DNA of 64,000 nucleotides. Origin: Phycisphaerales bacterium (GTDB lineage: Bacteria; Planctomycetota; Phycisphaerae; Phycisphaerales; UBA1924). The DNA lies in assembly GCA_035627955.1 (NCBI GenBank), contig DASPKU010000012.1, forward strand, positions 186,001-250,000. Direction: 5' to 3'. Positions 1 through 64,000 of this stretch are shown here, piece after piece. Within the stretch, counting starts at the first letter, position 1, and the number at the start of each line of letters is the position of its first letter. The notes below the pieces were generated by a model. That model saw only the letters and a program-made list of their open reading frames with translations. It did no database searches and was not told where the DNA came from. The position numbers and the translations under genes were made by a program.

Positions 1-823
<823 letters not shown>

Positions 824-835
824 AGCGGCGGAACT

Positions 836-1216
836 ATGGCGACGTGGTCTGAAATGGCGAACGAGAATGCCCTGGCGGCAAACCGGCTCATCCGTGAGCA
901 GGCTGCCCGCTCAGGCATCTCGCGCGCCTACTTCGCCGCGTACTGCCATGTCACCGCTCGTCTGCACGCTCAAGGCGTCCGTCAGTTCGGTGAGCGGGGC
1001 AACCCCTCCCACACCGAACTTCCGAGCCTTGTGCGCAGCACCCTGAGTGGCCTTCGCCCCATGCAGCGGCAGGTCGTTGCCGGCGCTGTCTCCCGCTTGT
1101 ACGTCCGGCGAATCGCCGCCGACTACCAGCCCCGCTTCTCCGTCGGACCCGCCACGGGGCACGAGGCGCTCCGTGACATGAACCTCGTCACACAGATCCT
1201 GGGAGGGAACCGCTGA
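836..1216 (+). CDS. HEPN-like small protein inserted between rpoB and rpoC
   Basis: A 126-residue, mostly helical protein starting 12 bases after the rpoB stop. Residues 28-43 (with SRAYFAAY) and 91-97 (RRIAADY) resemble the helix signatures of small HEPN-domain proteins of the kind often paired with a nucleotidyltransferase or other partner. An Arg-x4-His string (R54 to H59, RGNPSH) matches the spacing of the HEPN RNase motif, although its place in the fold is uncertain. HEPN proteins are commonly toxins or defence RNases; that role here is inference. Its stop overlaps the next start by one base (TGATG at 1214-1218), so the two are translationally coupled. M7 at position 854 is an alternative start. 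Confidence 0.8.
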   Translation: MATWSEMANENALAANRLIREQAARSGISRAYFAAYCHVTARLHAQGVRQFGERGNPSHTELPSLVRSTLSGLRPMQRQVVAGAVSRLYVRRIAADYQPRFSVGPATGHEALRDMNLVTQILGGNR

Positions 1217-1470
1217 TGGTCGCTCCCGTCGGGGACATCAAGAAGCTGGTGCAGGAACGGCTCAATGACGCCGCGGCCCGCCTCAGTTTTCGCCTCAATG
1301 TCACCACCGACAAGCTCGTCGAGGGCTGGATCTACCTGGTGGTCGAGCCCGACCGCGACAACGTCGAGATCGAGGATTACGTCCAAGTCCTTTCCAAGGT
1401 CGAACAGGAACTTGAGCAAAAGCACAAGGGCCTGCACCTCCTGCTCCTGCCTGCATTGCCCGCCGACTGA
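1216..1470 (+). CDS. small partner protein of the HEPN-like gene, hypothetical
   Basis: An 84-residue protein coupled to the upstream HEPN-like gene by a one-base start/stop overlap. It begins with an amphipathic helix (DIKKLVQERL), has a likely two-strand core (GWIYLVVEPD) and then a charged helix (VEQELEQKHKG), with no signal peptide or membrane segment. I do not recognise the family. Size, order and coupling fit an antitoxin or regulatory partner of a HEPN protein, but they would equally fit a small accessory subunit. It ends 50 bases before rpoC, and no promoter or terminator is evident in that gap. Confidence 0.75.
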   Translation: MVAPVGDIKKLVQERLNDAAARLSFRLNVTTDKLVEGWIYLVVEPDRDNVEIEDYVQVLSKVEQELEQKHKGLHLLLLPALPAD

Positions 1471-1520
1471 ACGCCCGCACTGAACACTGATACCCCACCT
1501 CCCCTGAGGAGTTTCCGAGT

Positions 1521-5906
<4,386 letters not shown>

Positions 5907-5924
5907 CCGTGCCTTGAATGTCCC

Positions 5925-5950
5925 GGTGGCACAGGCGTCCCGCCTGTGCA
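5925..5950. repeat. family A hairpin repeat (copy a)
   Basis: A 9-bp perfect stem GCACAGGCG / CGCCTGTGC with a 3-base loop, preceded by GGTG so that the text GTGGCAC spans its left edge. It belongs to a family of at least twelve hairpins in this window that share a GCAC/GTGGCAC edge while the stem sequence changes. It lies between the rpoC stop and the rpoC terminator. Confidence 0.7.
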
Positions 5951-5967
5951 CTTCGAAGCAGCAACCC

Positions 5968-6000
5968 AAGGGCCGCCCTCACCACGAGGGCGGCCCTTTT
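5968..6000 (+). terminator. Rho-independent terminator of the rpoBC operon
   Basis: A 13-bp perfect stem (AAGGGCCGCCCTC at 5968-5980 against 5986-5998), a 5-base loop and a following T-run. It lies 60 bases after the rpoC stop and separates rpoC from the NACHT gene. Confidence 0.85.
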
Positions 6001-6092
6001 CGCACTGCGCGGTCTCGTTAGCCGGCATGTCCGTCGCTCATCCCGCGCCGCTATGATCCCGGCGATCAATCGCATCGGAGAACCGGGCAGCA

Positions 6093-7910
6093 ATGGCAGA
6101 CGAGGTACAGCAACTCGACATCAACGAAGTAGTCGCAAGCCTCGTGGCACGGACTGCGCAAGGACTTGGGCAGACCCTATTGGGTGGTGGAAAGAGCGTA
6201 CTCGACGAAGCTCGCGTAAGGCTTGGCAGTGCCTTCACCCGCTACCTCGACGAGCAGCTCAAGCGCCGCAGTCAGATCCGTACACTCCTTTACCGGGACG
6301 CGCCACAGTTCATCTACAACTTCTATGTCCCCCAGGACCTGCAGTTTCGCAATGACGACGTGCTCAAGAACGTCGGCGCCGTTTCACTGCTGAGCAGAGC
6401 GAAGCACTGCGTCATCGTCGGCATGGCCGGAATGGGCAAGTCCACCCTCTTGCGCCATCTGTTCGTCGACTTTGCCAAGACCACCAATCACGTTCCACTC
6501 TTCATCGAACTGAAGGGCGTCAACCCAAATGGACAAACGCTGGAATCGCTGATCGAGGCCGAACTGTCGCTTCCATCCCTCAACTTGGCCCCCGGTGCAA
6601 TCAAACGAGCATTTGAGAAGGGACAGTTCGTGCTGCTGCTAGATGGGTTTGACGAGGTGAACCTCGAGAAACAGGATGCGGTTTCGACTGCGATCCAGAG
6701 GCTTGCCAACGAGAATCCAGCCTTGCCGATCCTCGTCACGTCGCGCCCTGATGACCGGTTCATCGGATGGGTGGGGTTTAGCAGTGTGACCGTGCTACCG
6801 CTATCGCTAGAGAAGGTCCGCACCCTTATCGCAAGGATCGAATACGACGAGGGCACCAAGATCCGGTTCCTCGCGGACATTGAGTCCACCCTTTGGCAGA
6901 CTCATCAGTCGTTCCTTTCGAACCCGCTGCTTCTAACAATCATGCTGATTACGTACTCGCATAACGCGAGCGTGCCCTCACGCATGCATCTGTTCTACTC
7001 GCAGGTTTTCGAGACGCTTTGGAACCGTCACGACGCTCTGAAAGACGGGTACAAGCGCACGCTGAGTTCAAACCTCGAGAAGGACGATTTCGTGGCGATG
7101 CTTGAGGCATTCGCATTCAAGACCTACTGGGACGCGAAAACGACCTTGACCCTTCAAGAGGTGGATGAAACGCTAGCGTTTGCACTGAAGGTGGCCCGAG
7201 TCCCCGGCGATCGGTCGAAGTGTCTGGAGGACTTAGTCCGAGCACTGTGCATCCTGAACCGCGATGGACTGCACATTAGTTATACCCACCGGTCCTTCCA
7301 GGAATACTACGCCGCTCGTTTTCTGTTGCGAGCCTCACCTGATCAGCGCGGCAAACTCATCGAACGCGTCGTGAAGAATTCGTCGCGCGCGGACCAGGTG
7401 CTTCAGTTGATGTGGGAGATGGACAAGGCTCTCGTCGAGCGAGAGCTACTAATCCCAAAGCTGTCGGAGTTGGAGGAGTCCCTGAAGGGGAAGTCCGGCG
7501 ACGACCGTTTGGTAGCGTTCACCTCATTCTGGGCCCAGCGACTCACGATCGTCAATACTGTGAACAGGGGCGCATTACTGCTCCATACCGCCAAGCAGCC
7601 CGAGGCTCCAATCTTTGACTTCGTTTCCACCCACTACCGGAAGGCGGAGTGGGAGAAGATCAAGGAAACCTTTGGGAAGCGAAACGCGGACGAAGTCTCA
7701 CGTGGGATTCTGGCTCGACGGCACGATGATAACGGCAATCTTGAGATAGACGCGGCAGACTTCGAGGGCAATCGTGAGATTATCCGCGAACTTGCGGGCG
7801 TGAGGTTTCACCATTCGACAGAGGCCATGGATCTTTTGCTCCGGATCCTTGATGACATGCGCCGTGAACACAAAGAGCGATCTGTTTCACTCGACGAGCT
7901 CTTTTCATAA
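6093..7910 (+). CDS. NACHT-domain NTPase (STAND family), candidate antiphage protein
   Basis: A 605-residue signal-transduction ATPase with numerous domains. Residues 1-85 are helical. The NACHT module follows with Walker A GMAGMGKST (110-118), Walker B VLLLDGFDEV (about 180-189), a sensor-like LVTSRPDDR near 212, and the helical NACHT-associated part with THRSFQEYYAARFLL near 407. About 170 C-terminal residues hold no recognised repeats. Bacterial NACHT proteins of this build are known NLR-related antiphage proteins, some with a short C-terminal sensor; such a role here is inferred from architecture. It has its own transcription unit after the rpoC terminator. Sampled lines are near 50-55% GC, clearly below the neighbours, with different codon choice, which suggests recent transfer. 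Confidence 0.9.
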   Translation: MADEVQQLDINEVVASLVARTAQGLGQTLLGGGKSVLDEARVRLGSAFTRYLDEQLKRRSQIRTLLYRDAPQFIYNFYVPQDLQFRNDDVLKNVGAVSLLSRAKHCVIVGMAGMGKSTLLRHLFVDFAKTTNHVPLFIELKGVNPNGQTLESLIEAELSLPSLNLAPGAIKRAFEKGQFVLLLDGFDEVNLEKQDAVSTAIQRLANENPALPILVTSRPDDRFIGWVGFSSVTVLPLSLEKVRTLIARIEYDEGTKIRFLADIESTLWQTHQSFLSNPLLLTIMLITYSHNASVPSRMHLFYSQVFETLWNRHDALKDGYKRTLSSNLEKDDFVAMLEAFAFKTYWDAKTTLTLQEVDETLAFALKVARVPGDRSKCLEDLVRALCILNRDGLHISYTHRSFQEYYAARFLLRASPDQRGKLIERVVKNSSRADQVLQLMWEMDKALVERELLIPKLSELEESLKGKSGDDRLVAFTSFWAQRLTIVNTVNRGALLLHTAKQPEAPIFDFVSTHYRKAEWEKIKETFGKRNADEVSRGILARRHDDNGNLEIDAADFEGNREIIRELAGVRFHHSTEAMDLLLRILDDMRREHKERSVSLDELFS

Positions 7911-7949
7911 AAGGCGTCACTTCCCCGGCAGGTGGCATCACCCTCGTAC

Positions 7950-7979
7950 CACCACCTTTCGGCTCTGCGAAAGGTGATG
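7950..7979. repeat. family A-like hairpin (copy l, inverted)
   Basis: The stem CACCTTTC / GAAAGGTG encloses the loop GGCTCTGC. That loop is the reverse complement of the loop in the neighbouring copy at 8003-8037, so the two elements face each other while their stems differ. Confidence 0.6.
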
Positions 7980-8002
7980 ATTGGACGTGGGCCGCCGCGG
8001 GG

Positions 8003-8037
8003 GCACCACCATTCGCAGAGCCGAATGGTGGTGGCAC
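8003..8037. repeat. family A hairpin repeat (copy k)
   Basis: The stem CACCACCATTC / GAATGGTGGTG has the 8-base loop GCAGAGCC and the family edge GCAC on both sides. It stands immediately before the 21-bp array. Confidence 0.7.
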
Positions 8038-8040
8038 GGC

Positions 8041-8355
8041 TCCGTTACGCCACGCCACCCGTCCGGTACGACACGTCCCGCGTTCGTTACGCGACGGCAC
8101 TATTTCCGTAAGAGTTCTGGGGGATCGCGTACGGAATCCCGCGCGTTCCTTACGTGGCGGGGGCGGTCGCGTAAGGACTGCGCGGGACCGCGTACGGAAA
8201 CGCCGCCGCGGCGTATGCGGGGCGGGGGAATCGGTGCGGAATCCGCGGCGTCGGGCACGCGGGGCGGGCGGTTCCGCGGGCTTTGGGCCGCGTTCCAGGC
8301 CGATCCTGTGCGGTTGCGGTGGTGTGGGGATGCGTCCGGGGGCGTCGGCGGCCCA
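8041..8355 (+). repeat. 21-bp phased degenerate tandem array (up to 15 units)
   Basis: Successive 21-base units begin T(T/C)C(C/G) and carry a TA step followed by CG or AG at a fixed place. The TA dinucleotide falls at 8046, 8067, 8088, 8109, 8130, 8151, 8172, 8193 and 8214, exactly 21 bases apart nine times. The motif is GTTACG, GTACG, CGTAAG or CTTACG, with about 12 variable bases between. Units from 8230 on keep the phase of the leading T but have lost the TA. The period equals two helical turns and seven codons. It ends about 65 bases before the FnIII-like gene. There is no CRISPR-like conserved repeat. See findings for the second array. Confidence 0.8.
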
Positions 8356-8460
8356 AACGTGTCAAAAACGGCAGAGTCCGCTCAACCCCCCCACCCCTCA
8401 CGCCGATGCTGTCTCCATCATGCCTATCCAGCGCATCATCCGCTCCCCCGCTCCGCCGCC

Positions 8461-9120
8461 GTGAACTTCGCGGGCCAGCACGTCGAGCCCTTCCAGCAGC
8501 ACGCGGCGTTGCTCGGGCTCAGCCCGCAGCAGCTCGCCAGCTACGAGCAGGCCGTGGTGAACGCGCAGGACGCCCTCGCGCAGGCCACCGCCGCGAAGCA
8601 GGCGTGGAAGACGGCGGCCTCGCTCGCCGCGACCCGTATGCGCGAACTGAACCGTGTGATGACCGAGACGGTGACGCTGATCGACCTCAACGCCGCGAAC
8701 GCGGCGGACCCGATGGAGCTGTACCAGGCCGCGATGCTGACCCCGCCCAACACCCCGGGCGTGATGGCCGCGCCGGGGCCGTGCACGCACCTCCGCGCCA
8801 CGCTCAACACCGACGGCTCGCTGACGATCCAGTGGAAGTGCAAGAACCCCGCCAACGCCCACGGCACGATCTACCAGGTCCTGCGGCGGCTGCCGAGTGC
8901 CGACGGCGGCTGGGGCCCGTTCACGCAGGTCGCGCTCGCGGGCCGTAAACACTTCCGCGACGGCACCCTGCCCGCCGGCGTGGGAACCGTGCAGTACACC
9001 GTGCAGGCCCGCCGCGTCGACGTGCTGGGCCCGGTGTGCGCGCCCTTCACGGTGCAGCTGGGGGCGGGGGCGCTCACGGCCGGCGGGGAAACCGCGGGCG
9101 AGGCCAGGCTGGCGGCGTGA
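8461..9120 (+). CDS. small helical plus fibronectin-III-like protein
   Basis: About 219 residues from a GTG codon. Residues 1-90 form a helical region that starts VNFAGQHVEPF; a Pro-rich linker and one FnIII-like beta domain (about 105-205) follow. The second copy at 52392-52808 matches only this FnIII part. No signal peptide is seen. The start is unclear: an ATG at 8420 opens a 14-codon frame (MPIQRIIRSPAPPP) that stops at 8462-8464, overlapping the GTG in another frame. This could mean that a one-base frameshift has split a natural N-terminus from the rest. It lies directly downstream of the 21-bp array. Function is unknown. Confidence 0.65.
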   Translation: MNFAGQHVEPFQQHAALLGLSPQQLASYEQAVVNAQDALAQATAAKQAWKTAASLAATRMRELNRVMTETVTLIDLNAANAADPMELYQAAMLTPPNTPGVMAAPGPCTHLRATLNTDGSLTIQWKCKNPANAHGTIYQVLRRLPSADGGWGPFTQVALAGRKHFRDGTLPAGVGTVQYTVQARRVDVLGPVCAPFTVQLGAGALTAGGETAGEARLAA

Positions 9121-9207
9121 CACCCACAGGAGACTCGAAACACAGCGCCCACGAAGAACACCAGGGAGAGGCTTGGAAGGACATGAATGAGCGGGCTGAT
9201 CCCTGGT

Positions 9208-10503
9208 TCAACCCCGCTCCGCCAGCGTGAAGCAGAACGTGGTGCCCTGCACGCCCGGCGGGGGGTCCTCGATCCAGATGCGGCCGCGGTGGCGTTCGAT
9301 GATGCGGCGGGTGAGGGCCAGGCCGGCGCCGGTGCCGGCGTTGGGCGGGTCGTGGGGGTCGCCGGGCTCGGGGCGGCGGAACATGCGGAAGACCCTGTCG
9401 CGCTTCTCGCGCGGGATGCCCGCGCCGTTGTCGCGCACGTAGAACACCGGCGGCTTGACGTCCACCGAGGCGCCCAGCCCGATCACGCCCATGTCGAGCA
9501 CGCCCACCTCGATCACCTTCGGGCTGGAGCGGTTGTACTTGACGCCGTTGGCGATCAGGTTCGTAAAGACGCGGATGATGCTCGCCTCGTCGCAGCGCAC
9601 CGGCGGCAGGGGGCCGCGCACAATCACCTCCGCGTTCTCCTGCTTGAGCCAGGGCTCGAGCGTCTGGACCACGCGCCCCGCCACGGCCGCGGGGTCCACC
9701 ACGGCGGGCCCGGACTCACCCGGCTCCGCGGCGCCGGCCGCCGACTCGCGGGCGTAATCGAGCGCGACGCCGAGCATGTGGGCCATCCCCTGGGCGGAGG
9801 CCTTGAGGCGCCCCAGGCGGTGCCGCTCGTCGGGCGTGAGGCGGTCGGCGGTGTCCTCCTCCAGGAACGTGGCCAGGTAGGTGATGCCCCGCAGCGGCTC
9901 CTTGAGGTCATGGGCCACGGCGTGGGAGAACTCGTCGAGCCGCTCGTTGGCCTCGCGGAGCTCGCGCTCCGCCCGCGTGCGCTGCCGCACCTCCGCCTCC
10001 AGCTCGCGGGCGCGGCGGTCGAGCTCCGTGAACGCGGCCCGCTCACGGGCCACCGAGCGGCGGTGCGCCTCGCTGAGCACGACCACGCCCGCGCCCAGCA
10101 CGCCGTTGAGGGCCACGGCCACGATGTCCGCCGGGCGCGACACCGCGAAGAAGCCCTCGGGCGGCAGCGACCAGATGGACGTAAGGGTCGCGACCACCAC
10201 CGCGGTCGCGCCCGGGAGCACGCCCAGGCACAAAGCCGCGACCACGATGCCCAGGAACTCAAAGGGCAGGAACTGGCCCATGGGGCCCAGCAGCCGCTCG
10301 GGGACGACCTGCAGCGCGTGCGCCCCCGCCATCAGCGGCAGGGCGAGCAGGCACCGCGCCCACAGCGGGAGCCGGAGGGTGGCGTCGAAGTAGTTGCGAC
10401 GCGGGAGCGCCATGCCGGTCTTTGTATCAATCCGCTCCGCGGGGGGCAACGAAAACCGGCGTGAATCGGCGTGGTGAGCGCGGAGGCTGAGGCGGGCGCT
10501 CAT
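9208..10503 (-). CDS. membrane sensor histidine kinase
   Basis: A 431-residue kinase. Residues 45-145 contain about four hydrophobic segments resembling a small membrane sensor region, and a coiled coil runs from 150 to 192. The dimerisation/phosphoacceptor helix EFSHAVAHDLKEPLRG has H198 as the likely phosphorylated histidine. The catalytic ATPase domain has N-box TNLIANGVKYN, G1 DNGAGIP and G2 GTGAGLAL. No receiver domain and no adjacent response regulator are seen. It follows the universal stress protein by about 30 bases on the same strand, as third gene of an antiporter-USP-kinase unit. Neither candidate start (10503, or the internal ATG at 10413) has a good Shine-Dalgarno; 10413 would still keep all membrane segments. 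Confidence 0.88.
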   Translation of the reverse strand: MSARLSLRAHHADSRRFSLPPAERIDTKTGMALPRRNYFDATLRLPLWARCLLALPLMAGAHALQVVPERLLGPMGQFLPFEFLGIVVAALCLGVLPGATAVVVATLTSIWSLPPEGFFAVSRPADIVAVALNGVLGAGVVVLSEAHRRSVARERAAFTELDRRARELEAEVRQRTRAERELREANERLDEFSHAVAHDLKEPLRGITYLATFLEEDTADRLTPDERHRLGRLKASAQGMAHMLGVALDYARESAAGAAEPGESGPAVVDPAAVAGRVVQTLEPWLKQENAEVIVRGPLPPVRCDEASIIRVFTNLIANGVKYNRSSPKVIEVGVLDMGVIGLGASVDVKPPVFYVRDNGAGIPREKRDRVFRMFRRPEPGDPHDPPNAGTGAGLALTRRIIERHRGRIWIEDPPPGVQGTTFCFTLAERG

Positions 10504-10532
10504 GCGGGCGCGGATGGAAGCCCGACCCCCAC

Positions 10533-11018
10533 TCAGTCCCCCCGCAGCACGAGCACCGGCGCATCAAGCTCGGACTCCATCCGCACCGTGGGGTCCAGCC
10601 GCTTCTCCATGGCGCCCAGCAGGCCGGTGGGCCGCTCGGCGTGCATGACCAGCAGGTCGGCGTGCACGCGGCGGCCGTACTCCAGCACCTCCTGCGCAGG
10701 ATCCACGCCAAAGAGCACGGCGTAGCGCACGTCGAGCCCGGGCGTGCGTTCCACCACGGGCCCGACGCACTCCCGCAGCCGCGCCAGCTCGCGGGCCTCG
10801 TACGCGTTCCGCTCCTTCTCGGAGGAGGCCTCCGCGGGCGAGCGGTAATGCAGCTTCATCCACGGCGGCGTGCACGCGTGCACCACGTGCAGCACCGCCC
10901 CCCCACCACCCGACCCCCGCGCGATCACCGCCGCCTGCTCCATCAGCCGCGGGCAGCTCTGCGAGAAGTCCACCCACACCAGCACGTTCCTGTACACCGG
11001 TTCGTTCGCCATCACCAT
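10533..11018 (-). CDS. universal stress protein (UspA family)
   Basis: A single-domain USP of 161 residues. It has the N-terminal strand NVLVWVDFS, the middle strand and loop around LHVVHA, and a C-terminal part with HADLLVMHAERPTGLLG and VLVLRGD. In ATP-binding family members the C-terminal pattern is G-x2-G-x9-G-(S/T); here it is GLLGAMEKRLDP, so nucleotide binding is uncertain. Its start overlaps the end of the antiporter gene by 7 bases, and a USP beside an ion/proton antiporter is a common pairing in which the USP senses energy state or modulates the transporter. Confidence 0.88.
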   Translation of the reverse strand: MVMANEPVYRNVLVWVDFSQSCPRLMEQAAVIARGSGGGGAVLHVVHACTPPWMKLHYRSPAEASSEKERNAYEARELARLRECVGPVVERTPGLDVRYAVLFGVDPAQEVLEYGRRVHADLLVMHAERPTGLLGAMEKRLDPTVRMESELDAPVLVLRGD

Positions 11019-12355
11019 GTTGAACTCCTTTCCCGCGCCGCCCGCTCGCGGCCGTCTCGATGTTCCGCTTCGCGAACGTCGGCCGCGCCCGCCTCACGCC
11101 CGGGTGTCGCCGCACCCGCGCCCACCCCCGCGTCGAGCGTCGCGGCCAGGGGCACGGGCCTCAGCAGCCGACGCACCGCCAGGATGAACACGCCCGTGAG
11201 CAGCAGGTTCAGCGAGAGCGAGAGCACCGCCACCGTCAGCGTCGCCCCGCCGATGCCGTACCCCAGCGAGATCGCCAGCACCCCCGCGCCCACCTCGCCC
11301 CGCGGCCACATCCCAATCGAGAGCGCCAGCCGCTCGCGGAGCGTCGCCTCGCGCCGGTAGCACAGGGCCGGGAACATCTTGCCCAGGTTCGAGATGGCCG
11401 TCACCGCCAACACGTGCACCGCGATCATGCCCCAGCCCATGGCGGGGGCGGAATCCGCACCCTCCGCGCCGCCCCCACTTCCCCCGCTGCCGATACTTCC
11501 GAAGATCGACGGCATCGACAGCCCCACCAGCACCATGAACACCGCCGACACAATGGTCGCCACGAGCTGCTCGTCGCGGGTCTCCGGGCCCTCCAGCTCC
11601 CCCTCCTTCGCGTCGTTGCCGTGCGGGTTGCTCCACGTCGGGCGCTTCATGATGCACCCCAGCACGAAGGCGGGCAGCAGCACCTCCAGGTGCACCGGCA
11701 CCGCGGGGTCGTACGCCTTGCTCCCCATGTACGCGAGCTCGGAGATCGTGGTGATCGCCACCGCGTAGCCCATCACCCACGGCCACGTCACCGGGATGCT
11801 CACGCGGTGCAGGAACTTCCACGCCGCCCACAGCAGCAGCCCCGAGATGATGACGATCCCCCCCAGCTGCGGACGCATCCCCACCATCATGACCTGCAGG
11901 GGGATCATCAGCAGGATGGTGTCCAGGTCGTCCAGGATCGCCAGCACGCGGGCCTTCCTGAACAGCCACGTCGCCGCCAGCCCCGCGGCCGCAAGCATCG
12001 AGAACAGCACGCCCGCCGAGGTGGGCGAGGCGAACCGCGATTGCAGCAGCATGTCGCGCCACACGCCCCCGTCGCCCCAGTCGGCGCGCGGCGACATCAC
12101 GAACACGAAGTAGAGCGCGACCATGATCCACGGGAACGCGGCCGCGGTGAAGGCCACCACGTAGTCCCACCCCAGGGCCCGCAGCTTCGTCTTGTCCAGC
12201 TCAAACTCGTAGCCCACGTGGATCATGATGAAGGACAGGGCCGCCATCGTGCCCAGCATGACCCACTTGCGGAGCGTCTCGGCGTCCGCCGGCACCAGCT
12301 GCGACAGCCCGAGCCCGGCCACCAGCAGCAACGAGAACAGCGCGACCTTCCGCAT
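11012..12355 (-). CDS. cation:proton antiporter (CPA2/Kef-like)
   Basis: An integral membrane protein of about 447 residues with around 11-12 hydrophobic segments. The first resembles a signal peptide (MRKVALFSLLLVAGLGLSQL); a segment with GYEFELD follows, and a central RVLAILDDLDT stretch carries the paired aspartates typical of the ion-binding site in CPA exchangers. A Gly/Ser-rich loop (SIGSGGSGGG) precedes the last group of helices. The start at 12355 is chosen because GGAGG lies 6 bases upstream; an ATG at 12400 is in frame but would add residues before the membrane start. It is the first gene of the unit with the universal stress protein and kinase. Confidence 0.85.
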   Translation of the reverse strand: MRKVALFSLLLVAGLGLSQLVPADAETLRKWVMLGTMAALSFIMIHVGYEFELDKTKLRALGWDYVVAFTAAAFPWIMVALYFVFVMSPRADWGDGGVWRDMLLQSRFASPTSAGVLFSMLAAAGLAATWLFRKARVLAILDDLDTILLMIPLQVMMVGMRPQLGGIVIISGLLLWAAWKFLHRVSIPVTWPWVMGYAVAITTISELAYMGSKAYDPAVPVHLEVLLPAFVLGCIMKRPTWSNPHGNDAKEGELEGPETRDEQLVATIVSAVFMVLVGLSMPSIFGSIGSGGSGGGAEGADSAPAMGWGMIAVHVLAVTAISNLGKMFPALCYRREATLRERLALSIGMWPRGEVGAGVLAISLGYGIGGATLTVAVLSLSLNLLLTGVFILAVRRLLRPVPLAATLDAGVGAGAATPGREAGAADVREAEHRDGRERAARERSSTW

Positions 12356-12500
12356 GGAAGCCTCCATCGGTCCGACAAAGGCATGATGGGCGCGGGCCAA
12401 TGGTTTTCTGCGCTGCTGCTGGATTTATCGAGAGCTGCTGCTCCTCCGGCTGGTGGCGGCCATTTGCCTGATGCCAAATGAGCGTCGCACAGCCGACCAA

Positions 12501-12526
12501 AGCCCAGGGATCATGATCCCTGGGCT
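12501..12526. repeat. family C perfect palindrome, copy 1
   Basis: A perfect 26-base palindrome with half-site AGCCCAGGGATCA. It lies between the divergent starts of the antiporter and the zinc-ribbon gene, so it cannot be a terminator for either. An identical core recurs at 13898-13923. Confidence 0.85.
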
Positions 12527-12585
12527 CTTCCGTTCGCACCGCACCAACCGCAACCCCCACCCCGCCCACCGGTACACTCCCGCGC

Positions 12586-13164
12586 GTGCCCCCCAGCACC
12601 CCCACTACCTCCACAACTCCCACCACCGCCGCCGCCCACCTAGCTCGGCTCAAACGCCGCCACCGGCGCACGCTGCTCTGGCCCGGGCTGATCCTCACGT
12701 CCGTGAGCCTGGTGCTCTTCTTCATCAGCGTGTGGGGCGTGCGCTACGTCTCGCCGCCGCGGTTCCCCAGCGATCCGCCCTCGCCGCGGTTCCCCGCGGG
12801 CTATCCCATGTGCACCACCGTCGGCGGCCGCAACGGCATCTTCTACTTCAGCAACCGCGTCTCCAGCGCCCACCACGGCTGGTTCATCAATACCGACTCG
12901 CTCCCAACCGGCGACGTCAAGTTCTGGCCCTGGCGCGGCCGCTTCCTGCACCTCAACACCTCGCCCGTCGGCTCCAGCTGGTTCGAGCTCTCCTTCGAGG
13001 TCCCGCTGTGGATGCCCACACTCACCGGCTGCGGCCTGCTCACCGCCTACCGCATCGCCCGCCGCCCCACCCGCCTGCAGCGCGGCCTCTGCCCCCGCTG
13101 CGCCTACCCCCGCTACGGCCTCGAGCCCGACGCCTCGTGCCCGGAGTGCGCGCTGGTGCCGTGA
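12586..13164 (+). CDS. membrane protein with C-terminal zinc ribbon
   Basis: A 192-residue protein from a GTG start. A Thr/Pro-rich N-terminus precedes one membrane segment (about 30-52), then an extracytoplasmic domain of about 90 residues, a second hydrophobic segment near 143-157 and a C-terminal zinc ribbon CPRCAYPRYGL...CPEC. This layout (membrane anchor, beta domain, CxxC...CPECG) recurs at 13204, 15721 and, in short form, at 14670. The family is typical of planctomycetes and its function is unknown. The zinc ribbon should be cytoplasmic if both hydrophobic segments span the membrane. Confidence 0.75.
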   Translation: MPPSTPTTSTTPTTAAAHLARLKRRHRRTLLWPGLILTSVSLVLFFISVWGVRYVSPPRFPSDPPSPRFPAGYPMCTTVGGRNGIFYFSNRVSSAHHGWFINTDSLPTGDVKFWPWRGRFLHLNTSPVGSSWFELSFEVPLWMPTLTGCGLLTAYRIARRPTRLQRGLCPRCAYPRYGLEPDASCPECALVP

Positions 13165-13203
13165 GGCGTGAGTCTCGGCGCGTCCCCATCCGGCGCTGTT
13201 AGC

Positions 13204-13749
13204 ATGCCCGCGATGCAGCAACCAACACTCCGCCGACGAGTCCCCGTCTCGCTGCTGGCGGTCATCACCGTGCTCGCTGCTCTCGCATGGTTCGTGAGCG
13301 CGTGGTGGGGAATCGCGCTCATGGACCTCGGCTGGCGCTGGTCACCCTCGCTCACCCGCGGCCAGCTGCGCCTCTACTTCCGCACCTACCCCGTCGACCA
13401 GCGCAACATCGACGTCATGACCGACAACCCCGCGACCTTGGGCCGCCTCGGCCCGCTATGGCTCGGCGCTGTCGACCGGCGCCCCATCCCGCGCTGGGAA
13501 ATGCTCCCCGAGCACGACCATGCTCGGACGGGCACGCGCATCGACCTGCCGGTCTGGCCTCTCCCGATCCTCACCGGGGCCGCTTGGTTCCTGCTGCGCC
13601 CGAAGCGTCAGCGGCCCCTCGGCGCGTGCGCCGCCTGCGGCTATGACCGCAGCACGATCCCTGCGTCGGCGCCGTGCCCCGAGTGCGGCAGGCTCACCGC
13701 AACGCCCGAATCTCAGAATGTGATTGCAGACCCCCGCCGTGCCCTTTAG
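13204..13749 (+). CDS. membrane protein with C-terminal zinc ribbon
   Basis: A relative of the gene at 12586: about 181 residues with an N-terminal membrane segment (LLAVITVLAALAWFVSAWW), a short extracytoplasmic domain, a second hydrophobic stretch (LPILTGAAWFLL), and the zinc ribbon CAACGYDRSTI...CPECG. The ATG at 13204 is preferred to the upstream frame start at 13168 because it leaves a normal basic N-terminus before the first membrane segment. The pair probably arose by duplication and divergence. Function is unknown. Confidence 0.75.
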   Translation: MPAMQQPTLRRRVPVSLLAVITVLAALAWFVSAWWGIALMDLGWRWSPSLTRGQLRLYFRTYPVDQRNIDVMTDNPATLGRLGPLWLGAVDRRPIPRWEMLPEHDHARTGTRIDLPVWPLPILTGAAWFLLRPKRQRPLGACAACGYDRSTIPASAPCPECGRLTATPESQNVIADPRRAL

Positions 13750-13875
13750 CATGGGCTCACGCAGGTCGACGTCGTGCACCAGGGCAACTACTCACTGTCG
13801 CTCACGATTCCATCGCCCGCGGCCGCGCTGCCGCTCGCGGCCTTGCCGCTCATCACGCGCCGCCGCGGGCGCTGA
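13750..13875 (+). pseudogene. remnant of a PEP-CTERM-like secreted protein tail
   Basis: A frame open between a TAG at 13747 and a TGA at 13873 reads VDVVHQGNYSLSL, then TIPSPAAALPLAALPLITRR and GR. It has the layout of a PEP-CTERM-like sorting signal: a small Pro/Ala motif, a hydrophobic helix and a final Arg cluster. No start codon or upstream domain fits in the space, so this looks like the broken 3' end of a lost gene. The similarity is by eye and the hydrophobic stretch is short. Confidence 0.4.
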
Positions 13876-13895
13876 CCATCCGTCCTGCGTTACCC

Positions 13896-13925
13896 AAAGC
13901 CCAGGGATCATGATCCCTGGGCTTT
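13896..13925. repeat. family C perfect palindrome, copy 2
   Basis: A perfect 30-base palindrome whose 26-base core is identical to copy 1 at 12501. It is followed by TTTCTTG, so it could act as a terminator here, but copy 1 is not in a terminator position. It ends 34 bases before the DinB-family gene start. Confidence 0.85.
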
Positions 13926-13959
13926 CTTGTTGATCCTGCCAGCGCGTTAGCATCTTCCC

Positions 13960-14481
13960 ATGCTCAACCCTGTGAAGATGTACGACTACCTCGCCCTTGC
14001 CCGCGGCCGCGTGCTCGACAAGGTGCGCACGCTCTCGCCCGAGGACTACACGCGCCAGTTCCCCATCGGCCTGGGCTCCCTCGCCCGCACGCTCACGCAC
14101 ATCATGGGCAGCGAGTGGTACTACGTGCAGCGGATGCTGGACCGCGAGGTGCCCGACTACTCCACGTGGCCGATCCAGGACGAGAAGCCGCCCGCGTTCG
14201 GCGTGCTCAACGAGCACTGGAAGGGCGTGGCCGACGGCACCCGCGCGGCCATCGCCACACTGAACGAAAACCACGGCTGGCACCGCGTCCTCGAGTACCG
14301 CTACACCGACGACCACGGCCGCCGCATGGTCAGCACCGCCACCCCCGCCGACCAGTTCACCCAGCTCTACCAGCACGAGGTCCACCATCGCGCGCAGGTG
14401 GTCAACATGCTCAAGCAGCTGGGCCACACCCTGGGCGACCTGGACTTCAACATGCTGATGTTCGCGCGAAGGCCGGAGTAA
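13960..14481 (+). CDS. DinB-family protein (putative metal-dependent four-helix protein)
   Basis: A 173-residue protein with the DinB fold pattern. A first-helix histidine lies in LARTLTHIMGSEWYYV (H47), and the paired histidines LYQHEVHHRAQVVNML near 140 give the classic three-His metal site of DinB/YfiT/BshA2-type proteins. Members bind Ni or Zn and include thiol transferases, but many are uncharacterised, so no specific reaction is assigned. The start ATG follows the family C palindrome closely. A degraded second copy of its C-terminus lies at 15561-15680, and a DUF1569-like member of the same superfamily at 14967. Confidence 0.88.
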   Translation: MLNPVKMYDYLALARGRVLDKVRTLSPEDYTRQFPIGLGSLARTLTHIMGSEWYYVQRMLDREVPDYSTWPIQDEKPPAFGVLNEHWKGVADGTRAAIATLNENHGWHRVLEYRYTDDHGRRMVSTATPADQFTQLYQHEVHHRAQVVNMLKQLGHTLGDLDFNMLMFARRPE

Positions 14482-14551
14482 GGGGGGGCTGATGAGGACG
14501 TAGAAGTGCGCCGTGGCTGAGTCTTGAAGCCGTAGGCCTCACCTCCAGTAG

Positions 14552-14593
14552 CCGGGGGTCAAGCGAGGAGTCCTCGACGAGCGCGACCCCCGG
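14552..14593. repeat. family B nested hairpin, copy 1
   Basis: An outer stem CCGGGGGTC / GACCCCCGG encloses a core AAGCGAGGAGTCCTCG followed by ACGAGCGC, itself able to fold. The same core plan with a different outer stem occurs at 25453-25488. It lies between the DinB-family gene and the convergent small zinc-ribbon gene. Confidence 0.7.
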
Positions 14594-14669
14594 TCCGCGG
14601 CGCCGACAATGCCTGCACCCCAAAGGGGTGCTCGTTGCTTCACCCGATGCGCCCGCCCGCCGCTCGCGC

Positions 14670-14891
14670 TCACGGCACACACGCGTACAGCAAGAACCCA
14701 AGCACCCCCACCACCATCGCTACCACCACGCAGTTCTGGATCAGCCGCTCCCGCCGCCCCGCCGCGGCCGCGCCGTCGAGCACCTCGCGCTCCTCCACCG
14801 CCCGCGCCCCGCACTCAGGGCACACCCCGCCCGCGCTCACGTGCGCGATGCTGTACCCGCAGTTGAAACAGCGCGGATGATCCGCCCCCAT
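14670..14891 (-). CDS. small zinc-ribbon membrane protein
   Basis: A 73-residue protein with inverted order relative to its neighbours. The zinc ribbon comes first (CFNCGYSIAHV...CPECGARA, residues 8-29), then a charged linker and one C-terminal membrane helix (VVVAMVVGVLGFLLYACV). It is a tail-anchored type with the ribbon probably in the cytoplasm. It is divergent from the DUF1569-like gene at 14967, with 75 bases between the starts. Function is unknown. Confidence 0.75.
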   Translation of the reverse strand: MGADHPRCFNCGYSIAHVSAGGVCPECGARAVEEREVLDGAAAAGRRERLIQNCVVVAMVVGVLGFLLYACVP

Positions 14892-14966
14892 GCAAAGAGA
14901 ATACTACCGAATGCACGATGGCCGCACGCCGCATCCGCCGCCAGGACTCCTAGCAAACAATCCCCC

Positions 14967-15518
14967 ATGCCCGCAACCGGTATCCCCGCCCTCGAGCGCC
15001 TCGTCGCCCGCCTGTTCATCCGCCGCTTCGTGCGCAACAACCCCGTCGAGCACGCCCCCATTCTCCTGCGCGACCAGCAGCGCACCCTCGCGGCCATGAT
15101 CGACCGCGCCGGCCCCGATGCCGAACGCCGCGTGCAGATCAAGCGCCTCCGCGGCCTCGAGCAATCCTCCACCAACTACTCGCTCGCGATGGTCGCCAGG
15201 CACCTCGCCATGATCAACCGCGACCTCGCCACCACCCTCTCGCACCTCAAGGCCGGCCGCCCCTGCCCCATCGTCGTCAGCACGGCCAACTACAAGCCCC
15301 CGCCCGACACCCGCGCTCCCGCCGCCATGCGCGAGCTCACCGACGCCAACGACGCCCTCGCCCGCGAGCTCGCCGACCCCGGCGCGATCCGCGCCAGCCG
15401 CGTGACCCACGTGCACCCGTGGTTCGGCCCGCTCTCGTGCGAGGTGTGGGCCTGCTTCGGCCCCTTCCACCAGGCCCTGCACCTGCGGCAGGCGGACGCC
15501 ATCGTCGCGGGTTTCTAA
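14967..15518 (+). CDS. DUF1569-like (DinB superfamily) protein
   Basis: About 183 residues from the ATG at 14967; the frame is open further upstream, but that part overlaps the opposite gene and has no protein-like composition. Helical throughout. The C-terminal THVHPWFGPLSCEVW plus a following H near the end matches the HPxFGxLSxxEW...H pattern of DUF1569 proteins, distant relatives of DinB. The central NYSLAMVARHLAMINRDL supplies a further candidate metal-binding histidine. The reaction is unknown. It is one of three DinB-like sequences within 2 kb. Confidence 0.75.
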   Translation: MPATGIPALERLVARLFIRRFVRNNPVEHAPILLRDQQRTLAAMIDRAGPDAERRVQIKRLRGLEQSSTNYSLAMVARHLAMINRDLATTLSHLKAGRPCPIVVSTANYKPPPDTRAPAAMRELTDANDALARELADPGAIRASRVTHVHPWFGPLSCEVWACFGPFHQALHLRQADAIVAGF

Positions 15519-15560
15519 GAGAGCCGATCGCGCGAGCGATCGGGCCCATGTTCGAGCAGT

Positions 15561-15680
15561 CCCTTGCAGCACGAGGTTCACCGCCACGCGCAGGCGATTG
15601 TCACGCCAAAGCAGATGAGCATCGTTCACAACGACCTGGACTTCAACACGCTAATGTTCACGCGGCCGGCGGAGCCCTGA
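15561..15680 (+). pseudogene. 3' remnant of a DinB-family gene
   Basis: The frame reads LQHEVHRHAQAIV, then HNDLDFNTLMFTRPA before a TGA at 15678. Aligned with the intact gene at 13960 (LYQHEVHHRAQVVNML, then GDLDFNMLMFARRPE) it is plainly the last 38 residues of a duplicate. The N-terminal three quarters are missing and no start is present. It shows that the DinB gene was duplicated locally and one copy decayed. Confidence 0.7.
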
Positions 15681-15720
15681 AACTGCAATCGGAGTGGCAC
15701 GCTGTTGATACCCTGAGCGA

Positions 15721-16227
15721 ATGAGCCGGCCGCGAGGTTGCTTCCACTGGCGCTGCGTACCCCCATCGGCCGCTGCGCTCATCGCTCTCCTCCTGCTAGC
15801 GGGCGTGTTCGGAGCACAACTGAGCATGGGCCGTTACGGGCTCGAGCTGAAACGCGGCACTCTGATCCTGGTTCATGCTACGCGCGATGTCGAGTGCCGC
15901 GGCGAGAAGTGGTTCTTTCCAGATTTCCCAAAGGTCACATTCGAGTTCCGTAGTTGGAGCGTCTGGCGCCCTCACCGGCAGACTCAGAGCGTCAGTTCAG
16001 CCCACATTCGACTGCCCCCATCGAGCGTCGATGCGATTGTCGTCCCCTTGTGGCCCTGGCTTGCAGTGACGCTTGTCGTCTGGATGGCCACAGCGGTTTG
16101 GATGAGGGTGCAATCCAGTGTCCGCGGACGGTGCGCGTCCTGCAGCTATGAACGTCGGGGTCTGCAGCCCGCCGCTCGATGCCCGGAGTGCGGCTCTATC
16201 CCGGACTCCGTCAAGCCTTCTTCCTGA
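15721..16227 (+). CDS. membrane protein with C-terminal zinc ribbon
   Basis: A 168-residue relative of the genes at 12586 and 13204: an N-terminal membrane segment (AALIALLLLAGVFGAQL), an extracytoplasmic domain of about 70 residues, a second hydrophobic segment (WPWLAVTLVVWMATAVWM), and the zinc ribbon CASCSYERRGL...CPECG. It is less GC-rich than the neighbouring genes. Its 3' end overlaps the convergent small membrane protein gene by 17 bases. Confidence 0.75.
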   Translation: MSRPRGCFHWRCVPPSAAALIALLLLAGVFGAQLSMGRYGLELKRGTLILVHATRDVECRGEKWFFPDFPKVTFEFRSWSVWRPHRQTQSVSSAHIRLPPSSVDAIVVPLWPWLAVTLVVWMATAVWMRVQSSVRGRCASCSYERRGLQPAARCPECGSIPDSVKPSS

Positions 16228-16498
16228 ACCGCTTCCGGCGCTCCTTGTCGCCCCCGCCGATCACCCCCAGGTCCAGCAGCACGCCCAATATCACGGCCGC
16301 CAAACCTAATCCGTGCACCCCACCCTGCGAGTTCACCGCCCACGCGTACGCCAGCGTCGTGAACGGCGCAAAGAAAAAGCCCAGGATCGGCCACAGCGCC
16401 GTCTGGAACGCCCGCCCCATGTAGTCCGTGAACAGGTACAGCAGCACCATCACGATGCGGGGGAAGAAGAACCCGATGATGGCGAAGAGGCAGGGCAT
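16211..16498 (-). CDS. small membrane protein, hypothetical
   Basis: A 95-residue protein with three hydrophobic segments (about 5-23, 38-56 and 66-82) and a basic C-terminal tail (KERRKRFRKK), which by the positive-inside rule should be cytoplasmic. The family is not recognised. It starts right beside the inverted purine repeat at 16501 and is the next gene downstream of pgpA on the same strand; the repeat separates them. Confidence 0.65.
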   Translation of the reverse strand: MPCLFAIIGFFFPRIVMVLLYLFTDYMGRAFQTALWPILGFFFAPFTTLAYAWAVNSQGGVHGLGLAAVILGVLLDLGVIGGGDKERRKRFRKKA

Positions 16499-16500
16499 AG

Positions 16501-16610
16501 GAAAAGCGGAAAGCGGAAACCGGAAAGCGGAGCAAGACTGTTGATGAGTCTACAAGCGGGTACGCGCCACGCCACGTTCTTCCGCTTTCCGCTTTCTGAT
16601 TTCCGCTTTC
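16501..16610. repeat. inverted arms of a GGAAAGC-type short tandem repeat
   Basis: The left arm (16501-16532) is a run of GCGGAAA units; the right arm (16580-16610) is its near-perfect reverse complement. The arms are about 48 bases apart and can form a long imperfect hairpin. The right arm runs into the pgpA stop codon. A second element of the same design with a different unit (GGAAGTC) lies on the other side of pgpA. Confidence 0.75.
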
Positions 16611-17124
16611 ACATCCAAAGCCGCACCACCACCCACGTCACCACCGCCGCGTACACGCCCGCGACGAGGTCGTCGATCAGCACCCCCCATCCCGCGTACA
16701 GCCGCTGCAACCCCCGCGCCGGCGGCGGTTTTACGATGTCCATCACGCGGAACGCGACGAAGGCCGTGAGCAGCGCCAGCAGCGCATCGGACCATTCCGG
16801 GTACCACACCGGCAGCACCAGCAGCGGCAGGCACTGCCCCGCCGTCTCGTCCGCCACGGCCTGCGACGGGTCCTTCTCCCCGAACCGCGCCTCCGCCCCA
16901 TCCCCCTGCGCGACGCACGCGTAGCAGAACGCCACCAGCACGATCAGCAGCGCGAGCACGTACAACCCGCGCACGAGCGGGGCGTGCTCCGCCCCCACCA
17001 CCCGCGCCACAAAGAAGAACGCCCCCGCCAGCAGCACCGGCGGCAAAGACCCCCACGTTCCCGACGCCGGCCACATGTGGCCGAGCCCGAACACCGTGAT
17101 CCAGTTGACGCGGGGGCGGTTCAT
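16609..17124 (-). CDS. pgpA: phosphatidylglycerophosphatase A
   Basis: A 171-residue membrane phosphatase that removes the phosphate from phosphatidylglycerophosphate to give phosphatidylglycerol. Family motifs are present: GLGHMWPASGTWGSL at the N-terminus, ADETAGQ near 90 (metal-binding Asp/Glu), FRVMDIVKPPPARGLQ near 125, and GWGVLIDDLVAGVY with the paired aspartates near 150. It has four hydrophobic segments. It lies just downstream of pgsA on the same strand, so the last two steps of phosphatidylglycerol synthesis are adjacent, separated only by an inverted repeat. Confidence 0.92.
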   Translation of the reverse strand: MNRPRVNWITVFGLGHMWPASGTWGSLPPVLLAGAFFFVARVVGAEHAPLVRGLYVLALLIVLVAFCYACVAQGDGAEARFGEKDPSQAVADETAGQCLPLLVLPVWYPEWSDALLALLTAFVAFRVMDIVKPPPARGLQRLYAGWGVLIDDLVAGVYAAVVTWVVVRLWM

Positions 17125-17142
17125 CGGCGGAGACTAGCGGAT

Positions 17143-17230
17143 GGAAGTCGGAAGTGCGAAGTCGGAAGTCGGAACAGGAAAACGCACCCGTCGGCGTTAC
17201 TCCGACTTCCCACTTCCGACTTCCGACTTC
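17143..17230. repeat. inverted arms of a GGAAGTC-type short tandem repeat
   Basis: Left arm 17143-17174 (GGAAGTC units) and right arm 17200-17230 (reverse complement) surround a 25-base loop with AACGCACCCGTCGGCG. The right arm supplies the last ten or so codons and the stop of pgsA (SKSEVGSGKSE). Confidence 0.75.
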
Positions 17231-17934
17231 GACAACACCCCTAATCCCTTCACCACGTACGGCACCCCCGAGATCACCGTCACCACCACCGTCGCCCACA
17301 CCGCCAGATCAATCACCCGCCGCCACACATACCCCTCGCGCACCTCCGTGATCCCCAGCATCACCAGGATGAACGGGATCACGCACGCCTGCAGGATCAT
17401 CTTCGCCTTCCCGCTCCACCCCGCGGAGAAGTCCACCCCATCCTCCTCCGCCACCGCGCGAATCGACGTCACCAGCAGCTCCCGCGCCAGGATCACCACC
17501 ACCATCCACGGCAGGACCCCGCTCACCTGGAAGTGCGACCCGTCCCCCTTCTCCAGGGCGAACTGCGGCCCCGCCAGCATCACGAACGCGCCCACGACCA
17601 GCACTTTGTCCGCGAACGGGTCCATCACCCGCCCGAACTTGCTCACCACGTGCCACCGCCGTGCCAGCGGCCCGTCCAGCGCATCAGTCAGTGCCGCCAG
17701 CCCGAACAACGCCGCGGCGATCAGGTACCGCCACACCGGCTGCTTGGGCGTCACCAGCAGGTCCCGCACCGGGTAGCTCCACACCGCCAGCTGCACAAAG
17801 AACGCCACCGCGATCACAAGCCGCAACGCCGTCAGGGCATTGGGCACCCACCGCCGGTACGTCAGCTCCGGGGCGAGCGCGGCAGGATGGTCAACCGGCG
17901 CAACCGCCGGCGGTGTCGTCGTCACAGCGCTCAT
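17197..17934 (-). CDS. pgsA: CDP-diacylglycerol-glycerol-3-phosphate 3-phosphatidyltransferase
   Basis: A 245-residue CDP-alcohol phosphatidyltransferase that makes phosphatidylglycerophosphate from CDP-diacylglycerol and glycerol-3-phosphate. The signature D-G-x2-A-R-x8-G-x3-D-x3-D is intact in TDALDGPLARRW then VSKFGRVMDPFADKV. It has five to six membrane segments, and an N-terminal 30-residue extension carries no motif. The ATG at 17934 is chosen over the longer frame to 18027, which adds only polar, unconserved sequence. The final residues SKSEVGSGKSE come from an inserted short repeat, which must be tolerated because it lies after the last helix. Confidence 0.92.
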   Translation of the reverse strand: MSAVTTTPPAVAPVDHPAALAPELTYRRWVPNALTALRLVIAVAFFVQLAVWSYPVRDLLVTPKQPVWRYLIAAALFGLAALTDALDGPLARRWHVVSKFGRVMDPFADKVLVVGAFVMLAGPQFALEKGDGSHFQVSGVLPWMVVVILARELLVTSIRAVAEEDGVDFSAGWSGKAKMILQACVIPFILVMLGITEVREGYVWRRVIDLAVWATVVVTVISGVPYVVKGLGVLSKSEVGSGKSE

Positions 17935-18143
17935 CCTATGGAGTATGCCCCGCAACTCCTCATCCGCCGTCCGATTGTCGTCAGGTTGTCGGTAACCCCG
18001 CCCACGCCGCGCCGGCACACCCCTCACCCTCTGGCCCGGTTGCCGCCCTCGCCCCCACCCTCTATCCTCTCACCCTCACTCGCCCGGCCAGAGGGCCAGA
18101 GTGCGCGCTCCAGCCGCGACGGCTGGGTCTCGGGGTCCGCTCT

Positions 18144-19175
18144 TTGGGTTCCATCATCCACCCTGCCATCTTCTTCGCCGTGCTGGTCCTGGGCAGCCTG
18201 GGCGTGTGCCTGGCCCTCCCCCGCCGCAAAGCGTCCCCGCAGCTCTTCGGCGCCCTCATCGCCGGTCTCGCCGGCGGCCTCCTGCTCATCGCCATGGGCA
18301 TCGCCGGGCGCGACCACCTCCCCAACATCTACTTCTACATCTTCTCCCTCATCGGCCTGGGCTCCGCCCTCCGCGTCATCACGCACCCAAGGCCCGTCTA
18401 CGCCGCCCTTTACTTCATCATGACCGTCCTGGCCTCGGCGGGCCTCTTCCTCATCCTCTCCGCCGAGTTCATGGCCTTCGCCCTCATCATCGTCTACGCC
18501 GGCGCCATCCTCATCACCTACCTCTTCGTCATCATGCTCGCCAGCCAGGCCCCCGAGGAGGGCGAAATCGAGGCCCTCGCCACCTACGACACCCAGGCCC
18601 GCGAGCCCATCGCCGCCACCGTCGTCGGCTTCCTCCTGCTCGCCGTCCTCACCACCATGATGTTCCGCGGCGTGCCGCAACTGCCGCTCCCCGGCCCGGT
18701 TGCGCCCAACGAGCTCCTCGCCCAGATGCCCCGCAAGGTCGAGAGCGTCCTCCGCAACAACCGCAACCCCGACACCGGCCAGCCCTACCTCAAAGCCGAC
18801 GGCACCATCCAGATCACCGAGGTCGCCCCCTCCCCGGCCCACCCCGCCGAGCCCCTCTTCATCACCATCAACAACCCCGGCGAGGAGCCGGTTGTCCTCG
18901 CCCAGGACAAGTGGCCCGAGGAGCTCACCGTCAAGAACGTCGAGGCCCTGGGCTTCGACCTCCTCCGCAACCACCCCGGCTCCATCGAGATCGCCGGCGT
19001 CATCCTCCTCATGGCCATGCTCGGCGCCGTCGTCCTCTCCCGCAAGCAGGTGCAGCTCGACGAAGACGCCAAGGCCAACCAGGCCCGCAAGCTCGCCCAG
19101 GACACCCTCGGCGGCGTCAACCCCGGCCTGGGCCGCTCCCCCCTCGAGTCCACCCACGCGGGAGGCACCCGTTGA
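18144..19175 (+). CDS. nuoJ: NADH-quinone oxidoreductase subunit J
   Basis: Membrane-arm subunit of complex I. Hydrophobic helices near residues 5-23, 32-49, 54-72, 81-103 and 148-166 include the conserved FMAFALIIVYAGAILITYLFVIML segment (split here as AFALIIVYAGAI and LFVIML). Oddly, a polar stretch of about 110 residues separates the usual fourth helix from the last one (SIEIAGVILLMAMLGAVVL), making it roughly 340 residues against the 170-200 of most NuoJ. No ATG precedes the first helix; TTG at 18144 is the best start, without a strong Shine-Dalgarno. It overlaps nuoK by the TTGA shared at 19172-19175. Confidence 0.9.
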   Translation: MGSIIHPAIFFAVLVLGSLGVCLALPRRKASPQLFGALIAGLAGGLLLIAMGIAGRDHLPNIYFYIFSLIGLGSALRVITHPRPVYAALYFIMTVLASAGLFLILSAEFMAFALIIVYAGAILITYLFVIMLASQAPEEGEIEALATYDTQAREPIAATVVGFLLLAVLTTMMFRGVPQLPLPGPVAPNELLAQMPRKVESVLRNNRNPDTGQPYLKADGTIQITEVAPSPAHPAEPLFITINNPGEEPVVLAQDKWPEELTVKNVEALGFDLLRNHPGSIEIAGVILLMAMLGAVVLSRKQVQLDEDAKANQARKLAQDTLGGVNPGLGRSPLESTHAGGTR

Positions 19176-19519
19176 TCAACCTCCTCGCCCAATCCGGCTT
19201 CCCCGACGCCATGCACGGCGTCACCCTCGCCCACTACCTCGTCGTCTCCGCCCTCCTCTTCGTCATCGGCCTCATCGGCTTCATCACCCGCCGCAACCTC
19301 ATCATCATGTTCCTCTGCACGGAGCTGATGTTCCAGGCCGCCGGCCTCGCCCTCATCGCCTTCGGCCGCTACCACCTCAACTTCACCGGCCAGACGTTCG
19401 TCATCTTCATCCTCACCGTCGCCGCGGCCGAGGCCGCCATGGCTCTCGCCCTCGTCGTCCTCCTCTTCCGCCGCAAGGAATCCCTCAACGCCGAAGAGTG
19501 GAACGAGCTCAAGGGATAA
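19172..19519 (+). CDS. nuoK: NADH-quinone oxidoreductase subunit K
   Basis: A 115-residue subunit with three membrane helices and the conserved glutamates of the proton path: E in FLCTELMFQAAGL and E in TVAAAEAAMALALVV. It ends RRKESLNAEEWNELKG. The start is TTG at 19172, supported by GGAGG at 19161-19165 and coupling to the nuoJ stop; the alternative ATG at 19211 would leave a shortened first helix. Confidence 0.93.
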   Translation: MINLLAQSGFPDAMHGVTLAHYLVVSALLFVIGLIGFITRRNLIIMFLCTELMFQAAGLALIAFGRYHLNFTGQTFVIFILTVAAAEAAMALALVVLLFRRKESLNAEEWNELKG

Positions 19520-19592
19520 CCACGTCCGCGCCTGACGAGCCCGGAGCGTCAGCGACGGGTCTTCCGACCGCCGCCCATCAGGACACGCTCGC

Positions 19593-21896
19593 TTGCCTAG
19601 CACGACCGCCATCCTCGACGCCATCACCCAGCTGCTGCCCACCATGCAGCACGACGCGCCGAACCCCGCGGGCACCTCCACCCCCGCCTTCTTCCCCCTC
19701 AAGTCCCTCTACGCCCTCATCCCGCTCCTCCCGCTCCTCTCCTGCATCCTTTGCGGCGTCTTCGCCGCCCTCCGCATCAAGTCCAAGCTCCCCGCCTGGA
19801 CCACCGTCCTCTCCCTTGCCGTCTCCTTCGTCCTCACCGCCCTCATGGCGCGCGACCTCTGGTCGGGCGGGCACGCCCAAACCGGCGTCCTCCACGTCTT
19901 CGACTGGATCAACTTCTCCTGGGCCACCGGCGCCGGCGAGCAGACCAAGCACTTCATCGCCAACTTCGCCTTCTACATGGACCCCGTGTCCACCCTGTGG
20001 ATGCTCTTCGTCACGGGCCTGGCCACCCTCATCGCCCTCTACGCCAGCGAGTACATGAGCGGCGACCTGGGCGCCGGCTACTGCCGCTTCTTCGCCGCGT
20101 TCAGCCTGTTCGTCTTCTCCATGGCCTGCCTCGTGATGGCCGACAACCTCGTCCTGCTCTACCTGGGCTGGGAGGGCGTGGGCCTCTGCTCGTACCTGCT
20201 CATCGGCTACTTCTACAAGAAGCCCAGCGCCGTCGCCGCCGCCAAGAAGGCCTTCATCGTCAACCGCATCGGCGACCTCTTCCTGGCGCTCGGCATCTGG
20301 CTCACCTACGTCCACCTCGGCACCGTCCAGTACAGCGAGATCTTCGACCGCATCCAGCCCTACCTGGCCGCCGCCGCCAACGGCCGCTTCGACCAGATCC
20401 CCCTCGTCGTCCAGATCATCCCGCTCCTGCTCATGGGCGGCGCCTTCGGCAAGTCGGCCCAGTTCCCGCTGTACGTCTGGCTCCCCGACGCCATGGAAGG
20501 CCCCACCCCCGTCTCGGCCCTCATCCACGCCGCGACCATGGTGACCGCCGGCGTCTTCCTCATCGCCCGCACCTACGGCCTCTTCCAGCTCTCCGAGATC
20601 GCGCTCCCCATCGTCGCCTGGACCGGCGGCTTCACCGCCCTCCTCGCCGCCACCATCGGCATGGCCCAGTTCGACATCAAGCGCATCATGGCCTACTCGA
20701 CCGTGTCGCAGCTGGGCTACATGTTCGCCGGCCTGGGCGTCCTCACCTCCGGCGGCGCCGTCTTCCACGTCGTCACCCACGCCTTCTTCAAGGCCCTGCT
20801 CTTCCTCTGCTGCGGCGCCGTCATGCACGGCTTCGCCGGCCAGCTCGACCTCCGCAAGCTCTCGGGCGTCATGAAAATGAAGGGCTGGCTCGTCGTCGGC
20901 GTCGGCATGCTCATCGGCTGCCTCAACCTCTCCGGCTTCCCCGGCTTCGCCGGCTTCTTCAGCAAGGACATGATCCTCGCCGAGGCCTTCTCCCACCACG
21001 GCCACTACCAGTGGCTCGGCTGGCTCCTCCTCTTCACCGCCGGCCTTACCGCCTACTACACCTTCCGCGTCTTCTTCCGCGTCTTCGTCGGCCCCAAGTA
21101 CTTTGAGCCCGGCGATGAGCTCCACGGGCACGCCGACGCCGCCCACGACGCCGCCCACGACACCCACGGCCACGACCCCCACTCCCACCACGCCAAGGCC
21201 TCGGTTGAGCACTCCGGGACTCACCCGCAGAGCGAGGCCGCCGAAAAGGAACTCGCCGACAAGGCACACGGCGAGCACGGCCACGGTGACCACCACGCCG
21301 ACTTCCACCCCCACGCTCCCGGCTGGGCCATCAACACCGTCCTCGCCACCCTCGCGGTCCTTTCGATCGCGGCAGCCGGCCTCTACTTCATGGGCGCCCA
21401 CGGCGGCTTCGTCCCCCACCTCGTTGAGCAGAGCTCCGCGAACCTCATCCACAGCGAGCACGCCCCCGAGCACGCCACGCTCTTCGGGCAGAACCCGCAC
21501 GCGATCATGTACTACGTCTCCGGCGTGGTTGGCCTCATCGGCATCGCCATCGCCTACGTGCTGCACCTCCAGGGCCGCACCACCGCCGCCACGAGCAAGG
21601 CCGACGCCCTGCTCCCCGCCTTCGGCCCCGTCGCCAAGGCCGTGCAGAACAAGTGGTACGTCGACGAGTTCTACGACTTCCTCATCCGGAAGCCCCTCCT
21701 CGTCCTCTCGCACATCTTCCACACCATCGACCAGATCCTCGTCGACGGCCTGGTCAACCTCGCCGGCTACCTCCCCAAGGGCACCGGCAAGGTCCTCCGC
21801 CCCAGCCAGTCCGGCGAGCTCCACGGCTACGCCATCGGCATGGCCGGCGGCCTCGCCGTTCTCCTGATCATCATCCTGTGGGTCGCCCGCACCTGA
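19593..21896 (+). CDS. nuoL: NADH-quinone oxidoreductase subunit L
   Basis: A 767-residue proton-pumping antiporter-like subunit with about 16 membrane helices. Key residues are visible: E in YLGWEGVGLCSYLLIG, K in FPLYVWLPDAMEGPTPVSALIHAATMV (quoted in parts: VWLPDAMEGPTPVSALIH), and the lysine-bearing helix near 370 (FDIKRIMAYST). Between helices, residues about 509-579 form a loop with some twenty histidines (HGHADAAHDAAHDTHGH and more), absent from usual NuoL. The C-terminal lateral helix and last membrane helix are present. TTG at 19593 starts the frame; ATG at 19644 is an alternative. The spacer after nuoK holds a short hairpin-like repeat. Confidence 0.95.
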   Translation: MPSTTAILDAITQLLPTMQHDAPNPAGTSTPAFFPLKSLYALIPLLPLLSCILCGVFAALRIKSKLPAWTTVLSLAVSFVLTALMARDLWSGGHAQTGVLHVFDWINFSWATGAGEQTKHFIANFAFYMDPVSTLWMLFVTGLATLIALYASEYMSGDLGAGYCRFFAAFSLFVFSMACLVMADNLVLLYLGWEGVGLCSYLLIGYFYKKPSAVAAAKKAFIVNRIGDLFLALGIWLTYVHLGTVQYSEIFDRIQPYLAAAANGRFDQIPLVVQIIPLLLMGGAFGKSAQFPLYVWLPDAMEGPTPVSALIHAATMVTAGVFLIARTYGLFQLSEIALPIVAWTGGFTALLAATIGMAQFDIKRIMAYSTVSQLGYMFAGLGVLTSGGAVFHVVTHAFFKALLFLCCGAVMHGFAGQLDLRKLSGVMKMKGWLVVGVGMLIGCLNLSGFPGFAGFFSKDMILAEAFSHHGHYQWLGWLLLFTAGLTAYYTFRVFFRVFVGPKYFEPGDELHGHADAAHDAAHDTHGHDPHSHHAKASVEHSGTHPQSEAAEKELADKAHGEHGHGDHHADFHPHAPGWAINTVLATLAVLSIAAAGLYFMGAHGGFVPHLVEQSSANLIHSEHAPEHATLFGQNPHAIMYYVSGVVGLIGIAIAYVLHLQGRTTAATSKADALLPAFGPVAKAVQNKWYVDEFYDFLIRKPLLVLSHIFHTIDQILVDGLVNLAGYLPKGTGKVLRPSQSGELHGYAIGMAGGLAVLLIIILWVART

Positions 21897-21897
21897 A

Positions 21898-21931
21898 CCT
21901 TGATGCCTTGATGCCTCGTGCCCTGATGCCT
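21898..21931. repeat. short tandem repeat of TGATGCCT type
   Basis: Three to four degenerate units of TTGATGCC in the nuoL-nuoM spacer. It is the same style of 7-9-base tandem units seen at 16501, 17143 and 38982, with another unit sequence. Confidence 0.6.
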
Positions 21932-22035
21932 TTCTTCACCTTCAACCTCCTCCCCGCCCTCGCACCGCACCACGCCGAATCCGTGCACCTCGATCGCTCC
22001 GCTGTCCTCGGGTCCGCCGAGTCTGAGCCCCCCGC

Positions 22036-23781
22036 ATGCTGATCTATCTGATCTCCATCCCGCTCCTCTTCGCCGTCCTGGTGCTCGCGGCACCCCGGGA
22101 GTGGGCCCGCATCACCGCCCTCTGCGGCACGCTCATCGCCCTCGCGGTAGCCGTGTTCGCCATGCTCCCCGGCGAGGGCCGCTTCAACTGGGCCACCCCC
22201 GCAGAGTTCCAGTACGCCCACACCTACGCCTGGCTCCCGCAGCTGGGCCTCAACTTCTCCGTCGGCGTCGACTCTGTCGCGCTGCTGCTGATCGCCCTCA
22301 CCGCCCTTCTAGGCCCCATCTGCGTGCAGGCCTCCGCCACCACGATTACGCAGCGCGAGAAGACCTACTACTCCTGGCTGCTCGTCCTGCAGGCCGCGAT
22401 GACCGGCGTCTTCGCCGCCCGCGACCTCGTCCTCTTCTACACCTGCTTCGAGTTCACGCTCGTCCCCATGTTCGTGCTCATCAGCCTCTACGGCAGCACG
22501 AACCGCAAGAAGGCCGCGGTCAAGTTCTTCCTCTACACCTTCACCGGCTCCATCATCGCCCTCGCGGGCCTGGTGTACGTCGCCTGGAAGCACGCCCACA
22601 ACACCGGCGGCGAGTGGACCTTCGACATCGCCACGCTCCAGCAGGTCGCCGCGTCCATGAGCCCGCGCGAGCAGGCCTGGGTCATGCTCGCCATGCTCGC
22701 GGGGTTCGCCGTCAAGGTCCCGCTCTTCCCCGTGCACACCTGGCTGCCGCTGGCGCACACCGAGGCCCCCACCGCCGGCTCGGTCATCCTCGCCGGCGTG
22801 CTGCTCAAGCTCGGCACCTACGCCCTCTACCGCTTCGTCCTCCCCTTCACCCCCGCCGCCGTCGTCGAGTACGCCCCCGCCATCGGCGTCCTCTGCATCA
22901 TCGGCATCATCTACGGCGGCCTCATCTGCTGGGTGCAGAAGGACGTCAAGAAGCTCGTCGCCTACTCCTCGGTCGCCCACCTTGGCTTCTGCATCCTGGG
23001 CATGTTCGCCCTCAACAACAACGGCCTCACCGGCTCCATCCTCTACATGATCAACCACGGCCTCAGCACCGGGGCCCTCTTCCTCCTCATCGGCATGGTC
23101 TACGAGCGCTACCACACCCGCTCCATGAACGAGCTCGGCGGCCTCGCCGCCAAGATGCCCGTGTGGGCCACCTTCATGGTCTTCTTCACCATGGCCTCCG
23201 TCGGCCTCCCCGGCCTCAACGGCTTCGTCAGCGAGTTCCTCTGCCTCCTCGGCACCTTCCAGTCCAGCAGCGCCTGGGGCAGCAGCACCGGCCTCACCGA
23301 AGCGGGCCTCCCCGACGCGGGCCTCTGGGGCTCGGCCCAGGCCAGCGTCCCGGGCGCCACCCACGGCGGCCTCGGCCCCTGGTTCGCCGCCATCGCCGGC
23401 ATCGGCATGATCATCGCCGCCATCTACCTGCTCTACATGTGCGGCAAGATCGTCTGGGGCCCCCTCGTCGAGCCCGCGGGCCATGGTCATCACCACCATG
23501 CAGTAGGAACCCCGACCGTAAGGGAGGGGTCTTCGTCCGAGACCAACCACGAGGCCCCGCTCCCCACCGACCTCAGCCGGCGCGAGATCGGCATCCTGCT
23601 CCCCCTCGCCGTCCTCTGCATCTACCTGGGCGTCTACCCCAAGCACGTCCTGCAGGTCCTCCAGCCGCCCATCGATCAGACCCTCAAGGTCGTCAACGCG
23701 GCCGCGCCGCTCAAGTCCGTGCCCATCATGACCAACCCCCACGCCGCCGTGTCTGACGAGACCGTGGAGGCCGGCCGATGA
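22036..23781 (+). CDS. nuoM: NADH-quinone oxidoreductase subunit M
   Basis: A 581-residue antiporter-like subunit with about 14 membrane helices. The conserved helix-5 glutamate is in LFYTCFEFTLVPMFVLI, and KVPLFPVHTWLPLAHTEAP carries the helix-7 lysine and loop. A polar insert near residues 485-515 begins with a His run and contains a segment derived from a GC-rich hairpin (23505-23535), located in a loop before the last helix (IGILLPLAVLCIYLGVYP). It overlaps nuoN by four bases (ATGA at 23778-23781). Confidence 0.95.
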   Translation: MLIYLISIPLLFAVLVLAAPREWARITALCGTLIALAVAVFAMLPGEGRFNWATPAEFQYAHTYAWLPQLGLNFSVGVDSVALLLIALTALLGPICVQASATTITQREKTYYSWLLVLQAAMTGVFAARDLVLFYTCFEFTLVPMFVLISLYGSTNRKKAAVKFFLYTFTGSIIALAGLVYVAWKHAHNTGGEWTFDIATLQQVAASMSPREQAWVMLAMLAGFAVKVPLFPVHTWLPLAHTEAPTAGSVILAGVLLKLGTYALYRFVLPFTPAAVVEYAPAIGVLCIIGIIYGGLICWVQKDVKKLVAYSSVAHLGFCILGMFALNNNGLTGSILYMINHGLSTGALFLLIGMVYERYHTRSMNELGGLAAKMPVWATFMVFFTMASVGLPGLNGFVSEFLCLLGTFQSSSAWGSSTGLTEAGLPDAGLWGSAQASVPGATHGGLGPWFAAIAGIGMIIAAIYLLYMCGKIVWGPLVEPAGHGHHHHAVGTPTVREGSSSETNHEAPLPTDLSRREIGILLPLAVLCIYLGVYPKHVLQVLQPPIDQTLKVVNAAAPLKSVPIMTNPHAAVSDETVEAGR

Positions 23782-25403
23782 TCGAACGCCTCCCCTTCCT
23801 CTACCCCGAGATCGCCCTCTTCATCACCACCTGCATCGTGATGATCCTGGGCCTCTCCCGCAACGTCGCCGTCCGCCGCGCCACCGCGGTCGTCGCTGGG
23901 CTTGGTGTTGCCGCCGCGGGCATCATCGCCGTCTGGAAAACACCTCCGAACGATGGCATCGCGCTCACACGTGAGCAGGGCCAGATCCTCCTGCCCTTCA
24001 TGGTCCCCTACGCCAAGGCCCTCATCGCCGGCGTCGGGCTCCTGCTCCTCATGCTCCTCGCCGGCACCGTTGACCGCGCCGAAGAAGCCGCCATCCGCGC
24101 CGGCAAGCGCGCCTTCGACCCCCTCCGCAGCAACCGCGCTGAGTTCTACGCCTTCTACCTCTTTTCCCTCACCGGCCTCATGCTCTGCGCCGGCGCCGAC
24201 GACCTCATCTGGCTCTTCCTCGCCCTCGAGCTCACCAGCCTCCCCACCTACATCATGGTGAGCATCTCCACCGCGCGCAACCGCTCGCGCGAGGCCGGCG
24301 TCAAGTACTTCTTCCTGGGCGCCATGGGCGCCGCCGTGTTCCTCTACGGCTTCGCCCTGCTCTATGGCGGCACCGGCACCACCAACCTCAACGCCATCGC
24401 CGACGTCTTCGCACGCGACGGCGTCAATAACATCGCCCTCGCCGGCCTGCTCGTCTCCATCCTCGGCCTGGGCTTCAAGGTCGCCGCGGTGCCCATGCAC
24501 TTCTACACGCCCGACGTGTACGAAGGCGCCGCGCCGCAGGTCTCCGCGTTCCTCGCCTTCGTGCCCAAGACCGCTGGCTTCATCGGCATCCTGCTTCTCT
24601 GCGCCACCGTTGGCTGGAACCACGGCCCTGATCCCAGCAGCAATCACCACCTCCCCGACGTCGTCCGCCTGACCCTCTGGGTCATGGCCGCGCTCACGAT
24701 GACCGTGGGCAACGTCCTCGCGATTCTTCAGAACTCCGTCAAGCGCATCCTCGCCTACTCCTCCATCGCGCACACCGGCTACATGCTCGTCGGCGTCATC
24801 GCCGGCCCCGGCGACGGCCGCTTTTCGCAGAACGGCATCGCCGCCGTCCTCTTCTACCTCTTCGCCTACGGCCTCATGAACCTCGGCTGCTTCGCCGTGC
24901 TCGCCGCCCTCGAGCGCCGTGCTCTCGGTGGCACCGGCCTCCCGACCGGTGATTCCGAGCCCCGCGAGATCGACAACATCGCCGACCTCCGCGGCCTGTG
25001 CGCCTCCCGCCCCGTCCTCGGCTGGACCATGGTCATCTGCAGCCTCAGCCTCCTGGGCTTCCCCCCGCTGCTGGGCTTCTTCAGCAAGCTCCCGCTCTTC
25101 ACGAGCGCCATCAGCGCCGGCGAGATCCCCCTGGTCATCGTCCTCGGCATCAACTCCGCCATCGCCGCCTTCTACTACCTGCGCCTGGCCTTCACGCCCT
25201 TCCTCGAGAACGCCGACGCCTCCGTCGAGCCCGCTCACGAGAGCCCCTTCGCCACCCGCAAGTTCGCCGGCCTCCTCGCAGCGATCGCGGTCGTCGTCCT
25301 CGGCGTCGCCGGCTACAAGCTCATGGACCCGGTCATGCAGCACACCGAGCAGGCCGGCGCGTACAAGGCCCAACTCCCGGCAACCACCGCCAACGCCGAG
25401 TAA
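23778..25403 (+). CDS. nuoN: NADH-quinone oxidoreductase subunit N
   Basis: The 541-residue third antiporter-like subunit. The helix-5 glutamate lies in LFLALELTSLPTYIMVS; GFKVAAVPMHFYTPDVYEGA carries the helix-7 lysine, and the second half has NSVKRILAYSSIAHTGYML. It closes the nuoJKLMN set. The peripheral-arm genes nuoA-I are not in the window and cannot lie immediately upstream, because pgsA is divergent there, so this organism splits its complex I genes into at least two loci. Confidence 0.95.
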   Translation: MIERLPFLYPEIALFITTCIVMILGLSRNVAVRRATAVVAGLGVAAAGIIAVWKTPPNDGIALTREQGQILLPFMVPYAKALIAGVGLLLLMLLAGTVDRAEEAAIRAGKRAFDPLRSNRAEFYAFYLFSLTGLMLCAGADDLIWLFLALELTSLPTYIMVSISTARNRSREAGVKYFFLGAMGAAVFLYGFALLYGGTGTTNLNAIADVFARDGVNNIALAGLLVSILGLGFKVAAVPMHFYTPDVYEGAAPQVSAFLAFVPKTAGFIGILLLCATVGWNHGPDPSSNHHLPDVVRLTLWVMAALTMTVGNVLAILQNSVKRILAYSSIAHTGYMLVGVIAGPGDGRFSQNGIAAVLFYLFAYGLMNLGCFAVLAALERRALGGTGLPTGDSEPREIDNIADLRGLCASRPVLGWTMVICSLSLLGFPPLLGFFSKLPLFTSAISAGEIPLVIVLGINSAIAAFYYLRLAFTPFLENADASVEPAHESPFATRKFAGLLAAIAVVVLGVAGYKLMDPVMQHTEQAGAYKAQLPATTANAE

Positions 25404-25452
25404 CGCGCTCACCGTCTTTTCTTGAACCCGCACAGCGGGTGCCTTGCAATAG

Positions 25453-25488
25453 CCCAGGGTGAAGCGAGTCCGCGAGCGGAACCCTGGG
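25453..25488. repeat. family B nested hairpin, copy 2
   Basis: The outer stem CCCAGGGT / ACCCTGGG encloses GAAGCGAGTCCGCGAGCGGA. It is flanked by two direct copies of AACCCGC(A/G)CAGCGGGTG (25424 and 25509). It lies between the convergent ends of nuoN and the gene at 25575, where it could also help stop transcription. Confidence 0.7.
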
Positions 25489-25574
25489 ATGTGCACGCGC
25501 GTCCTTGGAACCCGCGCAGCGGGTGACCCTTCTTGTAACACGACCGCGCGTTGATCACACGCGCACCTACCGCG

Positions 25575-26375
25575 TCACGCCGCCTTCGCACGCCCCGTCC
25601 ACCCCTGGACCCCGAGCCCCACCGCGCTCACACACCCCCACACCACCAGCCACCCCACCGCCCCCATCTCCACCCCACCCACACCCAGCGCCCCCACCAC
25701 CCACGCGAAGCTCACGAGAAACACCGCCGCGCCGAGCAGCGACGTCACCAGCGCCTCTGTCTTCTTCGGCGCCAGCGCCCCGACCACAAACCCCAGCACA
25801 CCCGCCCCCAGCCCCACAAGCACCAGCACCCCGCGCGACTTCTCCGGGACGCAAGCCCACACGTTGCCCACATGGTCCGACGCCTGCCGCACCTCCACCC
25901 GCGCGGTCTCCTCCACCGCCTCCGGGCTCTCCACGCTCGGCTCCGGGTCCATCGCGTGTGAAATCAGCGTGACCTGCTCCCGCACCGCGAACTCGACCTT
26001 CGCCCCTGTCGTGTCCACCGACAGCACCGCCCCGGCAATCAGGACACCAATAGCCGCAAAGGTCCCCGCCCCCGCGATCGCCAGCGTCGCCCGGAACAGT
26101 CCCACCGCAACCAGCGCCCCCACCACCGAACCAACCCCCATCGCCGCCAGCGCCGCCGGGCAGTCGTGCGTGTGCCCCTCCAGCAGACCCGTCAGGGCCA
26201 CCACCCCCACCAGCCCGCCCGCGGCAGCCCCAAAGACCACCGTCACCGGTTTCAGCACCCTGTTCCCTGCCAATAGCAGGAGCAGCCCGCCGATAACGCT
26301 AGCCACCGCAGGTAGATACGCCATCCAGGGCACCCGCCCCGCCGCGTCGATGGTCGGCTGGACCCATTCCCACAT
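25575..26375 (-). CDS. multi-pass membrane protein, hypothetical
   Basis: A 266-residue protein with seven to eight hydrophobic, Gly/Ala/Val-rich segments, the first near residues 20-38 (LPAVASVIGGLLLLLAGN) and a run of glycine-spaced helices such as GAAAGGLVGVVALTG. A polar loop at about 130-185 (acidic, with one Cys-Val-Pro) divides four N-terminal from three C-terminal helices. The layout is reminiscent of DUF4203/TMEM198-type proteins but I cannot confirm the family. GTGAGGA upstream of the ATG serves as Shine-Dalgarno. Confidence 0.75.
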   Translation of the reverse strand: MWEWVQPTIDAAGRVPWMAYLPAVASVIGGLLLLLAGNRVLKPVTVVFGAAAGGLVGVVALTGLLEGHTHDCPAALAAMGVGSVVGALVAVGLFRATLAIAGAGTFAAIGVLIAGAVLSVDTTGAKVEFAVREQVTLISHAMDPEPSVESPEAVEETARVEVRQASDHVGNVWACVPEKSRGVLVLVGLGAGVLGFVVGALAPKKTEALVTSLLGAAVFLVSFAWVVGALGVGGVEMGAVGWLVVWGCVSAVGLGVQGWTGRAKAA

Positions 26376-27070
26376 CTCTGAATCCTCACCAGGGTTGCCC
26401 CTTCAGGATTCGGCCTGATCACCCCCGAGTTGCACGATTGCATCGCACTTCCCGCCTGCGCCGCCCCCGCCGCCCTCCCAACCCGCGCAGCCCTCACGCC
26501 CCCACCCGCCGCGCACACATTGCATCCCGCCTGCAACCCCCCGCTCACCGCTGCGTAGGTGGACATACCCAAGCGGGGACCTGGGCAACCTGCGCCCGTC
26601 CGTCCACGGCGGACCCGCGCTCCCCACCCCCAACAGCTCGAGGGGTCCGAACCGGGACCGACCGCGCGTCTGGACCCGCTCCCGCCCCCCGCGGCCCCCA
26701 CCGGCCGCCCAAAGCAATCCCCCGAGTTGTACGACGGCGCGCATTGCGGTAGTCTGAACAGGTCCGAGAGGCGCAGGCGGCCACCCCGACCGCGCACCTT
26801 GGGCGCAGACTGACCCGCGCCCTGGCCGTCGCAAGACGCGTGCCGCGGCGCACGACGGGTCTGAAGCACGTCGCGTCAGGCCGCTCCAGCGCGGAGCGCC
26901 GCGACCGCTTCGGTTGGGCCGCAAGGCCCAGGCCACCGTGGGAGAGTCTCAGCGTTGCTTCGGCGCTCACCCCGCCGACTCGACGTTGCGACAGCGTCAC
27001 GGGAACTCGCCGCAACAACACCGCGGCGAGCGTTCAAGGATGGACTTCCGGTTTTCGTTGAGGAGCTGAT
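26376..27070. other. long intergenic region upstream of the giant surface-protein gene
   Basis: About 695 bases between divergent genes with no convincing coding sequence. Two copies of CCCCCGAGTTG(C/T)ACGA occur at 26423 and 26720. The second overlaps a sigma70-like promoter (next entry), which would give a 5' leader of about 310 bases for the giant gene. AGGAG at 27060-27064 is the Shine-Dalgarno of that gene. Several GC-rich inverted repeats are present, but none is clearly a riboswitch or terminator. Confidence 0.5.
26727..26755 (+). promoter_or_regulatory. candidate sigma70-type promoter of the giant gene
   Basis: TTGTAC at 26727-26732, a 17-base spacer and TAGTCT at 26750-26755. Spacing is ideal and both hexamers are near consensus, but in a GC-rich genome with an untested sigma factor this remains a guess. 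Confidence 0.3.
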
Positions 27071-30000
27071 ATGGGTCGCACGCCTGTCCGTCGCAGCAGC
27101 AGCAACCGCTACCTCCGCCAGCGCCGCCCCATCGGCGGACCAAAGGCGCTCACCAGCAGCGCCGGCCTCACCGACCGCCCCACCGTCGACCAGCTCGAGC
27201 GTCGCCAGATGCTCTTCTCGCTGGCCATCACCCCCGACATCGTCGACCCCAACACCGGTCTGGGCACGGTGCGGCAGCACTTCAGCTACGTCATCCCCTA
27301 CCTCCACACCAATGTCGAGATCCAGCCCCCCCAGCCGCCTGAAGTCACCACCGAGAACTTCAGCGAGGCCGGCTTCGGCCCCATCGGCAGCGGCCAGTTC
27401 TTCCAGTCCGGCCTCCGCGTCCGCCACAACATCTTCCCGCCGGGCGACATCCTCATCAACGCCCAGCCCCCCAACGCCGACAACCAGGTGCGCTGGCTCC
27501 AGGTGACCGAGGACACCATCGGCGAGTTCATGACCCTGGAGTTCTTCACTCCCGCGCAGGACAACGCGCCCGCGCGCCCCGTCGTCGTCACTTCCGCCAC
27601 CGTCACCTTCGAGGGCCTCAGCGCGGCCGACCTTACCGGCCTCCTCACCGATAACGTCCGCGTCGACCTCACCCGCGGCGCGAACCAGGCCGTCGTCGCC
27701 TCCTTCACCGGCGCCGCCCTCCGCAACCAGTTCCAGACCGGCAACCCCGCGCTCGGCACCGGCGCCGCCCAGTTCAACCTCGAGGAAGGCTTCGACGCCA
27801 TCCGTATCACCATGATCGAGGCCCCCACCGGCGGCACGCCCGGCTTCCGCATCCGCGATGTCTCCTGGTCCGTGCCCCAGGCCCGCTTCGCCGAACTGAT
27901 CGAGTCACGTATCTTCAGCGCCGTCGTGGTGCTCACCGGCCCCGTCGGCGCGACTGCCACCTTCCTCGATCTCTACGGGCGTGACATGGTGGCCTCCCTC
28001 GCCGCGGGCCAGCCCGAGGGCGGCCAGGGCCGCCCCATCATCGACGCCAACGACGACGGCGTCCCCGACTTCAACGACGGCATCGGCTCCATCCACCTCC
28101 TCAACACCGACTCCCGCACCGCCATCTCCATTTGGGGCGGCACGGCCGCGCCCTTCACCGACGACGCCCCCGACGACTCGGACTTCAACGAGTTCAACCC
28201 CGACTTCCGCGGCAACTGGGCCTTCACCCTCACCGACGAGCTCATCGGCAACTTCGACGCGTTCGAGGACGCCGGCTTCGCCTACGCCTGGGACATCCCG
28301 CCCGGTGAGACGGAGATCGACTTCGCCGGCCTCCCCCCGGGCCCCGGCTCCGTCATCATCGGCTCACCCTGGGTCCGCCCCAACGGCAACCCCGCGCAGT
28401 ACAACCCCGGCGGCCTCGCACCCGGCCAGGGCAACACCATCACCGATGGCTTCACCCAGCCCGACCAGGGCATCTTCATCGATGACGGCGGGAACCTCGG
28501 CAGCGTCTACCTCCACGGCATCCTTCACGGCTCCTCCCAGTTCCAGGGCTTCGTCGACCGCATCTACGTCGGCTACCTCGTCGGCTCGATTACGGTCCAA
28601 GGCGACCTCGGCGCCCTGTATGCAGGCACCGACGCGGGTCAATGGGTTCCCGATCCTGACTTCAACCCCACCAACGACATCGACCCCGTCAACAAGACGG
28701 CCGGCCAGCTCCTCGTCGGCCGCACCATGGGCGAGCTCGCCATCGCCGGCCGCAGCCTGCTCGACGTGCAGGTCGTCGGCGACCTCAACAACGCCGCCGT
28801 TCGCCCCGCCCGCGACAACTTCACCCACTACGAACGCGAGTGGGTCAACGCCATCAACACCAGCTTTGGCACACGCGACGTCATCAACACAATCCTCAAC
28901 AACACCAACTGGGTTGCCCGCAGCCCCAACGACCGCTACGACGCCACCAGCGACCAGGCCATGGTCTTCGGCCCCGAGCTCTTCCGCAACGATCAGCTCC
29001 TGGGCGCCGAATGGATCGGCGGCATGACCACCGGCGTCCGCATCAAGGGCGCCCTCTCCGGCCAGGACCCCACCCAGGGCGAGGACACCAACGACGTCTA
29101 CGCCTTCGCCGTCGACGGCTCGCAGGACATCTCTATCGAGGGCATCGCGTTCCTCAACGGGACCGAGCAGGCCATCTACATGCGCATCATGGACGAGAAC
29201 GGCCGCACCTACGCCGCTCCCCAGGAAGGCATCCCCGGCCGCTCTTCCCGCATCACCTTCAAGCCCCGTAGCCCCGGCGTCTACTACCTCGTCGTCTCCG
29301 ACCCCACCGACCGCCAGACGGCCGATACCCAGATCGCCAACGTCCGCTACACCATCAGCATCACCGGCCTCGCGGCCGCCACCCTCGGCGCCTACCGCAC
29401 CGGCGGCGGCTCGGGCTTCACCGACGTCGCCGCGGGCGAAGGCAACGTGGTGCAGGTGCTCGCGGGCAACATCGGCTCGCTCCGCATCGGCACCGGTTTC
29501 GTCAACTCCGGCGGCGCCCTGGTGGACCCCCTCTCAATTATCAACACCGACCAGGACGACGACGACAACATGGCCTGGCAGGGCGGCAGCATCTCCGCCC
29601 CCGGCAACGTCTACAACATCACCGCCGGCTCCGACATCGGCCACCCCAACAACACCGCCGGCAGCCCCATCAACATGATCGTGGGCGGCGACGTGGGCAC
29701 CATCATCACCGGCATGTACTTCGGCTTCGCCGGCGACGAGGGTGACGTCAACTACTTCAACCTCCAGGCCGGCGGCCGCATCGCCGCCATCCGCGTCTCC
29801 GGCTCCATCGGCGTCGACCACGACCGCTCCGAGGACCCCGCCCGCTACGACCCCGTCACCGACAGCTTCACGTCCATCACCACCGGCGCCAACGGCGGCA
29901 ACGGCGACATCGGCCACTTCGAGGTCGGCGGCAACATCTTCGCCAGCGGCCTCCGCGTCCGCACCTCCGACGGCTCCACCATCACCACCTTCCTCGTCAA

Positions 30001-33000
30001 CAGCAACAACGACGCCGTCGACGAGGCCCCCAACCGCGTGGGCATCTTCCTGGGCACCGTCCTCGCCGGCGGCCTCCGCCTCGAGACCGGCCTGGGCTCA
30101 AACATCCGCTTCGCCGACGTCCAGCGCATCGACCTCATCTCCAGCCGCGACGTCTTCCAGCCCATCATCGGCGGCCAGACCATCGAGATCACCGACGACG
30201 CCGGCAGCCGCCTCCGCATCACCGTCGACAACGCCCCCGAGGGCACCCAGATCGGAACCATCCGCCGCATCCCCGTCGACGGCTCGCAGGGCGTGGCCAT
30301 CGGCCGCATCAGCGTCGACCTCACCGGCGGCGGCGTCCTCCAGATCGACTCCATCTCCAGCGGCGTCGGCGCCCCCATCTCCATCGGCTTCATCGAGATC
30401 ACCGGCGCCGACAACGGCGCCGGCATCCAGATCTCCGGCCAGACCCGCATCGAGGTCTACCGCATCGAGAGCACCGCCGCACTCGACTTCATCGCCAACA
30501 GCACCGGCGGCGACATGATCGCCATCGACGTCGCAGGCCTCAACCGCCTCGATCTCCGCGGCCACCTCGGCCGCACCACCGTCGGCAGCTGGGGCCCCTC
30601 GCTCCTGGGCCCCTACCTCGGCCTCGCCACCGGCAACGTCAACGCCGTGGGCGGCGCTCTCGGTGTCGGCCCCGCCGAGGCCTTCTACGAGAACTGGTCC
30701 GGCGCGATCTACCACCCCATCAACGTTGACGTCTTCGACGACGATAACAGCGCCCTTGACGACATCGGCAGCCCCCTCGACGGCTACCTCAACGGCCTGG
30801 TCGTCCGCACCGGCAACCTCGAAGAGGCCGTCATCCACGGCACCGTGGGCGACGTCATCCTCCAGGACGCCGCGGGCGAGCTGACCTCCCTCAACGCCAA
30901 CGCTGACCGCATCACCCCCGTCGGCCGTTTCGAGGGCATCGTCGGCCACGTGTTCGCGGCCACCATCGTCGACATCAACATCGGCGACGGTCTCGCGCAG
31001 TCCGAGCGCGGTCCGATGCTCACCAGCGGCATCTTCGCCACCAACGACATCCGCAACGTCTTCACCTCCCGCACCAGCGGCGCAGTCATCAGCGGCGTGA
31101 TCAACGCCTTCAACGAGACCGACGAGGGCGCCACCGAGGAGGAGAACATCGACGGGCTGGGCAACCTCACCCTCACCAACGGCCTCGTCCGCGACGCGAG
31201 CATCGGCTCCGAGCTCTTCGACGGCTTCTGGGCCTCCTTCTACTACGACGATGTCGACGCCCCCACCGGCAACATCGGCACTATCCGCCTCACCAACACC
31301 CCCCTCTTCCGCTCCCGCGTCTCCGCCGAGGACCTCAGCAACCTCACCATCAGCGGCGCCAACGGCTACTTCGACGCCTCCCGCCTCATCGCCACCGGCA
31401 TCGTCGACCGGATCACGGTCACCGGCTTCCGCAACTCCACGCTGACCGGCACCATCACCGAGATCGCCCGCAACGAGATCCTCGCCGCCCGCGACGTCAA
31501 CACCATCACCGCCGTGCAGGACATGAGCGACCTGGTGATCGACATCGCCGGTCGCGTCACCCAGGGCATCACCGCCGTCAACATCACCCGCAGCCAGATC
31601 GACGTTGACGCCGAGCTCAAGAACCTCGCCGCCACCAACGACGTCCGCGGCAGCGCCATCAACGTCGGCAACCTGCCCAGCATGACCGTGGGCCGCAACC
31701 TCCAGTCCTCCTCGGTGTTCGTCTCCGGCCTGCTCGGCACCCTCAGCGCCGGCAACCGCATCGCCAACACCGATATCCGCGTCACCGGCCCCGGCGGCAC
31801 CATCGGAACGATCTCGGCCCCCAACCTCATCAGCGGCGAGATCCGCGCCAGCGGCACCATCAACGCCATCACCGTCTCCCGCGGCGACCTCATCGCCGAC
31901 ATCGTCACGATCAACGGCGGCAACGTGAACACCCTCACCGCCGGGCGCGACCTTGTGATCACCGGCGACATCGCCGGCTCGGTGGGCACGCTCACCGCCG
32001 GCCGCCACATCGGCTCCCCCGCCACCGCCGGCGTCCTGCTCATCCGCAACAACCTGTCCGGCCTCAACGCCGGCAACGGCCAGCTCTACGGCAGCATCCA
32101 CGTCGGTGAGAGCATCACCGGCCCCGTCGTCATCGGCGGCGCCGCCAACAAGCTCGGCAACAACCAGGTCGGCAAGGGCTCGCTGGTTGCCTCCGGCCCC
32201 ATCAACTCCGTCACCATCAACGGCGACTTCGACGGCGACATCATCAGCTTCACCAGCCTGGGCACCATCACCATCAACAACGGCTCGCTGCTGCCCGGCA
32301 ACACCGTCGCCGCGTTCAACGGCAGCATCGCCAACTTCACCATCAACAACGGCAACCTCTACGGCAACGTCCACGCCGATGTCGACATCACCCGCCTCGC
32401 GGTCCTCGCGGGCGGCGACGGCGTCTTCGGCGACATCGGCATCAACCCCGCCAGCTCCGGCATCGTGTCCTACGACGCCCGCCGCAACCAGCTGCCCGTG
32501 GGCGTCAGCGTCAACGGCACCGGCCAGGGCCCCACCATTTCCGCCGGCCGCAACATCGTGGCCGTCGAGGTCCCCGGCGGGTCGGTCTTCGAGACCTACT
32601 TCATCGCCGGCCAGAGCATCATCAACGTCACCGTCAGCGGCACGGTGCAGAACGACCCCAACACCGTCGGCATCCAGAGCGCCTTCGTCGCCGGCGACAG
32701 CATCGAGACCATCAACGTCGGCGGCGTGAACAACACCGCCTTCGTCGCGGGCGTCTCCAGCCTGGGCGCCGACCGCCGCCTGGGCGGCGTCGGCGACAAC
32801 GCCGACGTCACCAAGCCCGGCAGCATCAAGACCGTCCGCGTCGGCAACGGCATCGTCGATGCCCTCTTCGCCGCGGGCATCGACCCCGGCCTCAACGGCA
32901 TCTACCTCGACGGCGACGACCGCTCCGTCCAGGGCCTCTCCACCATCAACACCCTCAACATCAGCGGGCCGGTCATCAACACCCGCGTCTTCGCCGACAT

Positions 33001-36000
33001 CCTGCCCGGCAACATCGCCAACGACAACCGCTTCGTCCGCGGCGGCACCACCCTGCCAAGCACCAACGCCCAGATCGATAACGGCGTCGGCACCCCCGGG
33101 ACCGCCTTCACCGGCACCCGCACCTTCAACAACGTCAACGGCGCCAACGTCACCTTCGCCGTCTCCGGCCCCGGCCAGGCGTTCTTCAACACCGCCACCA
33201 ACACTCTCATCCTCCGCAACACCACCAGCGCCACCAACCTCACCGTCTCCTCCAGCACCGGCGTCACCACCAGCGTCGACGTCGTCACCAACGACGACGC
33301 CTCGCTCGGCAGCGTGACCTTCCAGGGCCGCGTCGCCGGCGACAGCGACCTCATCGTGGACGGCAACGTGGGCTCGCTCACCTACGGCGACTTCGAGGGC
33401 ACCGGCACCATCTCCATCGGCGGCGACGTCAACACCATCACCTTCAACAACTTCCGCGGCGGCTTCCTTGACGCCGAGAACGTTCAGACCTTCCGCGTCA
33501 ACGGCCAGTTCGGCGATCCCAACACCGCCATCTTCAACGAGGCCCGCGTCCAGCTGCTGAACGTGAACACGATCAGCATCGGCGGCAACGCCTCCGCCGT
33601 GATCAGTGTCGACCGCGACGCCCAGTCCCTGGTCGTCAGCGGCAACGTCGACCGCGCCGCCTTCCGCTTCGGCCGCAGCCTCGGCTCCTTCCAGTCCGGC
33701 AACTTCAACCGCTCGTTCCTCTCCGCCGGCGACAACATCGGCAACATCACCATCACCGGCGACGCCAACCAGTCCAACATCGCCGCTGGCGCCGACTTCG
33801 GCACCGACGCCGCCCCCGGCGGCACCGGCACCGCGGCCGACCGCGTCTCCAGCGGCAACATCGGCGCCATCAGCATCGCCGGCAACTTCGCCCAGTCGAG
33901 CATCTCCGCCGGTTACCTCCGCGGGCGCGACGGCTTCATCGGCACCACCGACGACCTCGTCGGCGGCGGCCGCTCCCACATCGCCTCCGTCACCATCGGC
34001 GGCGTCCAGGTCGGCTCCAGCCGCGGCAGCGAGACCTACCGCATCGCCAGCAACGGCACCATCGGCCCGGTCCGCATCGGTGGGGCTAACTTCACCGGCT
34101 CCATCGGCAACTTCGCCCTCGAGGCCCCGCGCCTCCAGCCTCAGTCGCTGGTCGTGACCGACCTCTTCGTCACCGTCACCAGCGGCATCTCCACCGCCAA
34201 CATCGTCTTCAACCAGCCCATCGACGGCACCTCCATCAGCGGCGCCCTCAGCGTCGCCGAGGTCCGCGGCAGCGGCGACGTCGTCGTCCGCCTCGTCGAG
34301 GGCATCGACTACACCGTCACCTACGACAACAACACCAATACCGCCCGCGTCACGTTCAGCAACGCGGTGACCGCCCGCAACCTGCCCGCCGTCCCTGGCC
34401 GCCCCGGCCCCGGCGTCTACCGCTTCGAGATCGACCAGTCCCGCATCCGCGCCCGCCTCACGGGCGTCACGCTGGACGGCAATGGCGACGGCCTCTCGCA
34501 GATCGGCGAGGACTTCTCCGGTGACAGCATCGTCGGCGACGCCGGCGACCGCCTGACCCCGGCGATCCTCGACGTCGGGGGCCGCCGCATCGACCTCTAC
34601 GGCCCCACCAACCTCGACTTCGTCCTCGACGACAACTTCACCCCCGACGGCCTGCCCGACCCCAACAACACCTACACCGTCCGCGGCTTCATCGGCGACC
34701 ACCCCGACAACGACGCCAACGTCTTCCGCTTCGGCGGCGACCTCGACGTGTACGCCGTGACCCTCCAGGCCGGCCAGATCCTGCGTCTGGGCTCCCTCCA
34801 GGGCACCGCCCAGCTCGCCCAGTTCGGCCTGCTGGACGCCAACGGCAACTTCGCGGCCCTCAGCGGCGCCGCCCTGCCCATCTTCACCGACTTCACCGAC
34901 CAGACCCGCCTGACCTTCGACGCCGACTTCCTCATCAAGCAGACCGGCACCTACTTCATCTTCGTAGGCAACCCCGCCAACATCACCGACCCCACCACCG
35001 TCACCAACCCGCCCCCCGCCCCCGGCGGCGTCGGCGACTACAACTTCACCGTCACGATCTTCGACGACGGCGACTCGGGCTTCAACGCCCCCACCGACGC
35101 CGGCAACGGCCAGGTGGTCGTCAACGCCCCCGGCTTCTCGCAGTTCGCCGGCAACGACGGCGTCCTGGGCACCGGCGACGACATCCCCTCCATCACCATC
35201 AGCGGCTACGTCTTCACCTACAGCCGCGGCGCCGACAACGTCGCCGGCAACGGCGACGACCTCATCAGCGGCGTCAGCCCCGACGGCGAGATCGTCTCCA
35301 GCCGCACCGGCCCCGGCCAGGTGATCACCGTCATCGACTCGGCCATCGGGCCCAAGGGCCACGCCGGCATCCCCGACGACTACGCCGCGGACGTCGACAT
35401 CTACAAGCTCAACAACGGCCAGCCCATCGCGCCCGGCACCCTGATCACGATCACCGTGAAGCTCACCGACCTGGGCGCCGACCTGGGCAGCACGTCCGCG
35501 ACCTCGCCCGTCGAGACCCGCGGCCAGGTGCAGTTCGGCGTCTTCGACATCTCCTCGGCCACCGGCATCGACGACGGCAGCCTGATCTTCAGCCCCACCG
35601 ACTTCACGCCCAACGGCGGCAAGCCCAACACCATCCTCGCCGACAACGGCCGCGTGCGCTACGGCTACGACGCCAACAGTGACTTCTTCATCACCTTCCC
35701 CGCGCCCGACCGGATCGACCAGCCCGGCGCCGCGGCCCGCCTCGCGGTCTACATCCAGGGCGTCCGCAACACGGACTACCAGATCCAGATCGTCACCGGC
35801 GCCCGCATCGAAGACACCACGCGGCCGACCCAGAACTTCCTGCTCGAGACCGCGGGCGGGATCATCAACTGGCTCGAGGCCGGCGGTCAGGCGACCAGCC
35901 TCCTGCCCTTCTTCGCCTCGTCGCTTGCCTTCACCGGCACCATCAACGGCCAGTCGGTGCAGGACTACATCATCACGAGCGTGGTGGCCACGCTCAACAG

Positions 36001-36559
36001 CCTGTTCCAGAGCTCGGGCGGCGGCAACGGCTTCGACGTCAACTTCTCGGCGAACCCCGCGGACTTCGAGTTCCAGCCCTTCTCGACCGTCTTCATCACC
36101 TCCTCGGCGGACCCGATCTCGCCGATCTTCACCACCAACCTGCCGCTGGACCCGACGCCGGTCAGCCAGCCTTACGGCTACAGCGAGCACTCGGACGCGC
36201 TCAACGCGGACCTCGAGGACGAGGCCGTGGTGTTCGCCCCGTCGTTCGCCCTGCAGGGCCTGTCGCCCAGCCGCGCGGATGTGGACGAGTTCGTCCAGGC
36301 GCTGTCGGCCGCGGTCGCTCGGCGTGCGGGCGAGCTGATGGGTCTGCGTGTGACGGAGGCGTACGACGCCAACACCAACACGTTCGATCCGTTCGCGGCC
36401 AACGCCGTGGACGAGCGTCCGGGCAACGGTCGTGCGTACACGCTGCCGAACTTCAACCGCTTCCTGTCGGATCCCTTCGATAGCGTGAACCGGACCGACT
36501 TCTACCTGGGCCAGCAGAACGCCCGGTCACTGCTGGACAAGGTGCTGAACCAGCTCTAG
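27071..36559 (+). CDS. giant beta-solenoid surface protein with LEPR-like N-terminal motif
   Basis: 3162 residues. The N-terminus is basic and not a classical signal peptide; VDQLERRQMLFSLAI near residue 40 resembles the LEPRxLL-type motif found at the start of many planctomycete giant secreted proteins. A proprotein-convertase P-like part follows (GNWAFTLTDELIGNFDAFED, about 375-400). A first PPC-like domain lies at about 670-770, then a long repetitive beta-solenoid from about 780 to 2340 with NI-x-T-(I/L)-x-(I/V)-x-G rungs every 20-25 residues. A cadherin/CalX-like part is near 2355-2475 with DGNGDG, and a second PPC-like domain near 2540-2680. There is no C-terminal anchor or sortase motif. 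It is probably exported and cell-surface associated; the ligand is unknown. It is monocistronic with its own terminator. Confidence 0.93.
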   Translation: MGRTPVRRSSSNRYLRQRRPIGGPKALTSSAGLTDRPTVDQLERRQMLFSLAITPDIVDPNTGLGTVRQHFSYVIPYLHTNVEIQPPQPPEVTTENFSEAGFGPIGSGQFFQSGLRVRHNIFPPGDILINAQPPNADNQVRWLQVTEDTIGEFMTLEFFTPAQDNAPARPVVVTSATVTFEGLSAADLTGLLTDNVRVDLTRGANQAVVASFTGAALRNQFQTGNPALGTGAAQFNLEEGFDAIRITMIEAPTGGTPGFRIRDVSWSVPQARFAELIESRIFSAVVVLTGPVGATATFLDLYGRDMVASLAAGQPEGGQGRPIIDANDDGVPDFNDGIGSIHLLNTDSRTAISIWGGTAAPFTDDAPDDSDFNEFNPDFRGNWAFTLTDELIGNFDAFEDAGFAYAWDIPPGETEIDFAGLPPGPGSVIIGSPWVRPNGNPAQYNPGGLAPGQGNTITDGFTQPDQGIFIDDGGNLGSVYLHGILHGSSQFQGFVDRIYVGYLVGSITVQGDLGALYAGTDAGQWVPDPDFNPTNDIDPVNKTAGQLLVGRTMGELAIAGRSLLDVQVVGDLNNAAVRPARDNFTHYEREWVNAINTSFGTRDVINTILNNTNWVARSPNDRYDATSDQAMVFGPELFRNDQLLGAEWIGGMTTGVRIKGALSGQDPTQGEDTNDVYAFAVDGSQDISIEGIAFLNGTEQAIYMRIMDENGRTYAAPQEGIPGRSSRITFKPRSPGVYYLVVSDPTDRQTADTQIANVRYTISITGLAAATLGAYRTGGGSGFTDVAAGEGNVVQVLAGNIGSLRIGTGFVNSGGALVDPLSIINTDQDDDDNMAWQGGSISAPGNVYNITAGSDIGHPNNTAGSPINMIVGGDVGTIITGMYFGFAGDEGDVNYFNLQAGGRIAAIRVSGSIGVDHDRSEDPARYDPVTDSFTSITTGANGGNGDIGHFEVGGNIFASGLRVRTSDGSTITTFLVNSNNDAVDEAPNRVGIFLGTVLAGGLRLETGLGSNIRFADVQRIDLISSRDVFQPIIGGQTIEITDDAGSRLRITVDNAPEGTQIGTIRRIPVDGSQGVAIGRISVDLTGGGVLQIDSISSGVGAPISIGFIEITGADNGAGIQISGQTRIEVYRIESTAALDFIANSTGGDMIAIDVAGLNRLDLRGHLGRTTVGSWGPSLLGPYLGLATGNVNAVGGALGVGPAEAFYENWSGAIYHPINVDVFDDDNSALDDIGSPLDGYLNGLVVRTGNLEEAVIHGTVGDVILQDAAGELTSLNANADRITPVGRFEGIVGHVFAATIVDINIGDGLAQSERGPMLTSGIFATNDIRNVFTSRTSGAVISGVINAFNETDEGATEEENIDGLGNLTLTNGLVRDASIGSELFDGFWASFYYDDVDAPTGNIGTIRLTNTPLFRSRVSAEDLSNLTISGANGYFDASRLIATGIVDRITVTGFRNSTLTGTITEIARNEILAARDVNTITAVQDMSDLVIDIAGRVTQGITAVNITRSQIDVDAELKNLAATNDVRGSAINVGNLPSMTVGRNLQSSSVFVSGLLGTLSAGNRIANTDIRVTGPGGTIGTISAPNLISGEIRASGTINAITVSRGDLIADIVTINGGNVNTLTAGRDLVITGDIAGSVGTLTAGRHIGSPATAGVLLIRNNLSGLNAGNGQLYGSIHVGESITGPVVIGGAANKLGNNQVGKGSLVASGPINSVTINGDFDGDIISFTSLGTITINNGSLLPGNTVAAFNGSIANFTINNGNLYGNVHADVDITRLAVLAGGDGVFGDIGINPASSGIVSYDARRNQLPVGVSVNGTGQGPTISAGRNIVAVEVPGGSVFETYFIAGQSIINVTVSGTVQNDPNTVGIQSAFVAGDSIETINVGGVNNTAFVAGVSSLGADRRLGGVGDNADVTKPGSIKTVRVGNGIVDALFAAGIDPGLNGIYLDGDDRSVQGLSTINTLNISGPVINTRVFADILPGNIANDNRFVRGGTTLPSTNAQIDNGVGTPGTAFTGTRTFNNVNGANVTFAVSGPGQAFFNTATNTLILRNTTSATNLTVSSSTGVTTSVDVVTNDDASLGSVTFQGRVAGDSDLIVDGNVGSLTYGDFEGTGTISIGGDVNTITFNNFRGGFLDAENVQTFRVNGQFGDPNTAIFNEARVQLLNVNTISIGGNASAVISVDRDAQSLVVSGNVDRAAFRFGRSLGSFQSGNFNRSFLSAGDNIGNITITGDANQSNIAAGADFGTDAAPGGTGTAADRVSSGNIGAISIAGNFAQSSISAGYLRGRDGFIGTTDDLVGGGRSHIASVTIGGVQVGSSRGSETYRIASNGTIGPVRIGGANFTGSIGNFALEAPRLQPQSLVVTDLFVTVTSGISTANIVFNQPIDGTSISGALSVAEVRGSGDVVVRLVEGIDYTVTYDNNTNTARVTFSNAVTARNLPAVPGRPGPGVYRFEIDQSRIRARLTGVTLDGNGDGLSQIGEDFSGDSIVGDAGDRLTPAILDVGGRRIDLYGPTNLDFVLDDNFTPDGLPDPNNTYTVRGFIGDHPDNDANVFRFGGDLDVYAVTLQAGQILRLGSLQGTAQLAQFGLLDANGNFAALSGAALPIFTDFTDQTRLTFDADFLIKQTGTYFIFVGNPANITDPTTVTNPPPAPGGVGDYNFTVTIFDDGDSGFNAPTDAGNGQVVVNAPGFSQFAGNDGVLGTGDDIPSITISGYVFTYSRGADNVAGNGDDLISGVSPDGEIVSSRTGPGQVITVIDSAIGPKGHAGIPDDYAADVDIYKLNNGQPIAPGTLITITVKLTDLGADLGSTSATSPVETRGQVQFGVFDISSATGIDDGSLIFSPTDFTPNGGKPNTILADNGRVRYGYDANSDFFITFPAPDRIDQPGAAARLAVYIQGVRNTDYQIQIVTGARIEDTTRPTQNFLLETAGGIINWLEAGGQATSLLPFFASSLAFTGTINGQSVQDYIITSVVATLNSLFQSSGGGNGFDVNFSANPADFEFQPFSTVFITSSADPISPIFTTNLPLDPTPVSQPYGYSEHSDALNADLEDEAVVFAPSFALQGLSPSRADVDEFVQALSAAVARRAGELMGLRVTEAYDANTNTFDPFAANAVDERPGNGRAYTLPNFNRFLSDPFDSVNRTDFYLGQQNARSLLDKVLNQL

Positions 36560-36585
36560 TTCACTGATCTCATCTGACCTGACCG

Positions 36586-36614
36586 AAGGCCCGGAGCGAG
36601 CTCCGGGCCTTTTT
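36586..36614 (+). terminator. Rho-independent terminator of the giant gene
   Basis: An 11-bp perfect stem AAGGCCCGGAG / CTCCGGGCCTT with the 4-base loop CGAG, then TTTT. It lies 26 bases after the stop codon. Confidence 0.9.
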
Positions 36615-36618
36615 CATC

Positions 36619-37389
36619 TCATGGGTAGTCCTGGCGCGTGGGGCGCACGAGGATGTCGCTGACGTGGACGTGCGGGGGCTGGCTGGCGATGAAGGTGACA
36701 CAGCGGGCGACGTCTTCGGGCTGGAGGACGGGGCCGATGCGCTGGACGACCTCGTCGAACCACTTGGGGTCGTAGCCCGCGACACCCTGGAACTCGCTGA
36801 CCACGAAGCCGGGCTCGATGAGGGTGACCCGGACGCCCTTGGGGCCAAGCTCGCGCCGGACGCCCTCAACCATGCCGTGCACGTTGAACTTGGTGCCGCC
36901 GTACATCGAGGAGAAGGGCGAGACGTGGCGGCCGACGACGGATCCGAGGACGATGAGGTCGCGCGGGCGGGTGACGACGTCGGGGCCGGACTTCCCGGCG
37001 GTGGCGGCGGCCACGCGCCTGCCGGCCTCGCGCATGAGGTGGGCGGCGCCGAGGACGTTGACGCGGATCATCTCTTCCCACTGCGAGACGTCGGAGGTGA
37101 GGACGGAGCCGTTGAGGCCGCGGCCGGCGTTGGCGATGACGAGGTCCGGCGGGCCGAAGGCGCGCTCGGCGTCGTCGAGCATGGCGGTGATGACCGCGGG
37201 ATCGGAAGCGTCGCCGGGGAATGCCCGAACGCTCGGGCCCAGGCGGGCAACAAGGTCGTGGAGCTTCTCGCGCCGGCGGGCGTTGGCGATGACCTTGGCG
37301 CCCTCGCGGGCGAGGAGCTCGACGATGGCCGCGCCGATGCCGGCCGAAGCGCCCGTGACGACCGCGATCCGCCCGTTCAAGCCACCCAT
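36619..37389 (-). CDS. short-chain dehydrogenase/reductase
   Basis: A 256-residue classical SDR. It has cofactor-binding TGASAGIG (about 13-20), an NAG motif in LVIANAGRG, a catalytic serine in LIVLGSVVGR, and YGGTK as the YxxxK catalytic pair near residue 158, followed by the usual GVRVTLIEPGFVVSEF. The residue pattern after the second strand (ANARRREKL) favours NADP(H). The substrate is unknown. ATG at 37389 is chosen because GGAGG lies six bases upstream; the longer frame to 37488 would overlap the neighbouring LEPR-type gene's leader. Confidence 0.9.
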   Translation of the reverse strand: MGGLNGRIAVVTGASAGIGAAIVELLAREGAKVIANARRREKLHDLVARLGPSVRAFPGDASDPAVITAMLDDAERAFGPPDLVIANAGRGLNGSVLTSDVSQWEEMIRVNVLGAAHLMREAGRRVAAATAGKSGPDVVTRPRDLIVLGSVVGRHVSPFSSMYGGTKFNVHGMVEGVRRELGPKGVRVTLIEPGFVVSEFQGVAGYDPKWFDEVVQRIGPVLQPEDVARCVTFIASQPPHVHVSDILVRPTRQDYP

Positions 37390-37532
37390 GCAGAGCCTCC
37401 GTTGGTGAGTTTCACAGGGTACCCCGGCGGGGCGGGCGACCCCTTCGGTCTCGGGGTGCGTGCCAGAAGGGTTTGCACGCACCGGCATCCAGCTACCATG
37501 AGGCTCCGCAATCCCCTTGTCAGGAGAGCCGT

Positions 37533-38972
37533 ATGCGTGCGAATGAGTTGAGCCGTGCAGAGCAGCTGGAGGCGCGCCTGGTGATGGCGGCCCCCACCGC
37601 CACGTTCGTGTCGGCGTCGCACAACGACACCGGCGTGTTCGTGGTGGTCGATTACAGGTCGGACGCGGGGCTGCAGACGCAGAGCCTGGGGGCGGGGGAC
37701 CTGATCGCCACCCGCGCGGGCGGGCCGACGCTCACGGGAAACCTCTTCGGGCCTGCCGTCCCACAGGAGGACGGCAGCGTCCGCGCCATCTATCTGTTCG
37801 CGGCGCCGAGCGGGGCCTGGAACTACACAGACACCGGGCACTATCAGGTAACGTCCCCCGACGGGCAGGTCACGGATGTGAATGACGATGACATCGGGGA
37901 TGGGGTCATCCGTACGCTGTCGCTGTGGTTCACGCAGCCCAAGGCGGTGGTGACCAGCAACACCATGCGGACCAGCGACTGGCTCATCGTGGTGAACTAC
38001 ACCGACGATGTCGCCATCAACACGGCGACCATTGATGCGGCTGACATCCGCGTTGAGGGTGCCGAGGTGATCACGGGGATTTCGCTGCACCAGAAGATCG
38101 TCAACAGCGCGAACAACGTCACCGCGGTGTACCGGATCCCGGCGCCGGCGGGCGGGTGGAACTACCTGCACAGCGGCGCCTACACGATCGTGCTCAATAA
38201 TCGGACGGTGCTGGATACCGGCGGGCGGGGGCCGGGCGGGCACAACCTGAAGACGTACCCGGGGCTGTTCTTCACGGCGCCGAGCGCCCGCATCGCCGGC
38301 TCGACCACTATGACGGGGAACGAGTGGCTCATCCCGATCAAGTTCTCGGGGCTGAACGGCATCATCCAGGCGAGCATCACGAACGCCACGAACCTCGTCA
38401 CCGTGAGCGCTCCCAACGGGTACTCGCAGACCGCCACCCGCACGCAGCTCATCGACCATGGTGATGGGAGCTACACCGGCATCTACAAGGTCACCGCTCG
38501 CGGCGGGTTCTGGGATTACAGCGACAACGCCGGGTACACCGTGCGGGTCGAGCCCGGGGTCGTCAGGGACAACTTGTTTAGGGCCGCTCCCGGCGGGAAC
38601 CTGCGGACCTTCGGGCTGTGGTTCGACAAGCCCGCGGCGGACATCGTGGGCGTCACCGCCAACCAGAATGATGCGAGCAGGTTCGAGGTTGTCGTGCGCT
38701 TCCATGACAACGGGGCCATTAACCTCGCCAGCATCACTGCTGGTGCTGTCAGTGTGAGCGGGCCGACGGCTGTCACTACGACGCTGCTCTCGGTGACTGC
38801 TGATCCCGCTGGGGGGTATCGGGCCCGGTTCCGGTTCACGCCGGCCACCGGTGACAGGCTGGCGAACGGGAGCTACTTCGTGAGCACCGTCGCCAATGTC
38901 GTGCGCGACAATGGGGATGTCGGGATCAATGGTGGGGTGATGCAGCGGTATGGGTTGTGGTTTGCGCCGTGA
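37533..38972 (+). CDS. four-repeat secreted protein with LEPR-like N-terminus
   Basis: A 479-residue protein. AEQLEARLVMAAPTATF at residues 9-25 has the LEPRxLL-like layout, with no other signal peptide. The rest is four tandem beta-rich modules of about 110-120 residues. Each ends with an R-x-(L/Y)-x-LWF-x-x-P or similar signature (LSLWFTQPKA, PGLFFTAPSA, FGLWFDKPAA, YGLWFAP) and has GxWNY/GFWDY near its middle. The modules look like Ig/cadherin-type sandwiches. AGGAG precedes the ATG by seven bases. It is divergent from the SDR gene. It is probably exported; function is unknown. Confidence 0.85.
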   Translation: MRANELSRAEQLEARLVMAAPTATFVSASHNDTGVFVVVDYRSDAGLQTQSLGAGDLIATRAGGPTLTGNLFGPAVPQEDGSVRAIYLFAAPSGAWNYTDTGHYQVTSPDGQVTDVNDDDIGDGVIRTLSLWFTQPKAVVTSNTMRTSDWLIVVNYTDDVAINTATIDAADIRVEGAEVITGISLHQKIVNSANNVTAVYRIPAPAGGWNYLHSGAYTIVLNNRTVLDTGGRGPGGHNLKTYPGLFFTAPSARIAGSTTMTGNEWLIPIKFSGLNGIIQASITNATNLVTVSAPNGYSQTATRTQLIDHGDGSYTGIYKVTARGGFWDYSDNAGYTVRVEPGVVRDNLFRAAPGGNLRTFGLWFDKPAADIVGVTANQNDASRFEVVVRFHDNGAINLASITAGAVSVSGPTAVTTTLLSVTADPAGGYRARFRFTPATGDRLANGSYFVSTVANVVRDNGDVGINGGVMQRYGLWFAP

Positions 38973-39398
38973 GGTAGGGGAATAGGACTCATAGGAGTCA
39001 TAGGACTCATAGGAGGCAGTTGAGGGTGCTTCCTGGGAACCGGAACGGCGGGTTGCGAGGTAGTCGCTGCGCAGGACTCGGTCGGCGGCGCGGCGGGCGG
39101 TTTCTGCGTTGGTCTCGAAGCGGATGATCTGCTGGAGGCGGGCGAGGGCGGCGTGGCGGGTTTCGTCGCGGAGGGTGGCCGAGCGCGACTGGGCGATTTC
39201 GCGGACGAGGCTCAGGCGCTGGGCGATGTGGGGCTGGCGGGCCCACTCGGCGAGGGCGACGACCGAGGTCTCGAACTCGCGGGCGAGCTCGCTGAGGCGG
39301 CAGTCGTGGTCGAACCAGGCGTTGAAGAGCTCTTTGTCGCGCGGTGAGAGGGGCGGGCCTGTCTCGGCGAAGTCGGGTTGTGGCGCGGTGGAGGCCAT
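38973..39398 (-). CDS. small helical (HTH-like) protein with no clear 3' end
   Basis: From ATG at 39398 the frame reads a convincing charged helical protein: LSPRDKELFNAWFDHD, LSELAREFETSVVALAEWAR, then basic helices with DETRHAALARLQQI. The AREFETSVVALAEW part resembles a helix-turn-helix of terminase-small-subunit or sigma-like proteins. After about 130 residues it runs into YESYDSYESYS, encoded by an inserted ATAGGACTC/ATAGGAGTC repeat, and then meets no stop until 37377, all antisense to the LEPR-type gene. I take the real protein to end near the repeat; coordinates stop there arbitrarily because no stop codon is present. It may be a gene whose stop was removed by repeat insertion. Confidence 0.5.
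38982..39016. repeat. ATAGGACTC/ATAGGAGTC 9-base tandem repeat, copy 1
   Basis: Four 9-base units alternating ATAGGACTC and ATAGGAGTC. The same repeat is at 40935-40969 and 41874-41909. Its 9-base unit keeps frame, so on the minus strand it encodes SYESYDSYES. Confidence 0.8.
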
Positions 39399-39585
39399 AC
39401 TCAAAGGCTACCGCGGCCGTGCGCGGCGTCGAGAGGGAATGCGCGCATGTCGATGATTGTGCGCACAAACGTCGCCGATGGGTTGTAAGTGGTTGTGGGG
39501 AATGGGCGGGAAAAAAACGGGGGTGATGAGTAGGTCTTCTAGGTCGGCGAGGTCTTCTAGGGGGGATCGATACGATTCGGTTGTC

Positions 39586-40914
39586 ATGCTCACGACGTTG
39601 TTCCTTGATTTGAACTCGTACTTCGCGTCGGTGGAGCAGCAGGTGCAGCCGCACTTGCGCGGGAAGCCGGTGGGTGTGGCGCCGATCACGGGGGATTCGG
39701 GGTGCATCATCGCGGCGAGTTATGAGGCGAAGAAGTTCGGGGTGAAGACGGGAACGCGGGTGGGTGAGGCGAAGGTGCTGTGCCCGGGCGTAGAGATTGT
39801 GGATGCGCGGCCGCGGCTGTATGTGCTGATGCACCACCGGATTCTCAAGGCGATCGACCGGCACATTCCGGTGGAGCGCGTGCACTCGATCGATGAGGTT
39901 TCGTGCCGGCTGGACCGACGGCAGCGGACGCCGGAGGCGGCGCGGGAGCTGGCGCTGCGGGTAAAGGCGGAGATCGCGAAGAGCTGTGGGGTGTGCATGC
40001 GGTGCTCGATCGGCATCGCCCCGAACCGGCTGCTGGCGAAGCTGGGCACGGACCTGATGAAGCCCGATGGGCTGGTGATCCTGCGCAATGAGGATTTGCC
40101 GGCCGCGATCGGGCACCTGTCGGTGCAGGAGTTCTCGGGGATCGGGCCGCGGATGACCAAGCGGCTGAAGCGCGCAGGCGTGAGGACGATCGCGGAGCTG
40201 TACGCCAAAAGCGAGGCGGAGATGCGGGCGCTGTGGGGCGGGCCGTTCGGGGAGCGGTGGTACCACGTGATCCGCGGGGCGGAGGTGCGGGAGAAGCCGA
40301 CGAAGAAGGGGTCGATCGGGCATCAGCACGTGCTGGCTCCGGACCTGCGGACGCGGGAGGGCGCGAAGAGCGTGGGGCTGCGGCTGCTGCTGAAGGCGAG
40401 CGCGCGGATGCGGCACGACAAGTACGCGGCGAAGAAGCTGTCGCTGGGGCTGCGGTTCGAGGGCGACAGGCCGTCGACGAACGCGTGGAACGGGCCGTCG
40501 TGGGACGAGTGGGCGACCCTTGGGGGCGAGTGCGTGGACTCGGGGACGATGCAGGATGCGCTGGATGCGTTGTGGGCGCGGGCGCCGGAGGGGAAGATCC
40601 TGATGGTGGCGGTGACGCTGCACGACCTGGTGCCCGCGGCGAGCCACACGCTGCCGCTGTTCGGCGGGCAGAACCGCTCGGAGAGCCTGTCGAAGGCGAT
40701 GGACGCGGTGAACAAGAAGTTCGGGGCGAACAAGGTGTACCCGGCGAGCATGCAGGATGCGCGCGGGCACGGCACCGGCGGGATCGCGTTCAACTACGTG
40801 CCGAACCTGGAGCTGGCGGACAGCGTGCAGAGCCGGCAGCGCGGGGGAGGGGAGAAGCGGTACATGAGCGATGCGGAGATGGAGGGGTTGATTGAGGGGT
40901 CGCTGCGGGCGTGA
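39586..40914 (+). CDS. Y-family DNA polymerase (Pol IV/DinB-like translesion polymerase)
   Basis: A 442-residue error-prone polymerase with palm motif FLDLNSYFASVE (catalytic Asp near residue 7) and HSIDEVSCRL (catalytic Asp-Glu near 105). The steric and fingers region CIIAASYEAKKFGVKTG and the helix-hairpin-helix thumb EFSGIGPRMTKRLKRAGVRT follow, then a little-finger domain. The C-terminal 60 residues end without a clear beta-clamp QLxLF peptide, although LPLFGG near residue 360 is a candidate. The start ATG at 39586 is preferred because upstream codons lie in a GGTCTTCTAGG direct repeat. No LexA box or imuA/dnaE2 neighbour is visible. Confidence 0.9.
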   Translation: MLTTLFLDLNSYFASVEQQVQPHLRGKPVGVAPITGDSGCIIAASYEAKKFGVKTGTRVGEAKVLCPGVEIVDARPRLYVLMHHRILKAIDRHIPVERVHSIDEVSCRLDRRQRTPEAARELALRVKAEIAKSCGVCMRCSIGIAPNRLLAKLGTDLMKPDGLVILRNEDLPAAIGHLSVQEFSGIGPRMTKRLKRAGVRTIAELYAKSEAEMRALWGGPFGERWYHVIRGAEVREKPTKKGSIGHQHVLAPDLRTREGAKSVGLRLLLKASARMRHDKYAAKKLSLGLRFEGDRPSTNAWNGPSWDEWATLGGECVDSGTMQDALDALWARAPEGKILMVAVTLHDLVPAASHTLPLFGGQNRSESLSKAMDAVNKKFGANKVYPASMQDARGHGTGGIAFNYVPNLELADSVQSRQRGGGEKRYMSDAEMEGLIEGSLRA

Positions 40915-40934
40915 GGCTTGTCGGAGGGTGTGGC

Positions 40935-40969
40935 GTAGGACTCATAGGAGTCATGGGAGTCATAGGAGA
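40935..40969. repeat. ATAGGACTC/ATAGGAGTC 9-base tandem repeat, copy 2
   Basis: About four degenerate 9-base units (TAGGACTCA, TAGGAGTCA, TGGGAGTCA, TAGGAG) in the gap between the Y-family polymerase and the tRNA cluster. Together with copy 3 it brackets the tRNA array. Confidence 0.75.
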
Positions 40970-40978
40970 AGAGAGAAG

Positions 40979-41053
40979 CAGCCCCGGCAGGAATCGAACC
41001 TGCGATCTCCGCATTCGTAGTGCGGCGTCTTGGATCCGCTCGACCACGGGGCC
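40979..41053 (-). tRNA. tRNA-Arg (anticodon ACG)
   Basis: A complete cloverleaf on the minus strand: acceptor GGCCCCG / CGGGGCT (one G-U), T8, a 3-bp D-stem GTC/GAC with a large loop, anticodon stem CCGCA/TGCGG with loop CTACGAA, a 5-base variable loop, T-arm GCAGG TTCGATT CCTGC, and G as discriminator. CCA is not encoded. The D-arm is shaped more like tRNA-Glu/Asp than the usual bacterial tRNA-Arg(ACG), but the anticodon assigns arginine. Confidence 0.9.
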
Positions 41054-41064
41054 GTGGTGATGAA

Positions 41065-41138
41065 TGACTCCGGCAGGATTCGAACCTGCATCACCCTGAT
41101 TCTGAGTCAGGGGCCTCTGCCAGTTGGGCTACGGAGCC
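41065..41138 (-). tRNA. class I tRNA with leucine anticodon CAG
   Basis: Acceptor GGCTCCG / CGGAGTC, T8-A9, D-stem GCC/GGC, anticodon stem CCTGA/TCAGG with loop CTCAGAA (U33, anticodon CAG), variable loop GTGAT of only five bases, T-arm GCAGG TTCGAAT CCTGC, discriminator A, no encoded CCA. By anticodon it reads the leucine codon CUG, but bacterial tRNA-Leu has a long extra arm, which is absent here. All stems pair, so it looks functional; the amino acid it carries is unclear. Confidence 0.75.
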
Positions 41139-41154
41139 GGGAGTAAACTGCAAT

Positions 41155-41225
41155 CAGCGCACCCGGATTCGAACCGGGACTCCCAGGATCACAACCTGGA
41201 GGGCTGCCGTTACCCCATGTCGCTG
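41155..41225 (-). tRNA. tRNA with histidine anticodon GTG and irregular acceptor stem
   Basis: Anticodon stem CCAGG/CCTGG with loop TTGTGAT (anticodon GTG), D-stem GGG/CCC with loop TAACGGCAG, T-arm CCCGG TTCGAAT CCGGG. The acceptor pairs only with a bulged A on its 5' side (CAGCG-A-CA against TGCGCTG). The G at position -1 that marks histidine tRNAs is not seen. A standard tRNA-His is at 43778-43852, so this second copy is either diverged, special or decaying. Confidence 0.6.
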
Positions 41226-41261
41226 AGCGGCGCTCGCGGGTGGTTGCGCGAGCTGTGACGA

Positions 41262-41335
41262 AGACCCTGGCGGGAGTCGAACCCGCACTGCGCGGCATCT
41301 CGGGCCGCGGCCTCTGCCAGTTGGGCTACAGGGTC
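41262..41335 (-). tRNA. class I tRNA with leucine anticodon GAG
   Basis: Acceptor GACCCTG / CAGGGTC pairs perfectly, the D-arm is nearly identical to that of the CAG tRNA at 41065 (GCC/GGC with CAACTGGCAGA), the anticodon stem is GCGGC/GCCGC with loop CCGAGAT (anticodon GAG but C at position 33), the variable loop GCAGT has five bases, and the T-arm is GCGGG TTCGACT CCCGC. Like its neighbour it has a leucine anticodon without the long extra arm, and C33 is very unusual. CCA is not encoded. Confidence 0.7.
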
Positions 41336-41343
41336 ACTGAGGA

Positions 41344-41369
41344 GCACCGGTCGGGAGACCGGTGCCACC
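41344..41369. repeat. family A hairpin repeat (copy b)
   Basis: GCACCGGTC, the loop GGGA, then GACCGGTG and CCACC. It lies inside the tRNA array between the GAG tRNA and tRNA-Asp. The same stem version occurs at 55615, 56636 and 56671. Confidence 0.85.
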
Positions 41370-41377
41370 GTTTACAA

Positions 41378-41450
41378 CGACCCCGATGGGGCTTGAACCC
41401 ACAACCTCCGGCGTGACAAGCCGGTGCTCTGCCGATTGAGCTACGAGGTC
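41378..41450 (-). tRNA. tRNA-Asp (anticodon GTC)
   Basis: Acceptor GACCTCG / CGGGGTC (one U-G), 4-bp D-stem GCTC/GAGC, anticodon stem CCGGC/GCCGG with loop TTGTCAC, a five-base variable loop, T-arm GTGGG TTCAAGC CCCAT, and discriminator G as expected for aspartate. CCA is not encoded. It is the first gene of the minus-strand tRNA array; a TATAAC hexamer lies at 41493-41498 upstream. Confidence 0.92.
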
Positions 41451-41916
41451 TTTGTTAGTTTGGTGGAGACGGCGGTTCCTTGTGTGTGCGCGGTTATAGC
41501 GTGCGCGAGTGATCGCGGGCGCTGCGATGTGCGGCGGGGGGCAAAACGAAAAACGCGGCCTGCGGGAGGGGTCCGGAGGCCGCGTCGTCTGGTCGCGGAA
41601 TGCCTGGATTTCAGGGCATTTCACGCGGCAAGCGGGTGCGGCCTTCGGGCCGCCCGTGCCGCGGATTGCTCAGCGGCGGGGCGGCGTGCGTCGATCTCGC
41701 AGGGCGAGTCGATAGCACAGTCGCTGCTGTAGCCGTCGAGCGTGATGTTGAGTGGTGGTGATCATGGGAGTACCTGCGGGAGGAGTATCGGTTGGATTTG
41801 GGGTGTAGTCAAATGGAATGTTGTGAATTTTTGTTGCGGGCGTCGGCGGTGTGTTGTGCGGTGAGTGTGGGTTGATAGGAGTCATAAGAGGCATAGGACT
41901 GATAGGAGCCGGAACG
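41451..41916. other. intergenic region between tRNA array and pckA
   Basis: About 465 bases with no convincing gene. On the minus strand a TATAAC at 41493-41498 could be the -10 element of the tRNA array. A GGGAGGAG string at 41776 (plus) has no open frame worth calling after it. A 31-codon minus-strand frame from 41765 is possible, but nothing supports it. The region ends in the ATAGGAGTC repeat. Confidence 0.4.
41874..41909. repeat. ATAGGACTC/ATAGGAGTC 9-base tandem repeat, copy 3
   Basis: Four degenerate units (ATAGGAGTC, ATAAGAGGC, ATAGGACTG, ATAGGAGCC) just outside the pckA terminator. With copy 2 it brackets the tRNA array and its flank. Confidence 0.7.
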
Positions 41917-41945
41917 AAAAAGCCCCGGCGATGGCGCCGGGGCTT
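41917..41945 (-). terminator. Rho-independent terminator of pckA
   Basis: On the minus strand AAGCCCCGGCG, a 4-base loop and CGCCGGGGCTT are followed by TTTCG. The stem of 11 bp is perfect. It lies about 60 bases after the pckA stop. Confidence 0.8.
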
Positions 41946-41963
41946 GAGGGGGGGGTCTATCGA

Positions 41964-41992
41964 GCACGATCATGAGGACATGATCGTGGCAC
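41964..41992. repeat. family A hairpin repeat (copy c)
   Basis: GCACGATCATG, the loop AGGA, then CATGATCGTG and GCAC. It lies between the pckA stop and its terminator. The same stem version is at 60178. Confidence 0.85.
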
Positions 41993-42007
41993 GGGGGGTC
42001 GTGCCGA

Positions 42008-43603
<1,596 letters not shown>

Positions 43604-43777
43604 GGATGTGCCTCGAAAGGTGCGGAAAAGAGTGGGAGCAAGCCTAGGGCCGGGCTGAGCGGGTTGGCTACCTTGGCGGGGCGTGGGTGCGGGGTGGGCG
43701 GGCCGGCGGGGTTGCCGGTGAGTGAGGGCGGTCCTAATGTTGAGGTTCCTGCGCCTCGCCGAGTGGGCGGGCGTGAT

Positions 43778-43852
43778 GGCGACTGTAGCTCAGTTGGTTA
43801 GAGCACCGGGTTGTGATCCCGGGGGTCACGGGTTCGAGTCCCGCCAGTCGCC
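43778..43852 (+). tRNA. tRNA-His (anticodon GTG)
   Basis: A standard histidine tRNA: G-1, acceptor GCGACTG / CAGTCGC, C73 opposite G-1, D-stem GCTC/GAGC, anticodon stem CCGGG/CCCGG with loop TTGTGAT, and T-loop TTCGAGT. CCA is not encoded. A strong terminator follows at once. It stands alone, unlike the other histidine-anticodon tRNA at 41155. Confidence 0.97.
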
Positions 43853-43868
43853 CTTTGATGTTGATGAG

Positions 43869-43896
43869 AAGCCCCGGCAGTCGCCGGGGCTTTTTT
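43869..43896 (+). terminator. terminator after tRNA-His
   Basis: A 10-bp stem AAGCCCCGGC / GCCGGGGCTT, a 4-base loop and TTTTTT. It lies 17 bases after the tRNA; on the other strand it sits right after the PilZ gene and could stop that transcript too. Confidence 0.9.
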
Positions 43897-43906
43897 GTTG
43901 CGCGGT

Positions 43907-45061
43907 TCAGGCGACGCGCTTGTGGGGCTTCGTGGTCTCGAGCGCGGAGTCGCAGGCGGCGATGACGAGCTCGAGGTTGGGCATGACGGCTTCGATGGAG
44001 CCGCCGCTGTCGAGGGTGGACTGGATCTGGTTAACGAGGGAGACGACCGGGGTCCAGCCGCGGGCTTCGGAGAGGGTGCGGATGCGGAGGCAGGCGCTGC
44101 GGACAGCGGCGGCGTCGCGGTGGAAGACGGCGGAGAAGAGGGCCTTGCCCAGGCGGGTGACCTCGTCGGCGGGGGCGGCCTTGGCGCGGGTGTCGCTGGC
44201 CGAGGTCTTTCTGGTGTCGGCGGGCTGCTCGGCGAGGAGCACCTCGGCGAGGGCGCGGAAGAGGATGTCCTGGGAGTAGGGGCGGCAGAGGAAGGCGCGG
44301 ACGGGGGCGCTGGCTACACGGGCGCGGGTGCGGGCGGTGTCGTCGGGGACGATCATCAGGATGGGGCCAACGTGGCCGATCTCGCGGAGCTTGGACGCGG
44401 CCACGCCGGGCTCGGCGTCGCCGACTTCGGCGGAGAGGATGACGGCGGTGAAGCTGTCGTAGAGGGAGATGCCCTCGGCGAGGGTGGACGCGTACTCAAG
44501 CTGGAGGTTGGTCTCGCGGAGGAAGTGCTTGATGATGTCGCGCTCGCCCTTGGCGGGCTCGATGATGAGGACGCGGCCCTGGAGGTCGGCGGAGCGGACA
44601 CGCTCGCGCTCGAAGCTGTTGGAGAGGGGGTCGGGGGCGAGGTATTCCTTGGCGTTGATGGGGCGGGGGAAGGCGATGCCGATCTCGTGGATGAGGCCGG
44701 CGCGGTGCATGCAGCGGACGATCTTGCCGCGCACCTGGACCTCGCCCTGGGTGGGGTGGGGCATGTGGACAATGCACTCGGAGCCGGGGTGGACGAAGCT
44801 GGAGTGCAGGACGCAGACGCCGCCGTTGGAGAGGTTGCGGCCGGCGACCTTGATGTTGACGGTGTTGCCGCCGGGGTGGATGAGGCCGACGGTGATCGAG
44901 AGCTTGCGGAAGGGCCAGCGGACAAAGTCGCGCTTATGGCGCGTGCCGGCCTTTTGCTCCGGCTCGTCGAGCTTGTCGAGCAGCGCTTCGAGCTGAGCAG
45001 CGCTGAGGTTGATGGAGTTGGGGCGAAGGCTGGACTGGTTGGCCTGTGAGTGAAGGGCCAT
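43907..45061 (-). CDS. PilZ-domain protein with receiver-like domain
   Basis: 384 residues. After a 35-residue helix come the sequence RHKRDFVRWPFRKLSI and ADLQ-terminated beta region with GRNLSNGGVCVL (about 45-165), which fits a PilZ c-di-GMP-binding domain (RxxxR then NxSxxG; here the first motif is HKRDFVRW). Residues 170-290 form a receiver-like alpha/beta domain (GRVLIIEPAKGERDII ... FLCRPY), but the phospho-acceptor region reads AVILSAEVG without the usual Asp, so phosphorylation is doubtful. The rest is a helical bundle of Hpt-like size lacking an obvious His. GGGAGG precedes the ATG. It is probably a c-di-GMP effector, partner unknown. Confidence 0.8.
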   Translation of the reverse strand: MALHSQANQSSLRPNSINLSAAQLEALLDKLDEPEQKAGTRHKRDFVRWPFRKLSITVGLIHPGGNTVNIKVAGRNLSNGGVCVLHSSFVHPGSECIVHMPHPTQGEVQVRGKIVRCMHRAGLIHEIGIAFPRPINAKEYLAPDPLSNSFERERVRSADLQGRVLIIEPAKGERDIIKHFLRETNLQLEYASTLAEGISLYDSFTAVILSAEVGDAEPGVAASKLREIGHVGPILMIVPDDTARTRARVASAPVRAFLCRPYSQDILFRALAEVLLAEQPADTRKTSASDTRAKAAPADEVTRLGKALFSAVFHRDAAAVRSACLRIRTLSEARGWTPVVSLVNQIQSTLDSGGSIEAVMPNLELVIAACDSALETTKPHKRVA

Positions 45062-45177
45062 GGAAACCTCCCGCGAGCGTGTAGGTACACACACATCGGC
45101 CGGGGGCGCGTAGATGTTTGAAGCAAGCGGCTTTATCGAAATAGGTGCGGGGGGTGTGAAGCCGTAGCGGCTCTTCC

Positions 45178-45196
45178 GGGCCGATGTTATCGGCCC
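45178..45196. repeat. short perfect hairpin between the PilZ gene and gyrB
   Basis: GGGCCGAT and ATCGGCCC around a 3-base loop. It has no T-run in either direction, so it is not a clear terminator. Confidence 0.4.
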
Positions 45197-45234
45197 GCCC
45201 GGGATGTGCTGATCGGATCGGGGCGGCGAGGTGA

Positions 45235-48216
<2,982 letters not shown>

Positions 48217-48666
48217 TCAGGTGATTTGGAGCGCTTCAGAAGCGGCGTTCCAAGCGGCTTTCCGGTCGCGGAACTGGCCGATGAGGCGGTACTGGGCCGC
48301 GAGCAGGTCGACGGTGTTTTCCTTAAAGGAGCACACGTAGTGGCGGCGCCCTCTGGAGAGGCGTTCGGGGTTGGCGTCGCGGTCGCTTATCGCGGCTTGC
48401 TCAAGGAGCCAGTCGGAACCCTCAACCTCCCAGATCGAGTAAGGGCCGGTGCTCGCGTTCAGCGGGTGGTTGTGGAAGGCCTCGTCGTTGGGGCCGCCGG
48501 CGGAGGCGTGAAGACAGTCGGTGAAGAGAACGGCCGCGAGTTGAGTTGATGATGCGACCTCGTAGATCAGCACGGCGCGTCGCCGGTGGGTAACGAGGGC
48601 GCCTTCGGAATCGTTGGAATCGGGAGGAGGCAGGTCGGTGAGTTCGCGGGCGCGCGGTTGCGGCAT
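48217..48666 (-). CDS. hypothetical protein
   Basis: A 149-residue soluble protein of mixed alpha/beta character with no signal peptide. Its middle (LNASTGPYSIWEVEGSDWLLEQ in part: STGPYSIWEVEGSDWLLE) and the C-terminal HYVCSFKENTVDLLA suggest a globular domain in which an expression-like pattern Y-x-V-C-S-F-K-E follows a basic loop. I do not recognise the family. It is less GC-rich than gyrB downstream of it, and lies 177 bases upstream on the same strand. Confidence 0.65.
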   Translation of the reverse strand: MPQPRARELTDLPPPDSNDSEGALVTHRRRAVLIYEVASSTQLAAVLFTDCLHASAGGPNDEAFHNHPLNASTGPYSIWEVEGSDWLLEQAAISDRDANPERLSRGRRHYVCSFKENTVDLLAAQYRLIGQFRDRKAAWNAASEALQIT

Positions 48667-49067
48667 CTGGGGAGTTTAGTTGTCGAGGGCCCGGGTTGTG
48701 CGCAGGGGTCCTGCAGCCCTCCGGCGTGCGGAATCGCGCGACTGCATCCGCGGCGGCGTAAGGCGACGCGCCTCATTCTGCCCATGGCTACTTACTGATG
48801 CCCCTGCGGGGCGGAATGCAGGAGTGCTGCGAGAGCGAGATGCGCCCCGTCAGGCATGAAGTTCACCCGCCCCGCTGGGGCGGCGGGTGGGGTGGGCCGC
48901 AACCAGGGGTGTCCGAGGACGGCCACCCCTGGCAACGATCACGCACTCCGCCGGAGTGCAATGGCAGCAGGCGAGTCAGTACCAGCGAAGTGCGAATGTG
49001 AGTCAAAACCAAGGCCACCGAGATGAGGACATCTCGGTGGCACGTTGAAGCACGACGCAACATCGCA
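48667..49067. other. intergenic region with several palindromic repeats
   Basis: 400 bases with no supported gene. It contains a 9-bp stem CCAGGGGTG / CACCCCTGG at 48903-48932, a perfect GCACTCCG-C-CGGAGTGC palindrome at 48943-48959 and a family A hairpin at 49014. Together they make it a repeat sink between the hypothetical gene and the TPR lipoprotein. Confidence 0.6.
49014..49043. repeat. family A hairpin repeat (copy e)
   Basis: The perfect 12-bp stem GCCACCGAGATG / CATCTCGGTGGC has the loop AGGA. The stem core matches the copy at 56546 inside the debranching enzyme gene. Confidence 0.9.
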
Positions 49068-50180
49068 TCACTTGTAGCGCGAGACCAGCTCGAGGATCGC
49101 GGGTTGGTCGCGTTCGATCTGGAGGGAGCGGCGGAGGGCTTTGAGGCCGTCGTCGTGGGCGGTGCGGTCGGCCTGGCCGCTGAACATCCACTGGTTGAGG
49201 AGGCACACGCCGACGCCGTTGAGGGCGGGGTAGTAGTTGGGGTCGATCTCGAGGGACTTGCGGAAGCTGCTCAGGGCGGTGTCGTAGCGGCGGAGGTTGA
49301 AGTAGCCGACGCCGAGGCGCTCGTAGCAGGGGGCGGTGGGCTCGGTGCGGGCGAGCTGCTCGAGGGTGTTCACCGCCTCCTCGTGGCGGCCCACTTTGCT
49401 GAGGCTGTTGGCGAGGTTGAGCAGCAGCGGGCCGGTGAGCTGCGTGAGCTCCGCGGCCTGCTGGAACTCGACGATGGCGTCATCGTGGCGGCCCAGGGTG
49501 GCGTAGATGGCGCCGAGGTTGGAGCGGGCGGCGGCGTTCTTGCCGTCGATGCGGACGGCGCGCTCGGCGTAGGGCAGGGCCTGGCTGGCCTCATTGAGCT
49601 GGAGGTAGGCGGTGCCGAGGTTGAGGTTGGCGTTGAAGTCGTCGCCCTTGATGTTGAGGGCGCGGAGGTAGGCACGCACGGCGTCCTCGAGGCGGGAGAG
49701 GAGCTGGAGGGAGAGGCCGTGGCGGTACTGGGCGTCGAAGTTGCGGGGCTCGAGGTCGGCGGCCTTGGCGAAGTGCTTCTCGGCGGCGGCGAAGTTGCCC
49801 TGCTCGAGGTGGATGTCGCCGGCGCCGAGGTAGGCGACGGTCATGCGCGGGTTGTGGGCGATGGCGCGCTCGAAGTCGGCGAGGGCCTTCTCGTAGTCGC
49901 CCGCGGCCTCGGCGGCCTGGGCGGACACGACGGCGGCGTTGGCAGTCTCGACGCGGTTGATGTTGACGGCGGGGGCGCGGCCGTTGTTGCGGGCGGCGCG
50001 GGGGTCGGGGGGCGTGGGGTTGCGGCGGGAGCCGAAACGGTTGTCGAGGGACTGGCAGGCGGTGAGGAGGGGGAGAGAGAGGAAGAGGCAGCAGAGCAAT
50101 GCAGGAAGAAGGCGCTCACGCAGAGGCGCAGAGCTCGCGGAGGGGGAGTGTGAGCGGGCGGGGGCGGGGGCGTTGTGCAT
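49068..50180 (-). CDS. TPR-repeat lipoprotein
   Basis: About 370 residues. ATG at 50180 is chosen because GAGG lies seven bases upstream. A signal peptide with lipobox LLTAC (cysteine near residue 43) is followed by eight to nine TPR units, for instance AQAAEAAGDYEKALADFERA, AAEKHFAKAADLEPRNF, AIVEFQQAAELTQLTG and ALSSFRKSLEIDPNYYPAL. It is a membrane-anchored periplasmic scaffold; partners are unknown. The n-region (SHSPSASSAPLRERL) is read from a CGCAGAGGCGCAGAG-type short repeat at 50116-50132, so that part is recently changed. Confidence 0.85.
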   Translation of the reverse strand: MHNAPAPARSHSPSASSAPLRERLLPALLCCLFLSLPLLTACQSLDNRFGSRRNPTPPDPRAARNNGRAPAVNINRVETANAAVVSAQAAEAAGDYEKALADFERAIAHNPRMTVAYLGAGDIHLEQGNFAAAEKHFAKAADLEPRNFDAQYRHGLSLQLLSRLEDAVRAYLRALNIKGDDFNANLNLGTAYLQLNEASQALPYAERAVRIDGKNAAARSNLGAIYATLGRHDDAIVEFQQAAELTQLTGPLLLNLANSLSKVGRHEEAVNTLEQLARTEPTAPCYERLGVGYFNLRRYDTALSSFRKSLEIDPNYYPALNGVGVCLLNQWMFSGQADRTAHDDGLKALRRSLQIERDQPAILELVSRYK

Positions 50181-50324
50181 CGCGGTCCTCATCGGCGCGG
50201 GGAGCGGGAGGTGTTCAGTACGCCGCGGGGGATGAGCTGGTGCGGCGCATGAAGTGTGCCAGCGCATTGGGGTGCTGGGGGTGCTGGTGAGGGAGTCTAG
50301 ATCGGCGTTGGGGCCGGTTTGGGG

Positions 50325-51497
50325 TCAGATTGGGGGTTTCGCGGGGCGCTTGGGGGGAGGCTGCTTGGTGGAGGTGCGCTTGGTGATCTTCTTGCGCGCG
50401 GCTGAGCTCGAGGGGGCGGGGGCGGCGGAAGGCTTTGCGGCGGTTGGCTTTGTGGCTGGGGGAGCGGTGGCGGCGGGCTTGGCGGGCGCGGCGGCGGGCT
50501 TCTTGACCGGCTTTGCGGTGGGCTTGGCGGGGGCGGTGGACTCGGGCGGGAAGGGGCCCGGCTTGCCGCCGGCGGTGAAGATGGCGCGGAGGCGCTCGAG
50601 GTTGATGGAGTCGAGCTGCTTGGGGCTGCCGGGCTCGGGGGGTCCCGGCGGGCACTCGTCCTCCTTGGGGGTCTCGAGGATCTTGGGGAGTTTGCTGATG
50701 CGCGGGTGGTTGATGACGGCGGGGAAGCCGGAGGAGGAGAGGGTTTCGAGCGTGGGCTTGAGGGCCAAGCCTCCCACTGCACCCTCGCCGATGTGCTGGT
50801 GGCGGTCGAGCTTGGAGCCGAGTGCGCCCTTGCTGTCGTTGAGGTGCATGACGTGGAGGTTTTCTATCCCGCACATCTGGTCGAACAGCTTGAGCGACTG
50901 CGTGGCGGCGGCGGCGGTGCTCATGTCGTAGCCCGCGGCGTGGAGGTGGCAGGTGTCGAGGCAGAAGCCGACACGCTGGGGCTCGCCGGTCATGTCGATG
51001 ATGAGCTGCCGGAGGGCGGCGAGGTGCTCGAACCGGCCGCCGATGTTGGTGCCGCTGCCGGTGGTGCCCTCGAGGCAGGCGATGGTCTTGAGCCCCTTGG
51101 TGCGCTGGAAGAGTTCTTTGTACGCGGTGGCGATGCGGTGCAGGCCCTGCTCGAGCGTGGTGCTGGTGTAGGCGCCGGGGTGGTGCACGACGAAGGGGAT
51201 GCCCAGGACCTCGGCCCGCTCGAGCTCGACGGTCATGAGGTCGATCGACTTGCGCCAGATTTCGTCGCCCGGGCTGGCGAGGTTGATGAGGTAGCTGGCG
51301 TGGGAGACGACCCTTCCTTCCCACTTCAGCCGCTTCATGTGCGCCAGCCAGTCGCGCTGCATGCCGGGGTCGAGCGGGTGCACCTTCCACTGCCGCTGGT
51401 TCTTGGTGAAGACCTGCACGGTGTCGAAGCGAAGGGCCTCGGCGCGGAGCAGGGCGTTGACCATGGTGCCGGCGATGGAGAGGTGGGAGCCGAACAT
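50325..51497 (-). CDS. nfo: endonuclease IV (AP endonuclease) with basic tail
   Basis: 390 residues. The Nfo TIM barrel carries the three-zinc ligands: GSHLSIAG (His near 4), VSHASYLINLA, a Glu in IACLEGTTG, FCLDTCHLHAAGYD (Asp and His), HVMHLNDSKGALGSKLDRHQHIG and a final Glu in KILETPKED. It cuts DNA 5' to abasic sites in base-excision repair. The barrel ends near residue 290. An unusual 90-residue tail rich in Lys, Pro and Ala (AKPTAKPVKKPAAAPAKP and similar) follows, like histone H1 or bacterial nucleoid-protein tails. ATG at 51497 is the start that gives the family N-terminus. Confidence 0.95.
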   Translation of the reverse strand: MFGSHLSIAGTMVNALLRAEALRFDTVQVFTKNQRQWKVHPLDPGMQRDWLAHMKRLKWEGRVVSHASYLINLASPGDEIWRKSIDLMTVELERAEVLGIPFVVHHPGAYTSTTLEQGLHRIATAYKELFQRTKGLKTIACLEGTTGSGTNIGGRFEHLAALRQLIIDMTGEPQRVGFCLDTCHLHAAGYDMSTAAAATQSLKLFDQMCGIENLHVMHLNDSKGALGSKLDRHQHIGEGAVGGLALKPTLETLSSSGFPAVINHPRISKLPKILETPKEDECPPGPPEPGSPKQLDSINLERLRAIFTAGGKPGPFPPESTAPAKPTAKPVKKPAAAPAKPAATAPPATKPTAAKPSAAPAPSSSAARKKITKRTSTKQPPPKRPAKPPI

Positions 51498-51523
51498 GGC
51501 CACAGAATAGGGGGAATACCAAA

Positions 51524-51550
51524 CACGGAGGCACGGAGAGCACGGAGGCT
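51524..51550. repeat. CACGGAGG-type short tandem repeat
   Basis: Three units ACGGAGGC/ACGGAGAGC/ACGGAGGC between nfo and the toxin-antitoxin pair. It is the same class of purine-rich 8-9-base repeats found elsewhere in the window. Confidence 0.6.
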
Positions 51551-51594
51551 GCACGGAATGGGGTGGGAAAGAGAGTCGGATATGATGGCGTGCC

Positions 51595-51843
51595 ATGACC
51601 ATCAACATCCCTGACGACATCCTGCAGCGGGCGGGGCTGACGGAGCGCGAGGTGCTGATCGAGCTGGCGTGCAGGCTGTTTGATGCGGAGAAGCTCGGGA
51701 AGGGGCTGGCCGCGCGGATGTGCGGGCTGAAGCGGATCGAGTTCGAGGAAGAGTTGCGGAAGCGCAAGCTGGCGGTGTACCACACGAGCCTGGAGGAGTA
51801 CGAGCGCGAGATGGGGCGTGCGGGCGATCGGAAGGCCGGCTGA
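51595..51843 (+). CDS. UPF0175-family antitoxin
   Basis: An 82-residue protein: MTINIPDDILQRAGL followed by a helix with EREVLIELACRLFDAEKLGKG and LAARMCGLKRIEFEEELRKRKL, which fits the UPF0175 (helix-turn-helix) family, usually the antitoxin partner of a DUF3368 PIN protein. It probably binds DNA and represses the pair. The stop is three bases before the toxin ATG. Confidence 0.85.
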   Translation: MTINIPDDILQRAGLTEREVLIELACRLFDAEKLGKGLAARMCGLKRIEFEEELRKRKLAVYHTSLEEYEREMGRAGDRKAG

Positions 51844-51846
51844 GGC

Positions 51847-52332
51847 ATGCTTGTCGTCAGCGACACGTCGCCGTTGCGTGGGCTGCAGGTGCTCGGGCTG
51901 ACTCACCTGCTTCCTCTCTGGTACGGGCAGGTCGTAGTTCCGACCGCAGACGCGGCAGAACTGACCGTGCCGATCGCGGCCGCGGGGCCGTTCCCGTTCG
52001 CCCATCATCCGTTCATCAGGGTCGCCGCCCCTTCGGACCTCGGGCGGGTCCAAACGCTGCTCCAGCAGGTGGACAAGGGCGAGGCCGAGGCGATCGCGCT
52101 GGCCCTTGAGTTGAACGTGACGACGATCCTGATGGACGAGGTGGACGGGCGAGCGGTGGCGCGTCGCCTGGGCCTTTCACCAACCGGTGTTCTGGGGATG
52201 CTCGTGCGGGCAAAGCGTGAACGCCTCATTGCCGCCGCGTCTCCGCTGATCGAGCGGCTTGAGCGCGAGATTGAGTTCCGTGTGTCCGCTGCACTGCGCG
52301 AGAGCGTGCTCCGGGACGCGGGTGAACTCTGA
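51847..52332 (+). CDS. DUF3368 PIN-domain toxin
   Basis: A 161-residue PIN-like RNase. VVSDTSPLRGL gives the first acidic residue, GEAEAIALALEL the middle Glu and LMDEVDGRAVARRLGL the later Asp; GTxxxLxxAK-like GVLGMLVRAKRERLI follows, as in DUF3368 proteins. It is paired with the UPF0175 antitoxin directly upstream. The family N-terminus usually reads SNSSPLI; here it is SDTSPLR, so the active-site acid is kept. Confidence 0.87.
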   Translation: MLVVSDTSPLRGLQVLGLTHLLPLWYGQVVVPTADAAELTVPIAAAGPFPFAHHPFIRVAAPSDLGRVQTLLQQVDKGEAEAIALALELNVTTILMDEVDGRAVARRLGLSPTGVLGMLVRAKRERLIAAASPLIERLEREIEFRVSAALRESVLRDAGEL

Positions 52333-52391
52333 GAATGACGGGGACCGCGGGCTGGCGGATGCGGCGGTTGCCAATGGTGCGGATTGCCCGC

Positions 52392-52808
52392 TTAGGCAGG
52401 GATTCGCGCCAGGAGGGGCGGCCCATTCTGCGCGGCCGGGACACCGGGTGCGGCCCGCGCGCTGCCCAGGGCCACGCTGAGGATCGGCGACCAGGGCCCG
52501 CTCACGTCGGCGCGCTGGCCCTGCACGGTGTACTCAACGCCCGTGACGCCCGCGGGCACGGTGTTGTCGGTGAATCGCTTGGCGCCGGTGACTCCCAGGA
52601 ACGAGAACTCGCGCTCGCCCGCGAGGCGGCGGCGCACGATGTAGGTCGTGCCCTGCGTGCCCCGAGGATTCCGCGCCTTCCATGAGATCTCCAGGGCCCC
52701 GTCACCGCTGATGAGCCGGGCCGCGAGTTCTTTCGGCTGCGCCGGCGCGGAGGCCGGCTGCGGTTTGCAGGGTTGCGGTGATTGGCCGGACGTGCAGATT
52801 CGTGGCAC
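52392..52808 (-). CDS. FnIII-like protein, short copy
   Basis: 138 residues. Residues 1-30 are Pro/Gln-rich; one FnIII-like domain (ISGDGALEISWKARNPRG, TTYIVRRRL, KRFTDNTVPAGVTGVEYTV) closely follows the order of the domain in the gene at 8461 (LNTDGSLTIQWKCKNP, GTLPAGVGTVQYTV). The helical N-terminal half of that protein is missing. The frame remains open upstream as far as 53366 but has no ATG, GTG or TTG, so 52808 is the only plausible start unless the gene is a broken fusion. It sits beside the second 21-bp array, like its paralogue. Confidence 0.65.
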   Translation of the reverse strand: MPRICTSGQSPQPCKPQPASAPAQPKELAARLISGDGALEISWKARNPRGTQGTTYIVRRRLAGEREFSFLGVTGAKRFTDNTVPAGVTGVEYTVQGQRADVSGPWSPILSVALGSARAAPGVPAAQNGPPLLARIPA

Positions 52809-52913
52809 GGCGCGGTCCGCGGCTGTGATTGAGCGGTCAGTCTGGCGGAATGACTGGTCTGTGCCGCGGGCTGACTGCTCTGTTTCGGGATCGCAGCGGT
52901 CAGGGCCAAGCGC
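52809..52913 (-). repeat. 21-bp phased tandem array 2 (five units)
   Basis: The 8-base motif (G/C)(C/T)G(G/C)TC(A/T/C)G starts at 52812, 52833, 52854, 52875 and 52896 on the plus strand, exactly 21 bases apart. In gene orientation the units end in AC(A/T)GACC(A/G)(G/C)TCA-type sequence with nine variable bases. The array abuts the start of the short FnIII-like gene. The period is the same as in the array at 8041, while the conserved motif differs. Confidence 0.7.
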
Positions 52914-52960
52914 GCGGCGCGGTGACCGTGCTGCCTTCGCGAGCGACGGCTGCGCAGCGT

Positions 52961-53323
52961 GCCCGAACGTCAGTGCGCGCGGGTGTCGCGCAACCGAGAG
53001 GGCCTCAAGGCCGGCCCTCTCGGGCTCTCCCTGGCCCCTCTGCGTGATGGGGCGCGTGTCGATTGCGCGGGCGGCTTGTCTTGAGCAGGGAGTCGCAAGA
53101 GGGGCGGCAGCCCCTTTTGCACCCGCGGAACTGCTGAAGCGCAGGGCACGCCCGAGCGTCAGTGCGCGCGGGTGTCGCGCAACCGAGAGGGCCTCAAGGC
53201 CGGCCCTCTCGGGCTCTCCCTGGCCACTCTGTGTGATGCCGCGCCTGCCGAGCGCGCGGACGGCTTGCCTTAAGCAGGGAGTCGCAAGAGGGGCGGCAGC
53301 CCCTTTTGCACGCGCGGAACTGC
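52961..53323. repeat. 189-bp tandem duplication (two copies)
   Basis: Copies 52961-53134 and 53150-53323 are strongly similar over 174 bases at a distance of 189. Each contains the hairpin CCGAGAGGGC / GCCCTCTCGG and the strings GGGAGTCGCAAGAGGGGCGG and CCCCTTTTGCAC. No gene is supported on either strand. 189 equals nine times 21, the period of the adjoining array, which may or may not be chance. Confidence 0.8.
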
Positions 53324-53366
53324 GGCCCGCTCCGTGAGAGGCGCAGCCCGGTGCGCGCGAGCGGCG

Positions 53367-53915
53367 TCACTCTTCTTCGAGGCTCGTCGCGAGCGCGACC
53401 TGCCAGCCCTCTAGGCCGGTCGCGATTTGAAGGGTGAACCGCGGCGCACCCGGCGAAAGGCCGATCCCCGAAGAGCCGAAGTTCGAGCCCGCATCTTGCA
53501 GCCATTCCGCGATCCGCTGATCAACGGCCGCGGGGCTGAGGCCGATGGCCACGCCCACTTCGCGACACTTGGCGGCAACTTCATCCTTGTTGCCCTGCGG
53601 CAGCCTGAAGTACAGCGAATCGACACGGTCCCCGTCGATCGTGCCGGTCAGGTACTCAACCGGGAGCCTCAGGATCCCTCCGTCGTGTGTTGGGATTTCA
53701 ACGGAGCGGAATCGATCGGTCGTGAACGCGTAACGCTGATCGTACATGTGGACTCGTTGCGGACCGGTGATGCCGAGCTCGGTCGCCGTGGGCATCCTTC
53801 TCGTGATGCTCAAGACCGCGCGCTGCCGCAGCGTTCCCAGCGAAGCAAGCAGCAAGCCGACCAGCAGGGCGGCCGCTCCGAGAATGACCAGCATCGTCTT
53901 CCGAGGTCTGGTCAT
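53367..53915 (-). CDS. membrane-anchored hypothetical protein
   Basis: 182 residues. The N-terminal membrane anchor MLVILGAAALLVGLLLASLG follows a basic start, then comes a soluble extracytoplasmic domain (FRSVEIPTHDGGILRLPVEY, DSLYFRLPQGNKDEVAAKC) with a C-terminal helix-strand part ending FTLQIATGLEGWQVALATSL. No family is recognised. It is less GC-rich than guaB, which ends 18 bases beyond its start on the same strand. Confidence 0.7.
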   Translation of the reverse strand: MTRPRKTMLVILGAAALLVGLLLASLGTLRQRAVLSITRRMPTATELGITGPQRVHMYDQRYAFTTDRFRSVEIPTHDGGILRLPVEYLTGTIDGDRVDSLYFRLPQGNKDEVAAKCREVGVAIGLSPAAVDQRIAEWLQDAGSNFGSSGIGLSPGAPRFTLQIATGLEGWQVALATSLEEE

Positions 53916-53933
53916 TGCACAGCCCGCCTCGCC

Positions 53934-55532
53934 TTACCCCCCCTTGCTCGCCATGTAGTTGGGGCTTTCCTTCGTGATCATGATGTCGTGGGGATGGTTC
54001 TCGATGACGGTGGCGCCGGAGACGCGGCAGAACCTCGCGTCGGTGCGGAGCTCCTGGATGGTGCGGCAGCCGCAGTAGCCCATGCTGGAGCGGAGGCCTC
54101 CTACTAACTGGTAGACGAACTCGGCGAGGGGGCCGCGGTAGGCGATGAGGCCCTCGACGCCTTCGGGGACGAACTTCTGTTTGGCGTTGCCGGTGCTGTC
54201 GACCTTGTCGGCCTGGCGGTAGCGGTCGGCGCTGCCGGCGTTCATGGCGCCCTCGCTGCCCATGCCGCGGTAGGACTTGTAGCGGCGGCCGTGGGTGATG
54301 ACGACCTCGCCGGGGCTTTCGTCGAGGCCGGCGAAGAGCGAGCCCATCATGACCACCGATGCGCCCGCGGCGATGGCCTTGGGGATGTCGCCGCTGTGGC
54401 GGATGCCGCCGTCGGCGATGACGGGGACGTCCAGGCCCGCACGCGCGAGGGCGTCGGCGGCCTGCATGACGGCGGTGATCTGCGGGACGCCCACGCCAGT
54501 GACAACGCGGGTGGTGCAGATGGAGCCGGGGCCGATGCCGACCTTCACGGCGTCGGCGCCCGCCTCGGCCAGGTCGAGCGCCGCCTCGGCGGTGGCGATA
54601 TTGCCCGCGATGACTTGGAGGCCCGACTGCTTGACGGACTGCATCTGGCGGAGCTGGCGAACGGTGCGGAGGACGTTCTCGCTGTGGCCGTGGGCGGTGT
54701 CGACGGTGATGACGTCGACCTCGGCGGCGATGAGGGCCTCGACGCGGTCGTACTGGTCAACGCCCACGGCGGCGCCGCAGCGGAGGCGGCCGCGGGAGTC
54801 GGTGCAGGCCTTGGGGTACCTCGAGAGACGCTCGATGTCACGCATGGTGATCAAGCCGGTGAGGCGGCCTTGGTCGTCGATGAGGACGAGCTTCTCGACC
54901 TTGTTCCGGTTGGCGATTGTTTCTGCCTGCTCGAGCGTGGTGCCGGCGGGGGCGGTGATGACGTCCTTGGTCATGACGTCCTGCACGCGGGTCTGCGTGT
55001 CGTCGACGAACTTGAGGTCGCGGCGGGTGATGATGCCGAGCACCTTGCCCTTCCCGCGCGGGTTGGATGAGCCGTCCTCGGTGACGGGGAAGCCGGAGAC
55101 GTTGTGCGTGCGCATCAGCTCCTTGGCGCGGGCGACGGTGTCGGTGGGGCCGAGGGTGAGGGGGTCGAGGATGATGCCGTTTGCGGACCGCTTGACCTTG
55201 GCCACCTCGCGGGCCTGGGCCTCGATGCTGAGGTTCTTGTGGATGATGCCCAGCCCGCCCTCCTGGGCCAGTGCGATGGCCAGGGCGGACTCGGTGACCG
55301 TGTCCATGGGGGCCGAGAGCAGCGGGATGTTCAGGCGGATGGTCTTGGTCAGGAACGTGGAGGTGTCGGCGTCGGCGGGCATGACCGTCGAGCGGCGCGG
55401 CAGGAGCAGGACGTCATCGAAGGTGATGCCGTCCAGGGTGATCTTGGATTCGGGGGTGAAGGAAACCGGCTTGCTGGCAGGCGTTGGGGCAGAGGGGCGG
55501 GCGGAGGAGGCCTGAGTGGTGAGGGTTCCCAT
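53934..55532 (-). CDS. guaB: inosine-5'-monophosphate dehydrogenase
   Basis: A 532-residue enzyme oxidising IMP to XMP, the committed step of GMP synthesis. A TIM barrel is interrupted by two CBS domains (about 120-240; e.g. [18 protein letters not shown]). The catalytic loop [17 protein letters not shown] has the nucleophilic Cys near residue 340; [33 protein letters not shown] and the flap RGMGSEGAM...DRYRQ follow. An additional 25-residue polar N-terminus precedes the family start. It is downstream of, and divergent from, the debranching enzyme gene. Confidence 0.97.
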
Positions 55533-55614
55533 TCCATAGGGTTGCGGGGTGGAGGGGTGGGGTCAAGGGGGGCGGTTAATGGGGGTGTGGCATGGTCGTA
55601 GACTCGGCGGAGGA

Positions 55615-55640
55615 GCACCGGTCGGGAGACCGGTGCCACC
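55615..55640. repeat. family A hairpin repeat (copy f)
   Basis: GCACCGGTC, the loop GGGA, GACCGGTG and CCACC. It ends three bases before the Shine-Dalgarno of the debranching enzyme gene, so in the transcript it can fold right beside the ribosome-binding site. Confidence 0.85.
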
Positions 55641-55653
55641 GGTGGAGGTGCCA

Positions 55654-57846
55654 TTGCCAACGTCGACGACCAAGCTGGACATCGAGAAGCTCGGGGACCT
55701 TGGGCGGTGCGAGTGGGTGCTGACCAACGGGCTGGGCGGGTTCGCGATGGGGACGGTGAACGGTGTGCCGGACCGGCGGTACCACGGCTGGCTCGTGGGG
55801 GCGATGCGGCCGCCGGTGGGGCGTGTGATGGGGCTGCACTCGGCGATTGAGTGGATCGCGCTGGAGGAGGCGGGCGACGAGGCGGTGCGGGGGAAGCGGA
55901 TTGAGCTGTCGAGCTACCGTTTCAGCGGGGGCGTGATCCACCCGAAGGGGATGCACCGGCTGGTGCAGTTCGAGCAGGGGGCGGGGTGGGTGCGGTGGGC
56001 GTACCTCGTGGATGATGAGGTGACGGTGACGCGCGAGCTGACGCTGGTGCGCGAGCGCAACACGGCGCTGGTGCGGTACCGCGTGACGGGGCTGCGGGGG
56101 CGGGCGTGGCTGGAGGTCAAGCCGCTGGTGGGGCTGCGTGATTACCACGCGCTGTTCCGGGAGCGCGCGGGGTACGCGTGCGAGGGGGGCGATGGGTGGT
56201 GCGAGGTGACGGGGCCGGAGGAACTGGGCAAGAAGCTGTGGATGAGCATGGCGCGGGACGGGAAGGAGAAGGCCGCGTTTGTGTGCGAGCCGGAGTGGTG
56301 GCGGAACTTTGAGTACGTGCGCGAGCACGAGCGCGGGATGGACTTTGTCGAGGACCTGTACTCGCCGGGGACGTTCGTGCTGGAGTGTGACCATCGCAAC
56401 AAGCCCGATTCGGAGGTGGTGTTCGCGGCCTCGCTGGATGGGGCGGTGCCGGAGGTAAGGTTTGATGAGGTGGTGGCGGGGCACAAGGCGCGGGTGAGCG
56501 TGGAGGGTTTGCCGCGGGGGTGCGCGGCGGAGTTGCTCGCGAGGAGCACCGAGATGAAGACATCTCGGTGGCACGATCTGGCGGTGGTGATTGAGGGGGC
56601 GGATCAGTTTGTGGTGAGGAGGGAGGGCACGAAGAACACCGGTCGGGAGACCGGTGCCACCAAAGGCGAAGACACCGGTCGGGAGACCGGTGCCACCAAA
56701 GGCAAAGGCCAGAGCCAGACGTCCATCGTCGCGGGGTACCCGTGGTTCAGCGACTGGGGGCGGGACACGTTCATCTCGATGCGGGGGCTGCTGCTGTGCA
56801 CGGGGCGGTACGACGAGGCGCTGAGCGTGCTGCGGGCGTTCGCGGGGCTGCAGAAGAACGGGCTGATCCCCAACTGCTTCGATAACGCGGGGCACGCCGA
56901 GTACAACACGGTGGACGCGTCGCTGTGGTACGTGCACGCGGCGTGCGAGTACCTGCGGGTGAGCGGGGACCGCGTGGGGTTCGAGAGCGTGCTGCCCGCC
57001 TGCCTGCACGTGGTCGATGCGTACAGGCGCGGCACCGAGTTCGACATCCGCATGGATCGTGATGGTCTAATCACCGCGGGCTGCGAGGGGACGCAGCTGA
57101 CGTGGATGGACGCGCGACGTGACGGCGTGGTGTTTACGCCGCGGCATGGGAAAGCGGTGGAGATCAATGCGCTGTGGTACTCGGGGCTGCTGGAGCTTGC
57201 CCACGCGGTGGACATCACCGACCGGGCGAAGGCGGAGGAGCTGCGCGAGTGCGCGGCGCGGTGCGCGGCGTCGTTCGGGCAGTTCTGGAACGCCGGGGCG
57301 TCGTGCCTGTTCGACGTGCTCACGCCCGACGGGGATGACTGGCGGCCCGATGCGCGGGTGCGGCCCAACCAGGTGTTCGCTGTGTCGCAGCCGTACTCGG
57401 TGCTGACGGCTCAGCAGAAGCGGGCCGTGCTGGCGAAGGTGAAGGAGCGGCTGCTGACGCCGATGGGGCTGCGGACGCTGGACCCTGCGGACCCGGGGTA
57501 TCGGCCGCGGTTCGAGGGGCCGATCAGGGAGCGGGACGCGGCGTACCACAACGGCACGGTGTGGCCGTGGCTGATCGGGGCGTATTGCGAGGGTGTGCTG
57601 CGGGCGGCTGAGTTCTCACATGCTTCGCGCGATGACGTGCGCGGGGTGATCGCGCCGCTGCTGCGGGAGTTCTGCGAGCGGACGGCGCAGGTGGGGCCGA
57701 TCCGGCAGCTGGCGGAGGTGTACGACGCGGAGGAGAAGCCCGGGCACCGGCGGGCGGAGGGGTGCATGGCGCAGGCGTGGTCGGTGGCGGAGGTGTTGAG
57801 GGTGATGTGTCTGGTCGAGGGCGAGCAGGATCGCGCGAGAAGGTGA
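55654..57846 (+). CDS. glycogen debranching enzyme (amylo-alpha-1,6-glucosidase type)
   Basis: About 730 residues from TTG at 55654, with GGAGG five bases upstream. The N-terminal beta domain (WVLTNGLGGFAMGTVNG, RRYHGWLVGAM) and the C-terminal (alpha/alpha)6 barrel (YPWFSDWGRDTFISMRGLLL, PNCFDNAGHAEYNTVDASLW, LTWMDARRDGVVFTPRHGK, AYHNGTVWPWLIGAY) are those of bacterial GDE enzymes that hydrolyse alpha-1,6 branches of glycogen. At the junction of the two domains, three family A repeats have been taken into the frame. One is read as STEMKTSRWHD, and two in tandem are read as twice 12 residues (NTGRETGATKGE, DTGRETGATKGK). The linker position makes the insertions tolerable. Confidence 0.93.
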   Translation: MPTSTTKLDIEKLGDLGRCEWVLTNGLGGFAMGTVNGVPDRRYHGWLVGAMRPPVGRVMGLHSAIEWIALEEAGDEAVRGKRIELSSYRFSGGVIHPKGMHRLVQFEQGAGWVRWAYLVDDEVTVTRELTLVRERNTALVRYRVTGLRGRAWLEVKPLVGLRDYHALFRERAGYACEGGDGWCEVTGPEELGKKLWMSMARDGKEKAAFVCEPEWWRNFEYVREHERGMDFVEDLYSPGTFVLECDHRNKPDSEVVFAASLDGAVPEVRFDEVVAGHKARVSVEGLPRGCAAELLARSTEMKTSRWHDLAVVIEGADQFVVRREGTKNTGRETGATKGEDTGRETGATKGKGQSQTSIVAGYPWFSDWGRDTFISMRGLLLCTGRYDEALSVLRAFAGLQKNGLIPNCFDNAGHAEYNTVDASLWYVHAACEYLRVSGDRVGFESVLPACLHVVDAYRRGTEFDIRMDRDGLITAGCEGTQLTWMDARRDGVVFTPRHGKAVEINALWYSGLLELAHAVDITDRAKAEELRECAARCAASFGQFWNAGASCLFDVLTPDGDDWRPDARVRPNQVFAVSQPYSVLTAQQKRAVLAKVKERLLTPMGLRTLDPADPGYRPRFEGPIRERDAAYHNGTVWPWLIGAYCEGVLRAAEFSHASRDDVRGVIAPLLREFCERTAQVGPIRQLAEVYDAEEKPGHRRAEGCMAQAWSVAEVLRVMCLVEGEQDRARR
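56546..56574. repeat. family A hairpin repeat (copy g) inside the debranching enzyme gene
   Basis: GCACCGAGATG, the loop AAGA, CATCTCGGTG and GCAC, in frame and read as STEMKTSRWHD. The stem matches copy e. Confidence 0.9.
56636..56697. repeat. two tandem family A repeats (copies h, i) inside the debranching enzyme gene
   Basis: Two copies of the CACCGGTC / GACCGGTG hairpin at 56636 and 56671 with a 36-base period (CACC at 56637 and 56673), that is 12 codons, keeping the frame. Each is followed by CAAAGG. Confidence 0.9.
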
Positions 57847-57861
57847 GTGCAAGGTAGACCG

Positions 57862-57900
57862 ATCCGGGACTTCGCCCAGAGCGGCTCAGTCCCGGCGTCG
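57862..57900. repeat. family D hairpin, copy 1
   Basis: CCGGGACT / AGTCCCGG encloses TCGCCCAGAGCGGCTC. A near-identical 39-base copy lies at 58195, so the pair flanks the small gene 57907-58152. Confidence 0.8.
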
Positions 57901-57906
57901 TAAGAC

Positions 57907-58152
57907 CTAGCAGCAGCCCCAGCCTTTTTTCTTGTTGCCGGCTTCGAGGAGTTTGGCGGCGTCGTCGGGGGACATGGTGCCTTCGGCGACGTAGGCCGCG
58001 ATCTCGCGGCGGGAGGTTTCGAGGTTCCGCGAGCGGACGATGCTGGTGATGGCCGTGAAGACCATGTGCAGGAAGGCGAGGACAAAGCCTGCGCTAAGCA
58101 TGAGCAGGGGTATGAGGCTGCGTTCGGAGAGTTCGAGGGCGAGGGTGTGCAT
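57907..58152 (-). CDS. small membrane protein with SHOCT-like tail
   Basis: 81 residues: one membrane helix (LIPLLMLSAGFVLAFLHMVF) and then SRREIAAYVAEGTMSPDDAAKLLEA, a short helix-turn-helix pattern like the SHOCT/ElaB-type C-terminal motif, ending KKKGWGCC. It is a paralogue of the gene at 58285 (same TM position, then SRREIAAFIAEGTMSPEQGERLMKA). Function is unknown; such motifs usually mediate oligomerisation. The two terminal cysteines are unusual. Confidence 0.75.
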   Translation of the reverse strand: MHTLALELSERSLIPLLMLSAGFVLAFLHMVFTAITSIVRSRNLETSRREIAAYVAEGTMSPDDAAKLLEAGNKKKGWGCC

Positions 58153-58194
58153 GGGGTGGTCTCGGGCGTTTCGGCGGGCTGCTATCGATTGCCA

Positions 58195-58233
58195 ATCCGG
58201 GACTTCGCCCAGAGCGGCTCAGTCCAGGCATCG
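58195..58233. repeat. family D hairpin, copy 2
   Basis: The same 39 bases as copy 1 with few changes (stem CCGGGACT / AGTCCAGG, one mismatch). It lies between the two paralogous small genes, followed by GC-rich copies of GGCGGGGCTC. Confidence 0.75.
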
Positions 58234-58284
58234 GGAGGGGGCGGGGCTCAGTCTCGACGTCGGGAGCGGGCGGGGCTCGGTGGG

Positions 58285-58506
58285 CTAGCTCTTGCTCTCG
58301 GCCTTCATGAGGCGCTCGCCCTGCTCGGGGCTCATGGTGCCCTCGGCGATGAACGCGGCGATCTCGCGCCGGCTGCGTTCCTTTGCGAAGGTCTTGAGCA
58401 CGGAGGCGGTGAGGTTGAGGAACACCGTGATGATGACGCCGCTGAAGATGAGCAGCGGGATCAGGGTGTCTTCCTTGAGGCACTGCTGGATGACGTTGGG
58501 TTCCAT
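58285..58506 (-). CDS. small membrane protein with SHOCT-like tail (paralogue)
   Basis: 73 residues from ATG at 58506: a membrane helix (LIPLLIFSGVIITVFLNLT) and the conserved SRREIAAFIAEGTMSPEQGERLMKA. It was duplicated with the gene at 57907. The start at 58506 leaves a normal short N-terminus; an ATG at 58527 is also in frame. Function is unknown. Confidence 0.75.
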   Translation of the reverse strand: MEPNVIQQCLKEDTLIPLLIFSGVIITVFLNLTASVLKTFAKERSRREIAAFIAEGTMSPEQGERLMKAESKS

Positions 58507-58601
58507 GCGTGCGTCTCCGGAGCGCAAGGGGGGCGGGCCACCGGCGGAGTCATTGGGAAGGGTAGGGGGTCGGTTTCAGCAGGGTCTTGGGGAGCGGGCC
58601 G

Positions 58602-59438
58602 TCAGGCGGGGTCGGTAGGGGTCGCTCGTGCGAGGCCGCGGTGGATGGTGTGAGTCCAGATGGAGTAGAAGTCGAAGGCCGCGGCGTTGTCGCTCTCTGT
58701 CTGGGTGCCGAAAGCGGAGGTGAGGTCGCGGCGGAGGTCGGCGGGGACCCGGAAGCCGCGGAAGCCGGTGTCGATCTGGGCTTGGGGGGCTTCGGTGGCG
58801 AGACGGAGGGCGAGGCGATCAGTGTTCTCGAGGTCGGTCATGCCGCGTTCCTGCCCGAGGACGTCGAAGGAGAGGCGGTCGGCATTGCAGCGGAGGCGGG
58901 AGCCATCCCTGAGCCAGAGGTCGAGGATGTGGGTGGTCTTGCGCTCGGTGCTGCGGAGGGGCGTAGGCGGGTCGGGGAGCTCGGGGCCGCCGTAGCCGTA
59001 GGAGTAGCCGGAGCGCAGGCCGCCGGTGGTCTCGATGTCGATGCTGGTTCGGACCTTATCGATGGCGGCGCGGACGATGAGGAAGAGGTCGGCGGTGCGG
59101 AGGCCGGTGGGCTCGCCGCGCCAGGGCTCGGCCATGTACATGGGCTCGTCGCAGCCGAGTGCGGGCACGAGGCGTTTCACCAGGAAGGGCCTGGGGTGGG
59201 CCTTGAGGTAGGCCTGCGTGAGGGCGAAGGCGGAGATGCGTCGGGCCTTGAGACGGGCGACGATCTGGGGCGCCTCCGCGGCGTTCACCCGGGCAAGCAC
59301 CAGCGGGGGCTCATGGCTGGCGCGCTGGGCGGCGTGGAAGGCGTCGATGCCGAGGGCTTCGCTGAGGGCCGCGGCGCGGTCGGCGCTCGTGAAAGCGCTG
59401 GGGTAGCGGACGATGGTGAGATAAGCCCTGTCCGACAT
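58602..59438 (-). CDS. hypothetical protein, mixed alpha/beta
   Basis: A 278-residue soluble protein starting MSDRAYLTIVRYPSAF. The N-terminal half reads like a domain with alternating strands and helices (AALSEALGIDAFHAAQRASH, PPLVLARVNAAEAPQIVARL, ISAFALTQAYLKAHPRPFLV), and the C-terminal half has ILDLWLRDGSRLRCNADRLSFDVLG and DIETTGGLRSG, resembling domains that read other proteins' sequence or cofactors. No family is recognised. It is divergent from aat by 56 bases. Confidence 0.7.
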   Translation of the reverse strand: MSDRAYLTIVRYPSAFTSADRAAALSEALGIDAFHAAQRASHEPPLVLARVNAAEAPQIVARLKARRISAFALTQAYLKAHPRPFLVKRLVPALGCDEPMYMAEPWRGEPTGLRTADLFLIVRAAIDKVRTSIDIETTGGLRSGYSYGYGGPELPDPPTPLRSTERKTTHILDLWLRDGSRLRCNADRLSFDVLGQERGMTDLENTDRLALRLATEAPQAQIDTGFRGFRVPADLRRDLTSAFGTQTESDNAAAFDFYSIWTHTIHRGLARATPTDPA

Positions 59439-59494
59439 GGCGGAGTCAGTGTACATTGGGCCGCGCCCCGTTCGGGGCGTTGAGGGTGTGTTGC

Positions 59495-60196
59495 GTGACA
59501 ACGCGTGCGCGGGATGGATTGACACGTGAGGAGCGGCTGCTCGTGCGCGACACGCTGGTGTCGTACGCGCGCGGGTGGTTCCCGATGTGCGATCCGGAGA
59601 CGGGCGTGGTGCACTGGGTTCAGCCGGCGCAGCGGGGCGTGATCCCGCTGGATGAGCGGTTCAGGGTGAGCCGCTCGCTGCGCGGCGTGGTGCGGTCGGG
59701 GCGGTTCCGCATCACGAGCAACGCGGCGTTCCGGGAGGTGATTAGGGCGTGCGCGGCCCCCACTTCTTCTCGCGTGGACACGTGGATCAACGACGACATC
59801 GCCGAGCTGTTCCACCTGCTGCACCGGTCGGGGCACGCGCACAGCATCGAGGCGTGGGTGGAGGGGGAGCGCGGGCCGGAGCTGGTCGGGGGGTTGTACG
59901 GGCTGGTGGTCGGGTCGGCGTTCTGCGGCGAGTCGATGTTCTGCCGGCCTGATCGCGGCGGGAGCAACGCGAGCAAGGTGTGCCTGGTGCACCTGGTGGA
60001 GCACCTGCGGCGGCAGGGGTTCACGATGCTGGACTGCCAGCTGCTGAATCCGCACCTGGAGCAGTTCGGGTGTTATGAGATGCCGCAGGAGGCGTTTGCG
60101 GAGCGGATGGAGGAGGCGGTGAAGGTTGGGGCGGAGTGGGGAAGGTTCAGGGTGACGGAGGCGGCGGAGGTCGAAGACACGATCATGAAGACATGA
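59495..60196 (+). CDS. aat: leucyl/phenylalanyl-tRNA-protein transferase
   Basis: About 233 residues from GTG at 59495. It transfers Leu or Phe from tRNA to N-terminal Lys/Arg of proteins, feeding the N-degron pathway to ClpAP. Family motifs are present: YARGWFPMCDPETGVVHWVQP, VDTWINDDIAELFHLLH, GLVVGSAFCGESMFCR, SKVCLVHLVEHLRRQGF, LDCQLLNPHLEQFG. An ATG at 59456 would add unconserved residues. The last codons and the TGA (60194-60196) fall inside a family A hairpin, so the natural C-terminus has been altered by it. Confidence 0.92.
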   Translation: MTTRARDGLTREERLLVRDTLVSYARGWFPMCDPETGVVHWVQPAQRGVIPLDERFRVSRSLRGVVRSGRFRITSNAAFREVIRACAAPTSSRVDTWINDDIAELFHLLHRSGHAHSIEAWVEGERGPELVGGLYGLVVGSAFCGESMFCRPDRGGSNASKVCLVHLVEHLRRQGFTMLDCQLLNPHLEQFGCYEMPQEAFAERMEEAVKVGAEWGRFRVTEAAEVEDTIMKT

Positions 60197-60205
60197 TCGT
60201 GGCAC
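60178..60205. repeat. family A hairpin repeat (copy j) at the aat/tpiA junction
   Basis: CACGATCATG, the loop AAGA, CATGATCGTG and GCAC. It contains the aat stop codon and ends three bases before the tpiA stop on the other strand. Confidence 0.9.
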
Positions 60206-60207
60206 AG

Positions 60208-60996
60208 TCAGGGCTTGGACTTGCCGGCAGCGGCGGCGGCTTTGCAGAGGGCGACGAAGTCGGCGCCGTTGAGGGAGGCGCCGCCGACGAGACCGCCATC
60301 GACGTCGGGCTGGGCGAAGATGTCGGGGGCGATGTCGGGCTTGAGTGAGCCGCCGTAGATGATGCGGGTGCGGGTGGCGATGTCGGGGTTGTACATGCGG
60401 CGGAGCATGGCGCGGATCTGGGAGTGGGCCTCTTGGGCGTCCTGGGGCGTGGCGGTCTTGCCGGTGCCAATGGCCCAGACGGGCTCGTAAGCGATGACAA
60501 GGCGCTCGGCGAGGGCCGCGGGGATTTCGGCGAGGCCGGTGCGGACCTGACGGGCGGTGACGATGTCCTGGTGGCCGGCGACACGCTCCTCGAGGGTTTC
60601 GCCGACGCAGAGGACGCCGGTGAGGCCGCTCTCGAGGACGGCGCGCAGCTTCTTGTTGACCAGCTCGTCCTTCTCGCCGATCACGTGCCGGCGCTCGGAG
60701 TGGCCGCAGAGGACCAGCTGGACGCCGCAGTCCTTCACCATGCTGACGGAGACCTCGCCGGTGAAGGCGCCGTCGGCGTTGAAAAAGACGTCTTGGGCCC
60801 CGAGCTTTACCGAGGAGCCGCGGTCGCGGAGGATGGCGCGGACGGTGAGCAGGTAAGGGAAGGGCGGAAAGACCGCGGCCTCCACGCCGTCGAGGTTGAG
60901 CAGGCCGTCGGCGACCGCGCGGGTGAGGTCGGACCCGGTGGTGCGGTTGGTGTTCATCTTCCAGTTGCCGCCGACGAATGGTTTGCGCTCGGGCAT
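60208..60996 (-). CDS. tpiA: triosephosphate isomerase
   Basis: A 262-residue TIM barrel interconverting dihydroxyacetone phosphate and glyceraldehyde 3-phosphate. Catalytic residues are visible: Lys in GGNWKMN, His in VLCGHSERR, Glu in IAYEPVWAIGTGKT; the phosphate loops are IIYGGSLKP and VGGASL. Length is normal. ATG at 60996 is used because upstream codons in the open frame are unlike the family. It is convergent with aat, separated by a family A repeat. Confidence 0.97.
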   Translation of the reverse strand: MPERKPFVGGNWKMNTNRTTGSDLTRAVADGLLNLDGVEAAVFPPFPYLLTVRAILRDRGSSVKLGAQDVFFNADGAFTGEVSVSMVKDCGVQLVLCGHSERRHVIGEKDELVNKKLRAVLESGLTGVLCVGETLEERVAGHQDIVTARQVRTGLAEIPAALAERLVIAYEPVWAIGTGKTATPQDAQEAHSQIRAMLRRMYNPDIATRTRIIYGGSLKPDIAPDIFAQPDVDGGLVGGASLNGADFVALCKAAAAAGKSKP

Positions 60997-61260
60997 AGGT
61001 GGGGAGGGTAGCAGACGCCTGCGTGGGTGACCCGGTGGAGTGAGGTGTGCTGCGGTGTGATGGTGGTCGCGGCCGGAGTTGCGCGCGCACCGTGGTTCCA
61101 CCGGTGGGAGTTCACGGACTATTCACCACCGGGTGAGGTTGGTGAAAAATCCCCTATCTGAATGAGGGCTCGTCAACGTACTGTTGAGTACGGCTGAAGG
61201 TCCCGGGTTGGGGCTGAACACGGCCGAGGACCGCCGGGCCGGCAGGCCTCAGGGAGAGCT

Positions 61261-63606
61261 TTGGAGCAGAGCACCACGACTGTGCAGACGCATGCGACGC
61301 AGGACCAGCATCACCGGTGCCGGCTCCTGGAAGCCATCACCGCGACCACGCCGGACTTCCTGTACGTGTTCGACCGGGAGGGGCGGTTCCAGTACGCCAA
61401 CCCGCGGCTGCTGGCGGTGTGGGGGCTTCCGCTGGAGAAGGTGATTGGCAAGACGTGCCGCGAGCTGGGGTACGAGCAGTGGCACCACGACATGCACATG
61501 CGCGAGATCGCGCAGGTGATCGAAACGCGGGCGCCGATCAAGGGCGAGGTGCCGTTCAAGTCGCCTCGTACGGGCATCTACGGGGTGTACGAGTACATCT
61601 TCACACCGGTGCTGGACGGCACGGGGGAGGTCGAGCTGATCGCGGGGACGACGCGCGACGTGACCGACCGTAAGCAGGCTCAGGAGCAGCACAAGGGCGA
61701 CCGCGAGAAGCTGCAGGTGGCCCTTAACGCGGCCGAGCTGGGGACATGGACGTACCGGTTCGCGGACAACTACTGGGAGCTGGATGAGCGCGGGGCGGAG
61801 CTGTACAACACGGGCGGCACGGCCGTTATCCATGATGAGGCGATGATGCGCCGCATCATGCACCCGGACGACATCGCGCTGATGTGGGAGCGGGTGCAGA
61901 AGGCGTGCGACCCCAAGGGGGACGGGCGGTACCTGATCGAGTACCGCATCCGCAAGCCCGACGGGAGCTACCGCTGGCTGGTGGCATGGGCGTCGACGGA
62001 GTTCGTGGAGGAGAAGGGCGAGCGGAAGCCGGTGCGGCTGGTGGGGGCGAGCCGGGACATCACGGCGCGCAAGGAGGGTGAGGAAGCGCGGCGGCAGAGC
62101 GAGGAGCGGTTCCGCGGGATGCTCGACCAGTCCGTGGCGGGCGTTGCCGAGGTGGAGGTCAGCGGGCGGTTCACGATGGTGAACGACCGCTACGCGGCGA
62201 TCGTGGGCTACTCGCGGCAGGAACTGCTGCAGAAGACGATGCAGGACCTCACTCACCCCGAGGACCTTGCCCGGAACATGGAGAAGTTCGATGCGCTCGC
62301 GGCGACCGGGCGCGCATTCGAGATCGAGAAGCGCTACATCCGCAAGGACGGGCGCGAGGTGTGGGTGCACAACAGCGTGTTCGGCCGGCGCGGGCCGGAT
62401 GGCAAGGTCGACCACATCGTGGCCGTGTGCGTGGACATGACGGAGCGCCGCCGCGCCGAGCAGGAGCTGGAGCGTCACCGCTTGCACCTGGAGGCCATGG
62501 TGGAGGAGCGGTCGCGGCAGCTGCAGGAGTCGTCCAAGCGGCTGCGGGACAGCGAGCGGCTGGCCAGCCTGGGGACGCTCACGGCGGGGCTGGGGCACGA
62601 CCTGCACAACGCGCTGCTGCCGCTGCGGGTGCACCTGCAGGAGCTCTCCGAGGCTGCCAAGCGTGACCGGTCCATCGCGGACAACGTCGCGGCGGTGGAG
62701 GCCATGGCGCTGTACCTCTCCAGCCTCTCGCGGGGCATGCAGATGCTGGCCCGCGACCCCGAGCAGTCCTCGGGCGAGGGCGTGACCGACCTCGAGGAGT
62801 GGTGCCAGAGCGCGCACCGGGTGCTCGCGTCCATCGCGGGACGGACCATCGAGTTCTCCTGCGAGGTGGAGAACGGCACGCCCGCGGCCGCGATCGCGGA
62901 CCACCGGCTCACTCAGGCGGTGTTCAACCTGGTGCAGAACGCGCGGGACGCGATCCTGCAACAGCGGGGTGAGGAACGCGGCGGCGAGGTTCGAGTACGC
63001 GCAAAGACGTCGAGCGCGGGCTGGGTGGAGATCACCGTCTCGGACAACGGGCCGGGGATGGACGAGGCCACGCGCCGGCGCTGCATGGAGCCGTTCTTCA
63101 CCACCAAGGTGCGCGGGGCCCTGACGGGCGACGGCGGCACGGGCATGGGCCTGGCCCTGGTCAACGGCATCGTGACGGGCGCGGGCGGGCGTGTGGAGTT
63201 GCAGACCGCGCCGGGGCGCGGGACGATGTTCCGCCTGCTGCTCCCCGCGGCGGTGCAGCCGCTGGAAATGGAGCCGCTGCGGGCGATCAAGGCGGACCTG
63301 ACGATCAAGGATCGGCGGCGGGCCGCGGCCGTGCGGGCGCTGCTGAACACGTCGGGGTGGAGCGTGCGCGCCGGCACGGGCACACCAGGGGACGATGCCA
63401 TGCTGTGGGTGACAGAGCCTGAGTCGGCTTCGGCGGATCAGGTGCACCAGTTCATCGAGGGGCACCCGATGCGGCGCGTGCTGCTGATCACCGACGATGG
63501 CGTGGCGTACCGGCGCGAGCGGGTGCAGTGCTGCGACGGCGCCCGCAACTTCAGCACGCTGCGGCAGGTGATCGAGGGGCTCACGGCGGAGGTCAGCGCG
63601 AGCTGA
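61261..63606 (+). CDS. multi-PAS sensor histidine kinase
   Basis: 781 residues from TTG at 61261 (GGGAGA four bases before; an in-frame ATG is lacking early). Three PAS/PAC units lie at about 20-140, 150-275 and 283-400 (e.g. FLYVFDREGRFQYANPRLL, YRIRKPDGSYRWLV, VEVSGRFTMVNDRYAAIVGY), then a coiled coil, the HisKA helix LGTLTAGLGHDLHNALLPL with the phosphoacceptor His near residue 447, and HATPase_c with NLVQNARDAI, DNGPGMD and GTGMGLAL. A C-terminal 100 residues, weakly receiver-like, lack the phospho-Asp pattern. There is no membrane segment, so it senses a cytoplasmic signal. No partner regulator is adjacent. Confidence 0.9.
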   Translation: MEQSTTTVQTHATQDQHHRCRLLEAITATTPDFLYVFDREGRFQYANPRLLAVWGLPLEKVIGKTCRELGYEQWHHDMHMREIAQVIETRAPIKGEVPFKSPRTGIYGVYEYIFTPVLDGTGEVELIAGTTRDVTDRKQAQEQHKGDREKLQVALNAAELGTWTYRFADNYWELDERGAELYNTGGTAVIHDEAMMRRIMHPDDIALMWERVQKACDPKGDGRYLIEYRIRKPDGSYRWLVAWASTEFVEEKGERKPVRLVGASRDITARKEGEEARRQSEERFRGMLDQSVAGVAEVEVSGRFTMVNDRYAAIVGYSRQELLQKTMQDLTHPEDLARNMEKFDALAATGRAFEIEKRYIRKDGREVWVHNSVFGRRGPDGKVDHIVAVCVDMTERRRAEQELERHRLHLEAMVEERSRQLQESSKRLRDSERLASLGTLTAGLGHDLHNALLPLRVHLQELSEAAKRDRSIADNVAAVEAMALYLSSLSRGMQMLARDPEQSSGEGVTDLEEWCQSAHRVLASIAGRTIEFSCEVENGTPAAAIADHRLTQAVFNLVQNARDAILQQRGEERGGEVRVRAKTSSAGWVEITVSDNGPGMDEATRRRCMEPFFTTKVRGALTGDGGTGMGLALVNGIVTGAGGRVELQTAPGRGTMFRLLLPAAVQPLEMEPLRAIKADLTIKDRRRAAAVRALLNTSGWSVRAGTGTPGDDAMLWVTEPESASADQVHQFIEGHPMRRVLLITDDGVAYRRERVQCCDGARNFSTLRQVIEGLTAEVSAS

Positions 63607-63630
63607 CGCAAGAGCCGGCCGGCACCCGGT

Positions 63631-64000
63631 TCAGCCGAACATCTTCATCTGTTCGGGCTCGACGACCTCGTCGGTGATGGGGTGCTCGGGGTCGAGGCGG
63701 TAGTCGCCGCTATAACAGGCAGTGCAGTACTTCTCGCCCGGGCGGTTCATCACCGAGAGCAGGCCCTCGAGGCTCAGGTAGTGCAGGGAGTCCACGCCGA
63801 GGTAGGCGCGGATGTCCTCGATCGTCTTGCCCGTAGCGACCAGCTGGCTGCGCTCGGCGAAGTCGACGCCGAAGAAGCATGGGTGGCGGATGGGCGGGCA
63901 GCTGATGCGGAGGTGGATTTCCTTCGCCCCGCAGGCGCGGAGCTGGTCCATCTTCGCCTTGGTCGTGGTGCCGCGGACGATGGAGTCGTCCACGATGACG
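63631..64000 (-). CDS. purF: amidophosphoribosyltransferase, C-terminal part (5' end outside window)
   Basis: The last 123 or so residues of glutamine PRPP amidotransferase, first step of purine synthesis. The PRPP-binding VIVDDSIVRGTTT lies at the window edge, followed by PPIRHPCFFGVDFAERSQL, the flexible-loop region and the final KYCTACYSGDY with the cysteines that in some PurF bind an iron-sulfur cluster. It is convergent with the PAS kinase, 24 bases apart. The gene is cut by the window, not truncated. Confidence 0.95.
   Translation of the reverse strand, partial: VIVDDSIVRGTTTKAKMDQLRACGAKEIHLRISCPPIRHPCFFGVDFAERSQLVATGKTIEDIRAYLGVDSLHYLSLEGLLSVMNRPGEKYCTACYSGDYRLDPEHPITDEVVEPEQMKMFG

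What the first reader, a model, noticed from the sequence alone, without database searches (positions are those of the whole stretch)
8041..8355. Strictly 21-bp-phased array beside a small FnIII-like gene
A TA step in a C/G-K-TA-(C/A)-G motif is repeated nine times at exactly 21-base steps (8046 to 8214), and a leading T keeps the same phase for up to 15 units. About 9 bases are conserved per unit and about 12 are free. Twenty-one bases is two helical turns, so the motif faces one side of the DNA, as expected for a row of protein-binding sites or a structural array; it is also seven codons. A second array with the same period but a different motif (52809-52913) sits against the only other copy of this FnIII-like gene in the window. 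Two independent arrays at two paralogues argue for a linked gene-plus-array system.
Basis: seen in the sequence. Interest (0 to 1): 0.75.

Follow-up and report, generated by a model that had tools for sequence, protein, structure and literature searches.

The report
Phased palindrome arrays beside FnIII genes
In a group of poorly known planctomycete bacteria, many copies of one small uncharacterised gene carry, upstream, a row of about nine short mirror-symmetric DNA words spaced exactly two helix turns apart, with a different word at nearly every copy, which looks like an undescribed kind of regulatory or anchoring site tied to a gene family.

Summary
The window's FnIII-like gene has 25 matches in its genome. 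Of 23 near-full-length copies, 15 have a strict 21-bp array upstream, against 3 true arrays in 1.2 Mb of the same genome sampled away from these genes. Over 88 relatives, 57 have an array, and presence follows the protein tree (15 changes against 25.6 shuffled; 0 of 500). The period is 21; other periods are its harmonics, besides two period-12 cases. Arrays hold about nine units; the word differs between copies but is palindromic beyond chance (z about 5). There is no codon signal and no 10.5-bp A/T phasing. The proteins are a long helix plus an FnIII domain and nearly all end in -AA, usually -LAA in this genome, like its own tmRNA tag. Best reading: a multi-site operator, like an iteron row, bound on one DNA face by a dimeric protein, possibly the FnIII protein itself; the binder is not shown. 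Arrays also occur without the gene and a third of copies lack one: the link is strong, not exclusive.

The parts
8041..8296 (+). 21-bp phased array 1: 9 clear units, about 12 by a penalised fit; core CGTACG
   Evidence: palindrome z 2.9
8461..9120 (+). FnIII-like gene (GTG start assumed): long helix, FnIII domain, disordered tail ending EARLAA
8420..8464 (+). ATG-started piece (MPIQRIIRSPAPPP, stop) that resembles the N-terminus of paralogues L002-L004 but lies in another frame: the window copy looks frameshifted at its 5' end, or there is an assembly error
52809..52913 (-). 21-bp phased array 2, about 5 units, GGTC-centred, decayed
52443..52829 (-). truncated FnIII-like copy without the helical N-terminus; its end is not -LAA
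   Evidence: (L016)

Best explanation
Each array is a multi-site operator: about nine imperfect palindromes placed exactly two helical turns apart, so that dimers of a DNA-binding protein sit side by side on one face of the DNA, cooperatively, upstream of the FnIII-like gene, and control it. Arrays belong to particular subfamilies of this protein. Their word changes quickly, through tandem duplication of 1-, 2- and 3-unit blocks, while spacing, dyad symmetry and length are kept. The most economical candidate binder is the FnIII-like protein itself (a long helix, probably a coiled-coil dimerisation arm, plus a mildly basic FnIII domain) acting on its own gene, with a C-terminal -LAA tail that makes it short-lived through ClpXP. 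Shown: arrays, period, symmetry, linkage, inheritance with the protein tree, FnIII domain, tail. Inferred: DNA binding by a dimer, regulation, identity of the binder, degradation.
For: Linkage: 15 of 23 near-full-length own copies, 57 of 88 rows overall, 3 true arrays in 1.2 Mb of control. Period: 52 of 86 loci at 0.15 or more for 21; 0 of 86 for each of 15-20 and 22-27. Palindromes: 12 of 52 consensus units perfect over 6+6 against 2.5 expected. Presence clustered on the tree, 0 of 500 shuffles as low. Fitted unit number 8-12 in 51 of 65 arrays. Some close relatives share words: L001 with L002, L009 with L011 and with L015. The word of L059 persists in its counterpart in G098. FnIII domain more basic in array-bearing copies, +2.25 against +0.13. 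-AA ends in 24 of 25 own copies against 20 of 654 control genes.
Against: 31 of 88 relatives have no array. Proteins about 60% identical can have unrelated words (L003/L004, L029/L032), and the protein-word correlation is weak (Mantel Pearson r 0.13, p 0.0015; Spearman 0.07, p 0.043). No DNA-binding domain is recognised; FnIII domains are not known to me as DNA binders. The charge difference cannot be tested for independence of descent. Arrays occur at genes that are not FnIII. The close copies L013 and L019 differ in having an array. The -AA end is also present in array-free members.
Confidence: 0.42

Rival explanations
1. The arrays are operators or anchor sites for unlinked dimeric DNA-binding proteins (ordinary regulators or chromosome-organising factors); the FnIII genes are their commonest clients but encode something else, for example a scaffold.
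For: Arrays with the same word as an FnIII-linked array lie at non-FnIII genes: ACAACCGTTGT before gspF; the TTTTGCAGCGCTGC word of L059 before atpA in G022, and a related word between two other genes in G142. No DNA-binding domain is recognised in the FnIII protein.
Against: It needs about as many regulators as words; the immediate neighbours in 8 related-loci loci look different from one another (crude ORF calls read by eye). Array presence follows the FnIII protein tree. The gspF array also shares the non-palindromic spacer of the L011 array, which suggests descent by copying.
Confidence: 0.3
2. The arrays are mutational products without function: minisatellites made by a local duplication process near these genes.
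For: Two- and three-unit higher-order repeats are visible in L004, L006, L189 and L114; words change fast; array DNA does not align between L011 and L015 while the near flank and gene do.
Against: Minisatellites should vary in period; here it is 21. Dyad symmetry, narrow unit number and clustering on the tree are not expected. 0 arrays in 720 kb of a genome without the gene, though only about 2 were expected.
Confidence: 0.14
3. The arrays act as RNA: a transcribed row of hairpins in a long leader or a small RNA.
For: They are upstream of the gene and palindromic; 5 of 12 perfect palindromes have a gap of 3-4, enough for a loop.
Against: 7 of 12 perfect palindromes have a gap of 0-1, too short for a hairpin loop (ties were resolved towards the smaller gap). 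Exact two-turn spacing has no obvious meaning in RNA. No Rfam match in window 6000-11000.
Confidence: 0.08
4. The gene plus array is a small selfish or segregation module (iteron- or centromere-like) that spreads between sites.
For: 25 matches here, 43 in G022, patchy distribution (55 of 150 genomes of the family); one copy in a MAG labelled Fimbriimonadaceae, another phylum, also has an array.
Against: No enzyme in the gene and no shared element ends seen; the recent paralogues L013/L019 share only the gene and about 85 bp before it. No match of the L183 protein in 50,697 phage or 72,556 plasmid records. The MAG may be mis-binned.
Confidence: 0.06

Closest known systems
Plasmid iterons (recalled)
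   Same: About 17-22-bp units, helically phased, several in a row, word differs between replicons
   Different: Chromosomal, many per genome, palindromic units, no replication initiator recognised; an FnIII gene instead
Centromere-like rows of plasmid partition systems such as ParR/parC (recalled)
   Same: Rows of about 20-bp repeats near a small gene that encodes the binder
   Different: The linked protein is a helix plus FnIII domain, not ribbon-helix-helix; many copies per chromosome; a ParM-like neighbour was not looked for systematically
Repeated regulator operators, one dimer per two turns (recalled)
   Same: Palindromes phased on one face, upstream of the gene
   Different: Often eight or more sites, a private word at nearly each paralogue, no recognised DNA-binding domain
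FnIII-domain proteins (e.g. PDB 3mpc)
   Same: FnIII fold: profile E 2.3e-6, Foldseek E 3.5e-5
   Different: N-terminal long helix and an -AA end; no Pfam, NCBIfam or PHROGs family assigned with confidence

Membership tests
FnIII superfamily | FnIII beta-sandwich | tested here: met
   no Pfam model reached its cut-off
Iteron-controlled replicon | Directly repeated 17-22-bp units in helical phase | tested here: met
Iteron-controlled replicon | Adjacent replication initiator (Rep) | tested here: not met
   the linked gene has no Rep match; other neighbours were not scanned except the NACHT gene in the window
Minisatellite / VNTR | Period varies between loci | tested here: not met
   21 and its harmonics over 86 loci, plus two period-12 cases; unit number 6-13 in 61 of 65 arrays
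CRISPR-like array | Constant repeat with unit-specific spacers | tested here: not met
   read from the units: contiguous 21-mers in which whole units recur in 42- and 63-bp blocks
Heptad-coding repeat | Excess of synonymous change in one frame | tested here: not met
   mean z 0.24 over 51 arrays; open frames 3.84 of 6 against 2.97 in column-shuffled units, none of 51 without an open frame, which I do not explain
Intrinsically curved or nucleosome-like DNA | A/T phasing at 10-11 bp | tested here: not met
   A/T covariance about 0 at lags 10 and 11
ClpXP C-motif-1 substrates | C-terminal LAA or similar xAA | tested here: met
   24 of 25 own copies end AA, 18 of 25 LAA; motif from passages of PMC9775585 and PMC3983244
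ClpXP C-motif-1 substrates | Degradation by ClpXP | not testable with these tools
   needs an assay
Autoregulatory DNA-binding protein | Linked protein binds the array | not testable with these tools
   no binding data

The most novel reading that the evidence does not exclude
The family is a new class of sequence-specific DNA-binding proteins built on an FnIII domain and a coiled-coil arm. Each array-bearing paralogue assembles on its own private row of 21-bp palindromes, and protein and row diverge so that dozens of copies in one cell do not cross-react, while an ssrA-like tail keeps them short-lived.
Probability: 0.25. Interest if true: 0.92.

Novelty: new variant of a known kind. Interest (0 to 1): 0.72.

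Why it matters
If the linked protein is the binder, more than a dozen natural protein-word pairs in one genome would give a ready-made test of how DNA specificity diverges between paralogues, and FnIII would join the few immunoglobulin-like folds that read DNA. If it is not, the arrays still mark an undescribed, rigidly phased site type in Phycisphaerales-related genomes. The almost universal -AA end is a second unexpected feature that can be tested at once.

Tried and rejected
Rejected as main readings: codon repeats, curved DNA, minisatellites of mixed period, a unit carried by known phages or plasmids (with the L183 protein). Weak or uninformative: the overall correlation of protein and word; the shared word of L003 and the AI-2E array (p 0.0018 before correction for many comparisons; a strict pattern search found only the L003 array); the charge difference (at most four informative independent pairs, sign test median p 1). 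PADLOC gave Cas12u4 and Cas12f at E about 0.001 over the N-terminal helix of L183 only, nothing for the window protein or L011; I take this as chance between helical stretches, untested. Reading frames open through the array into the gene exist at some loci (L001, L002, L008, L024, L196) but not at others (L004, L007, L011), so a fused product is not general. The first genome-contig scan, with the window protein, found nothing. Structure matches in PDB and viral libraries concern the FnIII domain as far as the listed rows show. Literature: six searches (listings and starts of abstracts only) showed no description of such arrays or of this gene family; the library is open-access only, and most searches were narrow. 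Two papers were seen as passages only.

Rows left out before counts: and one search left out L033, L045, L052 (duplicates of L053, L082, L083) and arrays below a score of 85; one search left out five duplicate or orthologous arrays (L184, L189, L192, L194, L227) and short or weak fits; one search left out L031, L033, L045, L050, L052 and L069; one search left out four control stretches that hold an array or a microsatellite (L095, L114, L135, L141); one search left out truncated or edge copies L016, L025, L031, L036, L069, L081 and duplicates L033, L045, L050, L052, and added six of the 14 related-loci loci. 'Near-full-length' copies include the window copy (5' frameshift) and L012 (a stop near its N-terminus). 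In one search the control genes are long ORFs chosen by a codon-position GC rule, not annotated genes.

Full report
WHAT IS THERE. The window is contig C12:186001-250000 of a 4.26-Mb, 23-contig genome; its GC is 68%. Array 1 has nine TA steps 21 bases apart, 8046-8214, and fades out by about 8296. To remove the coding period of three I used a contrast: matches at lags 21, 42 and 63 minus matches at the other multiples of three, in 189-base windows. On this measure array 1 is the top peak of the window (0.275); the second array is present but weak (0.121). On a short-array measure 1 of 3976 control windows scores as high as the second array. The gene beside array 1 encodes a protein with a predicted 59-residue helix, an FnIII domain and a disordered tail (AlphaFold2 mean pLDDT 80, pTM 0.49, 12 sequences). 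The FnIII domain is confirmed by a profile match to PDB 3mpc (E 2.3e-6) and by Foldseek. Pfam, NCBIfam and PHROGs give no confident family.

THE GENE FAMILY. The genome has 25 matches, 23 of them near full length (two are truncated: L016, L025). One relative, G022, has 43. With a profile, 55 of 150 sampled genomes of the same family have matches at E 1e-10 or better, against 9 of 392 sampled over the phylum, of which 7 belong to this same family. Of 13 records in genome contigs, 8 are titled Phycisphaerae or Phycisphaerales, 2 Planctomycetota, 1 uncultured bacterium, 1 Cyanobacteria and 1 Fimbriimonadaceae; most are MAGs and the odd labels may be mis-binning. One further match is an IMG/VR contig.

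THE ARRAYS FOLLOW THE GENE. Of 25 own copies, 14 have a contrast of 0.2 or more upstream; 15 of the 23 near-full-length copies reach 0.15. Sixty control stretches (1.2 Mb) contain 7 peaks of 0.15 or more: three true arrays, two microsatellite-like runs and two stretches that look like coiled-coil coding; periods 15, 18, 24, 27 and 30 give none at that level. Of 14 loci fetched by the search for related loci, 12 have enough upstream DNA and 10 of these reach 0.15; four of the ten repeat loci already seen through G013 and G019, as their array fits agree. Among 88 protein rows 57 have an array and 31 do not; the quick tree needs 15 changes, the shuffled mean is 25.6 and 0 of 500 shuffles are as low. 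Clades without arrays exist (L010/L012/L018/L020; L088/L089/L092). In the 92 loci every peak above 0.16 is upstream of its gene; one downstream peak of 0.154 was seen at L059. In one search, which looked only upstream, the gap to the gene is 7-568 bases.

PROPERTIES OF THE ARRAYS. Over 86 loci, 52 reach 0.15 at period 21 and none at 15-20 or 22-27; counts at 14, 28 and 35 are harmonics (lag 42 and its like), and period 12 reaches 0.15 at two loci. Fitted unit number: 6-13 in 61 of 65 arrays, commonest 9, 11 and 8 (a few loci are counted twice). Words differ between copies: CGTACG (L001), ACAACCGTTGT (L011), CAGGCCTG (L021), GTGGTCAAA (L003), TTTTRCAGCGCTGC (L059). Consensus units are more palindromic than genomic 21-mers from the same loci: 12 of 52 perfect over six pairs against 2.5 expected, z 5.3; with column-permuted controls 16 of 46 reach p 0.05. 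Two- and three-unit higher-order repeats show growth by tandem duplication. There is no synonymous-change signal; arrays have slightly more open frames than column-shuffled ones (3.84 against 2.97 of 6), which I leave unexplained. There is no A/T phasing at 10-11 bp.

HOW THE WORDS EVOLVE. L001 and L002 (66% identical) share a word. L009 resembles both L011 and L015, while L011 and L015 resemble each other only weakly (scores 6.96, 5.96 and 1.42; null maximum 4.95 of 570), and their arrays do not align as DNA. L003/L004 and L029/L032, about 60% identical, have unrelated words, and the overall correlation is weak. The counterpart of L059 in G098 keeps a related word. So words seem to be inherited over short spans and replaced over longer ones.

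ARRAYS WITHOUT THE GENE. In the 1.2-Mb control they lie before gspF, before an AI-2E transporter gene, and between a kaiC-like gene and an ORF that begins like an RNA-binding (RRM) protein (RRM recalled from the sequence, not searched). No FnIII remnant was found in those three stretches. The gspF array has the L011 word and also its spacer GGAAGGCTGA, and a strict genome-wide pattern search found two neighbouring copies of that word only at these two places. In G022 an array with the L059 word lies before atpA, and G142 has one with a related word between two other genes. G014, with no copy of the gene by two searches, gave no array in 720 kb; G152, with two copies, gave none in 400 kb apart from a 7-bp microsatellite, though five peaks at periods 15 and 27. 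About three arrays would be expected over both at the own-genome rate, so this is suggestive only.

THE TAIL. 24 of 25 own copies end in AA and 18 in LAA, against 20 and 2 of 654 control genes. Over 88 rows 72 end in AA, 10 in AG, 3 in AS, 2 in VA and 1 in SA; in G022 only 13 of 28 end in AA and 10 in AG, although its tmRNA tag is AEPQYALAA. The window genome's tag is ADRNYALAA and that of G019 is ANSGYRLAA; two of ten tag predictions (L295, L297) look spurious. ClpX recognises C-termini that resemble LAA (C-motif-1; passages of PMC3983244 and a table of PMC9775585). I infer a built-in degradation signal; array-free members have the AA end too.

MECHANISM. Palindromes at an exact two-turn pitch, often eight or more in a row, most simply mean dimers lined up on one DNA face. 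Linkage and co-inheritance point to the linked protein as binder or as main client. For self-binding: likely dimer arm, short-lived protein, and a more basic FnIII domain in array-bearing copies (+2.25 against +0.13, p 0.0002 without correction for descent; same direction in own genome, G022 and G023; at most four informative independent pairs, so not testable). Against: no recognised DNA-binding domain, fast word change, arrays at other genes. I give gene-specific operator arrays, bound perhaps by the linked protein, 0.42, and operators for unlinked factors 0.30.

NOVELTY. Helically phased site rows are known in general (iterons, centromere rows, operators; recalled). What I did not find in six searches of an open-access library is a chromosomal gene family in which most copies own a private row with a fixed 21-bp pitch. 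Hence a new variant of a known kind, with a reserve: if the FnIII protein is the binder it would be new in kind.

Noticed in passing
window 8420-8464: The N-terminal codons of the FnIII gene seen in paralogues L002-L004 are present but in another frame from the rest of the gene; the window copy may be frameshifted or mis-assembled.
   Followed up: partly
window 7949-8036: Imperfect inverted repeat just before array 1; similar pieces upstream of L002 and L020, so a dispersed palindromic repeat.
   Followed up: partly
window 16503-16610 and 17143-17230: Two pairs of heptamer runs in inverted orientation (AAGCGGA-type and GGAAGTC-type); similar 7-bp runs in own control L135 and in G152.
   Followed up: partly
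window 6093-7910: NACHT-type STAND ATPase directly upstream of array 1 (PF05729 E 2e-12); weak PADLOC match PDC-S60 (E 4.8e-6).
   Followed up: partly
window 51595-52332: UPF0175 plus DUF3368 gene pair, which looks like a toxin-antitoxin pair (recalled), next to the truncated FnIII copy.
   Followed up: partly
window 52961-53323: 189-bp tandem duplication (92% match) just upstream of array 2.
   Followed up: no
L061, L066, L076, L077, L078 (G022): Repeats with a period of 27 around FnIII genes in G022, related to one another in both orientations.
   Followed up: no
L184 4589-4937: tmRNA gene about 900 bases downstream of an FnIII-like gene in a Phycisphaerae MAG; its tag ends RLAA.
   Followed up: yes
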